Assembly: GCA_016987375.1 (NCBI GenBank)
Contig: PJRA01000493.1
Coordinates: forward strand, 1,091,578-1,155,577
Reading direction: 5' to 3'
DNA length: 64,000 nucleotides
Source: Brachionus koreanus
Taxonomy: Eukaryota > Rotifera > Eurotatoria > Ploima > Brachionidae
Shown: positions 1 to 64,000 of the stretch, piece after piece
How the letters are laid out: each line of letters opens with the position of its first letter
Position numbering within the stretch: the stretch's first letter is position 1
The notes under the pieces: model-generated
What the model was told of the DNA's origin: nothing
The model's input: only the letters and a program-made list of their open reading frames with translations
The model's database searches: none
Program-made: the position numbers and the translations under genes

Positions 1-165
1 CATTGGTTCAAGTAGTTTCTTAATACACTCTCCAAGGTAGACAAGTTGATTGACCGCTAAACCACTATGTACAAAATATGGTTCGCTTATTCCGCGTTGT
101 GAAAAAGCCAACCAGACCATTAATTTTTCTTCAAATTTTTTAACGTACTTGTTCTTTACACTCTC
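1..165 (-). pseudogene. mariner-type transposase fragment
   Basis: The minus strand reads continuously for about 50 codons, through KLMVWLAFSQRG and then SEPYFVHSG, ending at the window edge with KKLLEPM. A VMVW-type segment followed by a glycine and a PxFV motif is typical of the middle of the Tc1/mariner DDE catalytic domain. No start or stop is present, the left edge cuts the element, and LINE sequence begins near 175. It is a fragment of a decayed DNA transposon. Confidence 0.75.
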
Positions 166-177
166 CGCGTCTTGCTT

Positions 178-545
178 CGTGTGTCCATTTCAAGTCATCT
201 GTTAAATAGATTCCAATATCTTTTTTTAGCTCTTGTATGGGTATTCGGTAAGTTGTTCATTGATAATTCGATTTCATTTATAGTTTTATTTTTGGAAACA
301 AAAATATGTATTTGACTATCCAACAATTTTGTCAATTATCATGTTTATCAATTTGATGTCATCTGCAAACAGTTGATTAAGCTTGTTAAGCTTGTTATGT
401 CGTTTATAAAAATAACGAAAAGAAGAGGACCAAGTACAGATTCTTACCGAACACCTCTTAGGACGTCTCTTATGTGCCATTGGCCGATAACCCAGCCTAG
501 GCACTTTGCAGACAGTTATCTCCATAAATGGCAATACACCTTAGC
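178..545 (-). pseudogene. decayed LINE (non-LTR) reverse transcriptase fragment
   Basis: On the minus strand three frames together give RT landmarks: a stop-interrupted RDVLRGVR, then ESVLGPLLFVIFIND, then LFADDIKL (RT catalytic box with DD), then KDIGIYLTDDLKW, the conserved block after the RT domain of Jockey/CR1-like elements. Stops and frameshifts separate the pieces, so the copy is dead. The last block matches the remnant at 30.7-30.95 kb in pattern, so the same LINE lineage occurs elsewhere in the window. Confidence 0.75.
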
Positions 546-739
546 AATAGTAAAATATACAATCTTTGATTTAATTTAAAAATAAAACTGACTCACTGGT
601 CAAGCCAAGATTTCATAGTTTTTTTTTTATTCCTCTGTCCATTGGACTTAAAATGCAATAATTGATAAAAATAATTAAAAAATTTTGGTTAAAAAGTAAA
701 TCTAATTTATTAAATAAATAAAAACATAATAAAATGTGT

Positions 740-3700
740 TTAATTTTTTTTATCTTTTTTCTTGTTTGAACCAGTTCTTTCTGCTCGCATAGCTTCTATT
801 TTATCGTGCACTTTCTTTTCATTGTACTGATGTCGAATTTTCTCAGCATAGCTAGACTGTTTTTCATTTACTTGCAAATTTCCAGTTTTTCTAATATGAG
901 CCCTAGCTTGTGCTTTAGCCTCATCTCCACATCCATGAGCTTCGGCCAAACTGTGCTTCAAACAGAACCTATTGCGACAAAATCCACAATTTTGCCCCAG
1001 TGTCTGAACCAGAACTTTACAACCCTGAAAATTGCACACATTGTTCGACTTTTGAAACATCTCCAATAGCTCATCAAAATCATCTGTTTTAGCTGTTTCG
1101 ACGGGATTTTTTTTAACTTTTGCATTTTTTTTGTTCGTGTTATTCAATTTTTTATCTGTTAAATCCTTCTTGGTTTCAATATCCAAATCACTATTTAGCT
1201 TAGAACAATGAAGTTCATGCATTGTAAAACTCGAGTTTAGAATAAATTTTTTACACCATGGACAAATTCGACAATCACTACGAAACTTTAGATCACTATC
1301 ATTTTGGTCACTTAATTCGCCTAACAAATAACAACCGGTTTCTTTTTTAGCCTTAGGCTGAACAACCGGTACATCCACTTCTTTGTTTTGTTTATTTTTA
1401 TTTTTTTCTTTTTTTTTCTTCTTTTTGCTTGATGTCTCTTCGGACAAACCATCGAAATTATTGCTTATCTCAACTGTTTCTTCAACTTCACTAACAGCTT
1501 CAGGAAGTAAAATTTCTTCAGTTTCTTGAATTATTTTCTTGCAAAATATTCTTATAAATCGATTATCCTCAACGCCTTGACTTTCGTGTTCAATTTTATT
1601 TTTCTCAGCCATTTCATGCACAATTCTACGCTGTTTGGAATTTAGTTTAGAAGAAAAAGCATAGTCGTTGATGAATCCATTTTTAAGCTTTTCAATAATT
1701 TGGTTAACCTCAGCTTGAAACACTTTATCGTCTTCGCTTTCCGTTTCTTTTTTCTTTTTGACTAATTTTTGTTTATTCTGGTCAGTTTTGGACTTGTGCT
1801 CCTTGATTTTGAGCTTTGAAAATTTTATGTCTTCAAACTCAAGCTCATTCAAATCATTGCCATAGCTCTGATAGTCAAATCCCGATCGAATATCGGCATG
1901 TTGCTCACAATAGTCAAAAAAACTTTTCAAAAATTGATCATTTTTACATGTCTGAGAGTCACCAACCACACATAGGTGTCTTCGTGCTCTCGTTATGGCC
2001 ACATTTATTCTTCTCTGATCAGCTAAAAATCCAACTTCACCTCTTGAATTTGATCTGACCAGAGACAAAATTATCGCCTCTTTTTCTCTTCCTTGAAATC
2101 CATCAACTGATTTAACTTCAACTAGAGGAAATTTTGTATGCAGTTTGGCTTTTATTAGTTGCATTTGCAGATTATATGGTGTAATCACAGCTATGTCTTC
2201 CTGCTTTAGCTTTGCTTTGATTAAATCAGACACATGTTTACATACAACATTGGCTTCGCCATCGTTAGCCTTTGATTCTTCGTCTTCAGGCGAATTTTCA
2301 TCTACAATTACCATCTCTGGCATGTCACATCCTTCGGTGTCTATTAGAACCAAAGCTGTACTAGTATTTTCATCTTTTACAATACCGTTCAAATCGCAGA
2401 GCAAATGATCGGCCACAGACTTATCAGCTACTAGTCTGGAATCATAAAGTCTGTCTGATATCCAATTATTAATTAGCTTATTCATTCTGTATTGAATAGT
2501 TAGCATTTGTGTACACATGTTTCCATAAGTGTCTATGAGTCTTTTCATCAGAGTCAAATCAAGACCTTTAGCCGCAGCTTCTTTGTTCAAAATTGTTGGT
2601 GGCAATTGCAAGTGATCTCCAGCTAGAATTAGTTTTCTGGCGCCTTTGACCAACGGTATCCAACAGGCAGCTTCTAACGCTTGAGAGCACTCGTCGATGA
2701 TTATTATATCAAAATGATCTTCGGCCAAATGCTTCAATGGACCATCTGAATGCGTGGTTGTCAATGTGGCTAGTATACAATCGGCTTCTTTGAGAACCTC
2801 TTTCAAAGCTCTATTTTCTCGCTGATACAATTCCTTTCTCAATTCTCTCATTTCTCTTTTTAAGCTTTCCCTTTCGGCTTTTTGTGTACTCGATTTTCGA
2901 ATCGTTCTCAATGTTTTGTCCATGTCTGATTTAATATCACTAGCTAATTTGTATTGATCGCTCTGTGTTATTACAGAATCCAAGCTGTATTGTTGAATAT
3001 TTTCCAACAGTCTTGCTGGATGACCGAGACGAATGAGCTTCATTTTGGAAAAGCCTTTTTCAGCCACAGCTAGCCTCTCGACCAAATTGTCCACTGCTAT
3101 GTTAGATGGTGCGCAAATTAATATTTTTTGCTTGTATCGAAGACAATTTTGTTTTATTATTTCGACTAGAGTGGTTGTTTTACCTGTGCCAGGTGGACCG
3201 TGTATGATAGCCAAGTCTTTTTGCTCGAAAGAAAATTGAACAGCTCTTTGCTGTGATTCGTCTAAGCGACTATTGAAAAATGCCAATTTTAATTGATTAG
3301 CTAATATTGTTTGAATTTTTTCAGGCTGACAATTCTGAAAAATGACATCGAATAAATGTGAAGCGCGGTCATTTAATTTGTTTTTTTTGATTGAAACCAA
3401 AGCGCCTTTTATTCGCTTATGAGTAACTTCATTGCACAATTTTATCAATTTAAATGTGTCGCTTTCATTTAAGCCATCATCAATCGTTTCTATATCATTG
3501 TCAATGGCAACCGATATGGTCTGATTGTTAACTTTGGTTATTGTGCCTGTAAGCAAATTTTTTACAGAGCTCAATTGGCTTGGAGGTACACTATTTTCGC
3601 TTATTGATACAATGTCACCTTAAATTTTAAGAAAATTTAATTTTAAAAATCCGATTAAAAAACTGTTTTAAAAAAATTTTGAGAATTTTTTATTAAAATA

Positions 3701-6700
3701 TCAGTGAAATAATTTGTTTTAAGTATTATTCTTAATTAAATTTATAATATTTGAATTTCTTTTTGAATAATTGAATTGATTTTTAAATTTTTTAAATTTT
3801 ATTCCTTCAAAAAAGTTACGTCAAAAAATATTTACTATTGAAAATTTAGTTTAAATCTTAAAAAAGTGTTCTTAAGTGAATAAAGTTTTAAAACTAAAAC
3901 AAAATAGAAAATTTTTTCAAAAATTTATTTAATTGAAATCTTATTGAAATATTCAAAAAATATACTACAGTTTGAAATAAAGTGATATAAAAATTCCATC
4001 TCTTTGTTTTTTGTCTAATTTTTTTACAAATATGTCTTGAACATATCAAATCCTAGGAATTAGGAAAACTAACTTTTGTAACAACAAACTCGAATAGACT
4101 TAATAATCAAAATTTAAATCGCATTTATATTTAAAATATTTTTTTCAAATCTTTTTAAATCATAATTCTTTTGAATTTTAAGTAGTCTTGAAATGAGTTA
4201 AAAAAATTACCGGTAAATAATTAATTTTTAAAAAATACCAAATATTTCGTTTTCGTTTTACCACCCTAGTATTCATCTTATTTTTATGTTCTTTTTCATG
4301 ATTTTTTTAATAAAAAATCTTCATCAACCCTGACTTTCATTTACTTAATGCGCTTTATGTCATTTATAGCTATGAATATCTCTTATTTTTATGTTACTAC
4401 TATTCTGAAGCCTTATCTTTCAATAATTTAATTGTAAAACCTAAATTAATTCTGATAAAACACTATTTTCTAGAGCTTTTTTAAATTCTAATTTGTTAAA
4501 AGAAAGTTGATCATTGAATTAACTATATTTTGACTAAGCGAAATACGTTCTAAGACGTAATGGTAAGCTTTATTTTACTAGGTTTTCATAAAATTTGTAA
4601 TTGGTTACAAAAATGTGCAGTTTAGTTACAAGATACAAATTTAAATAATAATAATGATAATAATAATAATATCTGATAAGGTATACATAAAAGGATCCTT
4701 TTTAAAATCAATAATACAGTATCAAGTCCATTTTTTTTTATTTTTATTTTTTTTTAAATTTGAAACAGCAAATTGAAATATCTTGAACGTTAAAATTAAA
4801 CTTTTTAAAACCAAAATATTAATTATTAATTTCCAATGTTTTCCCTGTTCAACTCTTATTTATCATAACTAATTTTAGGCAATTTGCTTCGATCCAAACT
4901 CACGCATGGGATACTAGAGAACGACAAATTGAAGAAAGAAGACAAAGAACAAGAGCAAGAAACAAATAGCACTCGGGAGGCGTCTTCTTAAAATTAAGAA
5001 CCAAAGCGTCAGCACAAGCAGCTCAACTATTTATGAAGATTAAAAGCACAAAAAAAGTGATAGACGCATAAAAAAAATTCATTTTTCCAACACAACACAT
5101 AATCATTTAAATCAATTTAATAAAATATATTTATATATAAAGTAATTGACAGACATAGTACTGTAAACAACGGTGTATGACATTAATTGTACCATTAATA
5201 TCTATTCAATAGACTAAACTAAACTAAACTAAGCCAAAAGAAAAAATGACTGTTGGAAAAACAAAGGTTTTTTAATTCGAAAGAATTAGAAAGTTTATTC
5301 AACTCTTTTCTAAAATTTTTCAAAATTTAAAAAATTGAACAATTTGAGTTGTTTTGTCTAATTAAAATAACTGATGAATGAAAAGTCATTTCAACGCAAA
5401 TTTTTTTTAACTTTTATTCAAGAGAATAAAGAAGAAATATTTATGTGGTAATTCATAAAAATTCATGATACTTTAAATAAATCTGTGATAATTCTAATTT
5501 TACTGTATCTAAGAGAATAAAGAATTAAGCCAAAAGAAAAACTGCCTCAAAATTACAATATTAGCCCATTCAATTACATTCCAAAACCAAATAAACAATA
5601 AAAAATCCTTCATTTCTTAACTTTTTCAAAGTACTGTAGAAAGCCTTTAAATTAGAGTTTTTCAAAAGTCATTAAGTCAAAATCAAGTCAAGTCAAATAA
5701 CTTTTTTACTTTTTGTAATTACTTTAAAATGACGTTTTATACACAAGTCCGCTTTAAATTCTATGACTTAACAATTTTTCAAATTTTTGATATTAAAATT
5801 CTACATCTGCATCTTTAAACATTATTAACCCTATGTGATAAAACACTATGTCAGATCAGAAGCAAATCAATTCATAAATTTCTGAAATAAATTTTAGATT
5901 GAAAAGTGTCTTAATATCACTTGAGTATTTTTACAAGGCATGGATATAAATGCTAGGTAAAAAATTCAAAATGCTAGGTAAATTTTTTAAAAATATTCTA
6001 GGTAAAAAATTTACGCTTGAAAGATCATTATCCGAGATAAATCGTCGTATTTTCTATAAAGAACAGCCAATTGATCTTCAATGAAAACAAAAGCATATGA
6101 ATTGCTAAAGTTGAATAAAACAGCGCTTATTTATGAATCAAAAATATCAAAAAGTACAGATTATTTCGTACCAACTTTTTCAGAATTAAATATAAAAGAA
6201 GAAGACGTCATCAATTATTCCAATCTTGCATGGAATACATTTCAGAGATACTCAAAAATTAACTATAAAGTTTGGTGCATAACAATGATGGCTCAAATGG
6301 TAATTGGAAAAATGGATCATGCACTTGTCCACATTATATGAAAATTATATTTGCAAACATCTAGTTGGTCTAGCAATGAGATTAAAATATACTAAAGTTC
6401 CTGCTGCTGCTAAAGATGTTCCGATCGGCGAAAAAAGAAAACGTGGTCGTCCAGCCAAAGCATTGCAAGCTCTCATGAGACAATAGACCGCAGTATTTTT
6501 TTAATTTTTTTTACCAAGCAATTTTTGTGTTTTACCTAGAAAAATCAATAAATATTACCTAGCAAAAATAATTTTTAACTTAGTTTTTTTTCTACCTAGA
6601 ATTTTGAATATTTTACATAGCGAAAATAATTAAAGCCTTTTTACAATGCAAAAAAAATGTTAAAAAATAAGGTTATATTTTTTTAATAGAAGGAAATATA

Positions 6701-7079
6701 ATTTATTCTATGTTCCTGACTTGGTAAAAAGTTAGAATACATTTTTTAATCCAAAAATAAAATTTAATAAATTACAAACCAGAAGAAAAATGCTGCGTAT
6801 TGATTGTTTTGGTTGGAACTGCAGTTGTAAATAGAACAATAGTTCTTCCATATAGACCAGTGAATTTTTGATCAATTTTTAATTTCAATAAACAAAGACC
6901 TTTAATTTGAAGCCTCTGTAAACTACAATTACTTAATAATTCTCTTTTAAAAAAATTAATTAGACTTGTTTTTTTTTTTTCTTAAATTAAAATTTTCAAT
7001 ACTTGGATTCTTCGATTTCAGCACATTTTTCTAATTCAATAAGTTCTAGCTGCTTTTCTAAAAATTTCGAGCTATCCAT
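740..7079 (-). CDS. IGHMBP2: IGHMBP2/SMUBP-2-like superfamily 1 helicase (three exons)
   Basis: Exons 7079-7003, 6931-6780 and 3618-740 join in frame to 1,035 residues (human about 993). Exon 1 encodes FLEKQLELIELEK, the family N-terminus; exon 2 contains LQIKGLCLLKL and TGLYGR of the beta-barrel domain; exon 3 opens with GDIV and carries Walker A HGPPGTGKTT, APSNIAVDNLVERL, the DECSQALEA box, AGDHLQLPPT, SVDGFQGREKEA and NVAITRARRH. A R3H region (near SKLNSKQRRIVHEMAEKN) and a C-terminal AN1 finger follow, with an extra CRICPWCKKF cysteine segment between them. The family are 5'-3' RNA/DNA helicases tied to ribosomes and tRNA. Exon 2 could alternatively start at 6922; both acceptors keep frame. 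The acceptor AG directly precedes the ATG, and HUS1 lies 94 bp upstream. Confidence 0.95.
4877..4985 (+). other. orphan coding-like stretch, possible terminal exon
   Basis: After an acceptor-like ttttag the sequence drops its AT bias for about 110 bp and two frames stay open: one reads ILENDKLKKEDKEQEQET before a stop, the other TRERQIEERRQRTRARNK before a stop. Both are charged, as expected from GA-rich sequence, so the frame cannot be decided. It lies antisense inside IGHMBP2 intron 2. I recognise no family and found no upstream exon. Confidence 0.25.
5938..6640 (+). mobile_element. MULE-type transposon remnant with iterated inverted termini and SWIM-finger ORF
   Basis: The left end has three spaced copies of a ctaggtaaa motif (about 5950-6010). 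The right end has at least four inverted relatives, acctag or acatag (about 6533-6625). Between them a frameshifted ORF ends with a SWIM zinc finger (CTCPHY ... CKHLVG, about 6320-6375) and an AT-hook-like KRGRPAKALQ tail stopping at 6486. SWIM fingers are typical of MULE transposase C-termini. The frame change near 6330 and missing catalytic domain make it a dead internal deletion. Confidence 0.7.
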
Positions 7080-7173
7080 CTAAAAATAAAAAGAGATAAA
7101 TTTACAAATTTTTTATTGATTAATTTTGGAAATTGTAGGAAAATAAATAACGAATTCACAAGGTTAAATTAGA
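7080..7173 (-). promoter_or_regulatory. HUS1-IGHMBP2 intercistronic spacer with poly(A) signal and acceptor
   Basis: In the direction of transcription the 94-bp spacer runs from the HUS1 stop through an AATAAA (about 7110-7115) to a pyrimidine-rich ctctttttatttttag whose AG touches the IGHMBP2 ATG. This is the arrangement expected of a trans-spliced downstream cistron. A cis-spliced 5' UTR intron is the alternative, but it would have to begin inside or upstream of HUS1. Confidence 0.5.
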
Positions 7174-8067
7174 TTAGATTAGTACTGATGAGATAAGATA
7201 CTGAAGAACAAGGTCTTCGTTATGAATTACAAAAAAGTGCGCATATTTGTTATTTACAAAATTACAAATTATTTTATTAGGCTGAAATTGCAAGGCATTA
7301 ATGAAATCCGAGAGTCGTTTGAGACTTAACCGAACTGTGCATAAGCTATATTCACAGGCATTTTGTCTTTGAGCATGAATAGGAAAATTTGTCAAATTTC
7401 TGAAATAAGTACAAACTGAAACAGCATCTGCATCTATTTTGAAAGTCAATGTACCTTGATCACTGGCTTCAAGCGACACAAAGTCGCTCAAACATTTCAT
7501 TCTCTCAATCATATGCTTGACTATTTTAATAGGAGGCATTAGAATGCTTAAATTTGTCATGTTAATATTGGGCTCTTGGAAGTCGTTGGAAGATAGTTTA
7601 GAGGACGATATAACTTTGACTGGAATGTCGTGGGTTATCGTTCTCGAACTCGTTTTGGAAGACATTGAATGCAAATCTATTTCAACAGTGATACACGGCG
7701 TCTGTCTTTTTGTTAGCTTAATACGAACCATTTTCATATTTGGACTGGACTTGAGAGCACGTAATAAATTTTCAGCTTGAATCTCAAGCATTATTAAATT
7801 GTCATCCATAGATTTTCCTTCACATATGTAAAAATCAAATATTGATTTTGGATCCAGACTGATCCAAAAAGAAGTGCGACCTGAACCACCACTACCTAAA
7901 TTATTTGCCGCAAACTCGGGCAAAATAAAAAAGACCATATCTGGGGTAAGCTTCAAGGCGCATGATTTATCACTTGCTGTTCTTGAACATAGCTTACTTA
8001 CAGTTGAAACAATTTGGGTAAAATATTCAATATTACTAGAATCTAGGAGCTTGACTCCGAATTTCAT
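7174..8067 (-). CDS. HUS1: checkpoint clamp subunit HUS1
   Basis: Single exon, 297 residues (human 280). It starts MKFGVKLLD like vertebrate HUS1 (MKFRAK...), and the order of conserved blocks holds throughout: a LTPDMVFFIL strand, LEIQAENLLRALKS, KLTKRQTPCITVE, a ITHDIPVKVI strand and C-terminal FVNNKYAHFF with LQYLI. HUS1 is part of the RAD9-RAD1-HUS1 (9-1-1) sliding clamp loaded at DNA damage to activate ATR signalling in the nucleus. The insert GSGGSGRTSF near residue 60 is longer than in human. The ATG at 8067 fits the family N-terminus, and an acceptor-like tttttaaag sits three bases upstream. First clear member of the minus-strand HUS1-IGHMBP2 pair. Confidence 0.93.
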   Translation of the reverse strand: MKFGVKLLDSSNIEYFTQIVSTVSKLCSRTASDKSCALKLTPDMVFFILPEFAANNLGSGGSGRTSFWISLDPKSIFDFYICEGKSMDDNLIMLEIQAENLLRALKSSPNMKMVRIKLTKRQTPCITVEIDLHSMSSKTSSRTITHDIPVKVISSSKLSSNDFQEPNINMTNLSILMPPIKIVKHMIERMKCLSDFVSLEASDQGTLTFKIDADAVSVCTYFRNLTNFPIHAQRQNACEYSLCTVRLSLKRLSDFINALQFQPNKIICNFVNNKYAHFFVIHNEDLVLQYLISSVLI

Positions 8068-8241
8068 TGCCTTTAAAAATTTTGATTAAAAAAAAAGTTA
8101 TTTTGATTAAATTTATTTATAATTTTGAATTTCAATAAAATTTAAAATTTCGAATATTAATAAACAATTTGTTATTATTAGTAATAAATTATTTGTTGCT
8201 AAAGATTCTTAACAAAGTTATTCAAAATTTTTAAACTAAAT

Positions 8242-8322
8242 TCAATTGTGATTTGAACGTTCATGTTGCTTTGGTTTTGAAACAGCTTCAAAGTCGAAAA
8301 TAGATTGAAATGCTAATGCCAT
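8242..8322 (-). CDS. possible 26-residue microprotein or first exon upstream of HUS1
   Basis: An ATG opens a 26-codon frame with mixed, non-AT-biased codon use (MALAFQSIFDFEAV at the start), ending with TGA at 8242. A pyrimidine-rich acceptor (tttgttatttgtag) lies 18 bases upstream of the ATG, as before other starts in this window, and an AATAAA lies between it and HUS1. It could be a short independent cistron of the HUS1-IGHMBP2 cluster or an exon using an unseen donor. I recognise no family. Confidence 0.3.
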   Translation of the reverse strand: MALAFQSIFDFEAVSKPKQHERSNHN

Positions 8323-9113
8323 TTTTAAACCAATTTTGTGACTACAAATAACAAAAATTATTTTTTTATTATTGATATTTAATTTTTTTGGAAAAATTTT
8401 ATTTAGAAAAAAAGTTTTCTATTTTCCTATTTAAAAAAATGTTAAAAATGCAGAAATTGAAAACTTTTTAAGTGCCATCTGAATTTCTAATTTTTGAATT
8501 AAAATTCAAAAACTACTGTCTTTTAAAAATTAAATTTCATTTTTGTGGAAGGCTAAAAAAAATAGAGTTTTAGAATAGAGTTTTAAAAAGTTTTAGACAC
8601 AATTATTTAATGAATTTTTTTTCAAATTGTTTATTCGTATATTCTGAAAAAGCATAAATTTTTCAACATTTTAGTGAATATTTTTATTTTAAAGGTGTGG
8701 CGATTTTTATTTTTAAAAAAAAACACTATAATTTAAATTGATTCGTATGTAGTCCCAGGAATAAGTTAAACAACCACCAAATTCTGAACAAATCTTTGAT
8801 TTTTTCTTTTTTGAAATTATATTTTATTTTATAAAAATAAAGAGTCAAAATCATGGGAATATTGAAACCAATCCCTTTAATTTGTCTGTATTTTTTTCAT
8901 TACTTAATATTGATTTAAAAAATCCATGGATTGAAAAATAAAAATAAAACATAAAAATTTAATGTTCTTTTGTGTCCTTTTGTAGGTAGGATTAGGATTT
9001 GTTAAGAAAAGGAAAATTATATAAATTTAAAATTGGTTTATAGATAAAGTACGCATTGAAAACTCTCAATGCTAGGAAAAAAAGCAATTTTTAGAAAAAA
9101 GTATACAAAAGTC
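8323..9113. other. intergenic AT-rich stretch, nothing recognised
   Basis: Low-complexity AT sequence with many A and T runs. I see no open frame, repeat ends or RNA structure that I could support. Confidence 0.6.
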
Positions 9114-9390
9114 TGTTACCTTCTTTAATCAGTTGTTTATCAGCTTATTTACTAATGCACGAAGATAAGTAATAATTATACTTGTCATGTATCTCAGAAG
9201 CTAGACGCTTCGAAATGTTGACAGATACATTTAACTCTAAGCTTACATCTTGACTTAATTATAAGCTTGTGTTTTGTACACGAGCATATAGGTATAAATA
9301 AGGATTCCATTCTTAGAACTTCAGAACGTTCAATTACTTAAATAAAGCTTTTAACAATATATATATTGTATTATTATTAAACCGGTTACA
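9114..9390 (+). mobile_element. solo LTR with 4-bp target duplication
   Basis: The 277-bp unit starts TGTTACC and ends GGTTACA, giving TG...CA termini, and is flanked on both sides by AGTC. Inside are a TATA box (tataaata near 9293) and an AATAAA near 9342, spaced as U3-R promoter and poly(A) signal. No internal retrotransposon sequence follows on either side, so this looks like an LTR left by recombination. Plus orientation is given by the order of TATA and AATAAA. Confidence 0.7.
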
Positions 9391-9574
9391 AGTCTGTTGA
9401 CATACACTAAATAGAAAAGTTAAAATTGATAGATCTATTTAGCAGATTAATAAGCATAAAAATTATAATGAATGATCAAATAATTGATGAAAACTTTTTT
9501 GTATTTAATCTTAAAAAAATCATTCACAATAAGTGATATCTTTAATAAAAAAGACAAGCATTAATATGACAGAG

Positions 9575-9945
9575 ACATTTTGAAAATTAAAAAAATTATT
9601 TTCATCATGATGTTTTTTGCAAAAATTCTTGTTTTTTTAGATAAATTAAAATTTACTAAAATAAAAAATATCCAAAACATTACTGCAAAAGAGTGTAACA
9701 TACTTTTTTCTCTAAAATAAAACTTTTACTTTCATTTTTTTAGGAAATCAAACCAATAATCAATTTAAATTTATTGATGCTCTATTTTTTGTCTTTTATT
9801 TACATAATAAAAATATTTTGTGTAAAAAAAGGTGCAACAATGTAGGTTGCACTTTGTTGCAGTATTTTTTAAAATATTTTCATTTTAGTAAATTTTAATT
9901 TATTAAAAAAAGTAGATTTTTTGTTCGATTTGTTTTTGATAATAA
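9575..9945. repeat. MITE-like inverted repeat with GTTGCA core
   Basis: The segment near 9638-9690 (aaattaaaatttactaaaat ... actgcaa) recurs in reverse complement near 9855-9912 (ttgcagta ... attttagtaaattttaattt). Both arms end in the same run leading to ttgttc-type sequence. The unit at 34520-34860 has the same arms and a similar centre, so this is a family and not chance. No coding capacity. Confidence 0.6.
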
Positions 9946-10271
9946 AAATACCTGATTTTAATTTGATCAATTTTCTATGAATAGTCTTAAAATTTGATCA
10001 TTATAATCATTAATACAATTTCAACAAAATCTGATTGATACTGGTCTCAAACAATTGCTTTTAAACACAAGAAAATCAATTTTTAGTTCAAAATTACAAT
10101 CCTATCCCATTCTATTACAATTCAATTCCAGATAAACAGAAAAAAATAGTTGTTTCTTAACTTTTTGACAATATTGTAGTGATGAAGCATGTCAAATTTT
10201 GCTTCGCTTTAAAATAGGGAGTTTTTAGGGAGACATTTATGTGCATGGGTATACGGTAGAAAAAACTATCT

Positions 10272-10717
10272 TTAGAAGCTAGAGAAATTTAATAAATTTA
10301 ATTTGTTTTTATCAAAATAGAATTTAAAAAATTTATTACTTTCATCTATTTTTTTTAGATCATTGAATTTAATTTCTTTTTTCAATTTTTGGTCACTTGA
10401 ATTCGGCTCAATATTTGCTTTTTCCATATTTTTCAATCTATTTCTTTAAAAAAAAATACGAAGAAGAAATTTAACATTTTTAAATTTTAATTTTTTTGTT
10501 AGGTTAAAATAAAAATCAAATTAAAATAAGATATATTTTGACAATTCTTTTACTTGATATAAGGCTTCCAAAAACTCCCATAGATTACATGAGCTATATA
10601 GCATGATGTCATTATTAAAACAATTGTCAAAATGCAAATAAGATTTATGCAAACAAAACGAAATAGTTCTTCTGATAAACTAGTTTCTAATTTATCTGAA
10701 TTCGAATTTTTGCTCAT
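10272..10717 (-). CDS. small single-pass membrane protein, two exons, unrecognised
   Basis: Exon 1 (10717-10554) and exon 2 (10443-10272) join in frame through a good donor (aa|gtaaaag) and acceptor (tttaaag) to 111 residues. An N-terminal hydrophilic stretch (MSKNSNSDKLETSLSEEL) is followed by one hydrophobic segment (FVCINLICILTIVLIMTSC, roughly residues 21-40) and a lysine-rich, predicted soluble C-terminus. The joined frame, with two splice sites and codon use less AT-skewed than its surroundings, supports a real gene. An in-frame ATG at 10768 would add 17 residues. An acceptor-like aataaag lies just upstream of the chosen ATG. I recognise no family. Confidence 0.55.
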
Positions 10718-10877
10718 AATAACACTTAGCTTTATTGGAATTCTACTGCTTGTGATTAACATACTCATTAATAAAATATGCTTTTGTTTAATTCACTTAA
10801 TTCTAAAATCACAATTATTTTTTTGCTTTAATAAAAATCAAATAAAACATTTATTTTTGAGTAATTTCGAAATTTAT

Positions 10878-10954
10878 TTAATCATGTCTTAGTTTTCTGG
10901 CGGTATCCTTCTTATTTTGCTGCTTGATATTAAATTCATAATTTTTTTCCAAAG
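10878..10954 (-). CDS. orphan terminal exon, product unknown
   Basis: After a tag acceptor the minus strand reads a charged 24-codon tail (EKNYEFNIKQQNKKDTARKL) ending in TAA, which overlaps an AATAAA poly(A) signal. It lies 160 bp upstream of the membrane-protein gene in the same direction, so the two could be neighbouring cistrons. I could not find its upstream exons. Confidence 0.3.
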
Positions 10955-11998
10955 CTACTTATTTGATTATTTTTTTTTATTAATCAAAATCATTCATTTC
11001 TTCATGTACTTTAAAAAATAAGGAGATTTTTGTTCAAGTTCAAGATTTTAAAATTTAATGTTTTGATTAAAAAAATGCCTAATTGTGAAAAATAAAAATA
11101 TTAATTAATGCTTTTTTTAGATCAGCCATCTTAATTTAATCCAGTGCCTTTAAAATAATGCTTGATATTTTTAATTCTATTTTTTAACTACTTTAATTTA
11201 GACTGAGAAAATCTTGATCTAATTGAAATAAAATGAATAATTGATTTAAAATTTATGAAGAAATGACATTTTGGATTGTGAATTATTAGTCTAAATTTTT
11301 ATCATAATAATTCTTAAATCTTGATGATACAGATTCGTTAAAGAAATAAAAGCATCAAAAAAGATCTTCAAAATGGTGCTGCCTCTCAAAATAGTTAGAA
11401 AATTATAAATATATACAATACAATAATTCAAGTGAATTACTTAAAAATATCATGTTTGAAATTAAAACCAGAGAGTTTGATCAAATTTTTTTATCTTTAT
11501 AATTAATTTTATTTTAAAACATTAAGAACCAGTTTTATAAATTTTTTGGTTTGTTTTTTTATGTCTTTTTATCGAGAGTTTAATTAAATTTTTTTCGTCT
11601 TTAATTAAAAAGAGTTGCAAATATTTTTCAAAAAAATAAAACAGATAGATCTTAAATCAAATTAATTTTTATATACAGCCATTTATTTGCTATCGATTTT
11701 AATCATCTATTTTAAAATAATAATTTTTCTAAGAATTTATTTTATTATGTAATTTAGACTTCAACCTAAATTTCTCAAATTTTTTCCATATTTTGCTCTC
11801 ATTAAAAATTTTATTCATCTAAAATAATAATAATAATAATAGTACATATTCTACGGTCAAGTTTAGTTTAACTAAACTGATAGAAGCAGGAAAACTAACG
11901 TAGTCCCGCTTAAGTAGACTTTTCATTTTTTTTGCTTCTACCGGTATTGTCCAGTCTGTTTTTGAACTATTTGAACTTAAGATGGAGATTTCATAATA
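10955..11998. other. intergenic AT-rich stretch
   Basis: Nothing firm. An ATG directly preceded by a splice-acceptor AG on the minus strand (11129) opens only 16 codons without a usable GT donor. A short (taa)n run occurs near 11825-11840. Confidence 0.5.
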
Positions 11999-12407
11999 CA
12001 GTCAATCCTCGATATAACGACAAAGTTGGGCGGAAAATTTTATATTCGTTCTATCGAAAATCCCATACAAAAGCTTTGAATAAATTTTAAGATTTATTAT
12101 TTTGAATTTTTATTAAAATAAATGAAAAAGGTGAAAAAATTTATAAAAAAATAAAATAAGAAAAATTAATCCTTTTTAACATACGAAGTAATAGTTGTTT
12201 GTTTATTACAGCTTTTTTCAATTACCAAATTTTCAATATTAAACAAAAAGTTAACGATATTTGATGAATCATATACTTGTTTATTTAAAAAAAAAATCTT
12301 TTAAATCGTTAATTCGTTCGATTGCTTCTTTTGAACTAATGATTGACTTTTTCGGTTGAGTTAACTCTTCAATTTCACTTTTTCTCAATAAAAAACCCTT
12401 TTCTAAA
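11999..12407 (-). mobile_element. Tigger/pogo-type DNA transposon, 3' part with transposase C-terminus
   Basis: The plus strand begins, right after a TA dinucleotide, with cagtcaatcctcgatataac, the CAGT-type terminus of Tigger elements. The next 180 bp are the reverse complement of the end of the element at 46387-47117. On the minus strand from about 12407, two frames joined by a frameshift encode the end of a pogo-family transposase: EAIERINDLKDFF, then DSSNIVNFL, and QTTITSYVKK before a stop. The 5' part of the element is missing. Confidence 0.75.
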
Positions 12408-12439
12408 ATAAAAGATTATATTTTTTAATTTAAAAAAAA

Positions 12440-13800
12440 GAAAATCATTAGGTGTTTTTAAATCAAAATAAAAATAGTAACGCAAAAATAGCGTTTTAAA
12501 AAAGTTTGGATATTTTTGATTTTAGGATATTTTTACTTTTAAAATCCTAAGTTATATTATATATTAAAATAAACAGAATTGAATGCTCTTCAGAATGATA
12601 TGTCTAACTTTTTGTTTATTCAATCCTTAAAAAATTTTAAATGAAAATTTTGAAATTTCAGTATTCTTAAGCCATTATTGAAAGAAAAGCCTATCAGTAA
12701 CTCGTTAAATAAACAAAGTTGAATAGTGGTAATAAGAGCCTTCGAAAGAAGAAGAGGTCAAGCAGACCAGACATTCTCGATCAGAATGTACGCCTGTTGA
12801 GACTATTTATATTATTTTTTTGACAAGTAAATTTCGTCAAGGTAATTTTCGAAAACTTAATTTTGACAAAAAAAAATAAAACTTGACAAATTAATTTAAT
12901 TTTTTATACTTTTTTTTTATTATTCTTTTATTTTATAATGGATGATTTAGTAAATTCAATTAGCAAGGTAGCATTGATAGCTTTAAACTAAAGAAATCTA
13001 ACAAAGAAAATTTATTTATTCAACTAATTTTGTGGCCGGGTAAATAAAATAAAGCCTGGTTACAATATTTTGGAAGAACATATCTCTAGTTGTTGATCAA
13101 TATTTAACTAATTTATCTTGTTTAATTAAATATCATTATTTTTTTTTAATTGAAAGAATTTTTCAATCAATTTCAATATATATTTCTTCATTTATTACAT
13201 AAAAAATCCTCTAGGTGAAGGGTTTTTCATACGAGCCAATCCTTGTGATAAGAAGTGGTTGTACCATCTCAACCAGCCGTGAAAAGAGAAAGTACCCTCT
13301 GATAATGATAAAGTTATGTTGAATGGTTGGTATAATATCCAAAGGCTATAAATGCAGAAATTTATTCTGAAAAATTGGAATGAATGTATGCTTCACTTCA
13401 GGAAAATATTCTTCTTTGGTCAACTAAAAGCTTGGTTTGTTTCTTAAAGAAAACACAGCTAAATGAAAAATGAAAAAAATAGAAGAGCTGGAAGGGATCG
13501 AACTTCGTTTTTATTCAGCAAATAGCCCAGATATTTATCCTTCTGATTATCATCTTTTTAGACGACAGCATTTTACTAATTGAGACCAAATTGAAGAAAG
13601 GTATCGTGAGTTTTTTGGCTGAAAAAGCCGTGAATGATACAAGAGAAAAATCGAAATATTTGATGATAGATGACTAAAGACTTAAGAGCATAATGGACTA
13701 TATTTTGAACATTAGCTAACTTTGGCTTTTTTATTGAAAACTTAAAAAAAGTTTAAAAAAAATCCAAAAATTTTTTGATTCATCCTAATAACCTAAATAA
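12440..13800 (+). pseudogene. degenerate mariner element
   Basis: Scattered plus-strand pieces match mariner transposase order: a CDKKWLYHLNQP-type segment (about 13230-13280), then SANSPDIYPSDYHLFRR (about 13520-13570), the DxxPSDYHLF block after the third catalytic residue. Frameshifts and stops separate them. The element shares upstream sequence (gaatgatatgtctaacttt) and its terminal region with copies near 50.6-51.3 kb and 57.1-57.9 kb, so the three are one family. Confidence 0.65.
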
Positions 13801-14736
13801 TTTAAAAAACGACAATGATTTTTCTATTCAGTACTTATTCAGTATATTTTGTTCATTAAATTAAATAAATTTAATAAACGTTAAATAATTTAATAGCTTT
13901 GGCAGTAATTAGATAAAAATTTCAGAAAATAATCCACTTCTATCAGTAAACTTAACAAAAGTGATAAGTGTAACAAACAGTTTTTTTGGGTTGAGTGAAA
14001 GATATGTCAGGACAGGACTGTGTAATTCTGCTACATATCGTTAGATTGGTGGGAGAATATATAGCAAGCTTCGAAATAAGATATGTCGAAAACCCAATGC
14101 TATGTTGTCCTAACAAAACAAAGTTTCGCTGTTTGCTAAATGGTTCTTCCAAAAGTCTAAGCCAAAAGATAAAAAAAAAATGAAATAAGTTCTCAATCAT
14201 AATTTTTTAGCGTAATGCGCCTGAATATATATATTTCTGGGCCTACGCGTGTTTGTGAAACAATTAAACAATATAATGTTCTAAAGACTTTTGAATAAAG
14301 CAGGCCAAGCCCACCAACAAAACACAATATAAACTAAATAAGTTTATAAAAAAAAAATAAAGCTTTAATCATGTGATGCTCAATCATCACACCCAACTCT
14401 AATGTAAAATTGCTACCTTGCTATTTCTTATTTTTTGCTTGAATAATCAGATATAAAAAACATATGTATCCTGTAACTCTCTATTTCATTACATCTATTT
14501 CATCATTACATCTATTCATTACATTTATTTCTCTGTTTCATTCATCTATTTATAAAAACTTCTGACTTTAATGGGATTTAGATTTAAATCATAATCAACT
14601 TTCCATTATTAACAGCATTTCATAAAAGCTAAAACTGTTTTTTAAAATTTTTTAATAATTTCGCTTTCGATTTCATGTCATTTAAAATTTATTTTTACTT
14701 TTTTAAAATAAGTGCTAAATATTGAATAACATGTCA
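13801..14736. other. intergenic stretch without a supported gene
   Basis: Two overlapping open frames on opposite strands (about 13952-14200) are short and have no family signature that I trust. A stretch near 14240-14330 has weak inverted similarity (ggcctacgcg and aggccaagcccacc). Tandem pyrimidine-rich tttcattacatctat runs occur near 14480-14550. Confidence 0.45.
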
Positions 14737-14950
14737 TTAAAATAGAACGCTAGAACGTCCGAAGGGTTTTCTAGACCCCTTTTTGAAAAATTGAAACTTG
14801 GATTTTATCACATATGAATAAAATTTTAAAAAATGGCTTTTATTAGCTAAAAATCTTGATTTTAATTTTTTAGAAAATGAATAAATTTACCGATAAAGTG
14901 TTAAGTTTCTCTTAATTTTTATGAGAAATCAGCCGGGTTTTCGGCAAAAT
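14737..14950. repeat. TTAA-flanked MITE, family B, degenerate copy 1
   Basis: It begins after TTAA with a worn version of the family start (gaacgctagaacgtccgaag, then a ttctagacccct block) and ends with agccgggttttcgg. The order of internal blocks matches the copies at 53764-53970 and 55450-55672. Non-coding. Confidence 0.65.
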
Positions 14951-15219
14951 GAATATAATTTTACATTTTTAAATTTTCTTATTTTTAAATTTTTGTGAAA
15001 TTTTTTAGAAAACTAAAAAAAAACTCTCTCAAATTATTTAGCAAACCAAAAAAGTTAAAAATTTTCTGAAATATAGCACAAAAAATCTAAAAATATGAAA
15101 ATGTAAAAATGTAAAATTATTTTTATTTTGTCGAAAACCCAGCTGATTTCTCATTAAAATTTCATAACAAGGCATGTCATGTCAATAAATTCTGATTATT
15201 ACGTGAATTAAAATTCAAA

Positions 15220-15270
15220 CAATTAAAAATTTTAAAACAAACTGTTTTGTTGTTTTAAAATTTTTAATTG
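15220..15270. repeat. perfect 21-bp inverted repeat with 9-bp loop
   Basis: Arms 15220-15240 and 15250-15270 are exact reverse complements, built almost only of A and T apart from one C/G near each arm end. It can form a hairpin. No flanking repeat ends were seen, so its origin is unknown. Confidence 0.6.
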
Positions 15271-15297
15271 CTTATTGTGTATTGTCAAATTCTTTAA

Positions 15298-15420
15298 GAA
15301 GAGGATCAATATGATGAATATCAAACCCTTGGGTGGTGTAAAATGCAACCAGTTTTTCTTTCTAGCCAAACTGTTACAAACAAAAAACTAAGGCTTTTAT
15401 TCAATCTAATAATTAAATGA
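15298..15420 (+). other. coding-like stretch, product unknown
   Basis: Following an acceptor-like ttctttaag, the plus strand has a 40-codon frame (DQYDEYQTLGWCKMQPVFL near the start) running to TGA at 15420 with balanced codon use. No start codon or partner exon was found. It may be a terminal exon or a piece of a decayed element. Confidence 0.25.
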
Positions 15421-15767
15421 AAATTGAAGCTTTCATTTTTAAATAAATGAATTGTGCATAAAAATCCTCACTGAAATAACCAAATACTCTCAACTATTTT
15501 AAAGAAAAAATTAAAGATTCTAAAATTTTTTCATTTTGTATTTTTTTTTCAATTTTTTTAATAAAAAAAACAAAATGTTTTTACTTGTATAATAATTCTA
15601 ATATTGATGCAAAATTCAAAGATGGTTTTTACAAAGGATTGGTCAAATTTTTAATTTAAAAAAACTGAATTGTGAAATTATTTCTCAATCGGCTTTGAAT
15701 CTTTCTATATTTAGAATGTGATGGATATAAGTAAAACTAGTAAAGGATTATTATTATAAATTTTAAA

Positions 15768-16316
15768 ATGGAAACATCTACTAAAAAACAAGACATACGC
15801 AAATTGAAAGGTATAAAAAAGAGGCGTAAACCTCGTGCCAAAGCTGGCCTAATATCAACCACAGCATATTTGGTTGATAAATATGTGAACAAATTAGATG
15901 AAAATTGTGATGAAACAAAAAGCCAAGATAATCATTTGGATGCTTCTTTGGATATTTTAAAACATAAAGTAGATAAGACTGATGGGACTTATGACATTGG
16001 AAAATCTGTGTCTGCTTCAGTGAATTTAGCTGAATTAAATGCAGGAAATGAGGATATTGGTATGAAGACATCGATTTTGTCTGCAAAAGCTCATGCTGAA
16101 TATGGTCTTAATAATTCAGTTGGTGTAAATGCTTCTTTAGTAAGAGCTGAAGGACACTTTGGGCCAGTTACAATTGGCACCGGACTAAATTTAGATTGTT
16201 CAGCATCGCTTGGTATTAACGGATTTGAAGCTTCGCTGTTAGGAACCGGAGTATCTATTGGACCAAAAATTTCTATCAAAACTCCGGTAGCTGATTTAAA
16301 AGTCAATTTATTTTAG
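15768..16316 (+). CDS. 182-residue alanine/glycine-rich repeat protein, function unknown
   Basis: Single exon starting with a very basic N-terminus (KLKGIKKRRKPRAKAG) and then a run of short beta-like segments: SVSASVNLAE, ILSAKAHAEYG, VGVNASLVRAEGHFGPV and TGLNLDCSASLGINGFEASL, ending LGTGVSIGPKISIKT. The pattern of Ala/Ser/Gly segments ending in a G-x-E-A-x-x-L-G-T-G block resembles uncharacterised proteins I remember from several invertebrates and fish, but I cannot name a domain. No signal peptide or membrane segment is visible; the basic start could be a nuclear or nucleic-acid-binding tail. An AATAAA-type signal follows within about 60 bp. It lies 555 bp upstream of CCT8 on the same strand. 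Confidence 0.75.
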   Translation: METSTKKQDIRKLKGIKKRRKPRAKAGLISTTAYLVDKYVNKLDENCDETKSQDNHLDASLDILKHKVDKTDGTYDIGKSVSASVNLAELNAGNEDIGMKTSILSAKAHAEYGLNNSVGVNASLVRAEGHFGPVTIGTGLNLDCSASLGINGFEASLLGTGVSIGPKISIKTPVADLKVNLF

Positions 16317-16871
16317 ACATAAAAAAAAAGCTAATTTATTTACTATTTATTATTGTAAATTATTTAAAAATAAAAAATAAAATAAAATTCAAATTTTTAA
16401 ATTTTATATTCTTTAAATTTTCTAATCATTTAATCATCTAAGCTGAATGTAAACTTAAGCATGCATTTTTTCTTTAATTTTATTTAAATTTTAGATGAAA
16501 TTTTTGCAATTGCTGTGTTTCTCGGTTAATGATAAGTTTCATTTGCAACCAATTTCAAAATTCAAACAAGTCTTTTCATATTCTAACACTTATTAAGACT
16601 GTTTTATTGCTACAAATAAATCTAGTTCAGTTGCAGTATCGTTAGTAACATTAAAATTTACAATTTCAATTATTCACGTGTATTTCAAAAAGATTTTGAG
16701 AGTAAATTTTGTTGAACAGTTGAATTTGAATTAAGAAAAAAAATTTCTTCTGGAAAATAATTTCTAAAATATTTTGGCTGACCTTAAAAAATTTTTCTAT
16801 TTATTTTTTTTGTTCAATTTTTATATTCGACTAGATTTCAATACTCAAGAAATTTAAATTTTTATTCTAAA
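16317..16871. other. spacer between the small gene and CCT8
   Basis: Contains the 3' end of the upstream gene and the CCT8 promoter. A plus-strand ATG at 16495, directly preceded by an acceptor-like tttag, opens only 33 codons. The minus strand has a similarly short frame around 16600-16690. Neither has a recognisable product. Confidence 0.5.
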
Positions 16872-18908
16872 ATGGCCTTACACGTACCAAAAGCCCCAGG
16901 ATTCCAATCCATGTTGAAAGACGGAGCCAGAGTATTTTATTAAACGATCAATTTTTCAATTTTTAAAAAAAATTCTTTTTCAATCAATTAAAAGTTTTAT
17001 TCTGGTGTTGATGAAGTAGCTCTTAAGAACATTGAAGCTTGTAGAGAGCTAGCCGATACGACAAAATCAGCTTATGGCCCTAATGGAATGAATAAGATGG
17101 TAATTAATCACATAGAAAAGCTTTTTGTGACCAACGATGCAGCGACAATGATGCGAGAAGTCGAGGTTCAGCATCCAGCTGCCAAGCTGGTCCTCATGGC
17201 CTCTGATATGCAAGAAAAAGAGGTGGGAGATGGAACAAATTTTGTATTGATTTTCGCTGGACAGCTTTTACAAAATGCAGCTGAATTATTAAGCATGGTA
17301 TTTGGGATAAAATTAAATTTTTTAAATGAAATTAAAATTTTGTTTAAAGGGCTTATCTCCAGTTGAGATTATTGACGGATATAATCTAGCTTTAGCAAGA
17401 GCCCAAGAAATTTTACCTAGTAAAATTTAAAATTAAAAAAAAAAAAATTTTTTTAACAAATTTTTTTAAAAAAGAGCTTGTTTGTGCCGAAGTAAAGGAT
17501 TTGCACAATCGAGACTTGGTAAAAAAAGCATTGAAAAGTTGTTTCTCAAGCAAACAATTGGGAAATGAAGAATTTTTGTCCGAATTGGTCGGTGATGCTT
17601 GCAGTAATTAAATTTTTTTTTTTTTAAATTTTGAAAAATTCTAAAATGTCTCTTTTTCCTAGTGAGAACTTTAAAAGATAATCAAACATTCAATGTTGAC
17701 AATGTTCGTGTATGCAAAATATTGGGCTCTGGAATTCAAAGCTCTGCAGTAATGCAAGGTATGGTTTTGAAGAGAGAAGTAGAAGGAACAGTTTGGAAGG
17801 TCCAAAAGCCAAAAATTGCTTTGTTCAGCTGTCCCATTGACATATCGTCCACAGAAACAAAAGGAACTGTTTTGATTAAGAATGCTGAAGAACTGAAGAG
17901 CTTCAGTCGCGGCGAAGAAGATCTTTTAGAGAAACAAGTCAAAGCTATTTGTGATTCGGGCGTCAAAGTAGTAGTTTGTGGCGGCAAAATAGGTGAAATG
18001 GCTTTACATTTCTTGAACAAATACGAAATAATGGGAGTCAGAGTTTTGTCCAAATTCGACTTGAGACGAGTAGCTAAAACAGTCAATGGAACAGTATTGG
18101 CAAAAATTGTTCCGCCCAGCCCCGAAGAAATGGGATACTGTGATAGTGTGTACATTGATGAAGTCGGCGATGTGCCAGTCATTTTGTTTAAGCAAGACAA
18201 AGAAGAGGGGGCCATTTCTACTGTAGTTGTGCGTGGATCTACTGACAACATTATGGATGATATTGAAAGATCAATAGACGATGGTGTAAATAATTTCAAG
18301 GGATTAACAAAGGTTTTAACAAATTTAAAACCCAAATAAAAAAATTAATAATAAATTTAAAATTTAAAAGGAGGGAAGACTGTTGCCAGGCGCCGGAGCC
18401 ACTGAAATGGAACTAGCCAAACAATTGTCTTCAATTTCAGAAGTAAACAGCATTTTTTTTAATTTTAAGAAGATAAAAAAATTGACGCTTCATTCTAGAC
18501 TTATCCAGGATTGGAGCAGTATGCCATTAAAAAATTTGCCGAGGCTTTTGAAGTCATACCAAAAACATTGGCTGAAAATTCAGGAAGAAAAGTAAGACAC
18601 AGAATTTAATATGGAAAAATTTTTTGAAAAATTGAAAAAAATTTTCAAAGAGTACTGAAATTTTGTCTCAATTGTATGCAGCTCATCAAGAAGGAAAAAT
18701 AAATTTCGGTTTTAACATTGAGGAAACTAGTGACATAATCGATGTGAACGAAAAAGGAATATACGATTTGTATCTAACAAAATATTGGGGAATAACATAT
18801 GCAACTAAGGCTGCAGTATCGGTTTTATATGTTGATAAAATTATAATGGCTAAACCAGCTGGCGGACCAAAACCAAAAGAAAACAAAGACTGGGACAATG
18901 ACGATTAA
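16872..18908 (+). CDS. CCT8: T-complex protein 1 subunit theta (CCT8), eight exons
   Basis: Exons 16872-16931, 16995-17297, 17350-17419, 17475-17603, 17663-18312, 18371-18442, 18499-18591 and 18651-18908 join in frame to 544 residues (human 548). It starts [11 protein letters not shown] as in vertebrates and carries [32 protein letters not shown] (nucleotide-binding GDGT), [41 protein letters not shown] and [10 protein letters not shown] at the C-terminus. CCT8 is one of eight subunits of the cytosolic TRiC/CCT ring chaperonin that folds actin, tubulin and WD-repeat proteins with ATP. Introns are 51-63 bp. GAG occurs where most family members have GGG in the PGGGATE loop (PGAGATE here), a conservative change. 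Confidence 0.97.
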
Positions 18909-19555
18909 AGTGAACACACATTATTCAAAACCTAAAAGTGCAACATTAAAAAAAAAGAAGCTTTTTAAAAATATTTAAAGAACATTAAATTTTTTTTTTC
19001 GAACCGATTTATTAAGATTTTAAATAAAATTTAATTTATATGGATTAAAAAAAATTAATAAAATTAAAAAAATAGATCAAATCAATAATATTTAAAATGT
19101 GTTTTTATGTTTTACAAACTGACAAACTTTATATGACATGATACAAAAAAATTCACTATTAAGCTAATTTTTCTACCTTTTATAAAATGCCTTTTTTGAA
19201 GCAATTGATATTTATGTTTTCAATCATAAAGGTCCTAATCAAAGTCGACTGATTAACACTTAATTTATTTAATATTTAGATTTGAGATTTTTTGAAAAAA
19301 TAAGTTAACAATTAATTTTTTTTTGAAAATAAAAAAACATTGTATCAAATTTTTTTAATTTTTCCACAAAGTCAATTAAGATCAATTTGATGCTTTTGTA
19401 AATTAAAAGCTTGGGTTTGCTCTCAACACCTGTGCATTCTGATCGAGAATCGTTTTCTTTAGAGGAAGAAAGGAAAAATAATCCATTATTTATTGAAAGA
19501 AAAAAATTTTGAAAAATTTAACTTATCATTTAAACAAAAAACAGTAAAGTACGGT
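18909..19555. other. intergenic stretch with one orphan exon candidate
   Basis: Mostly AT-rich. On the minus strand a strong acceptor (cctttcttcctctaaag) at about 19466 leads into two open frames; one gives TILDQNAQVLRANPSF and a stop at about 19412, the other stays open longer. No partner exon was found, so no gene is called. Confidence 0.35.
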
Positions 19556-19612
19556 TATAACGAAACGTTTTTTGATTCCCACTGTGACTTCGTTATAACC
19601 GTACTTCGTTAC
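19556..19612. repeat. paired transposon termini forming a hairpin (Tigger-like)
   Basis: agtacggttataacgaa and its exact 17-bp reverse complement face each other across about 18 bp. The CAGT start and the ataacgaa core resemble the termini of pogo/Tigger elements in this window (cagtcaatcctcgatataac). This could be two ends left after loss of the interior. Confidence 0.5.
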
Positions 19613-19719
19613 ATCCGAATAAGACAAAAAATTTTTTTTTTAAAGTTTTTATTCTATTAAAACGTATTAAAAAAAGAACTAATAATGATAAATATCAAAA
19701 AAATTATATTCTCATTTTT

Positions 19720-19968
19720 TTAACACTCAAAAACCGGAGGGGTCTTTTGAACCCCTTTTGTAACTTCCTTTATTTGTTTTTTATTCAATAAATTTAATCA
19801 TTTTTTTATAATTTTTTTTTCAATCANNNNNNNNNNNNNNNNNNNNNNNNNNNNNNNNNNNNNNNNNNNNNNNNNNTTCTATAAAATAATTTTATTTTCA
19901 TTGAAAAAAAGTCCTAAAAAAGATTTAAATAAAAGGGTCAACAAAGTCATCCGGTTTTTGAGTGTTAA
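19720..19968. repeat. TTAA-flanked piggyBac-like MITE, family A copy 1 (contains assembly gap)
   Basis: Bounded by TTAA on both sides, starting CACTCAAAAACCGG and ending CCGGTTTTTGAGTG. A second internal inverted block, ggggtcttttgaacccc, lies next to the left terminus. TTAA duplication with short inverted termini is the piggyBac signature. Positions 19827-19876 are N, so true length is unknown. The copy at 56122-56751 is in the opposite orientation. Confidence 0.75.
19827..19876. other. assembly gap (50 N) inside family A MITE
   Basis: A run of N interrupts the MITE. Inverted repeats commonly break assemblies. Confidence 0.98.
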
Positions 19969-20425
19969 GTAATCGGAGATGATTTTTTGTTTAACCGTTA
20001 GACCGTAGATTTCATTCTCAATTGAACCTAAGCTAACAATTGATGCTTTTAAAAGATGCTTCCTTATTTGAATAATCATTTTTAAAGCTTGTTGATTTGT
20101 CTAACATTTTTTTAATATAATATTTTTATTTATTAATTTGTATTCTGTACTGTAAAATAAAATGAAGTAAGTATAATTTAAAAAGGAAAATAATATGAAA
20201 ATATTAAAAAATAGATAAAATGAAATAGCAGGAGTAGCAAGATTCATATGTTTAATTATTTGATGGCTCAAGAAAAAAGAAAGAAAAACTTGGGTAGCAG
20301 TTACGCAATGGGGTCGGGTATTCGATTTTTCTTGATTGGAAACCGGTACCGATTAACAAAAAAAAATTTTAAAGCCAAAAATTACCTAAAAAAAGTATTT
20401 TACGGTCAAGGTCAAATAACTTGAG
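19969..20425. other. intergenic stretch, nothing recognised
   Basis: AT-rich sequence between the MITE and the LTR-like region. I see no supported feature. Confidence 0.5.
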
Positions 20426-20840
20426 AAATCCATAATTGAAATATTTTGGTGTAGATATTTTTGTGCAGCTAATTGGACAAGCTTTAAGAGAATTAATAGA
20501 AAATATAAAAATTTATGGTCTCCTAGAGCGCCACTAGTGTACAAGAACCCTGAACCTAAGTATACTAAAAAAAAAATACAAGAAGAACAATGTAATAAGT
20601 GTTTGAAATTTAAGCTCTGTCCGAATATCTGTTCATTGTGGTATCCTAATAGTTACACATTAAGATAATGGTAATTTAATTTTGATAACCCTTGGCATGC
20701 CACCACCTAAAAAAAGCGCTGACTAAGCAATAATGGAACTTAGTCATGAAAGATTGAAATTAAGCCAACACCAGGGGTATAAATAAACGATACTTTTTTG
20801 CTTTAGGGGATATTCAAATAAACTAATAAACAAGCTTAGT
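20426..20840 (+). mobile_element. LTR-retroelement-like debris with cysteine-containing ORF tail
   Basis: A frame without ATG stays open for about 80 codons (20426-20668), containing WCRYFCAANWTSFKRI and a C-terminal CNKC ... CPNIC ... pattern. It is followed by an LTR-like region with a TATA box (ggggtataaataaacg near 20776) and a downstream AAATAAAC. The combination of ORF end, TATA and poly(A)-like signal resembles the 3' end of an LTR element, but I see no target duplication or second LTR. Confidence 0.3.
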
Positions 20841-21366
20841 TTTTTTTTAATATTTTATATTTTAATTTGGGTCTGAAAATTTTTCAAAACATTATGACTC
20901 ACCCGCTACTTAAATGTCTTGAATAAAAAGGTTCATTTGTTCTTGATCCATTTGGCCAACATTAAACAAAAGCTCAATTATCGATGATCTGCATCATTTT
21001 AAATAAGCATTTGCATCTATTCAATATTTTTTTATCTAAATCTTGTTTAAAAAAAACTCTGTTATTTGTAATCAACAAAAACACTTTTGAATTTTTTCAG
21101 TTTAAAAAATCCCAACAAAAAAAGAACGAGAATGAAAATGAAACAAAAATGAAAAATATAATGTGAAAACTCTTATATAAAAACAATATGAATACCTGGT
21201 ACTCGAGATTAAAAATATAAATAAAATAATAGAAAACATGATGGGAAAAAAAGGGAAGAATTTAATTGCTCAATAGATATTTTATTATAAAAAAATTTAA
21301 AATTTAATTTCAGTAAAATAACTCCTCAAATTGATATAGCTTGGTAATTAAAAAATAAAAATTATT
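20841..21366. other. intergenic stretch downstream of RNF121
   Basis: Holds the RNF121 3' flank. A short minus-strand frame near 20945-20990 (GQMDQEQMNLFIQDI) looks coding-like but is too short to call. Confidence 0.4.
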
Positions 21367-22676
<1,310 letters not shown>

Positions 22677-25600
22677 TTCAAGCTTTGATTAATTTAAATA
22701 TAAATTGGTGTTGTGTCGAGTCAAATTTATGCATAGATTATCATTCTTTTGAATTTTATGCTACTTTGATTGAAAATTATTAGAAAAATATTTTTAACTA
22801 AATTGAATAAAAAATTTCTAATTAATTTTTATTTATATATTTTCAATTCATTTATGTTGTTTAAAAATTTTCAGCTAACAATGCAAAATAATCATCTCGT
22901 TTGAATTTTAAATTTAGAAAACCAACCCATTTGTTTTCCTATATTTATATTTGCCAAAATGTAAAATTTAATTATTATCAATATGACATACAGTAAGCCA
23001 TCAGTACTCTCTGTTTGATTGAACGATTTCAAATAGTGATTTGACATTCAAATAAAAATTGTGATATTAGAAAAAAAAAATTTTTTTAACATTAACTAGT
23101 GTTTGAAAAACGAATTATTCAAAATCATTTTTGATAAGTGCCAATTGTTCCTGGAAAATGTTGTATCAATCAATCATTATTTATATTTTTAGATTAAACC
23201 TTCATATAGAAGTAGAAAATTTAAAAGAAGAAAATAAAAAAAAATCTAAAAAAACTGGTTTCTAAGGGTCTAGGAAAACCAATCCTTTAAAAAGTTGCAA
23301 GTCATTCAGACCCAGATATTCAATGAATTTTTTTCAAATTGTTTAATAATCACATATATTCTGAAAGAGTATTAAATTTAAAATTTTCAGTATAGATGAT
23401 CAACTCGATGCAGTAGCCTCTGTGTCAGATCGGAGCTGTTGCTCAAAAAGGTACTTGAAAAGGAGATGAGCTCCTCCCCATTATCCACTAGGATAGAATA
23501 GGGTCAAAAAAAAAAGTCTAAATTTATCTGTTCTAGCACCAATAAAGTTTTGAATTTCTGTAACTTTATTAGTTCATATAATTAATTGTTATTTAGAGTT
23601 TGATAAATGAGGAGATTTAATTAAACAGTTCAAAATTGTGAAAAACTTTGATAAGATTGAAATATCTGAGCATTATGGAACAAGAAGCCACTGTTACGAA
23701 ATGAGTCGTGGAGAAATCTTGAAGTTGATGATCAATTCAAAGAGTTTATCTTTAGATATTAAAATTAATCTTTAATTTAATTTAAATAATAAATAATTTT
23801 AAAAATATCTTCTTGACTCATTGTTTAGATCAATTTTTAGATTTTTTGATGAATTAGCTCATTTTTTGTTAAGTTTAGGTTTACTTTAAGTTCAAAATTA
23901 AATTTAAAAATTAAATTAAATAAAAAAATTAAATCTTAAATAAGTAATAAAATGAAAATATTCTTCTTTTTTAGCAATATTTAAAAACCAAAAGTTCAAA
24001 TGGGCTAATACATCAAAAAAACTAAAAATTGATCTTATCAATGGATTAAGAAAATATTTTGTAAAAATTATTTTTTTTTGAAGTTTATATGATCGGTAAG
24101 GCGTCTAACGAGGAGATCGGATAGACGGGCTCAAGGGTACTAATGTAAACATCACACTTACATCAAAATCAGTCGGGCCTTAACAAATGTCCAGTATAAT
24201 TAATATAAACTAAAGTTAATTTTTAATTTAAGATTTCATATAATAAAATTAAACGATACGTAAATTTTATTTTTTTTTATTAGAGTATTCTAGTCGTTGG
24301 GGTGGCATAGACTATCTTCCATATTTAGTCATTTGTTCTTGGTTCTTAGTCTCACAATTTTTGCTTCCAGGTTTCCTTCCGTTCCTTGAAATAGTTTCCT
24401 CTTCTCCTTCTTAGTCACGCTCTAACTGTAACAATCCGTTCTCTTCCTCCACCATTCCATTTTCGCTAGTTTTTTTAATTTGTTGTCATCCTGGTTAAGA
24501 TCTTTAGTATCTGTAATGTTAATTTTGCTTTCAGTCTGGCTCATAATTTCATTTCATTTTGCCTTGTCATGTCAACAACAAACTTTGTAAAAACAAAAAC
24601 ATTTTTGTTCCGAATTTCATAATGCTAAATTAAAAATATCATTTTTACACCTTTAAACTACTTCTTTTTTCAGAAAAATAAAGCAAAATAAAAATACTTT
24701 TTGACATTTTAATATATTTTTTATTTTAAAAAATATTATATAATTTTGTAGTAAAATTGAAGAAAACTTTTTGCAAATTATATAACTATAATAGTTTTAA
24801 ATTTATTTTATTTAAAATAAAAAGATTTTTTAATTTAATATTCTTGTTAGGTATTGAATTATTTTGGGAATAAAAACGATGTTTTTTTTAAATAAATTTT
24901 GAAATCTTTTTCTTCAATTTTTTTTTATGATAATTTGATAAAATTTCCCAATCATGAAGAAATATACATGAAATTACATTTATTTAATTAATTTCTAAAT
25001 AAATTAAAATCATAAAAATGTATATAATAGAAATCACGGTTTATTATTAATATAGAAATAACACTTTTTAAGAAACTTAAGAGATTTAGGAAATAGAAAC
25101 TATGATATTATTAAAATTACATTTTACTCTAAAGCTATTATGATGATTTTTTGTTCCAAGCCAATTTTTTTTAACTTTTCCTAATTTTAGGACTAAAACA
25201 ACTAGTCATAAATCTTAATTAAATTTTTCTTTCAGTTAAGTAATAGAAATATTTCAAATATTTCAAAATTTTTTCAATATCTTTAAAATTTGAACTAGTT
25301 TGTTTACGAAAGTGAATTATGGAGTTTATCATTTAATTTGAGCTCTTTTTATTTTTGATTTTTTTTTTGTTAAAACTTAAGATAAGAAATCATATCATTT
25401 AAGATTTCACATAGGCGATTAAGTTTTAACAGAAATCATCTGTTACATAAACATATCAGTGTATCTGCTTTCATACTTAAAGTTTTGAAAGACCTTGTTT
25501 AAAAAATTAAAAGTTATTAAGACAATTTTATATTAAATAAACGATTTATTTAGAACAATTTTTTTTTTTATATTTTATGTTTCTAATTCAATATTTTTTA

Positions 25601-26929
25601 ATTATGTTTTTATTAAAATGTGCTATATTTTCTTTGATATAGAGTATCTAGGCTCTATACTTAAGTTTATATGTTTTTCTTGTACCAAACTTTGTCAACA
25701 AAATCCCAAAAAATGGCTTTTGTCTTTATTCTCCTTATTCACTAATGTTTTTGTTTTAATAATTTTGCATTCGTGAAATTCTTCGCAGTCTTCCAGTTTG
25801 CAGATTTTAAAAATTAAGTTAAATATTAGTCATAAGTAGACGATAACAATGAAAGGTAGTTGTTTTTTAAATAGCACTTTTAAATTGGATATGTTTAATT
25901 ATCCTTGCATGCTTTTGTCTTTAAAGACTCTATTTCCTGCTATTAGATTTAGGTGTATTACATTGAATGTATTAGCACTAAACAGAGAAAATGTTCTTTA
26001 ATAACTTATCTGAGCATACTTAATTGTATAATTTAATATTGATTTTTTTTTATTTCATTTCTTTTTTTTTCTATTTCAACAAACAAAACTCTGAAGAATA
26101 AGGTTGAAAGGGTTAATCCAGAGGTTCAACCAAAGGTTGAACATAAAAAAAATTACACAGATTTTAAATAAGATACTACAATTTTATTAAAAACCCAGAT
26201 ATTAAAAAAAAGAGAAAAAATAAAAAAAACTTCCTATATTTAATTTCACCAAAAATTTATTAGAAAATACAATAATGTTAAAACAAAACATTCAAACTTT
26301 TTTACCGTAAATAATTTTAGTAGTTTGTAATAAATATAGATGCCATAATTAATGATTTACATAGTGGTTTACAGTACTATAAAAAGTCCATAAAACTGAA
26401 CCATTTATGTGCTAGTCATGCAAGCAGAGAACCGAGGGTTCAGAACCCGCTGAGGATGGAAAAATATTTAAAATATTTCTGCAATATGGAGTGAATTTTT
26501 AAATCTCTTAGAATAGGATCAATTTTTATTATAGTACTTTATCTTTGAATTATTTTATTTATTTTTAATTAAATTAAATTGAATTAAATGATTAAATGAA
26601 TAAAAAAAATAAAAAAAATAAATGAATAAAATTAGATAATGTGGTAAATATGTTTGTCTCATTATGTGGGCATGCTAAAGGATACTATCGCATTTTTTAT
26701 TAGTTAAAAATTATGACATTATTGTTATTTGTTGAATAACTGAAACCTTAAAATTAAATAATATGATTAAATATCTTATTTTTAGAGAAAATTGTGAAGC
26801 TATATTTATTTTGGTAAATTTCCACCTTCATTTGCATAGCCATGGTACTATTTCTTTTAAGTAATTGTTTATTTTTTTTATTCTTCCTTTCTTTTTAAAT
26901 ATGAATCAACTTATAAAGTCATCAGTAAA
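22677..26929. other. 4.2 kb gene desert
   Basis: Mostly low-complexity AT sequence. The only less AT-rich islands are near 23395-23510, near 24090-24185 and 24270-24570 (listed separately), and near 26400-26460, where gagggttcagaacccgc has a resemblance to a tRNA B box but no clover-leaf. I see no supported gene. Confidence 0.5.
24270..24570 (-). pseudogene. decayed ORF remnant, unidentified
   Basis: The minus strand reads MSQTESKINITDTKDLN, then KKLAKMEWWRKRTD, a stop, then EGNLEAKIVRLRTKNK and another stop, with markedly lower AT bias than the flanks. It looks like an inactivated coding segment, probably of a retroelement, but I cannot name the family. Confidence 0.35.
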
Positions 26930-28330
26930 ATTAAGTGAGTTTTTTTTTCGAAAAATCAGCTTTGGGAACATCATTAATATATATGCGATATAGTAAGGGG
27001 CTTATTACTAAACTTTGTGGAGCGCCTCCATTAATTGGAAAAGAATTTGATGTAAAGTCATTTATTTTTCCTTAAAAGATATGTGAGGCAAGAATGAGTA
27101 TATCCAAAGGATAAAATAGTCAGATATTTGAGCTTTAATTAATTTATAGAAGAGACCTTTAAGTCTTCTCAAATTGCCTTAGAAATATCAAAAAATAGAC
27201 ACCTTTTTACATCTAAAAAAAACTCAGAAATTTTTTGAATCAAAAAATAACGTTGTCTACAGTCTTCCTATCTGCAGTTATTATACGATTGTTTTAAAGC
27301 CAGATTGTTCATTTGTAATATTTTATTATTTTCAACACATGAACAAAGTCTGTTGTTAACTATTTTTTCAAGTAATTTTCCAAAACAACTAGTAACACTT
27401 ATTGAACGATAGTTATTAGGGTCGGAAGGAAACTTTCTTTTTCAAAAGCATTGAAATTATGGCGATCTTTCGGGCTTCAGAAAAAAATTCATTTTTTAAG
27501 CAAATATTAAAGAACTTTATGACTCTAATGAGGAAAGAATTCGGAAGATTTTTAAGCATTTTTTTATCAATTCCGTCAAAACCCGAATGATCTTTGGTTC
27601 TATTGATAGCTTCTTTTATTTCTCAGATAGTGTAGTTTCAACAAATTTAATATTCTGTTTATTGTTAAAATAATCATTGACAAGCTTATGAACTTCTCTA
27701 TCAGAATTAACGTTGATAAAGTCGGTATTCAAACTAAATGTATCTTTAAAAATTTCACCAAAACATTTACCTATTTTAGTTTCTGAATCAAAAATGTCTA
27801 TATTCTTTTTATAGTCAATTTTGCTAATTTAATCATTTTAGTTAGATTTTCTAAATTTGTTTATTTTATTCCAGAACGGTTTACTAGATTTTGGATTTTT
27901 GCCTATTTTAACAGCAAAATTTGACCAAATTTTGTTTCTGAAATTTCTTAGTTTATCTCTATTCACTTATTAATTTGTTGTTTAAAAGCCTAAATTTCTC
28001 ATATTTTGATTTTGATCTTTTTGCTTTCCTTCTTTGTCTAATTGTGTCAATAGGTAGCTTTCGCTTAAATAACTTAAAAGGCTGGGATATACCTGCCTGA
28101 AGCTTCTCTTAATTCATTGGTAAGTTTACCGCTAGTATAAACTAAATGCTAACATACTGGATATCAGAGCAATTTTCATGTTGGCTGTTGTTTATGGGAC
28201 TCTTATATTTAACCCAGTTAGCTCTATTGATGTCGTAACTATATTTTTAAGGCTAGCATGGTTAATTCTAATTTTAATTTGAGTTTAATTTTAGAAATAC
28301 ATGTCCCAATCGTATAGAACTTAAAAATTA
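26930..28330 (-). mobile_element. decayed LINE with reverse-transcriptase remnant
   Basis: On the minus strand, in broken frames, are RTKDHSGFDGIDKKMLKNLP, then IRVIKFFNICLKNEFFSEARKIA, an NYRSISVTSCFGKLLEK-like segment (stops included), and near the 3' side sequence around the catalytic box. The order (GFDGI, FN.CL..FP, NYRPISV) is that of RT domains of Jockey/CR1-type non-LTR elements. Many stops: a dead copy. About 1.3 kb is alignable by eye. Confidence 0.7.
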
Positions 28331-28697
28331 TAAGCTAATGGATATTTTTTGTCAAGTTAGAATTGATTTTTTTTTTTCATTGATTTAAAACATTAGAATA
28401 CAAGCTAATAAAAATATTAAAATGAGTAAATTATAATAGGTAAATTTTGACACACATAATTTATTCAGACTATGTTCTCTTTATGAATGATGTCAGATTT
28501 CAAAATGAACAAAATTATTAAAATCTTAGAAATAACCTTACTCTATTTTGCAATATTTAATCATTCTTTCGAAACAAATATACATAAAATCTCATCACAC
28601 ACATTTATAAAAAAAACTACTAAAATATTTCAGCATTGATTTAAACATTATTTTACAAGATGAGTTAAAAATTTTTTAAGTTCACTTTAGACAAAGA

Positions 28698-29675
28698 ATG
28701 AGCGTAGAACCGTTGAATGTGACAGTGGAGCCAGCCAGAATAGAGAACACAAACACAATTCCCACAGAAAATTTAGACTTAACATCAACTAAATCAGACA
28801 CTACTGAAAACAAAGATCAAATCCAAGAAACAGATAATTCCAAACGTGTTATTGACTTTTACGTGGAAGCGCTGGTTCACTCTGTTACTTGTTCGGAGAC
28901 GAATTGTCGCGTAGAAAAGTGTCGACAATTCAAAAGAGTAGTTAGCCACTTTAATTCATGCGAAAAAGTTAATAGCCAATGCGACTATTGTCGTCAATTG
29001 GTTGCTTTGTGTGTCATACATGCCAAGACATGCCGAGCTGAAGATTGTCGCATACCTGATTGCCATGTGATAAAATTAAAATTGGCCTCTTTGGAGGAAT
29101 TGAAAGCTAAAACACAAAGCATTTTAGAGTATATCCGATTGAATATTGGTCTAATGGAATACAAGACAACATGTGAATGTCAAACTCAGACTGACCAAGA
29201 ATCCACACTATCAAATCTAGTTTCAGATAGTGAAAAACAAAGAAACAGAAGCGTTTTACTCGAAAAAATCGAGTATATCAAGTCAGTGCCAACAGTCAAA
29301 CTTTCATTGAGAGAGGAAAAGCTTTTTAAATTTGAGCGCAAGCTACGCAATCAATTGGTTAAGCAATTGATTGAATCTATTGTAGATAAATTTTGTTTAA
29401 AAGAAAAAAATTTTTATAAAAATGTTTCTTATGCGTCACTAGTTGTCTATATAATTAAAACAGAAAGTAATTTGTACACAAAAACAAACAATTCAGATGA
29501 TTATATTTGTTTGATGAGCGAACTTGTGTTTGACTTGGAAAAACGATTGAAAGCCAAAATGTGTGTCGATTCGAGTGCTCAAGTTGATTTTTTGAATAGA
29601 GGAAAAGCTTCATTGAGTGAAGAAGAGGCAAGTGAACAGATACCGCCAAGCAAAAAACTCAAATTAGACAATTGA
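28698..29675 (+). CDS. TAZ2 zinc finger plus KIX-like domain protein (CBP/p300-related, no HAT)
   Basis: Single exon, 325 residues. Residues 52-128 form a TAZ finger with three HCCC sites: H61/C65/C70/C75, H84/C88/C95/C98, H108/C112/C117/C122. The spacing (HX3CX4CX4C, HX3CX6CX2C, HX3CX4CX4C) and CRQLVALCVIHAKTC match TAZ2 of CBP/p300, not TAZ1. Residues about 208-287 align with the KIX domain: a LRNQLVKQLIESI helix, SLVVYIIKTESNLY and NNSDDYICLMSELVFDLEKR. A basic PPSKKLKLD tail is a likely nuclear signal. In CBP the order is TAZ1-KIX-bromo-HAT-ZZ-TAZ2; here TAZ2 precedes KIX and no catalytic domain is present or fits upstream. It may be an adaptor or competitor for CBP ligands (inference). 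An acceptor-like ctttag lies 8 bases before the ATG and AATAAA follows near 29728. Confidence 0.85.
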   Translation: MSVEPLNVTVEPARIENTNTIPTENLDLTSTKSDTTENKDQIQETDNSKRVIDFYVEALVHSVTCSETNCRVEKCRQFKRVVSHFNSCEKVNSQCDYCRQLVALCVIHAKTCRAEDCRIPDCHVIKLKLASLEELKAKTQSILEYIRLNIGLMEYKTTCECQTQTDQESTLSNLVSDSEKQRNRSVLLEKIEYIKSVPTVKLSLREEKLFKFERKLRNQLVKQLIESIVDKFCLKEKNFYKNVSYASLVVYIIKTESNLYTKTNNSDDYICLMSELVFDLEKRLKAKMCVDSSAQVDFLNRGKASLSEEEASEQIPPSKKLKLDN

Positions 29676-30104
29676 ACAATTTACAGATGATTTTGTTGTT
29701 GATTTATATTCTGGTGTCGAGTTTTAAAATAAAGATTTTCAATTTAGAAAAAAAAAAAAACTAACAAAAAGAAAAATGCATAAAACCGTTAAAATCTTGA
29801 TTAAATTTTAAAATTCGACTTATTATTTTTAATTAAAATTACATTGTACTATTTTGATTAATTGATAAAATCATTTGATTTACTTTTCCTTGTACTTTAT
29901 TTGAAAATTTAATAAAACTTAACTAAATTTTATATTTTAGACAATCATTTATTTATTTATTTAATTTTTTTTCCTTTTAGCTTAATCAATGCGTTTTGTC
30001 TGATTTTATTCATACAATGCTCTGCATATTCAAACAGAGAAAATTAAATTTCACAATCAAATTAACAGATTTTTAAATAAAGCTAGGCTAGAACTAACTC
30101 TTTG
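29676..30104. other. 3' flank with orphan exon candidate
   Basis: Holds the TAZ-KIX poly(A) signal. At 29982 a strong acceptor (tttttttccttttag) leads into a 31-codon frame (LNQCVLSDFIHTMLCIFKQ at its start) whose stop is followed by AATAAAG. It has the look of a terminal exon, but no upstream exon was found. Confidence 0.3.
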
Positions 30105-31480
30105 TTAAATTTGGTTTTGTGAAATTTAGAACAAAAAAAAAAAATTGAACAAAAATAAATGTTAAAAAAGCTTTTTTTTTCTGAAGGCTCTTAATTTAGT
30201 CCTGTAAGTGAAACATACTTAGTTGAACCAAAAATCAAAGACTGCTAATGATGGGCAAAGTTTCTGCAAAATTTCAAAATTGGTATTAAAAAAAAACATA
30301 ATAAATAAGATAGTTTTTCTATTAGTAACTATAACATATTCGGTTTAATATAAGTCACAGTTTTAAGTCAAAGTTATGACTTATATTTTTATCAATACTT
30401 GCTTCATCACGACCAATGGAAAGGCTTTTTCTAAATATTTTTACATTAACAGACCAAATAGGTCAAGATTAACAGTCCAGCTCTTGATTACTCTATTGGC
30501 CAAGAAATTTCACTTCTTTCTGCCTTAGTGAGTTGTTTGCTAAACCCTTGCCTGTGTCCTCGGATATTGCTTGCGGGACCGGTCGTTGTGAGGGAATTGT
30601 ATTTGATTTGCTAGGTTATTAAGCTAAGCTGATTTATACATTTAAAAAATGTAAATGTACTTTTTCCAGTATCTCTATATCTTTTTTCAGATATGGATTG
30701 CAAGCTGCAGCAACATACTCTAGGTGGGGCCTTACGAAAGATACATACAGCTTTCTAAAGTTGTTATAGACCAGCACTTGAATACTTGCTTAATGTGACA
30801 AAGAATAGTATTAGATGCTTGATAATTCCATTCAAGGTCATTCTTGAGATAGATGCCTAAGTCTCGCTCAATATCTGTTTGTTGCATTAGTAAATTATCC
30901 ATTCTTAAGTATATTTTCGGGAATGCTTTGCTCTTGAAAAACATGAATTTGCATTTTTCTTCATTGAATGTATTGAAATTTACTTCATTTAAAAAATATT
31001 GATTTGACTGTGAAAAAAAAATTTAAGTCATTGACTCGACTTAATACTGATATTGAGGATATGGGCAATATTTTTCTATCAATCTATTTTATTTTCAAAT
31101 TTAAAAAGTAATTTCAAAATTTTTGTGATTTCTTTTAAATAAGCTACTCGAGTTTTTTATTATTAATCAATAGAACAGAACAAAAAGTTAAAAAGTCTTA
31201 TAACTATACTTTTAAAAGTCAAAAGCAATTTCTCTAAATACAAAATGGTGCAACATTCAAGTTGCACTATTATCAACAATTTGGTAAAACTCTGCAAATT
31301 TAGCATAATNNNNNNNNNNNNNNNCTTTGACTCTTGGTGCAACTAAGTATGTTGCAATTTGTTGCACCTATAAAACTAATTAAAAGCCTTCAGAAAAAAA
31401 GTAATAAGTTTTTTTAGTATCAATTTTTGTTCAAATTTTCTATTTTGTACTAAATTTCACAAAACCCTAAAAACATTAAC
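30105..31480. mobile_element. long-TIR element (about 1.4 kb) carrying a nested LINE fragment
   Basis: About 90 bp near 30115-30205 (tttgtgaaatttagaacaaa ... tctgaaggctcttaattta) is present in reverse complement near 31375-31470. Between the arms lie a minus-strand LINE fragment (30690-30960) and a short ggtgcaac inverted repeat (31244-31370) with a 15-N gap at 31310-31324. The outer arms look like terminal inverted repeats of a DNA element later invaded by the LINE. Confidence 0.55.
30690..30960 (-). pseudogene. LINE ORF2 fragment (post-RT region)
   Basis: Minus-strand pieces FFKSKAFPKIYLRMDN, DIERDLGIYLKNDLEWNYQ, HIKQVFK and, one frame over, LYVSFVRPHLEYVAA are the conserved region after the RT domain of Jockey/CR1-like elements (KDLGV ... 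L.W..H ... LY...VRPHLEYA). The order is correct but frames differ, so it is dead. Confidence 0.75.
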
Positions 31481-31690
31481 TTTTCAAAAGAAGTCTGTTA
31501 TTTAAAAATTTGGGTATTAATTTTAATCAATCCAAAAAAAACACTAATTGTTGATAATTAAAATCTAAAAGAAATAAGAAAATTCACTTTAATAGAAATT
31601 TTACATTTTAAATTTTTTTATTTTTTAATAATTTAAAAAAATACTTAATTTAATAAATACTATTTTTTGCATCAAAAAAATAAAAATATA
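31481..31690. other. intergenic AT-rich stretch
   Basis: Low-complexity sequence without a supported feature. Confidence 0.5.
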
Positions 31691-31887
31691 CTAGTCACTA
31701 TTTATTAATTCATTTCTTTTTAAATATTTCTTAATTTGTATTTGTTCCTCATGAAGGCAATCTCGAATATCATAGAAAATCTCCATTACAAAAAGTAAAA
31801 ACATTTATAACTTTTGTTCAAATAGTCGAATATTTGTTCTGCAGATGAAATAAATTTTATTAATACTAGAAGCATCAAACGAGTCAT
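31691..31887 (-). CDS. possible small secreted protein, apparently frameshifted
   Basis: An ATG at 31887 opens a frame with a signal-peptide-like start (MTRLMLLVLIKFISSAEQ) that runs into FDYLNKSYK and a stop. One frame over, the sequence continues as MEIFYDIRDCLHEEQIQIKK from 31786 to a TAG at 31691. The two frames overlap where one would pass into the other, and no GT..AG intron of reasonable length reconciles them. It is either a single-base error, a young pseudogene, or two unrelated frames. Family unknown. Confidence 0.35.
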
Positions 31888-32313
31888 TTTTACTCGTTTG
31901 AAAAATTTTTAAATCCTCATATCTATAAAATTACCAAGATGAAAAAATTTCAAAAAAGAAAAAGCTTGAAAATTTTGAATAAAAAAAGTAGAATACTTTC
32001 CACAATAAACGGGTTCAATAAAAAGTCAATTTTTTTCTTATTAATAATATTTTGCTATTTGTTTTATTTTATTTTATTTTAATTTAATTAAGTTTAGTAA
32101 TTAGAAAAATTAAAAAATAAATAATTTTTAGAGCCAATTTGACATATTTATATTTAAAAACTAGATCGATATAACAAAGTCCTTTAAAAAAATTAAACAG
32201 AAAAATTTAGACAGGTCAAGTTTTTACTTATTGCAAACGCTTATAAGTACTTGGTCAAGATGGCATAAATAGGTTACATAAATATGTAGCTTTTATTTTT
32301 CATTAAATAAGAA

Positions 32314-32625
32314 ATGAAATTTGCTGCAAAATTTTTTCTAATTTGTCTTGTTACGAATATAATTAATTTTGTAATTAGTCAAAATATTAAAACCATTTTT
32401 AGGTCTGTATATGATGTGTACTATGATCCTCACTATGAATCATATGAATCGTATCACAATGAGCCAGATCACTCATATGAAAAGAGTTACTATGATAAAT
32501 ATGATAACCGTGATAACTATATAAATGATGGTATACGATATGGATATAGAACATTTGCTTATGATTTTAGGCCCAGGGAATACAAGTACAGAAAGTCAAA
32601 ATACGGATATGAGCTTGTTGAATGA
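32314..32625 (+). CDS. tyrosine/aspartate-rich small secreted protein
   Basis: Single exon, 103 residues. An N-terminal hydrophobic leader (FFLICLVTNIINFVIS) with a plausible cleavage before QNIKT marks a secreted protein. The rest is strongly enriched in Tyr, Asp and Ser with repeated YESY, SYEKSYYDKYD and KYRKSKYGYE segments and no cysteine. Such composition occurs in extracellular matrix or cuticle proteins, but I cannot name a family. A TATA-like gcataaataggt lies about 45 bp upstream and AATAAAAT follows the stop. Confidence 0.65.
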   Translation: MKFAAKFFLICLVTNIINFVISQNIKTIFRSVYDVYYDPHYESYESYHNEPDHSYEKSYYDKYDNRDNYINDGIRYGYRTFAYDFRPREYKYRKSKYGYELVE

Positions 32626-32771
32626 ATGAAAGTTTTTTTTTTTTTCAAATAAAATAAAAAAATTTAAAACATAATTTTTATTATTCTAAAATAAAAAAAA
32701 TATTCGATTAAATTAAAAATAAATCCAAGACGAAACAATTAATTTTTACATTAAATTTTATCTTTCTCTTA

Positions 32772-34056
32772 CTATTTTGAAATAGCGGAGAACATTTTGC
32801 TGTATAAAGCTTTTTCTTTCTCATGAGCCTCTTTGACTTTTTGTTTGCTCAAAGCTACAAAATGATTTGCTTCTTTGTTGTCCGGATTTATTTCTACTAC
32901 TTTACTAAAATATTTAATAGCGTCTTCAAATTCGGATAAGCCAAAGTAAGCTTGAGCCATTCTAAACAAGCCTTTTTCATTATTGGTGTCTAATTCCAAA
33001 GCTTTTTGACAAGTGTCAACAGCTTGACGAAAATTCTTCAATTTCAAATGACATGCAGCTACGTTTAAATTGGCAGCAAGTTGAAGTTTGACTGAATTAG
33101 ATTTTTCATCGTCCAAGTCATACACTTCATTTTGTAAATAATCAACTATTTTGCTATATTTTTTTAGAGCTGACTCAAATTTTCCTTGCTTAAAAAAGAA
33201 TAAAAAAAATTAAAAAAACAAAACCTCTTTTTTTTAAAGAAGTTACTTTGAAAAATTCAGTTCCTTTATTTTTTAACAATTCTGATTGTTCTAACTTTTC
33301 TTTTCCGTTCAATTGCCAACTTTCTTTAGCCTTTTCAAAACTTTTCAATTGGACTTCGTATACAACATCACTATTTTCGGCAATAGAAAATTCTTTACAG
33401 CCTTTTGATCCCCAAGCTAGATTTGATTTGATGAAAAGCTTAGAATGTTCTTCATTTTTAAATCTAGTCAAAGCATGTTCAATTCCTGGAATGATATTAA
33501 GATTGACGCCTTCACCAATTTCAAATTCAACATTTTCTCTTTGATCAAAGACTCGTCCAGTTGAGTCCATGCCTTTTAAGTTGACAACCACTCGTGCACC
33601 ATCGTTTGGCGAAGAGTAGCCACTTCCGGCACTTATTTTTCTTCTAATTATTGACTTGTCCTTGTTTTCACTTAAGTCTTCACCATGAAAATCAAAGAGC
33701 TCGATCTCAAAAATAAGAGTGGCGTCTGGGGGAATAGTCGGAGGAGATCCTGGTTTTCCATATGCATATTCAGATCGAATGGTAAATTTGGCCAGCTCCC
33801 CTCTTTTCATAGTAGGCACACCCAAATCCCAGCCTTTGATTACACTGCCGCGACCGGCTTCAAAGCTGAATTGTTCGCCTCTATCACGGCTGGAATCAAA
33901 TTTAGTTCCATCAAGAAGAGTACCGGTGTAGTGGACGAACACAGTATCACCTATCATTGGTTGATCATCGCCATGTCCTTCTCTGAGCAATTCTTTTAGG
34001 ATTCCACCATCTTGGTTCGGAGTTATGTCAATGGTTTTGGCTTCTTCAGCAGTCAT
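32772..34056 (-). CDS. FKBP4: FKBP4/FKBP5-like immunophilin with two FKBP domains and TPRs, two exons
   Basis: Exons 34056-33247 and 33188-32772 join in frame (58-bp intron) to 408 residues (human FKBP4 459). The first FKBP domain (about residues 15-125) keeps the active-site pattern: VHYTGTLLDGTKFDSS, GSVIKGWDLGVPTMKRGE, YAYGKPGSPPTIPP and ATLIFEIELFDF. The second (about 140-240) is degenerate, as in vertebrate relatives. The C-terminal half has three TPR units, including NLNVAACHLKLKNFRQA and ALELDTNNEKGLFRMAQA, which bind the Hsp90 C-terminus. These are cytosolic prolyl isomerase co-chaperones. It is closer to FKBP4/5 than to FKBP8 (no membrane anchor); the paralogue cannot be decided. Confidence 0.93.
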
Positions 34057-34519
34057 TTTTTAAGGTTATTTCAATTTAGAGTTCGAGTGCTGTTCAAAAT
34101 TTTTGCTATTCAGAATTTATTTTGCTTGATTTAAACAATTTATATTAACAATACGAGAAATTTCTAGAAAGTAAGTGGTGTATAATTTAAATAGAATGAA
34201 TTCTCGAAATTTCTCGTAAATGCTTTGAATATCGAAATAAATTTAAGTCACTATATAATTTCAAAAGATTAATAAACTAATTATATGCTTTACTATCTTA
34301 ACAAATCATTTATGATTGATTTAAACCCATTTTGAATGAAATTTTCACTAATTTTTAAATTAACAAATTTATTTATATTTTTTATCTGGAATTAAGAGAT
34401 AAAAAAATTTTTGAGTTTTTTAAAATAGTACATGTGAACGAAGATTCTTTGCACTTAAATTCAAATTGAAACAATATATTTATAATAGAAATAAAGCAAA
34501 TGCTTGAAACTATGAATAG

Positions 34520-34860
34520 TGAGATTCAAATATAAATAGAACAAAAAATTTTTAATTTTTTGACTAAATTAAGATTTACTAAAATAAAAGAAATTTAAAA
34601 AAGTACTGCAAAAAATTTATTCAAAATAGAACTTTACTTTTTCTTATTTGGAAAATCAAATTAATGATCAATTTAAATCGTATTGATGTTTTATTTTTAT
34701 CTTTTTTTTCTTTTTTTTTTAAATTAGAAAAAATATTCTAAGTAAATTTTTTGCAGTACTTTTTTAAATTTCATTTATTTTAGTAAATCTTAATTTATTC
34801 AAAAAATGAAAAATTTTTTGTTCTATTTGTTTTTGAACCAGAAACAACAATTAAATACGG
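34520..34860. repeat. MITE-like inverted repeat, second copy of the 9575-9945 family
   Basis: Left arm (about 34550-34612: ttaagatttactaaaataaa ... aaagtactgcaa) and right arm (about 34755-34850: ttgcagtacttttttaaatt ... agtaaatcttaattta) are inverted copies. Between them lies a low-complexity centre that also resembles the other copy. Non-coding. Confidence 0.7.
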
Positions 34861-35267
34861 CCATAAATACGGCCAATTAGTATATAAGCTATATTTCTTA
34901 AAATGAAATATTTTGATTCAAATTTAAAAAAAAAATTTAAAACAAAATGCCTTTAAATTCAATAATTTTTTTTTCAAAGAAGTTTTTTTGTTAAAAAATA
35001 TTTAAATTTTAATTAATTCTTAATTTTTTTTCAGATTTTTAATAATGAGTATTTAATTGAATAATTATAAATTTAAAAATCTTAATTACGGATAAAAAAT
35101 TAGATCATTTGGGAAACCGGTCAAATGACCCCTGCATCCTTGTTGGCCGTATTTTTTGGCGGCCAAAATTTGAGACTGTTTGGAGGACCAGCCGTCTAAT
35201 CGCAAAAAACCATCCGTTATATGACCGGTTCGCCAAGTCCGCATGAAACAAAAACACAAAATGTTTA

Positions 35268-35750
35268 ATGAAGAAAAACACTAGTCGATCTGTAAGTAAG
35301 AAGGCTAGGTATCCAATTGATGATAATCAGTTATGTACTTGATGTGATACGGTATTGTACAAACGGTTGTACCTAAAAAAATAGTTTATTTTTATTATTT
35401 CTATGTTTTTTCGATTGACAGTTATTTAATAAAAATTATCTGGAACATATTTTTTTTGTAAATTTTTATTTTATTTCCTATTAAAATTTTCTTTTATTGT
35501 ATAAAAATGGTATAAAAATATTTCATTTTTACTAAATTAGTCACAAGTTTACTAAAAATATTTTCTCAAAATAATAGCAGTCAATATTTTATTTAATAAG
35601 AAATGTAAAAAATATTTTTGTTTAATTTTTTAGAAAAAAAAAAAAATTATCTGCAAATTCTCCAGTTTTTTTTTCTAAGTCCGGACATGGACTTGTGGCT
35701 TTTAAACAACTTTGTGACGATAATACCAAAAATGATATTTTCAAATGAAT
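35268..35750 (+). other. possible two-exon gene, unrecognised
   Basis: An ATG at 35268 opens 24 codons with unbiased composition (MKKNTSRSVSKKARYPIDD). About 330 bp on, after tctccag or ttctaag acceptors (35665-35676), a frame reads SGHGLVAFKQLCDDNTKNDI and stops with AATAAAA directly after. Donor GTACTT at 35339 and the tccag acceptor keep frame. The pieces read like exons but share no recognised domain. Confidence 0.25.
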
Positions 35751-36277
35751 AAAATAATCGGTGAATAATTGAATAATTTTTAAAAACACAAAATTGCTCA
35801 TGTATCATATTGAAACATAGCTCTTTTTATTTAGTTGAAAACTAATATCGAATAAACATTTAAGACAAGTTCAAGCTTGTTTATTAAAATCAAGCCTATT
35901 CAAAATATCGAGCAAGGAAAGTTTATACTTTAAAAAATCCATAAATTTTGGATTATCCCATTCATCAGGTTCAAAATAAATTCAAGTTTATTTTCAGTCA
36001 TATATTTATTATTTTTAACTAAGTAGATTTTATTTTTAATTGTCTAATAAATATATAAGCTTGTGTAGCAACATTTTCAAATTGATTATTCAATACAGAC
36101 ACTAATTTTGTCTTATTTCTTTATTATTGAGTATTGGTTTTCAACATTTGTGTAAGTAAAGAGTTCATCTTTTTTATTCATAATAAAAAATTTTCAGGTG
36201 TTATTCAAATTTCTATAATGGATTCTTGACTTTATATAAAAAAAAATTAAGATAAAAATTCTATTTCACTAGAAACT

Positions 36278-39200
36278 ATGACAGAGAAACTATCAGTGGA
36301 GAAAATCTACCAGAAAAAAACTCAGCTCGAGCATATACTCCTAAGACCAGACACTTATATTGGCAGTGTCGAGCGTCTCGAGCAAGAAATGTGGGTTTGG
36401 GACTTTGACCAGGAAAAAATGCTCAAAAAAAGCATCAAATATGTTCCCGGTCTGTTCAAAATATTTGATGAAATAATTGGTAATTGACAATTTTGTTAAA
36501 ATAAAATAAATTATTAAACAAGTCAATTTTTTTTTAAATTTTATTTAATTAGTTAATGCAGCTGACAATAAAATACGAGATCCAAGCATGACTGTGATAA
36601 AAATTAACATTGACAAGTCTCAAAATATGATCAAAGTTTACAACAATGGCAAAGGCATTCCAATAGTCGAGCACAAAGACGAGAAAGTGTTTGTGCCGAC
36701 GTTGATTTTTGGTCACTTGCTCACATCCAGTAATTACAATGACACTGAGAAAAAAGTAACAGGAGGCCGCAATGGATTCGGAGCTAAATTGTGCAACATT
36801 TTCAGCAACAAGTTTATTGTTGAAACTTCTTGCAAAGAGAGCAAAAAATACTTCAAACAAACATGGCAGTCAAACATGAGCAAAACGGCTGAGCCGACAA
36901 TAAAGCCGAACAAAGATCAGGATTTTACATGTGTTACATTCTACCCTGATTTATCCAAATTTGGCATGGACTCTCTCGAAGAGGACACAATTGCACTGTT
37001 GGCCAGACGAGCCTATGACGTGGCAGCGTCAACACGCGGAGTCAAGGTCTACTTGAATGATAAAAAATTGCCCATTAGCAAATTTGAAGACTATTGTAAA
37101 TTGTACGTTTCAAATAACACAAACGAATCAGACATTTTGGGCTCGAGTAGTCAGACAAAAATTTTGTACGACAATCCAAACAGCCGATGGGAAGTTGCCA
37201 TCTCTTTTTCGGACATAGGCTTTCAACAAGTGAGCTTTGTGAACAGCATTGCGACAACAAAAGGTGGTCGTCATGTCGACTACATAAGTGATCAAATAGT
37301 AAAGCATTTGATTGAAGTTGTGAACAAAAAAAGTGGCAAAAATAGCACTCAAGTAAAGCCATTTCAGATTAAAAACCACATTTGGCTGTTTGTCAACTGT
37401 TTGATTGAAAATCCAGTATTCGAGTCCCAAACCAAAGAGTGCATGTCATTGCAAATAAAAAACTTTGGCTCCAAGTGTCAGTTGTCTGAGGATTTTTTGA
37501 AAAAAGTCGCCTCCAAATCGGGCATTGTCGACCGGGTGCTCAACTGGCTGGCGTTCAAGGAAAAAACCGATTTGGAAAAAACTGGCCCCAAGTCAAAACA
37601 AAGCAAGGTCAAGGGCATTCCAAAATTGGACGATGCCAACAACGCTGGAACAAGGGATTCGTTGAACTGCACGTTGATTTTGACCGAGGGAGATTCGGCC
37701 AAAACTTTGGCCGTAGCCGGCCTGGGCGTGCTTGGACGAGACAGGTACGGAGTATTTCCACTACGTGGTAAAATGCTAAATGTGCGCGAGGCAACTGCCA
37801 AGCAAATATTGGAAAATAACGAAATAACTAGCATTTGTAAAATAATAGGATTGAATTTCAAGGAGAAATACGAGTCCAAAGACTCGCTGAAAAATTTAAG
37901 ATACGGCAAAATAATGATCATGACCGATCAGGATTTTGATGGCTCGCACATCAAAGGTCTCATCATAAATTTTATTCATCACCAATGGCCCAATTTGCTC
38001 AAGCACGGATTCATCGAAGAATTCATAACTCCAATTATCAAAGTGTCTAAAAACAACATTGAAAAAGCGTTCTATTCGGTGCCCGAATTCGAAGAATGGC
38101 AACAGTCCACATCCGATTGGCATACTTGGAAAATAAAGTACTACAAAGGTTTGGGCACGTCCACGTCCAAAGAGGCAAAAGAGTACTTTTCTGACATGAA
38201 TCGCCATTGCATTAAATTCGAATACACTGGCACTAGAGATGATTTGGCTATTCAATTGGCATTTAACAAAAAACTAGTCGAAGAACGCAAGGACTGGCTG
38301 ACTAGATTTATGCAAAGTAGAAATAGCGAAACAAATAGCAGCTATCTTTATCAAAAAGACACAAAAAAAATAAACTATTCTCAATTTATAAATAAAGAGC
38401 TGGTTTTGTTTAGCAATTTGGACAATGAACGTTCAATACCGAGTCTAGTTGACGGCTTTAAGCCCGGTCAGCGCAAAGTATTGTTCGCTTGTTTTAAAAG
38501 AAATTTACAAAAAGAGATCAAAGTGGCTCAATTGGCCGGCTCAGTGGCCGAATTAAGTGCTTATCATCACGGTGAACAGTCACTAATGGGAACAATAATA
38601 AATTTGGCGCAAAATTTTGTCGGCAGCAATAACATTAATTTACTGCTGCCCATCGGTCAGTTTGGCACTCGGCTTCATGGCGGCAAAGACGCTGCTAGTC
38701 CACGTTACATCTTCACCAACTTGTCTCCTTTGACCAGGTTTTTATTCAATCAAAAAGACGACCCATTGCTTAATTATTTGAATGATGATGGCCAAACAGT
38801 CGAGCCAGAGTTCTATTGTCCCATTTTGCCCATGGTTCTTGTCAACGGAGCTGAGGGTATTGGCACTGGATGGGCTGTTAAAATTCCCAATTTCAATCCC
38901 AGAGAAATAATCGATAATTTGATTAGACTTATCAAAAATCAAGAGCTTAAATCAATGAAGCCGTTTTACAAAAATTTCAAGGGCACTATTGACAAAATAG
39001 ACGATTCACATTATTTGATAAATGGCCAAATAGCTCTTATCTTTGACGATAATGACTCTAGAAATGACTACACAGTTGAAATAAGCGAGTTGCCGATAGG
39101 CGCTTGGACACAAGCTTACAAAGAGTCCGTTCTGGAGAACTATTTGCACGGCTCGGATTCTAAAAGCGAAGGAACAAAAGCAGCACCGTTTGTTCCGCTA

Positions 39201-41138
39201 ATAAACGACTATAAAGAGTATCATACGGACGCGACTGTCCGATTTTTGGTCAAAATGAGCTCCAAACAGTATCAACATGCAATGGATCAGGGCGGACTTC
39301 ATAAATTTTTCAAAATACAAAAATCAATTTCTTTGACCAACATGGTTTTGTTCGATTCAAAAGGCTGCTTGAGACGATACGATTCTCCATTGGACATAAT
39401 CAAGGAGTTTTATGATGTGAGACTGGATTTTTACGCAAAGAGAAAGGACTACTTGCAAGCAATGTTGGGAGCTGAGAGTGCCAAATTGAACAACATAGCT
39501 AGGTTTATTGTTGAGAAAATAGAGGCAAAAATCAAAGTTGAAAATTTGAAAAAAAAAGATTTGATTAAAATGCTGGCCAGCAAGGGATTCGAGTCGGATC
39601 CTGTTAAAAAATGGAAGGAAAAAATGAACAAGGAAAGAGGAGTGAATAGCGAAGTGGATTTGGACTCGGATTTTTGCGATGGGGGCCACGATTTCAATTA
39701 TTTGTTGTCAATGCCTTTGTGGAATTTGACTTTGGAAAAGAAGGAAGAAATTTTGAAGCAACAAAAGTCCAAGCTGGCCGAACTCAAACAAATTGAGTCT
39801 AAAAGTGCCAAGGATTTGTGGCTTGACGACTTGAGTCAATTCAAGACTGAATTGGAATTGTTTGAGAATAAAGAACGCGAAGAAATTGAAGCTTCCATAA
39901 AAAAAAATTTAAAAATGCAAAAAAATTCTAAAAATTTGCGTCATGAATACATGCCTGATCCGAATGGAGAACCAGTAGTTGCCAAGCCAGATGCGCAGCT
40001 AATTGCCAAGACCGAAAAAGAAACTCAGCTTAAAACGCTTAGTAAAACAAAGAAAGAAGAAGATGGTAAAACAATGTCTTTGGTCGATGTCATACTTGCT
40101 GAGGGCAAATTGGATGAAGAAAAAATCAGGTTTGCTAACGAGTTTTCCAGCAATTTGATCAATCCGAATAGATCGAGAGCAAAAGCTGTTAAAACACCTA
40201 AGAAAGATGTGGAAAAAAAGTGCGATGATGCAATTAATGATAAAAAGAGCGAAGAAAAAAGTAATGCCAAAATTAAAAATATGGTTAGAAAAAAAGAGAA
40301 AATTGTTGTCGATACAGACGAAGAAGAGAGTTTTGATGAGGATATTTTGGATAAAAGTGCCAATCTAAGAGAGGCAAGAAGTTCAGGTCGAGCGAAAAAA
40401 AATGTTACATATAAATTTAGTGAAGAGTCGGAAGATGATGATACAGGTGAAAATGAAAATGATCATCATGTTGTTAGCATGGAGGAGCACAATTTGAAAC
40501 TAGATGAAACTAGTTTTGACTGTGATGCGAAAAATAAAAAAAATAAGAATAAAAAAAAGGAGAATAAAGATTTAAAAATTGATTTAGAAGAGTCACAGAC
40601 AAGTCCAAAAAAAAAGACTAGTCCTAGGAAAAAAAGCGAGTCTGGTAATAAACAAGCATCAGTGAAAAAAAAAGTGAACAAAAAAGAAATGTCAAGTGAA
40701 AAAGAACAGTCTGATGACGAAGATTCTGATTTTGAAATGGAGAATAAAGATTTAAAAATTGATTTAGAAGAGTCACAGACAGTTAATGATGTTCAGCTGG
40801 ACAATATAAATGAAAAAGGTAGTGGAAGGTCAAATAAAAAGACTAGTCCTAGGAAAAAAAGCGAGTCTGGTAATAAACAAGCATCAGTGAAAAAAAAAGT
40901 GAACAAAAAAGAAATGTCAAGTGAAAAAGAACAGTCTGATGACGAAGATTCTGATTTTAAAATGGAGAAAAAAAAGAGAAAAAATGCTAAAAAACCTAAT
41001 GCAAGCGGCAAAATGAGCACAAATCGAAAACGAAAAGTTGATTCTGATCAAGAAGATGAAAAACCAAATAAATCTAGAATTAAAAAACAGAAGCATATTG
41101 TTAATGATAGTGATGATGAATTGAATCAATTGGATTGA
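36278..41138 (+). CDS. TOP2: DNA topoisomerase II (ATP-hydrolysing), two exons
   Basis: Exons 36278-36479 and 36553-41138 join in frame (73-bp intron, IFDEII|VNAADN) to 1,595 residues. In order: GHKL ATPase (FDEIIVNAADNK, NNGKGIP, GGRNGFGAKLCNIFS), TOPRIM (LILTEGDSAKTLAVAG, DQDFDGSHIKGL), the breakage-reunion domain with catalytic Tyr near residue 785 (ASPRYIFTNLSPLTRF) and an unstructured charged tail. Type IIA enzymes pass one duplex through another in replication and chromosome segregation. The tail (about residues 1240-1595) is lysine/glutamate/serine-rich with SDDEDSDF acidic patches and contains a tandem duplication (separate entry). An acceptor-like tttcactag lies five bases before the ATG, suggesting a 5' UTR intron or trans-splice site. 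TOP2A versus TOP2B does not apply outside vertebrates. Confidence 0.97.
40561..40965 (+). repeat. in-frame tandem duplication in the TOP2 C-terminal tail
   Basis: Units at about 40561-40740 and 40741-40965 both encode ENKDLKIDLEESQT at the start and KKKVNKKEMSSEKEQSDDED near the end, with almost identical nucleotides. The second unit has an extra 45 bp (QLDNINEKGSGR region). Near-identity at DNA level indicates a recent duplication that added basic and CK2-like acidic motifs. Confidence 0.85.
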
Positions 41139-41414
41139 ATAAATTTTTTAGTCCTATAATTTGTTTTTGTACATTGTTTTTAAAAATTTTTTTTTTAAAT
41201 AAAAATTTTTGAATAAAACAACTAGAGTGCTGCTACGATCAGATTAATATACCACATTTTACGTAAAATTACGTTAATTTACCAAATTAAACGATAAATT
41301 ACTCGAAATACCAGTTTCTAGTAAACGTCACTTAGCGTAATAACCAATAACCAATGATTGTGCTAGAACTCATTTAGAAAATAAATAATGATTCAAATAT
41401 GATATATTTTTCTA

Positions 41415-41700
41415 CACATATACAGTATTCAACAAAAGCTTAGACGCATGCTTATTATAAGTATTTAAAATGACCATCTTTTGCATCAAAATAAGCATGA
41501 AATCGTTTTGGAATTGATTCAATTAAGTTTTTCACATATTCATTAGGTACATTCACCCATTCCTTCAGAAGAGTCGATTTTAAATGCTCGATTGAGTGAG
41601 GTCAACCTTGTTTCAACCAATTTTGCATCAATATATAACCATAAGTTCTCGATAGGATTAAGATCAAGTTAAAGACCAAGTTAAATGGACAATATTATTC
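41415..41700 (-). pseudogene. Tc1-type transposase C-terminal fragment
   Basis: Minus-strand frames contain LDLNPIENLWLYIDAKL, the classic DLNPIENLW motif around the third catalytic residue of Tc1 transposases, then LVETRLTSLNRAF and, one frame over, NQFQNDFMLILMQKM-type sequence corresponding to the family ending (IPKR...AVI.AKGG). Stops interrupt. The region starts near a cagtattcaaca terminus-like sequence at 41426. Confidence 0.75.
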
Positions 41701-41714
41701 ACATCAAACTACTC

Positions 41715-42050
41715 TTAAACACTCAAAAAACGAATTTTTTTTAATACGTTAATTACTGAAGTGGTCCAAAAAACCCCTTTATTATCCCTTAATTAAATTA
41801 TGTCACTAAAAATCATGAAAAATGACGGCAGTTTTTTCTCATTTATTTGACTTGAAGCATAGCTTGCTGGTTCAACTTTCTCATTAATCTTTTCTTGGAC
41901 TTGTCTCTTCTCCGTCATTCAATCTTACCAAAAGTTCCATTTCTCAAAACTTTATCAATCTTAGATTCTTCTGCGTGTTCAGGTTCTTCATCTGAGCCTT
42001 TATCCAAGTCATATTTTTTCTCAATTATTTACTATACATGTCATAAAAAA
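41715..42050 (-). mobile_element. piggyBac-like element end (family A terminus) with short ORF remnant
   Basis: TTAA at 41715-41718 is followed by aCACTCAAAAAACG, a family A terminus. From about 42030 a minus-strand frame (KKYDLDKGSDEEPEHAEESK, then KVLRNGTFGKIE before a stop) points toward that terminus. It could be the remains of the coding part of the element that spawned the family A MITEs, but I see no DDD catalytic motif. Confidence 0.4.
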
Positions 42051-42066
42051 TGGAAAAAATCTACCA

Positions 42067-43390
42067 TTGGTTTACGGTTTATTTACAAATAAACAAGAAA
42101 AAACATACACAATTTTTTTTGAATTTATAAAAAGTTCGATTTCACCTTATTCAATATCTTGTGATTATGAATTGGCTATAATCAATTCAATAGAAGAAAC
42201 ATTTCCTAATACGGATATTTATGGTTGTTTTTTTCATTTAAAAAAATCAATATGGCGCCATGTGCAAGAAGAAGGACTTTCTAGCGAATACTCTGATCTA
42301 GCTAATCCTGATAACTTAATAAGACTGTATACCAAAATGTTAGCATGCTTGGCTTTCGTTCCACCAGATGATGTTCTTGAGGCTTTTATTTTACTACAAA
42401 AAACTATTTCTTCAAAGTTGTCTAAATTGTACAAATATTTTGAGGATAATTACATTGGCTCTAAAGGCAGAGGCAGATATGCCAGCCGGAAAGAGGCAAG
42501 ATTCCCGATATTACTCGGGAATTGTTATGAACGTACAAAACTAGTACTTCTCCGTACAAATAATAACCTTGAAACAAATGATAGCTGATTATATGCCTGA
42601 AAAAGTATTTGATTTTCTAAAAAATTTGTCTGACTTAGACCTTATATTATAGCAAAACACTAAGAAATGCTGAATGTAATATTCTACAATAGAGAAGGAA
42701 CTTTTGTCAATGGTCAGAGCAATGGAAGCTAATCATGAGTATTTGTTTGGAACAAAATTTGACGTCTTAAGCGTAGAGTAGTAGAGTCATGGGTAAATAA
42801 CGAAAGTAAAGGAAATTTAGTTTTTGATAAAACTTCCAACAGTCCGATGTTGAAAAATCACACAAAGTACCCCGATAAAGGAAACTAATCAAGTACAGAA
42901 GGCTTTTGAAAAGTCACCAAAATCAGTCATTGAATCAGCTGAGATTGATGAACAATTAAAACCATAAAACTAACAACGTAAGCAAATAAAAAATTCTAAA
43001 AATTTTTCGAAAAAATCTTCGAAGAAGATAGCAAGTTAAGTGCTTTATTTTTTTATTGTAATAATATAGGTGAAAAAAAAAAAGATAATAATAATTTTTT
43101 TGTAAAATTTGTTTTTCCTAATAATTAATATTAATGAAAATGAGCATAATTAAAATTTAAAATTAAAATTAAAATTTAAATTTAAATACTTTAACAAAAA
43201 TTTTAAAGAATAATGTCTTACATAAATGACATTATGGTACACGGTATTCCGAACGTACCAAACGCAGGCAACATCTTAAGGAACGAATTGAACAAATTCC
43301 CAAATGGGACCCTCACATGAAAACAAATAATGCCTTTCTCAGATAAGAAGATGCGACAGTTCAAGAGGAGGCAGTGAAATTCCCAAATCG
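42067..43390 (+). mobile_element. MULE transposase core remnant interrupted by a Gypsy RNase H piece
   Basis: 42067-42588 encodes SCDYELAIINSIEETFPNTD and IYGCFFHLKKSIWRHVQEEG, the MULE transposase block (CDYE.A..NAI...FP...I.GC.FH..Q..W). About 42636-42775 instead reads LYYSKTLRNAE and, one frame over, STIEKELLSMVRAMEANHEY, typical of Ty3/Gypsy RNase H. Near 43243-43330, TRYSERTKRRQHLKERIEQI resembles the MULE C-terminal region, so the Gypsy fragment may be nested. All frames are broken. Confidence 0.65.
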
Positions 43391-43920
43391 TAGTTTTAAT
43401 AGCTGTTAAATTTTCATTTTCTTTCCCCTATCTTTGAAACTTTAATTTAGTAAGACTTGATTTAAAATTACTTTAAATATTTTTTAAATTAAGAAAAAAA
43501 TAATCGCTTTCCTTAAAGAAAAATGAAAACAATGAAAACAACAAACATTTTTTCTTGTTTTAAACAATTGCAGTTATCTTGTTTGAGACGTCAAATGCAA
43601 CAAAAATTTATTGTGTAGTTGATTATATAAACACAAACCAAGATGGTTAAAACGGAGTGGCTGTACCTAATTGTAGGGGCTCAACTTCAATTGGAACTAA
43701 AGTTACAATTTCAACATACGATTGTGGTGATGCCTATATAAATGTTGCACTATGGGACTATTATGGCTATAGTAGACCAAATCACTATACTACTATTAGA
43801 CCAGGTGAAAAGAAAAATTTATTAACAGAATTTTCATCTTGATTTCAAGCACACGTGATTAAACAATTTGGAACATTGAACAGTGGTAGCCCAAGGTGTC
43901 GTTTAGAATTTAATTTTTAG
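43388..43920 (+). pseudogene. broken copy 1 of a small cysteine-containing secreted protein gene
   Basis: Nucleotides closely match 45850-46225, but the leader is frameshifted and a stop (GGT TAA AAC in place of GGT AAT AAC) interrupts near 43650. The 3' part is intact: from 43657 it encodes VAVPNCRGSTSIGTKVTIST, the YDCGDAYINVAL segment and a further tail DYYGYSRPNHYTTIRPGEKK that copy 2 lacks, ending at 43842. Poly(A)-like AAATAAAAG lies near 43941. The two copies are complementary: one keeps the start, the other the end. Confidence 0.7.
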
Positions 43921-44467
43921 TTCCAAAAATTTTATATTTTTAAATAAAAGCTTTAAAATATAGCAATTAATTTCTTATGAATAAAAATGTTTAACTCTAT
44001 TTATAGCAAACAGTATATATGTTAGTACAATGACTCAATAATTTATTATATATATGTTTATATTAAAAATTTCTTTATTCATATTTTACTAATTATTTTA
44101 TTTTGATTTGAAAATATTTGTAATAAAATAGAAATTAAAAAGTATTAATATTTTTACTTCAATTCCGAACGATCGGTGTAAAAAAATAAACCTAAGGATT
44201 TCCAAAACTTTAAAATCAAGGTGAACTTTTTTGCGTAGTTTTAATAGCTGTTAAATTTTCATTTGTTTCAATATGCACCCTGACCGTTCCAGATTCCATC
44301 TGAAATCAATAACAATTAACGCCGCGTCAAATCATGAAATACAAATCATGGATTTTTATGCACGCATCCTATTTAAACTAAATTTATAACGATAGCAAAA
44401 ATTAAATTTTAATTGTATAATATTTGAAATTAAATATTAAAAAAATGTCAATGTCTTAAATATAAAA
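43921..44467. other. repeat-rich spacer
   Basis: 44175-44265 repeats the promoter-side sequence of the secreted-protein copies (also at 45808-45895), and 44270-44300 has one gaccgttcca unit of the minisatellite found at 47361-47588. The rest is AT-rich. Confidence 0.55.
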
Positions 44468-44985
44468 TTAGATAATGATATGATATGCTTTAAATAAGAC
44501 AAAATTTTTTGGTTTTATTTTTATATTCTTTTTCCTGTTTTTATCATGTTCGAATGAACAAGTTAGTTCTTTCTTATCTATTGGCGGTTGCATCATTTTT
44601 AGAAATTTCCTGGTAAGATTCTTTTGTTTTTCGTCTGTTAAAAGAGACCATGTATGGCATGAAACTGACAATTTTCTATATTGATTTGCTACTTCATAAT
44701 CACCGGATCCATAGATTGCTAATTTAGCTTGATTTATTTGATTTACTGAAACATTCTTAAAATATTCAAGAACCTCAGATATTGAATTCGTTTTCAATTT
44801 TAATAACTCAGTTTTAATTTTTTTGTTAGAACTTTCAATATCATTTGTAGTTATATATCTGGAGAGTAACTCTGGAAATTTTAAACCTGGCTTAATAACA
44901 AAATCAAATAGTTTTTGTGCTTTGTATTTAGCAAATCAATCGCCCATCAGTAAATCATTTGTTAGCCAATTGTTTGCATTTGCTT
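44468..44985 (-). pseudogene. transposase-like remnant, copy 1
   Basis: The minus strand reads from about 44985 through KAQKLFDFVIKPGLKFPELL, SRYITTNDIESSNKKIKTEL, KTNSISEVLEYFKN and SCHTWSLLTDEKQKNLTRKF, with a stop near its start (GD*FAKYK). A second copy at 47590-48010 shares it almost base for base. The TTNDIESSNKKIK motif is reminiscent of MULE-type transposases (TNN.ES.N..LK), but the assignment is tentative. Confidence 0.45.
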
Positions 44986-45308
44986 TATTTTAGTTGAGTT
45001 ATCTTCTAGGTCTGCATCCACATCGTTTAATGTTTTTTATATTTTTTTGATATGTTCGGTTTGTCTTATAAACGATATCTTTTTTCCATTTTTTTAAATT
45101 TATAAAATTTTGTTCAATTCTATTTTAATTTTAAGTGTGTTAAAAAGATTTTAGTATGTTATTAAGGTTTTTTGTATGTTAAAAATGCAAGTATGTTGTG
45201 ATGAAAAACTGCTATGTTAAAAAGTTTTGTCTGTATGTTTAATAGTTTTATCAGTATGTTAAAACAATAACTCCGTGATTTAGCACAATTTTGTGATTTA
45301 GCCGATAG

Positions 45309-45531
45309 AAATGGTTTGGAATGAATTAAAAAGATTCATTAGAGCAAATGATCCTCAAAATGATGAAGAATTAACAAGTTTAATTTTCGAATTTCAAAGA
45401 AATTTTACAATTACTAAATGTAATAATTACATAAGTCAATTAAAAAAAGTAAATAATTCTTAAAATTTTAAAAGATTATATATATGTTTTTTTTTGTTTT
45501 ATAGGTAGTTAATATAGTGATAGACAAAAAT
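45309..45531 (+). pseudogene. DDE transposase C-terminus with retained intron
   Basis: From 45312 the frame VWNELKRFIR ... EFQRNFTITKCNNYISQLKK runs to a donor gt at 45447; after an AT-rich 57-bp intron ending in ttttatag, the frame continues VVNIVIDKNGRWSDC and stops at about 45550. This C-terminal arrangement (LTPEKC..YI..L.KV ... WSDC) is typical of a widespread invertebrate DDE_3-like transposase family. The rest of the gene is missing. Confidence 0.6.
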
Positions 45532-45588
45532 GGCAGATGGTCGGACTGCTAGTTTATTAGAAAAATTAAAATTTATTAATTTTCTTTC

Positions 45589-45705
45589 NNNNNNNNNNNN
45601 NNNNNNNNNNNNNNNNNNNNNNNNNNNNNNNNNNNNNNNNNNNNNNNNNNNNNNNNNNNNNNNNNNNNNNNNNNNNNNNNNNNNNNNNNNNNNNNNNNNN
45701 NNNNN
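45589..45705. other. assembly gap (117 N)
   Basis: Run of N between the DDE transposase end and the second secreted-protein copy. Nearby duplicated sequence may have prevented assembly. Confidence 0.98.
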
Positions 45706-46006
45706 CAAAAAATCGGGCTTTTTTTTGGCATTTTCATTTTTACCAATTTTTACGTAATTTTACGTAAATATACGTAAAATTATATATAATTTATCATTGA
45801 AAAGAGATGTAAAAAAATAAACCTGAGGATTTTCAAAACTTTAAAATCAAGGTGTGCTATTTTGCGTAGTATTAAAAGCTGTTAAATTTTCATCATCTTT
45901 CCCCTATCTTTAGAATTATAATTTAGTATTAATAAGACTTGATATAAAATTACTTTAAATAGTTTTTAAATTAAGAAAAAAAATAATCGCTTTCCTTTAA
46001 AAAAAA

Positions 46007-46228
46007 ATGAAATCAATATTTTTTCTTGTTTTAGCAGTTGCAGTTATATTGTTTGAGACATCAAATGCAACAAGAATTTATTGTGTAGTTGAGTATATAA
46101 ACACAAACCAAGATGGTAATAACGGAGTGGCTGTACCTAATTGTAGGGGCTCAACTTCAATTGGAACTAAAGTTACAATTTCAACCTACGATTGTGGTGA
46201 TGCCTATATAAATGTTGCATTGAAATAA
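46007..46228 (+). CDS. small cysteine-containing secreted protein, 3'-truncated copy 2
   Basis: 73 residues. A signal peptide (FFLVLAVAVILFETSNA) is followed by RIYCVVEYINTNQDGNN, VAVPNCRGSTSIGTKVTIST and YDCGDAYINVALK. Three cysteines are in the mature part. Compared with the copy at 43388-43920 it loses the downstream 34 codons: the sequences agree to INVAL and then diverge to a quick stop, so this copy probably lacks its natural end. Upstream 150 bp are also duplicated. Function unknown; a small secreted defence or matrix protein is possible (inference). Confidence 0.5.
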   Translation: MKSIFFLVLAVAVILFETSNATRIYCVVEYINTNQDGNNGVAVPNCRGSTSIGTKVTISTYDCGDAYINVALK

Positions 46229-46386
46229 AGAATTCAGATTTTAAAAATGTGATAATTTTTTTTATCTTCACTAAAAAGAAAGCCATCCTTTCATTCCTAA
46301 CCTTAGTCAAGCTAACTCGATAAACACCATCAAGTCGACTTGCAAATAAAAAAGTTCTAACAAAAAAATTAAAACTGAGTTATTTA

Positions 46387-47117
46387 CAGTTAATCCTCCG
46401 TACAATGAAACCCCATAGAACGAAAAACCCTATAGAACGAATTCGATTATCAGAACCGATTTCGATCAATGGAAAATGAATACTTTTTATCTTCTTTAGA
46501 ACGAATTTCGATGCAACGAATACCCGATACAACAAGGTTCTTCTAACGATCCAATTAATCTTTTTCTTAGGAAATAAAACTTCATACAACGAAAAAACAA
46601 CAAAAAATTCGCACTTTTATATTATAAAAAAAATCTTGACATTTAATTAACTAATTGGAAATAAAGCAAAAATTTAATTGTTCTTTATTTGACTTTAAAT
46701 ATATTCTTTCAATAAAAAAATATATATTTACAGGTAAAAATTTTATCTGTTAATCTTTTTATTAAAATGAGTGAAAATTTATCTAATCCTGTCCCAAAAA
46801 TACGGAAATGTTATTCACTTGAAACAAAAATTGAAATAATAAAAAAGCATACAGACCAAAAAATAACGATTACTGCTCTTGCAAAAGAATATAACACAAA
46901 CAACTTTTACTTCGTATGTTAAAAAGGATTAATTTTTCTTTTAATTTTATTTTTTTATAAATTTTTTCACCTTTTTCATTTATTTTAATAAAAATTCAAA
47001 ATAATAAATCTTATAATTTATTCAATGCTTTTGTATGGGATTTTCGATAGAACGAATTTCGATACAACGAATATAAAAATTTCCGCCCAACTTTGTCGTT
47101 ATATCGAGGATTGACTT
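46387..47117 (+). mobile_element. Tigger-type DNA transposon with CENP-B/psq HTH remnant
   Basis: Starts after a TA with cagttaatcctccgtacaat and ends with cgttatatcgaggattgact, imperfect inverted termini of Tigger type. An ATG at 46767 opens a frame containing KCYSLETKIEIIKKHTDQK and ITALAKEYN, the Pipsqueak-type HTH at the N-terminus of CENP-B/Tigger transposases; it stops after about 50 codons at a deletion junction and the DDE domain is missing. The last 200 bp are the reverse complement of 11999-12200. Length 731 bp: an internally deleted copy. Confidence 0.8.
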
Positions 47118-47664
47118 AAATTGAAAACGAATTCAATATCTGAGGTTCTTGAATATTTTAAGAATGGTTCAGTAAATCAACAAAATCAAGCTACAGTAGT
47201 TTTATTTGCAATGAAATAGAAAAAAGAACGGATATACATACCCGTTCATTATTTCGACGACAAAATAACCGCTCATTTTAAAAAAAAACGGTTATAAATT
47301 ATAGTTCAACCGTTCCAATTGATAGCCTGACAGTTCCAAATCCGTTCAAAATACAACACCACCGTTCCATATACAATCTGACCGTTCCAAAACCAACACC
47401 ACCGTTACATATCCAATCCGACCGTTCCAAAACCAACACCACCGTTACATATCCAATCCGACCGTTCCATATCCAATCCGACCGTTCCGAAAGCCATCCT
47501 GACCGTTCCAAAACCACCGTTCCATATGCACCTTGACCGTTCCATATCCAATCCGACCGATCCAAATGCACCCTGACCGTTCCAAAACGCTTGATTTTGT
47601 TGATTTACTGAACCATTCTTAAAATATTCAAGAACCTCAGATATTGAATTCGTTTTCAATTTAA
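47116..47664. repeat. perfect 75-bp inverted repeat around a minisatellite
   Basis: 47116-47190 and 47590-47664 are exact reverse complements by eye over 75 bp. The right arm is part of the transposase-like remnant (minus strand KTNSISEVLEYFKN). The left arm begins where the Tigger element ends, so it was probably placed there by a rearrangement. The 400-bp interior holds the minisatellite listed next. Confidence 0.85.
47361..47588. repeat. 20-bp minisatellite, about 12 units
   Basis: Units begin accgttcca and alternate accgttccatatccaatccg with accgttccaaaaccaacacc and close variants. On the minus strand the repeat is open in frame (ERSDWIWNG-like units), so it is preserved inside the reading frame of the transposase-like remnant. 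A single related unit lies at 44277-44300. Confidence 0.85.
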
Positions 47665-48010
47665 ATAACTCAGTTTTAATTTTTTAGTTAGAACTTTCTA
47701 TATCATTTGTAGTTATATATCTGGAGAGTAACTCTGGGAATTTTAAACCTGGCTTAATAACAAAATCAAATAGTTTTTGTGCTTTGTATTTAGCAAACCA
47801 ATCGCCCATCAGTAAATCTTTCTTCTTTTTTGGCTCAAAAAAATTAAGTTCCTCAATTAATTCATTAACTTTCAAACTGTTTCATCTTCGTTTTGCTATA
47901 TAATAAGGAATCGTCACGAATTTATTTTTTCCAAATAAGTTGTCTTTGTAGATTCTGTCTCCGTGTCGTTGCTGATACTTATTAACTGCCAAAAGTTTTT
48001 CTGAAATGGT
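47665..48010 (-). pseudogene. transposase-like remnant, copy 2 upstream part
   Basis: Minus strand from about 48000: KLLAVNKYQQRHGDRIYKDN, FVTIPYYIAKRR, a stop, then VNELIEELNFFEPKKKKDLL, DWFAKYKAQKLFDFVIKPGL and ELLSRYITTNDIESSN. It overlaps the sequence of copy 1 (44780-44985) but extends further 5'. Same family, inactive. Confidence 0.45.
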
Positions 48011-48832
48011 TTATTTAAGAATTTGAAATTAATTTGCATGATGTTTTTATTTTTAATTTAAGGTCACCTTTTATAATTTGATTTTTTTCATCTCTTTTGA
48101 GAAAAATATTATACCTAAACACTTCCCATCCTTCATTTATTGAATTTATAACAGATTTTCTCTCTTAAGTCCTCTTAGTTTTTGAATGAATGGCTTTCTT
48201 TTTTGTGAAGATAAAAAATAGTTATCACATTTTTGAAATCTGAAGTTCGTTTCTTAAATATGCTTTTAGAACAGAATAGTTTTTATCAGGCATTTAAATC
48301 TTCAGCTCCAATAATTAGAATTTTTTTTTTGCTTTTTTAAATCCATTTACTAATCAGTGCAAGCTTTTTAAAATGCAGTTTGCTTCACCTTTTTTTTCAA
48401 TAATTTTTGAATAATAATATTTTCAAAATTTTGACTAAATCTTCTCTGAGACTAAACCTTCATTCAATTTGTATGAGGCGAAGAGTGAGACACAAAAATA
48501 AATTCGTTTTCTCAATTCATTAGAATATGAAAATGATAAAGAAGCAGCTTCTAATTTTTTTTATTCTTCAGCCGCTAGAATAAACGAATTAAGAAAATAT
48601 TTTTAAGGTAATATGATTCTAATTCTTTAAGTTAATAAAAACCAAATGAAAATAAAATATTTTTTTAAAATTTTCTTTTAAAAAAAAAAGAGTTTAATAT
48701 AGCCAATTTAAACAATAATTTCCTCGAATTTTATTAGAAGGGACAAATTATAAAATTACTTTTATTTTATATTATTGTGGTTATTAATCATTTTTATTAA
48801 AAAAAAAAACGAAATCAAAATTAAAAAAAAAG
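48011..48832. other. intergenic region between transposon debris and Hox gene
   Basis: AT-rich; the start may hold further pieces of the transposase remnant. I see no supported feature. Confidence 0.4.
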
Positions 48833-49618
<786 letters not shown>

Positions 49619-50362
49619 TTAAGCGTTAAATTGTGTAAAATAAGAAACAAAAACAGAGAAGATTTATTGTGTTAAGCCAATTTTTCAAACAAAGAAAAAG
49701 AATCAGAAAAATAAAGTTGTTTATTAGAAACTAGTTTTTGGTCGTTGGAAATTCAATTTATTAGACAAAAAGTGATCTGTGATTTATTGCTGGCAAGTTT
49801 TGCATACAATCTTGACGATAAGGCTATATCTTAATTAATGTCGTGTGTGAGACTCAAATATAATGAGAAATTTTTTTCTCATTGGCTTTTTTATGCTGAA
49901 TTAAAATTCAAAATTTTTTTCTAAAACCAATAGCTTTATAGATATTCTCAAAGTGACTATTTATTCTATTCTATTTTATTTTCACAGCTTGTTCAACTAA
50001 TAGACGTTCATGTATAATTATTTTTAGATTATTTATTTGTGTCGATAGCTTTTTTTTTCTTTTTAAGTCAAAAGAGAAAAATTATTTTGTTGCGTGATAA
50101 GCTAATTGAGATTTTACTTTTCGGCAATAGCTGGATAAAGTGCGCAAGCTCAACAAACCATAGCATTAAATTCAAATTTGTCGAATATTTTAATTATTCA
50201 TATATTTTTTTATTTAGAAAAATATTAGTTAATGAAATTTTCAAATGATTAGAAAAAAATTTCTCAATAGAGAAAAATTCTATGATCAAATGTAAATGTT
50301 TAAAAAAAGTCTTCATTTTATTTTTGAAAAAAAAAAATTGGCTAATTGTCTAATGAGTTTAC
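49619..50362. other. Hox 5' flank, nothing recognised
   Basis: Upstream region of the Hox gene; AT-rich, with short open frames that lack product signatures. No TATA box can be chosen with confidence. Confidence 0.4.
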
Positions 50363-51300
50363 GTATTTTTAGTTTAAAAAAAAACTGGCTTTATTTTCCA
50401 ATTTAATAAATTTAAAATAGAATTATGTTGAATCATATAATTTGGCTTTTAAAAAGATGGGATATTTTTGATTGTTGCATCTTTGTAATTCTTAAAAAAT
50501 TTTAGCAAAAGGTTGGCGCAATTTTATTCTTTAAAGTTCACTTTTTTAACTTTAAATATAAGTTAATAATTATTTTATCTTAGTTATTTTTTGAGCCACA
50601 TAATTTTGCATTTTTTTAAAAAGGTTGAATATTAATGATTTAAATATCATTGTATTTCCAAAACTTCAAGTCATATTGTATGCTTATGTAAACAAAATTG
50701 AATTTCCTTCAAAATTATATGTCTAACTTATTCAATTCTAAAAAAATTTCATAAAATAAAAACTTTAAATGAAAATTTTGAAATTTTGATGCTGTTATGT
50801 CATTTATAGAATCAATCAGCAACAGTGACTAGTAATTTCTATATTCAGTGATGCATTGAAATTTGTAAGAAACTTTTTACAAAAAATCCTCTGGGTTTTC
50901 AGACGGATCATTGCTTGTGATAAGAAGTGGATCTATTTTCGAAATTAAGATAACAGAGATCAATGTTTTGACCCATCTGAAACAGTTCAGCCAGTCGTAA
51001 AATGCTGGTGCTTTGATAAAAAAGGTTATGTCGTGTATTTTTTCAAAGTTTGTGGAATTTCCAAAGACGCCGGATCATCCAGCAAATAGATCATGTCTCT
51101 CTTCTTCTGATTATCATCATTTTCGCTCAATAGCTCATTTTCTATGAAGACGACATTTTGATAAATAAGAACAAATTGAAGTAGCGTGTGGAAAATTTTA
51201 GCCTCCAAAAGCCTTTAGAGCATAGTTTCAAGAATAATTAACTATTGCTTTTTTTATTAATAAATTAAAAAAGATTAAAGAAATTTTTCATTAACTTAAA
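50363..51300. mobile_element. left arm of an inverted duplication, with mariner remnant
   Basis: Matches the reverse complement of about 57300-58138. The part from 50594 begins with a mariner-like terminus (gagccacataattttgcatt) and includes minus- and plus-strand pieces of a degenerate mariner transposase to about 51230; its 3' half is rearranged compared with the right arm. The first 230 bp, outside the mariner, are also shared, so a larger segment was duplicated. Confidence 0.7.
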
Positions 51301-52760
51301 TATTTATGAATATTATATTAAAGTCAACGCTGGTTTTTATGGAATTTTTGGTTTTTCATGATGTTTTTTTTGTATCATTAAACAAAACAAAATATAAACA
51401 GTTTAATCTTCAAACACAAAAATTTTTTTTGGTGCATTTATTCATTAAAAGGCTATCTGTATTTTTTTGTTTTTTGAAAATTTAGTTTTTTTTTAAATTA
51501 TTTTTTTTTTAACGGCAGAATTTAAATGAATGAATTAAATGTATCATTTTAGAGAGAAGTTTTTAATAGTAAAAAAAAGGTAAATTTAAATAGAAAAGTT
51601 TTAGAAATTCAGTCGATAGGCAAACAAATTGAATAATTTATCAGTAAATAAAAATCTAAAGCGAAATGATAGTAAAGTTATTAGCTATTAGTTTTTTCAT
51701 AAAATATTAATTTCGATATATTTTTTCCAAAAATTAATCCTTTTTCAATAGCTTAAAAATAAAGCTTAGAAATATTAGAAAATTTAAAAAATATTCGATA
51801 AAATTTGATATTAAAATTAAATTATTATAGCTTTTTTAAGAAATAAAATTCGCAGAAAGGAGATTTATAAATAAATTGTTAATCAATATAATTAATCAGT
51901 AATTAATTAATTGGAACACATTTAGAAGAGAAGATGGTCTATATTGCATAATGCAACTGTTAAATAATAATTAGTAGAGATTTAATAGAGGAATGAGCTT
52001 TTTAAAAAAATTGTTTTCTTTAGTCGTCTAATTTCAAATGATCAGATAAAAAAATTTTTTTAGGAAAAAAATTTTTTACATGATTCTAAACGAATCATGA
52101 AACAAAACCTAGAATGTCTTTAATTTGAAAATTTTTCTACTTCTTTAAATCACTTTTTAAGTGCAATAGTATCAAATAAAAATGGACGGCGCCAGATCTC
52201 GATTGAGACTTGGCCTGCAAATTTAAATATGAAAATTATTTTTAAAAAGGCACAATTTGGAGCTCATTTTTAAACTTTTTATTTGGAGTTTTTCCGAGGA
52301 TAGTAGTTTTTTGTATTTGTTTTTATTCTCCACCTCATAATGCAAAAAAAATCTACTAAAAAACATTTACTAAATAGCATTTTTTAAAATTTATTTAAAA
52401 ACATGAATCTATTAAAATATCAATCTCATTTATCTCAGAGATCCGAATTCACTTAAAAAATAACTTTTTTTGTAAAATTTGATTTTTTTAATTACTAATC
52501 TAAGTTTTAATTTAACAATAAAACAAAAAGTTTTTATTTTTTAAACATAATGTATTAATTATGACCTATTTAATTTTTTTAATCCAAAATATCTAAACTC
52601 AATAAGGATGGGATCGATCTGGGCCAAAACTCTGAAAAATTATGCACCCTCCTTTTTATTTTTTAGTTTGAATATAAAAAAATTAGTAAAAAAAATATTT
52701 TTCCAAGCTTTCAGCAAAATAACCTAATATGCTTTGTCTTTGTTTAAAAGTTTCAACTAA
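51301..52760. other. 1.4 kb AT-rich stretch, nothing recognised
   Basis: Long A/T runs. A less AT-rich island at 52180-52215 (atggacggcgccagatctcg) encodes only 14 codons. Confidence 0.5.
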
Positions 52761-52762
52761 TA

Positions 52763-53492
52763 GACTCTGTACTGCACATACGTAAGACCTCATCTTGAAT
52801 ATGCATCAGTTGTCTGGGCAAATCCCAGTAAGAAAGATACAAGCGCCATCGAGAAGGTCCAAAGAAGAGCTACAAAACTAGTACCAAGAATTAGAAATTG
52901 GCCCTACGAAGACCGACTTGACTAGATACGCTCCAAGAGCGTCGTATAAGAGGCGACATGATCCAATTCTTTAAACTCAGCAAAGGATTAAATCAGATTA
53001 ATTGGACTGTACATCATGTGCCATGTAACTCACTGTCTCAAACTGGGCCTGCTCAGGGAATCAGAGGGCACTTGAGAAGAATCTCTGGCCAATCCTCTAA
53101 CCACTGCTTGCAAATAATTAACTTCTTTACAAACAGAGTCGTGAACGAATGGAATGGCCTACCTCGGGAAGTAATCGAAGTTTCTACAGTCAATCAATTC
53201 AAAAATAGATACGACGCATACAAGCACAATAAGAAGAAATTCTCTCAATCAAATAAAAGCAATAGCAGTTAAATTTTTTAGAATTAATCGTATTTAAATC
53301 ATCCTGAATTTATCTTAGCCGTAACTCTCTCACACTTAGTTTATATTTTGTCCTAATCATGCATCTTACCAATACTGACTATGTCTTTGAAAATGAATCT
53401 AGTCTTTGTTGTATCTAGCTATCATAGCTGTTTTCCTAGTAAAACATCTTCGCAAGCCTGCTTGCCGTATCTTATTATTATTATTAATAGAA
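52763..53492 (+). mobile_element. 5'-truncated LINE 3' end (Jockey/CR1-like)
   Basis: The plus strand begins LYCTYVRPHLEYASVVWANP and continues EKVQRRATKLVPRIRNWPYE, a stop-broken joint, then RRIRGDMIQFFKLSKGLNQI, RGHLRRISGQSS and FTNRVVNEWNGLPREVIEV before TAA at 53271. This is the tail of the ORF2 of Jockey/CR1 elements (VRPHLEYA ... RGD.IQ.FK ... RGH ... F..RV...WN.LP). A 3' UTR of about 200 bp ends in a (tta)n tail near 53475-53490. One stop and a frame change; recent but 5'-truncated. Confidence 0.85.
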
Positions 53493-53763
53493 ATTTAAAT
53501 TTGGCCCAGAAGATAAAAATAAATAGCAAAATAAATGTAATAAATGTTTGTAAATAACAAATTTACTGTTGTATTAAAATGTATCTAAAAAAATATTAAA
53601 AAATATATTTAAGATTTCTATTCATGCATTCAACAATATTGTTTAAAATTTTAGTAAAAAATTAAATTTAATGCTGTTTAACAATTTTAATAATTTAATT
53701 AAAAAAAAAACTAGAATTAATTAAAAAAAATTTAAAGTTTTCGAGTTCTCATAACTAGATAAT

Positions 53764-53970
53764 TTAACACTAGAACACCCGAAGGGTTTTTTAGAACCCT
53801 TTTTGAAACTTGTATTTTATCACAAATAAATAAAATTTTAAAAAATGGCTTCTATTTGTTGATTGTGATTTTTTTAGAAAATGAATAATTTTTCTACGAA
53901 AATGTTTATTTCATTTTAATAACTTTATTTGAAATTTTTATGAGAGATATGCCGGGCTTTCTAGTGTTAA
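53764..53970. repeat. TTAA-flanked MITE, family B copy 2
   Basis: TTAA, then CACTAGAACACCCGAAGGG and an agaacccctttttg block; ends GCCGGGCTTTCTAGTG and TTAA. Inverted termini CACTAGAA / TTCTAGTG. Total 207 bp with both TTAAs. Non-coding. Confidence 0.85.
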
Positions 53971-54519
53971 CGGCTGCCGAAAATAGAAAAAAAAATTTAA
54001 TTAAAAAAATAAAATAACGTAAATAAACTCTGATGATCACTTGCTTGACTAAAATTGCTCTTAATAAATATCTAATGTTTTCAATTTACCATATAAATAT
54101 TTAGCAGAATAATTTAAATCATGACTTTTTATTTAAAATAAAAGAAAAAATCTTTGCCTAAAATTTAGAATATTTTCATAATAATAACCTGAATAAAAAC
54201 AAAAATGAAAACACTAACAATTTAAAAGTATAAATTAGTACAATTAAAAAAACATTTATTTGTATTTTATTAGTATGAAAAATGCTTCTAAAGTATAATT
54301 TTGAACAAAAACAGATTGATTAACAAACAAAATAAAAAAATTTTAAACAGCATATAATTATTTCCTGTGTATATATTATGCAAAAAAAAAAAACAAAAAT
54401 ACTGAATTTAGAACAAATTATTTTATTTAATGTTATTTTTTAGAAAAAAGTAACACAAATTAACTAATTAGAACAAAATAATGAAAAATTATTTTTCCAT
54501 AATATTTCAATAAATTCAA
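53971..54519. other. AT-rich spacer
   Basis: No supported feature between the MITE and the FLYWCH element. Confidence 0.5.
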
Positions 54520-55300
54520 CTCTACTTTTTTTTTGCTATTGGCTCGGCTATCTCCTCTGTTTCAGAATCATCGCAAATACTGATGGCTATTTCATTGATT
54601 GTTTGAGTTTCATTTCGCTGTTTTGTCAATACTTTTGTTGTAAGTTTCGGACGACCTGGACGTCTTTTTCTTTCAAGAGGAATTTTCATTGCAATTTCTT
54701 TGAAGTTACAGAGTTCTAGAATAAAAACAAATAAGATATTAATATTAAAAAAAATACTTAATCGAGAGCTTATGGCAATCACATTATCACATTTTTAGTT
54801 TTTTAACCACCTGCCGCAATTGCATCTACTCAATTCCCATTCTTCTTGGTTGGAATTCACTACAAAGAATGAATTGATAAAATAAATAAAATCATCGAAA
54901 TAAGATATTGTCTGTATTCTATTATCTTGCTTCTTACTGGTTCTCTAATTACTGAGTATGTTTTAAGTGTCTCCCAATCACTGTGCTCATGATTTTCTTT
55001 AGTCATTTCTATCATTACTGCATCGTTGCTTTCCAAAAAGGGGACAATTTTAAGTCGACTATTAGATTTTGTACATTGATACTATATTACATCTGCTTGC
55101 AATGTTTCGGACGCTCTTTTTAAAGTCCAGATATTTGCTTCAAATTCTCGATCTAAGAATTTTTTTGCATTCTCCAAATAAAGAAAACTACAGAAGGGAA
55201 AATAAGTTTTACCTTTTCTTCTAGTTTTTCTCTTTAAATTAGGTACAAAAACCTGATATTGAGAAATGTTATTGCGGATTTCTTCGATTAAGGACATTTT
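54520..55300 (-). mobile_element. MULE-like remnant with FLYWCH N-terminus and GRPK tail
   Basis: Minus strand from 55297: MSLIEEIRNNISQYQVF ... KFLDREFEANIW then, past one stop, CTKSNSRLKIVPFLESNDAV and ENHEHSDWETLK, a FLYWCH-type finger (W..C....CKARL ... H.H). It ends with KRRPGRPKLTTKVLTKQ near 54620, similar to the tail of the SWIM element at 5.9-6.6 kb. The catalytic domain between is missing, so this is an internal deletion derivative. A stop and a frame jump make it non-functional. Confidence 0.6.
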
Positions 55301-55449
55301 TTTTATTTGAAAATGGATTTAGGGTATAAGTTTACACTGGTATATGATGAAGAGTTAATAATAAAAAAGAAGCAATAAAGATTAAAAGCGGAAATTTCCA
55401 TTGAACATTTTCAGATTTATTAATATTTAGTTTTGGTTCTTTGGTCTTA

Positions 55450-55672
55450 TTAACACTAGAACGCCCGAGGGGTTATATAGACCCCTTTTTGAAAAATTGA
55501 AACTTGAATTTTATCAGACATAAAAAAAATTTTATAAAATTGCTTTTATTAGCTAAAAATTTTGATTGTAATTTTTTAGAAAGAGAATAAATTTTCAAAG
55601 AAAATGTTTGATTTATCTTAATAACTTTACTTGAAATTTTAATGAAAAATTAGTCGGGCTTACTAGTGTTAA
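55450..55672. repeat. TTAA-flanked MITE, family B copy 3
   Basis: TTAA, CACTAGAACGCCCGAGGGG and a tagaccccttt block; ends GTCGGGCTTACTAGTG and TTAA. Total 223 bp. It is the best-preserved left end in this window. Confidence 0.85.
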
Positions 55673-56121
55673 AGTTTCATTTCAATAAATTATATTTGGA
55701 TAAATTAGAAAGCTGATAAATTTAAACGTAATTGACATTAATTACAAAAATAAATTAAATGTTTTTATTTTGTTACAAATTCAATATTTTAGTTTTTAAA
55801 ATATATTATACATGTCTTTAAACACCTATTTAAAACGAATAAATGCGATTTTTTTAAAATTAAAAAAAGTACAAATAACACACCCATAATTTTTTATTTT
55901 TTTTTAGGCGTTATTCTATTTGTGAATAATTGAGTAAATAATAATAATAATATTTCGATAATACTTAAACAAAAGCAAAGTCAGTTTTTTTTTTTTAAAT
56001 AAACTATACTTTTATTTGATTACTTTTATGACATTAAACAAATAATTATTCAAAAAATTTCCATTTTCAAACTATAAGAATAAATAAATGACGCTTAACT
56101 GAGGTTTAAAATAGGAAAAAT
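55673..56121. other. AT-rich spacer
   Basis: No supported feature. Confidence 0.5.
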
Positions 56122-56751
56122 TTAACACTCAAAAACCGGATGACTTTTTTTAATACTTTTTTTCAATGAAAATAAAATTATTTTATAGAAAAAATTAAAT
56201 AATTTTATAATATTTTTTATTTAAAATATTGATGAATTAAAAAAACCTGAAAAAATGCTTTGTGCTTCTAGTATTAAATGCTTTCTGAGTGCCAAAAAAA
56301 ATGTCCAACTTCAATTAAAAAATTAACTTCAGAACTAGATTGATAAACATTTCACTAATCGCTTACAATTGAAATTTTGAAAAAAGGTTCAATAGATTAT
56401 TAAAAAACTTTGCAATTAGTCGACTTATCCACCATCAATTTCAAGAAAACATTTTAAATTATATTCAACCGAACCTGAACAGATTTGAGTCGCCTCTTGA
56501 CTATTTCCTAAAATTCGTACCAAATTAAGAATTCTAACAAAAGTGTTATTTAATTTTTTTTCAATGAAAATAAATTTTCTTTGTAATAAATAATTTAATA
56601 AGTAAAAATTAAATAATTTTATAATTTTCATTTTTGATTTAAGATATGATTGAAAAAAAATTAAAAAAAATGATTAAATTTATTGAATAAAAAACAAATA
56701 AAGGAAGTTACAAAAAGGGTTCAAAAGACCCCTCCGGTTTTTGAGTGTTAA
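56122..56751. repeat. TTAA-flanked piggyBac-like MITE, family A copy 2
   Basis: TTAA, CACTCAAAAACCGG at the left; CCGGTTTTTGAGTG and TTAA at the right, with the inner block gggttcaaaagacccc near the right end. It is inverted relative to the copy at 19720-19968 and about 630 bp long; the additional centre (about 56280-56560) has a minus-strand frame (GNSQEATQICSGSVEYNLKC) that could be a residue of the parent ORF or an insertion. Confidence 0.8.
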
Positions 56752-57117
56752 TTCGTACTTTTTACGAGTTACGCAAATAATCTTTAATTAGTAGATGATT
56801 TAAAAATTAATCTAATAGTTAATTTTTTTTTATTCAAATTATTCAAATTGTAAAAAATATATTTATTTATATGACAAAAATTACTTTAATAAAAACACGA
56901 TTATTAACAAGAAATAATTTAGTTAATTTTTAAGTGTTGATTTATTAAGTTTAATATTAGAGTCATGACTGATGATTAATTAAATGCAAATAGATTTTAT
57001 CTATTATACATTAGAATGAAAAAAGTGCTTCAAAGTTTTATATAATAGTTTTTGTGAGTGTTACGCATAGTTGCTTAGTATTTATATATTAAGCTGCTAA
57101 ATTGCATTATATATAAA
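56752..57117. other. AT-rich spacer
   Basis: No supported feature. Confidence 0.5.
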
Positions 57118-58138
57118 GGTGAGTCAAAAAAATTATGCATTATTTTTAGCTTTTTTTAATTTATCTTTTTTTAAAAGCAAAAGTTAACTAATTTTTAAAA
57201 TTTAAACCCTTTAGCCATCTATCAGAAAGTAGTTCGATTCTTTTCTTGTACCGTTTAGGACTGTTGGACTTCTCTTGTAAAGTCATAAACCTAGCACACG
57301 CTTCTTCAATTTGTTCTTATTTATCAAAATGCCGTCTTCATAGAAAATGAGCTATTGAGCGAAAATGATGATAATCAGAAGAAGAGAGACATGATCTATT
57401 TGCTGGATGATCCGGCGTCTTTGGAAATTCCACAAACTTTGAAAAAATACACAACATGACATTTTTTATCAAAGCACCAACATTTTACGACTGGCTGAAC
57501 TGTTTCAGATGGGTCAAAACATCGATCTCTGTTATCTTAATTTCGAAAATAGATCCACTTCTTATCACAAGTAATGATCCGTCTGAAAACCCAGAGGATT
57601 TTTTGTAAAAAGTTAATGCATCACTGAATATAGAAATTACTAGTCACTGTTGCTGATTGATTTCATAAATGACATAACAGCATCAAAATTTCAAAATTTA
57701 CATTTAAAGTTTTTATTTTATGAAATTTTTTTAGAATTAAATAAGTTAGACATATGATTTGGAAGGAAATTCAATTTTGTTTACATAAGCATACAATATG
57801 ACTTGAAGTTTTGGAAAAACAATGATGTTTAAATCATTAATATCCAACCTTTTTAAAAAAATGCAAAATTATGTGGCTCAAAAAAATAACTAAGATAAAA
57901 TAATTATTAACTTATATTTAAAGTTAAAAAAGTGAACTTTAAAGAATAAAATTGCGCCAACCTTTTGCTAAAATTTTTTAAGAATTACAAAGATGCAACA
58001 ATCAAAAATATCCCATCTTTTTAAAAGCCAAATTATATGATTCAACATAATTCTATTTTAAATTTATTAAATTGGAAAATAAAGCCAGTTTTTTTTAAAA
58101 CCTTTATTTCAAATAATTTTTTTTTAAACTAAAAATAT
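57118..58138. mobile_element. right arm of the inverted duplication, with mariner remnant
   Basis: 57118-57888 is a 0.77 kb mariner remnant bounded by gtgagtcaaaaaaattatgc and its partial reverse complement gcaaaattatgtggctc. On the minus strand it keeps the transposase end KRYKKRIELLSDRWLKGL. From 57300 to 58138 it is the reverse complement of 50363-51200, including 240 bp beyond the mariner terminus. Confidence 0.7.
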
Positions 58139-58561
58139 GGCTTTTAAAAAGTTTCTTTTGTCTTAATAAAAGATTATTTTTATTTAGCCATTGGATATTT
58201 GAGCTTGAGCTAATAAAAATTCTTTCAAATAAATGAATCTAATGTATAGCTTATTTAAGCGACTTAAGAAAAAAAAATTGAATACACCTAGAAACTTTTT
58301 TGCAAATAAATCACAAATTTAATATGCAAAAATGCAAAGTCTCTAGTTTCTATGTCGGCAATATTAAATTGCAAATTTTAAAGAAAAAATAATAATAATT
58401 TGATCATACGATTAATTTTATGATTCAAAATTTAGCATAATTATTTTCAAAATTTAACTGAGATATCACCCCATTTTAATAGAAAAAAAAAACGTTTAAG
58501 AAATAAATTTTTAAAATTTGACCTGATACAAGAAAAATTTTGTTTAAAGTGTGTTTCCACA
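58139..58561. other. SREBP upstream region
   Basis: AT-rich 5' flank of SREBP. No E-box or sterol-element pair that I would call. Confidence 0.4.
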
Positions 58562-61500
58562 ATGGAAAACAGTTTGATGGAAGACATAGATGTCGACTTC
58601 ATGAGCGGTAAATAAAAACACTGAGCTATTTTTTTTTTGAATTTTTTTAAATAAAATTTTATACTGAAGAAATCCTGGGTTCGTCAGAGCTGCACATGGC
58701 CGACAACATGATCCAAGACCTGATGGGCGACATTAACTCAAAACCAGCCACTCAAACCTGGTTCGCAAACAATCAGAGCCAAAACTTTGTTAACCCTAGC
58801 CAAAATTATCATCAGCTTTCTAATACAGATCCGTACCAAGCGAACGCGGTGCCACAGCAACCTTACCAAAGCCAGCCGCTTGTCTACGAACCGGTTAGCT
58901 TCAACAACAATCTAATCCCGGTAAATTTGCCCGCCAATAACCAAAGCATGATAATTCTTTCAAATGAAAATCAAATGGAAGTACCGTTGCTCAACGTGGA
59001 GCCACAGAACATATTCGTTTACAACCAGAATGAGCCAAGTGCAAAAAAGACACGCAAAAACCTAAAGGATATAATGAACGGCGAGAAGAGCTCTGCTGAT
59101 CCGAGCTATTTGGCTGTTGAGCAAAATTTGGTCACATCCTCCTCTCCTGTGCACACTATCAGTCCTGGTGGTCAAAATTTTCATATGCCGCTCACTCCGC
59201 CTTCGCCTATTCAGACTAAAAACGAGCCCAGCGAAAACAAAAAAAGCCGAAAATCAAAGAGCGAAAATTTATACGAAACAGACTCGAAAAAAAACAAGCC
59301 TCCTAAGCGCACATCTCACAATGCCATTGAAAAAAAATACCGCTCAAGCATAAACGACAAAATAGTTGAGCTTAAAGTAAAAGTGGCCGGCAAAGATGTA
59401 AAACTACAAAAATCTGGCATATTAAGAAAAGCTTTAGAGTACATAAACAATTTAGAAGAAAATAACAAGCAATTAATCGATGAAAATTGTACACTACGTA
59501 CAGCATTGCAGACAATATCTTTAAATTCAAATAATTTGAATATAATACAAAGTGTTTTGAGCAGTGTTAATCTAGCCGAGCCAAAATTGAAGCTTATCGA
59601 ATCGCCAAATACGCCACCATCGTCTGGCTCATCACTGGATGACGATTCATTCTTGTCCACATCAGACTCGGAAGCATCAATTAGTCAACAATCATCAAAT
59701 GTTTCTAGTTCACAAAACAAGGCTAAAACAACGCGCAATTACAAGAAAAAAGTCAAAAAAGAAGCTATTAAAGAAAGCTCAAGAATAATGTTATGCATGG
59801 TTGTAATGAGTGTGTTAATATTCAATCCGTTTAGTCTGATACTACCATCATCGTCTGATCAAAGCGAATCAATGACACAAATATACAAAAATGAAAAACT
59901 AGCATCTGGTGGCCGAGTTCTCAATTGGTTAGACATGGACAACGACCAATATTCCAATTCTAGCATGTTCATGGACAAAAAACCGGTCTATCATGACCTC
60001 AATTTTGTCCTCAGCTGGCTATTAAACACAATACTGATTCTATCATGTCTGATTAAAATATGTGTTAGCGGCGAATCGTACGTAAGCTTGAGCTCGCACC
60101 ATATGGACACCATTGGGCTGCATTACGATCAAGCAGGCAAAAAATTTCAACAAAACAAATACGAAGAAGCGTTTGCCTTGCTTGAAAAAGGCCTCAGCGA
60201 ACTCGGACAAACAGTTCCGCGCTCCAAAATTAGTTTAACAATGGGCATAGCCTGGCAAATGAATAGGCTAATTTTGAACAAACTTTGCATTGGTGTTTGG
60301 CTAACCAGGCTAGGCATGTGGCTGTACGGTGTCCGAAATGCCAAAATGTACAAGCTTAGCGCACTTTTCTACTATGAAATGCACAAATTTTCCTATTTGA
60401 ACATGAAATCCCAACGAGACTTTGTGCTCAAAAGCAGCTGTGTTCAAACAAGCTCTTATTCTGTCCTAATGTATTTATACTACGTTCTCAGCATGCATAA
60501 CATGAGTGACATTTACACTCGACTTGTGCACGCACAAAACAAGGACATTTCTCTCAGAGACAAATTTGATTTGTGCGAGTTCTATTTTTCGGCTTTATTG
60601 GCCTCCAAATTTCGCTTGTCTTCAAATTTGAGCAAAATTTTGAGCAAATATTTGCTAAAAAATCACCTATTCAAAGTTTTTAATGAAAAATGTGAAACTG
60701 AAAATGATTTTGAGCAAAGATGCAAGCTGAGAACCCTCAGAACAATGCTTGACAAGAATTTATTTATACATTTTGTGGTAAATTTTGAGGACTATTTGCC
60801 AACAAAGACAAATAAAGACACATCAAAAACAAACAATCAAAATAATGAGTTTATGGGAATTGAGATGCTTAATTTGATTCAGTACAAACGACGCTTGCTA
60901 TCAAGCTCATTTTTGTACGATGCTGACGATTCATTGACAAATGACGATTGTGCCAAACGAATAATATGTGCCAATGGAGTGTCGTGTGAGTTTTTAATGT
61001 CGAAATTTCAGGACTTTTTGCTATCCAAAATGACAAATCATATTTTTAATAGTTCCGGTGTGGTGTCTATTGAAAGACTGCTCGAGTCAGTCAGTTGCGC
61101 AAATGACCAAAATGTGGCGAGCATTTCTGGAATGGATGATTTGAGCGAGCAGGAGCAAGAGTTGGCCAATGTCGACCAGATTAAGTTTGAAAGACTTGAG
61201 ATGATGTACAAGACTAGCATGGAGTATTTTTCGGCTTCGGAGATGCAAAAACTTGGCCATAGACAGCTAGAAGCCCACTTGGTACTTATCGAACTCTTGA
61301 GCATGTTGAATAGATGGAAGCTTAGAAAATTCGATCATAAAATTATGAACACAAATGATATGAAGAATTCTTTCAACAGCCAGTTCATTGAAGCAGTCAT
61401 ATTTTTGCTAAAAGCCTATGAAAGCTTGCAAGAGCCGGATAAAGCTTTGCAATATTGCCAAAAATCTGCATCAGCTTTGGATTCGTTCAATAGAAGCACA

Positions 61501-63597
61501 GGCTTGTCTTCTCAAGGCTTCTTAGTTGAGGTAACTATTTATTAAATTAAATTATTTAATTAGAAAAAAAATTGAGAAATTTATGCTTTTTTTTTTGTGA
61601 CCAAATGAAACAATACAACTAAAAAAACTATTAAGTTCTTTTAAATTTGAAAATTTTTTGTATCAACTTATTTCTTAATGCGACTGTATCCAATTTAAAT
61701 TTAAATAAGCTATGGGCATGTTTATTGATTCAGTTCTTAACCAGCTTACTACTTTTTCTTTCACCGCACATTTTGTTTTCTTTCACAAATGCTAAATTAG
61801 CCTGGATTAAAAATTTAACTTTGCTTTAAATTTTTTAAGACTCAAAGGCCGGAGGAGTCTTTTGACTCCCTTTTGTTACTTCTTTTCTTTCTTTTTTGTT
61901 CAATAAATTTAATCATTGTTCTAAGGTACGTGCGTAGCACAATTGGCGCATTAAATTTGAATTTCAGAGAACCGAGAACTTAGAAAAAAAATTTTTTGGA
62001 GAAAAAAAAATTGTTTTTTTGACCCTACACCCTAAACGATTTGAAAAACAAAACTTTTTCACACTTTAATATCTCATTTTTAAATATGCTTGTCCTCATA
62101 GTATTACACATCAAAGAGATCAAATTTTTCCATTTAAAAACAAAAATTGTTACTATCCACGAATCTATCAACCTAAACTTATTAGAATTAAGAAACTTTT
62201 GTTGAAATTTCTAACCAAAAGAACAAACCATCAACAACTAATCCAAAATCTCGCGTCATGTCACGCCCAATTCACACTTAACACCACCAATGTATTATAA
62301 AAGATATTTAAACTAAAATTCTTTTAAAATAGTTCCATTTTTCTTTTATTCGTTGGGCTAATAAGAAAGCCTTAGTTCCATCCTGTTCTGACCGAAGCTC
62401 AGCCAAAACTATTTTAATAACAAATAACAATATATAGTATTGCACCAATTCTGATAGGAAATAATATCTTTTATAATCTGAATCAAGATATTATGTCCTT
62501 AATTTACCAATATCTGAGTCAAAAATGGTAAAACTTTTCAAGGATTTTTTTCAGTATTTTTGTATCTTCTCGGCTTATTTTTTCAGATTCGAAAACAAGA
62601 CAAAATTCTGAACAAATCTTTAAAAATCACTTTTTTCTTTTTTTTTATTTTTAAGATTTTAAAATTGAGTCAAAAAAGGGTGATTTACAAAAAAAAGTAT
62701 AATTTTTAATTATGAAAATTTAGAATCCCTAGGCCTTTTGCTTAGATTATTTAAAGATAATGTATTTATGTGGTTGTGTCATCATCTATACATTGACTTG
62801 TTAATTGAAATTTTAAATTTAATTAAAACAATTGATGAAAAATAATTCTTTAAATAATTTCTCAAATTTAATTTTTAACCATGCTTTTAAATCTGAATTT
62901 CAATTTTGAGTTTTCTCATAGTTTTAATTTAAACTTTTTGATTCTTTGTTTTTCTGAAAATTTAATTTTTTTGATCATCCATCAAGTGATCAGATAGATT
63001 TGAAAAGTCTCTGAAATACACTTTTACCAGTCTCATAATGACACAAAAAACTTCTCACTTAAATAGACTGGTGAGAATTGGAAGCTAGGCATTTAAGAAT
63101 TAAGTTAAGTTAGTTTACTTAACTAAGTTTTTTTTTTCAATTGCAAGTTTTGCTTTCAAAATTTTGTACCGATAAAAAAAATAGGGCTTTCTTACTAAAT
63201 TTTTCTTTTCAATGATGAAATAAAATAAATTAAAAAAAAATCAGAGAAATTTTTAATCAAAAAAGAGTAAATAATAAATTTTTTTTAGAAATTTGAACTG
63301 TTAATATATGACTGGCTTTTATCTGCACAAATTCACTTGTGGACCAAAACAAAATCCCACAATCTGGCTTTATATAATAGATGTCTGCAAAATTTTAGAT
63401 CCAAAGTTTGCGATTTTCCCGAATTGAATTATAAAGTAGAAATGTACGAAACAATAATTAAATTCAGCACAAATAGAAATCCGATTCAAATGTTGAATCC
63501 TATGTCAAAGCATCATTTCGTTTCCAAATCCAACCAAGAGGCTTTTAAATCAATAAATTTTATTTTTAAAAAATTAAATCTTCAACTTTTAGATTGA
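58562..63597 (+). CDS. SREBF: sterol regulatory element-binding protein (SREBP), three exons
   Basis: Exons 58562-58607, 58670-61530 and 63289-63597 join in frame to 1,071 residues (human SREBP-1 1,147). Exons 1-2 encode an acidic activation start ([18 protein letters not shown]) and a Gln/Asn/Ser-rich region. The bHLH-zipper lies at about residues 227-300: [18 protein letters not shown] has the tyrosine characteristic of SREBPs, followed by [20 protein letters not shown]. Two membrane segments (about 386-410 and 455-480) start [14 protein letters not shown], with the FNPFS proline pair that site-2 protease cleavage needs, and enclose a lumenal loop with [11 protein letters not shown]. The long C-terminal domain ends in exon 3 ([15 protein letters not shown]). 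The precursor is an ER protein escorted by SCAP and cut by S1P/S2P to release the factor for lipid-synthesis genes. Confidence 0.95.
61531..63288 (+). other. SREBP intron 2 (1.76 kb)
   Basis: Donor gtaact follows LVE and acceptor ttttttag precedes [11 protein letters not shown], matching the family across the join. It contains a one-sided family A terminus at 61835-61920 (TTAA, gactcaaaggccggaggagtc) and a less AT-rich island near 61925-61975. The remainder is AT-rich. Confidence 0.85.
61835..61920. repeat. one-ended family A MITE terminus
   Basis: TTAA then GACTCAAAGGCCGGAGGAGTC and a ttgttcaataaatttaatca block, matching the left end of the copy at 19720. No opposite end was found within about 600 bp, so this is a truncated copy. 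Confidence 0.6.
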
Positions 63598-64000
63598 GAA
63601 AAATTTAATCTTTTCTATTTTTATTTTTTTATATATTGAATTAAGAGTATTGACCTGTTGAAAAAAAATTATATAAAAATTTTATTTTATTTTTTGATAT
63701 TGTATTTTAGCTTAAGTCCATGTAAATTGTTTTTTTTCAAAACTTTTGTCGAAGGTCATGCTTCAAATTTCATAAAAATTTTTAATTCTAATTTACTTTG
63801 TTTAGGTCCGATATTAGGTGATTTTTCAATGTTATTGATTTCAAATAAATTATTGAAAAACTCAATTTTTTGAAATTTTTCTATTGATTTTCAATTTAAA
63901 TTCCTTTAATTAAATCAAAATTTAAAAATTAGTCAGCCATTAGTAAATTGGAAATAAATTGTTAAGGTTGTAGAGATTGTATCAAAATTTAAATTTTAAG
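63598..64000. other. right-edge 3' flank of SREBP
   Basis: 3' flank with AT-rich sequence. A plus-strand frame at 63658-63873 is hydrophobic and AT-driven; I do not call it a gene. Confidence 0.45.

What the first reader, a model, noticed from the sequence alone, without database searches (positions are those of the whole stretch)
28698..29675. Stand-alone TAZ2-KIX protein with CBP/p300 ligand-binding modules but no acetyltransferase
Seen: three HCCC sites with TAZ2 spacing, then an 80-residue segment that follows the KIX domain pattern, in one 325-codon exon with its own poly(A) signal and basic tail. Known: in CBP/p300 KIX precedes the HAT and TAZ2 follows it. Inferred: a gene built from CBP modules in reversed order, able to bind the same activators without acetylating, so a possible dominant competitor or an adaptor. 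I know of no described animal protein with this architecture.
Basis: partly seen in the sequence, partly recalled or inferred. Interest (0 to 1): 0.9.

Follow-up and report, generated by a model that had tools for sequence, protein, structure and literature searches.

The report
Reversed mini-CBP without acetyltransferase in rotifers
Brachionus-type rotifers carry, besides the normal gene-activating enzyme CBP, a small intact gene that keeps two of CBP's docking domains in reversed order and lacks the enzyme part; its product likely enters the nucleus and would occupy some of the gene activators that CBP needs.

Summary
Frame 28698-29675 (+, 325 aa) encodes a TAZ2-type zinc domain (12 of 12 zinc ligands) followed by a diverged KIX domain, and no HAT or bromodomain match. 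Four public proteins share its length and layout, two of them named B. plicatilis and B. calyciflorus. A complete CBP (1943 aa, one uninterrupted frame) lies 39 kb upstream on the same contig and strand. A TAZ2+KIX tree groups the small proteins with six monogonont-type CBPs (100/99).

The protein ends in PPSKKLKLDN. That pattern, defined after seeing it, occurs 82 times at the N-terminus of 121 CBPs and 0 times elsewhere in them, so TAZ2-KIX-basic tail mirrors CBP's order.

'Binds the same activators' is weakened: TAZ2 net charge is +1 to +5 against +11 to +17 in CBPs, and most Myb-groove residues of KIX differ, while the MLL-groove core is largely kept in the window protein. I read it as a likely nuclear, HAT-less competitor with altered specificity; expression and binding are untested. 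Closest precedent: C. elegans CBP-2.

The parts
28698..29675 (+). Coding frame of the TAZ2-KIX protein, 325 aa, with stop
   Evidence: orthologues with the same start and end; in-frame stop 6 codons upstream
28842..29096 (+). TAZ2-type zinc domain, residues 49-133, 12 zinc ligands
29307..29564 (+). Diverged KIX domain, residues 204-289
29643..29672 (+). C-terminal basic tail PPSKKLKLDN, predicted nuclear import signal, same pattern as the N-terminus of CBP
   Evidence: function inferred
29187..29195 (+). Q164-x-D166, invariant in 5 of 5 inside a variable linker, possible dynein light chain motif
   Evidence: motif reading recalled
29580..29588 (+). Q295-x-D297, second such site after KIX, invariant in 5 of 5
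   Evidence: motif reading recalled
29728..29733 (+). AATAAA poly(A) signal
   Evidence: sequence

Best explanation
This is a rotifer-lineage gene derived from CBP that keeps only a TAZ2 domain, a KIX domain and a basic, predicted nuclear-import tail, and it likely works as a HAT-less competitor that would occupy a subset of activation domains without delivering acetylation. Shown: the domains and their order, no HAT match, the intact frame in five sequences, a separate CBP 39 kb away, and grouping with monogonont-type CBPs. Inferred: expression, nuclear location, binding to activation domains (predicted mainly through the MLL-type groove of KIX), competition with CBP, and that the less basic TAZ2 and altered Myb groove change which partners are bound.
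Confidence: 0.48

Rival explanations
1. HAT-less adaptor: it docks activators or coregulators and bridges them to other partners, perhaps as a dimer through dynein-light-chain-like Q-x-D motifs, so that it supports transcription instead of competing with CBP.
For: Two Q-x-D sites invariant in 5 of 5 in otherwise variable stretches. Both docking surfaces changed and then stayed conserved, as for a new partner set. C. elegans CBP-3 is needed for tbb-6 induction (PMC10743222, passages).
Against: The light-chain motif is recalled, not tested. No effector domain besides TAZ2 and KIX was found.
Confidence: 0.28
2. Trans-inhibitor: its TAZ2 acts on the HAT core of CBP itself, as TAZ2 does within p300.
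For: TAZ2 of p300 is autoinhibitory and is relieved by transcription factor binding (PMC10475075, passages).
Against: The TAZ2 surface here differs in charge from CBP's, and the paper's searched text had no 'in trans' passage. KIX would be unexplained.
Confidence: 0.08
3. Non-functional relic or pseudogene of CBP.
For: Fast evolution relative to CBP: domains 64-67% identical to the B. calyciflorus orthologue against 86-87% for CBP domains. A KIX-only frame elsewhere on the contig shows that CBP pieces do arise.
Against: Five intact frames of 312-328 aa with the same start and end, all zinc ligands and the tail kept. No dN/dS could be computed, as no DNA of the relatives was available.
Confidence: 0.05
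4. Part of a larger HAT-bearing transcript, or an isoform of CBP.
For: The B. plicatilis record is named 'CREB-binding -like isoform X2' and UniRef calls it a histone acetyltransferase.
Against: CBP has its own TAZ1, KIX and TAZ2 in one frame; the one HAT_KAT11 match in the genome lies in CBP; in-frame stop 6 codons before the ATG; orthologues have the same ends.
Confidence: 0.03

Closest known systems
C. elegans CBP-2 (and CBP-3)
   Same: HAT-less short CBP paralogue with a TAZ-type finger followed by KIX, near full-length cbp-1 (all three within 160 kb); RNAi changes promoter activity (PMC10320766, passages)
   Different: CBP-2 keeps the first zinc finger, in CBP's order; here the finger is TAZ2-type, so the order is reversed, and a basic tail closes the protein. 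Separate origin is inferred from grouping with monogonont-type CBP; nematode sequences were not in the tree. Papers disagree on CBP-3: first zinc finger only or KIX only.
CBP/p300 (KAT3) coactivators
   Same: TAZ2 and KIX domains; tail pattern shared with the CBP N-terminus
   Different: No TAZ1, bromodomain, RING, PHD, HAT or ZZ match; module order reversed; altered docking surfaces
Stand-alone KIX proteins (KIXBASE) and plant HAC-related KIX proteins
   Same: KIX without HAT (PMC5668377, passages)
   Different: No TAZ2-KIX pair is described in the passages read; those named are mainly plant proteins

Membership tests
CBP/p300 (KAT3) acetyltransferase | HAT_KAT11 catalytic domain | tested here: not met
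   No match in the protein up to E 10; one match in the genome, in CBP
CBP/p300 (KAT3) acetyltransferase | Bromodomain, RING, PHD, ZZ | tested here: not met
   Absent; present in the neighbouring CBP
CBP/p300 (KAT3) acetyltransferase | Order TAZ1-KIX-core-TAZ2 | tested here: not met
   TAZ2-type domain at 49-133, KIX at 204-289, no second TAZ
TAZ2 domain | Three HCCC zinc sites and TAZ2-type rather than TAZ1-type sequence | tested here: met
   12 of 12 ligands in 5 of 5; TAZ2 88.9 bits against TAZ1 17.7 bits with own CBP queries
TAZ2 domain | Strongly basic surface of CBP TAZ2 | tested here: not met
   Net charge +1 to +5 against +11 to +17
KIX domain | KIX profile match and three-helix KIX fold | tested here: met
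   Pfam over cut-off for 4 of 5 (25.4 against 27 for the fifth); profile probability 96.3%; model TM 0.73/0.78 to CBP KIX, Foldseek E 0.016
KIX domain | pKID/Myb groove residues | tested here: not met
   4 of 12 as in vertebrate CBP (7 of 12 in B. calyciflorus); rotifer CBPs tested 8-9 of 12
KIX domain | MLL groove residues | tested here: inconclusive
   Core 5, 4, 4, 5 and 2 of 6 in the five proteins; further contacts 0 of 6 in all
HAT-less CBP paralogue (C. elegans CBP-2 type) | TAZ1 finger plus KIX | tested here: not met
   Finger is TAZ2-type
HAT-less CBP paralogue (C. elegans CBP-2 type) | Effect on promoter activity | not testable with these tools
   Needs binding and reporter assays

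The most novel reading that the evidence does not exclude
A mirror-image coactivator: in Brachionus a gene with CBP modules in opposite order (TAZ2, KIX, basic nuclear motif) has become a dedicated, catalysis-free antagonist of CBP with re-tuned docking surfaces, an independent parallel of nematode CBP-2.
Probability: 0.33. Interest if true: 0.75.

Novelty: new variant of a known kind. Interest (0 to 1): 0.57.

Why it matters
CBP and p300 are hubs of gene activation, and what their docking domains do apart from acetylation is hard to separate because they sit on the enzyme. Here evolution has taken two docking domains off the enzyme, reversed them and kept them across at least two Brachionus species and three further sequences. 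Together with nematode CBP-2 it would make HAT-less CBP paralogues a recurrent way to tune activator use, testable in a small laboratory animal. It also corrects database names that call two orthologues histone acetyltransferases.

Tried and rejected
The first structure job, the whole protein with 5 sequences, gave mean pLDDT 43 and was not used. Alignment A2 paired the small protein's KIX with the C-terminal NCBD region of CBP, because TAZ2 anchored to TAZ2. I therefore tested NCBD as an alternative identity: phmmer scores about 0 or below, profile probability 0.2% (5 of 12 intended NCBD rows were found by the pattern). An alignment of the KIX fragment with 28 CBPs, without the other small proteins, was in register and gave the usable model.

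Retroposition: AATAAA followed by an A13 run fits, but the window has 3 such A runs and 2 T runs, and CBP itself is one frame, so no conclusion. DNA similarity between the 8 kb around the gene and the CBP locus is limited to one 50-base match of 80% inside TAZ2 (E 3e-6) and matches of E 4e-4 or worse. N-terminus, linker and C-terminus showed no convincing homology to four CBPs. A tail-to-head tandem fusion of CBP copies would give TAZ2-NLS-TAZ1-KIX, so it does not alone explain the order (reasoning).

The AU test does not reject monogonont CBPs as a clade without the small proteins (p 0.374), so the exact branching is open; the tree program also warned of long branches meeting and of an unsettled bootstrap. 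No relatives in viral contigs. Two protein searches found four orthologues and one TAZ-only protein, P0005; relatives that share few exact words would be missed. Genome counts are six-frame, score only the best candidates, and withheld stretches read N.

Trees used 29 of the 120 CBP rows listed (of 814 found) plus the own CBP; 27 of these 30 had a KIX. P0012 (named Austrofundulus limnaeus p300, partial) was not used: it has TAZ2 at 480-565 before KIX at 1120-1204 together with a HAT, probably a misjoined assembly.

The tail pattern was written after seeing both sequences, so its 82-to-0 count is descriptive. CBP rows are the best 120 hits and many are close relatives or isoforms.

Literature: listings showed no description of a TAZ2-KIX protein or of this gene (open-licence PMC only; titles and abstract starts seen; PMC11219915 was listed and not opened).

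Full report
What is there. The frame 28698-29675 on the + strand encodes 325 residues. Pfam finds a TAZ zinc finger (E 7.3e-12) and a KIX domain (E 1.5e-6, just above its cut-off); the one other match up to E 10, CHASE9 at 0.12, is below its cut-off. Among solved structures the zinc part matches p300 TAZ2 at 4.7e-17 and TAZ1 at best at 0.43, and the second part matches CBP KIX at 2e-4. Profile comparison of the five orthologues gives TAZ2 99.8%, TAZ1 62%, KIX 96.3% and NCBD 0.2%. The twelve zinc ligands are invariant in 5 of 5.

Conservation. Four public proteins share the layout (BLASTP identity 81, 72, 71 and 54% over 94-100% of the query); two are named, B. plicatilis and B. calyciflorus. 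A profile search added only a TAZ-only protein. Start, end and length (312-328 aa) are kept. KIX and TAZ2 are 54 of 84 and 57 of 85 identical between the window protein and B. calyciflorus, against 74 of 85 and 74 of 86 for the CBP domains: faster than CBP, yet constrained. The B. calyciflorus KIX scores below the Pfam cut-off.

The parent. The window is part of an unnamed 83.3 Mb genome in 92 contigs. On the same contig and strand, 39 kb upstream (C18:1075090-1080921), lies a CBP of 1943 aa in one uninterrupted frame with TAZ1, KIX, bromodomain, RING, PHD, HAT, ZZ and TAZ2. The genome search shows three TAZ matches (two in CBP, one here), three KIX matches (CBP, here, and a KIX-only frame at C18:890278-890481) and one HAT_KAT11 match, in CBP. 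In B. calyciflorus both the small protein and CBP come from a contig of 135,325 bases, which I take to be the same contig; the linkage would then be conserved.

Origin. In the TAZ2 tree the small proteins form one clade (100/99) on the monogonont side of a 98/95 branch that bears bdelloids, molluscs, a nemertean, arthropods and vertebrates (bootstrap not settled). TAZ2 plus KIX place the five with six monogonont-type CBPs against 21 others at 100/99. The KIX tree alone has very long branches. So the gene arose from CBP in the rotifer line that leads to Brachionus. The exact branching is open (AU p 0.374). Independence from nematode CBP-2 is inferred; nematodes were not in the tree.

Reversed order and tail. 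CBP reads basic motif, TAZ1, KIX, catalytic core, TAZ2; the small protein reads TAZ2, KIX, PPSKKLKLDN. The pattern PPx(1-2)K[KR]xK[LIMVF] gives 82 hits within the first 40 residues of 121 CBP proteins and 0 elsewhere in 274,408 residues, and one hit, this one, in 16,839 residues of six-frame stretches of 60 or more codons in the window. It was defined after the fact. The tail is kept in 5 of 5. Ten residues cannot tell a moved piece of CBP from a convergent nuclear signal, and nuclear import is predicted only.

Docking surfaces. With the contact lists of PMC3305381 (passages), the window protein matches vertebrate CBP at 5 of 6 core MLL-groove residues and 4 of 12 Myb-groove residues; the other four match at 4, 4, 5, 2 and 4, 4, 4, 7. 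Six further MLL contacts match at 0 of 6 in all five. Rotifer CBPs tested match at 4-5 of 6 and 8-9 of 12. Among the small proteins the L12 loop with helix 2 is more conserved than helix 3 (23 of 32 against 9 of 22, p 0.028), not clearly more than helices 1 and 3 together (18 of 37, p 0.084). TAZ2 net charge is +1 to +5 against +11 to +17 in 30 of 30 CBP rows; KIX is +4 to +9 against -2 to +6. Of 27 TAZ2 columns invariant in 29 CBP rows, 19 are kept in all five and 4 changed in all, among them F to D; of 23 KIX columns invariant in 26 rows, 6 are kept and 12 changed in all (one of the 12, the Trp, rests partly on fragment ends). Folds are kept and both surfaces altered, which speaks against an equal competitor for every CBP ligand.

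How it likely works. I commit to a nuclear, HAT-less competitor with shifted specificity: it would dock a subset of activation domains, most likely through the MLL-type groove, and leave them without acetyltransferase. An adaptor role is a close second: two Q-x-D sites are invariant, and C. elegans CBP-3 acts positively in one pathway (PMC10743222, passages). Trans-inhibition of CBP's HAT through TAZ2 (PMC10475075, passages) is less favoured.

Known and new. HAT-less CBP paralogues are known in C. elegans (PMC10320766, passages) and stand-alone KIX proteins from KIXBASE (PMC5668377, passages). A TAZ2-KIX protein was not seen in the listings. The sequences are already public, under names such as 'CREB-binding -like isoform X2' and 'histone acetyltransferase'. 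I rate it a new variant of a known kind.

Noticed in passing
L016; G000:C18:890139-890565, minus strand: A 142-codon frame with a KIX-only match (44 bits to Pfam KIX, over the cut-off) that groups with the own and B. calyciflorus CBP KIX (SH-aLRT 87), not with the small gene: a second, separate CBP fragment.
   Followed up: partly
L015:1591-7419: The full-length CBP coding region (1943 aa) is one uninterrupted frame; animal CBP genes usually have many introns (recalled).
   Followed up: no
window 48949 and 49214-49618, minus strand: Hox-like gene: a first exon with YPWMK hexapeptide and, just downstream, a homeodomain fragment with [11 protein letters not shown] (pattern scan; Pfam gave nothing for the first exon).
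   Followed up: partly
window 58696-61545, plus strand: Long single frame (949 aa) with a helix-loop-helix domain (Pfam E 3.7e-12); SREBP-like by recall.
   Followed up: no
window 42067-42588, plus strand: Fragment of a MULE transposase (Pfam E 1.5e-8).
   Followed up: no
P0012, named Austrofundulus limnaeus p300 partial: A public record with TAZ2 before KIX together with a HAT domain, probably a misjoined assembly.
   Followed up: no
P0003 and P0004: Orthologues carry names or UniRef labels such as 'CREB-binding -like isoform X2' and 'histone acetyltransferase' although they have no HAT match.
   Followed up: yes
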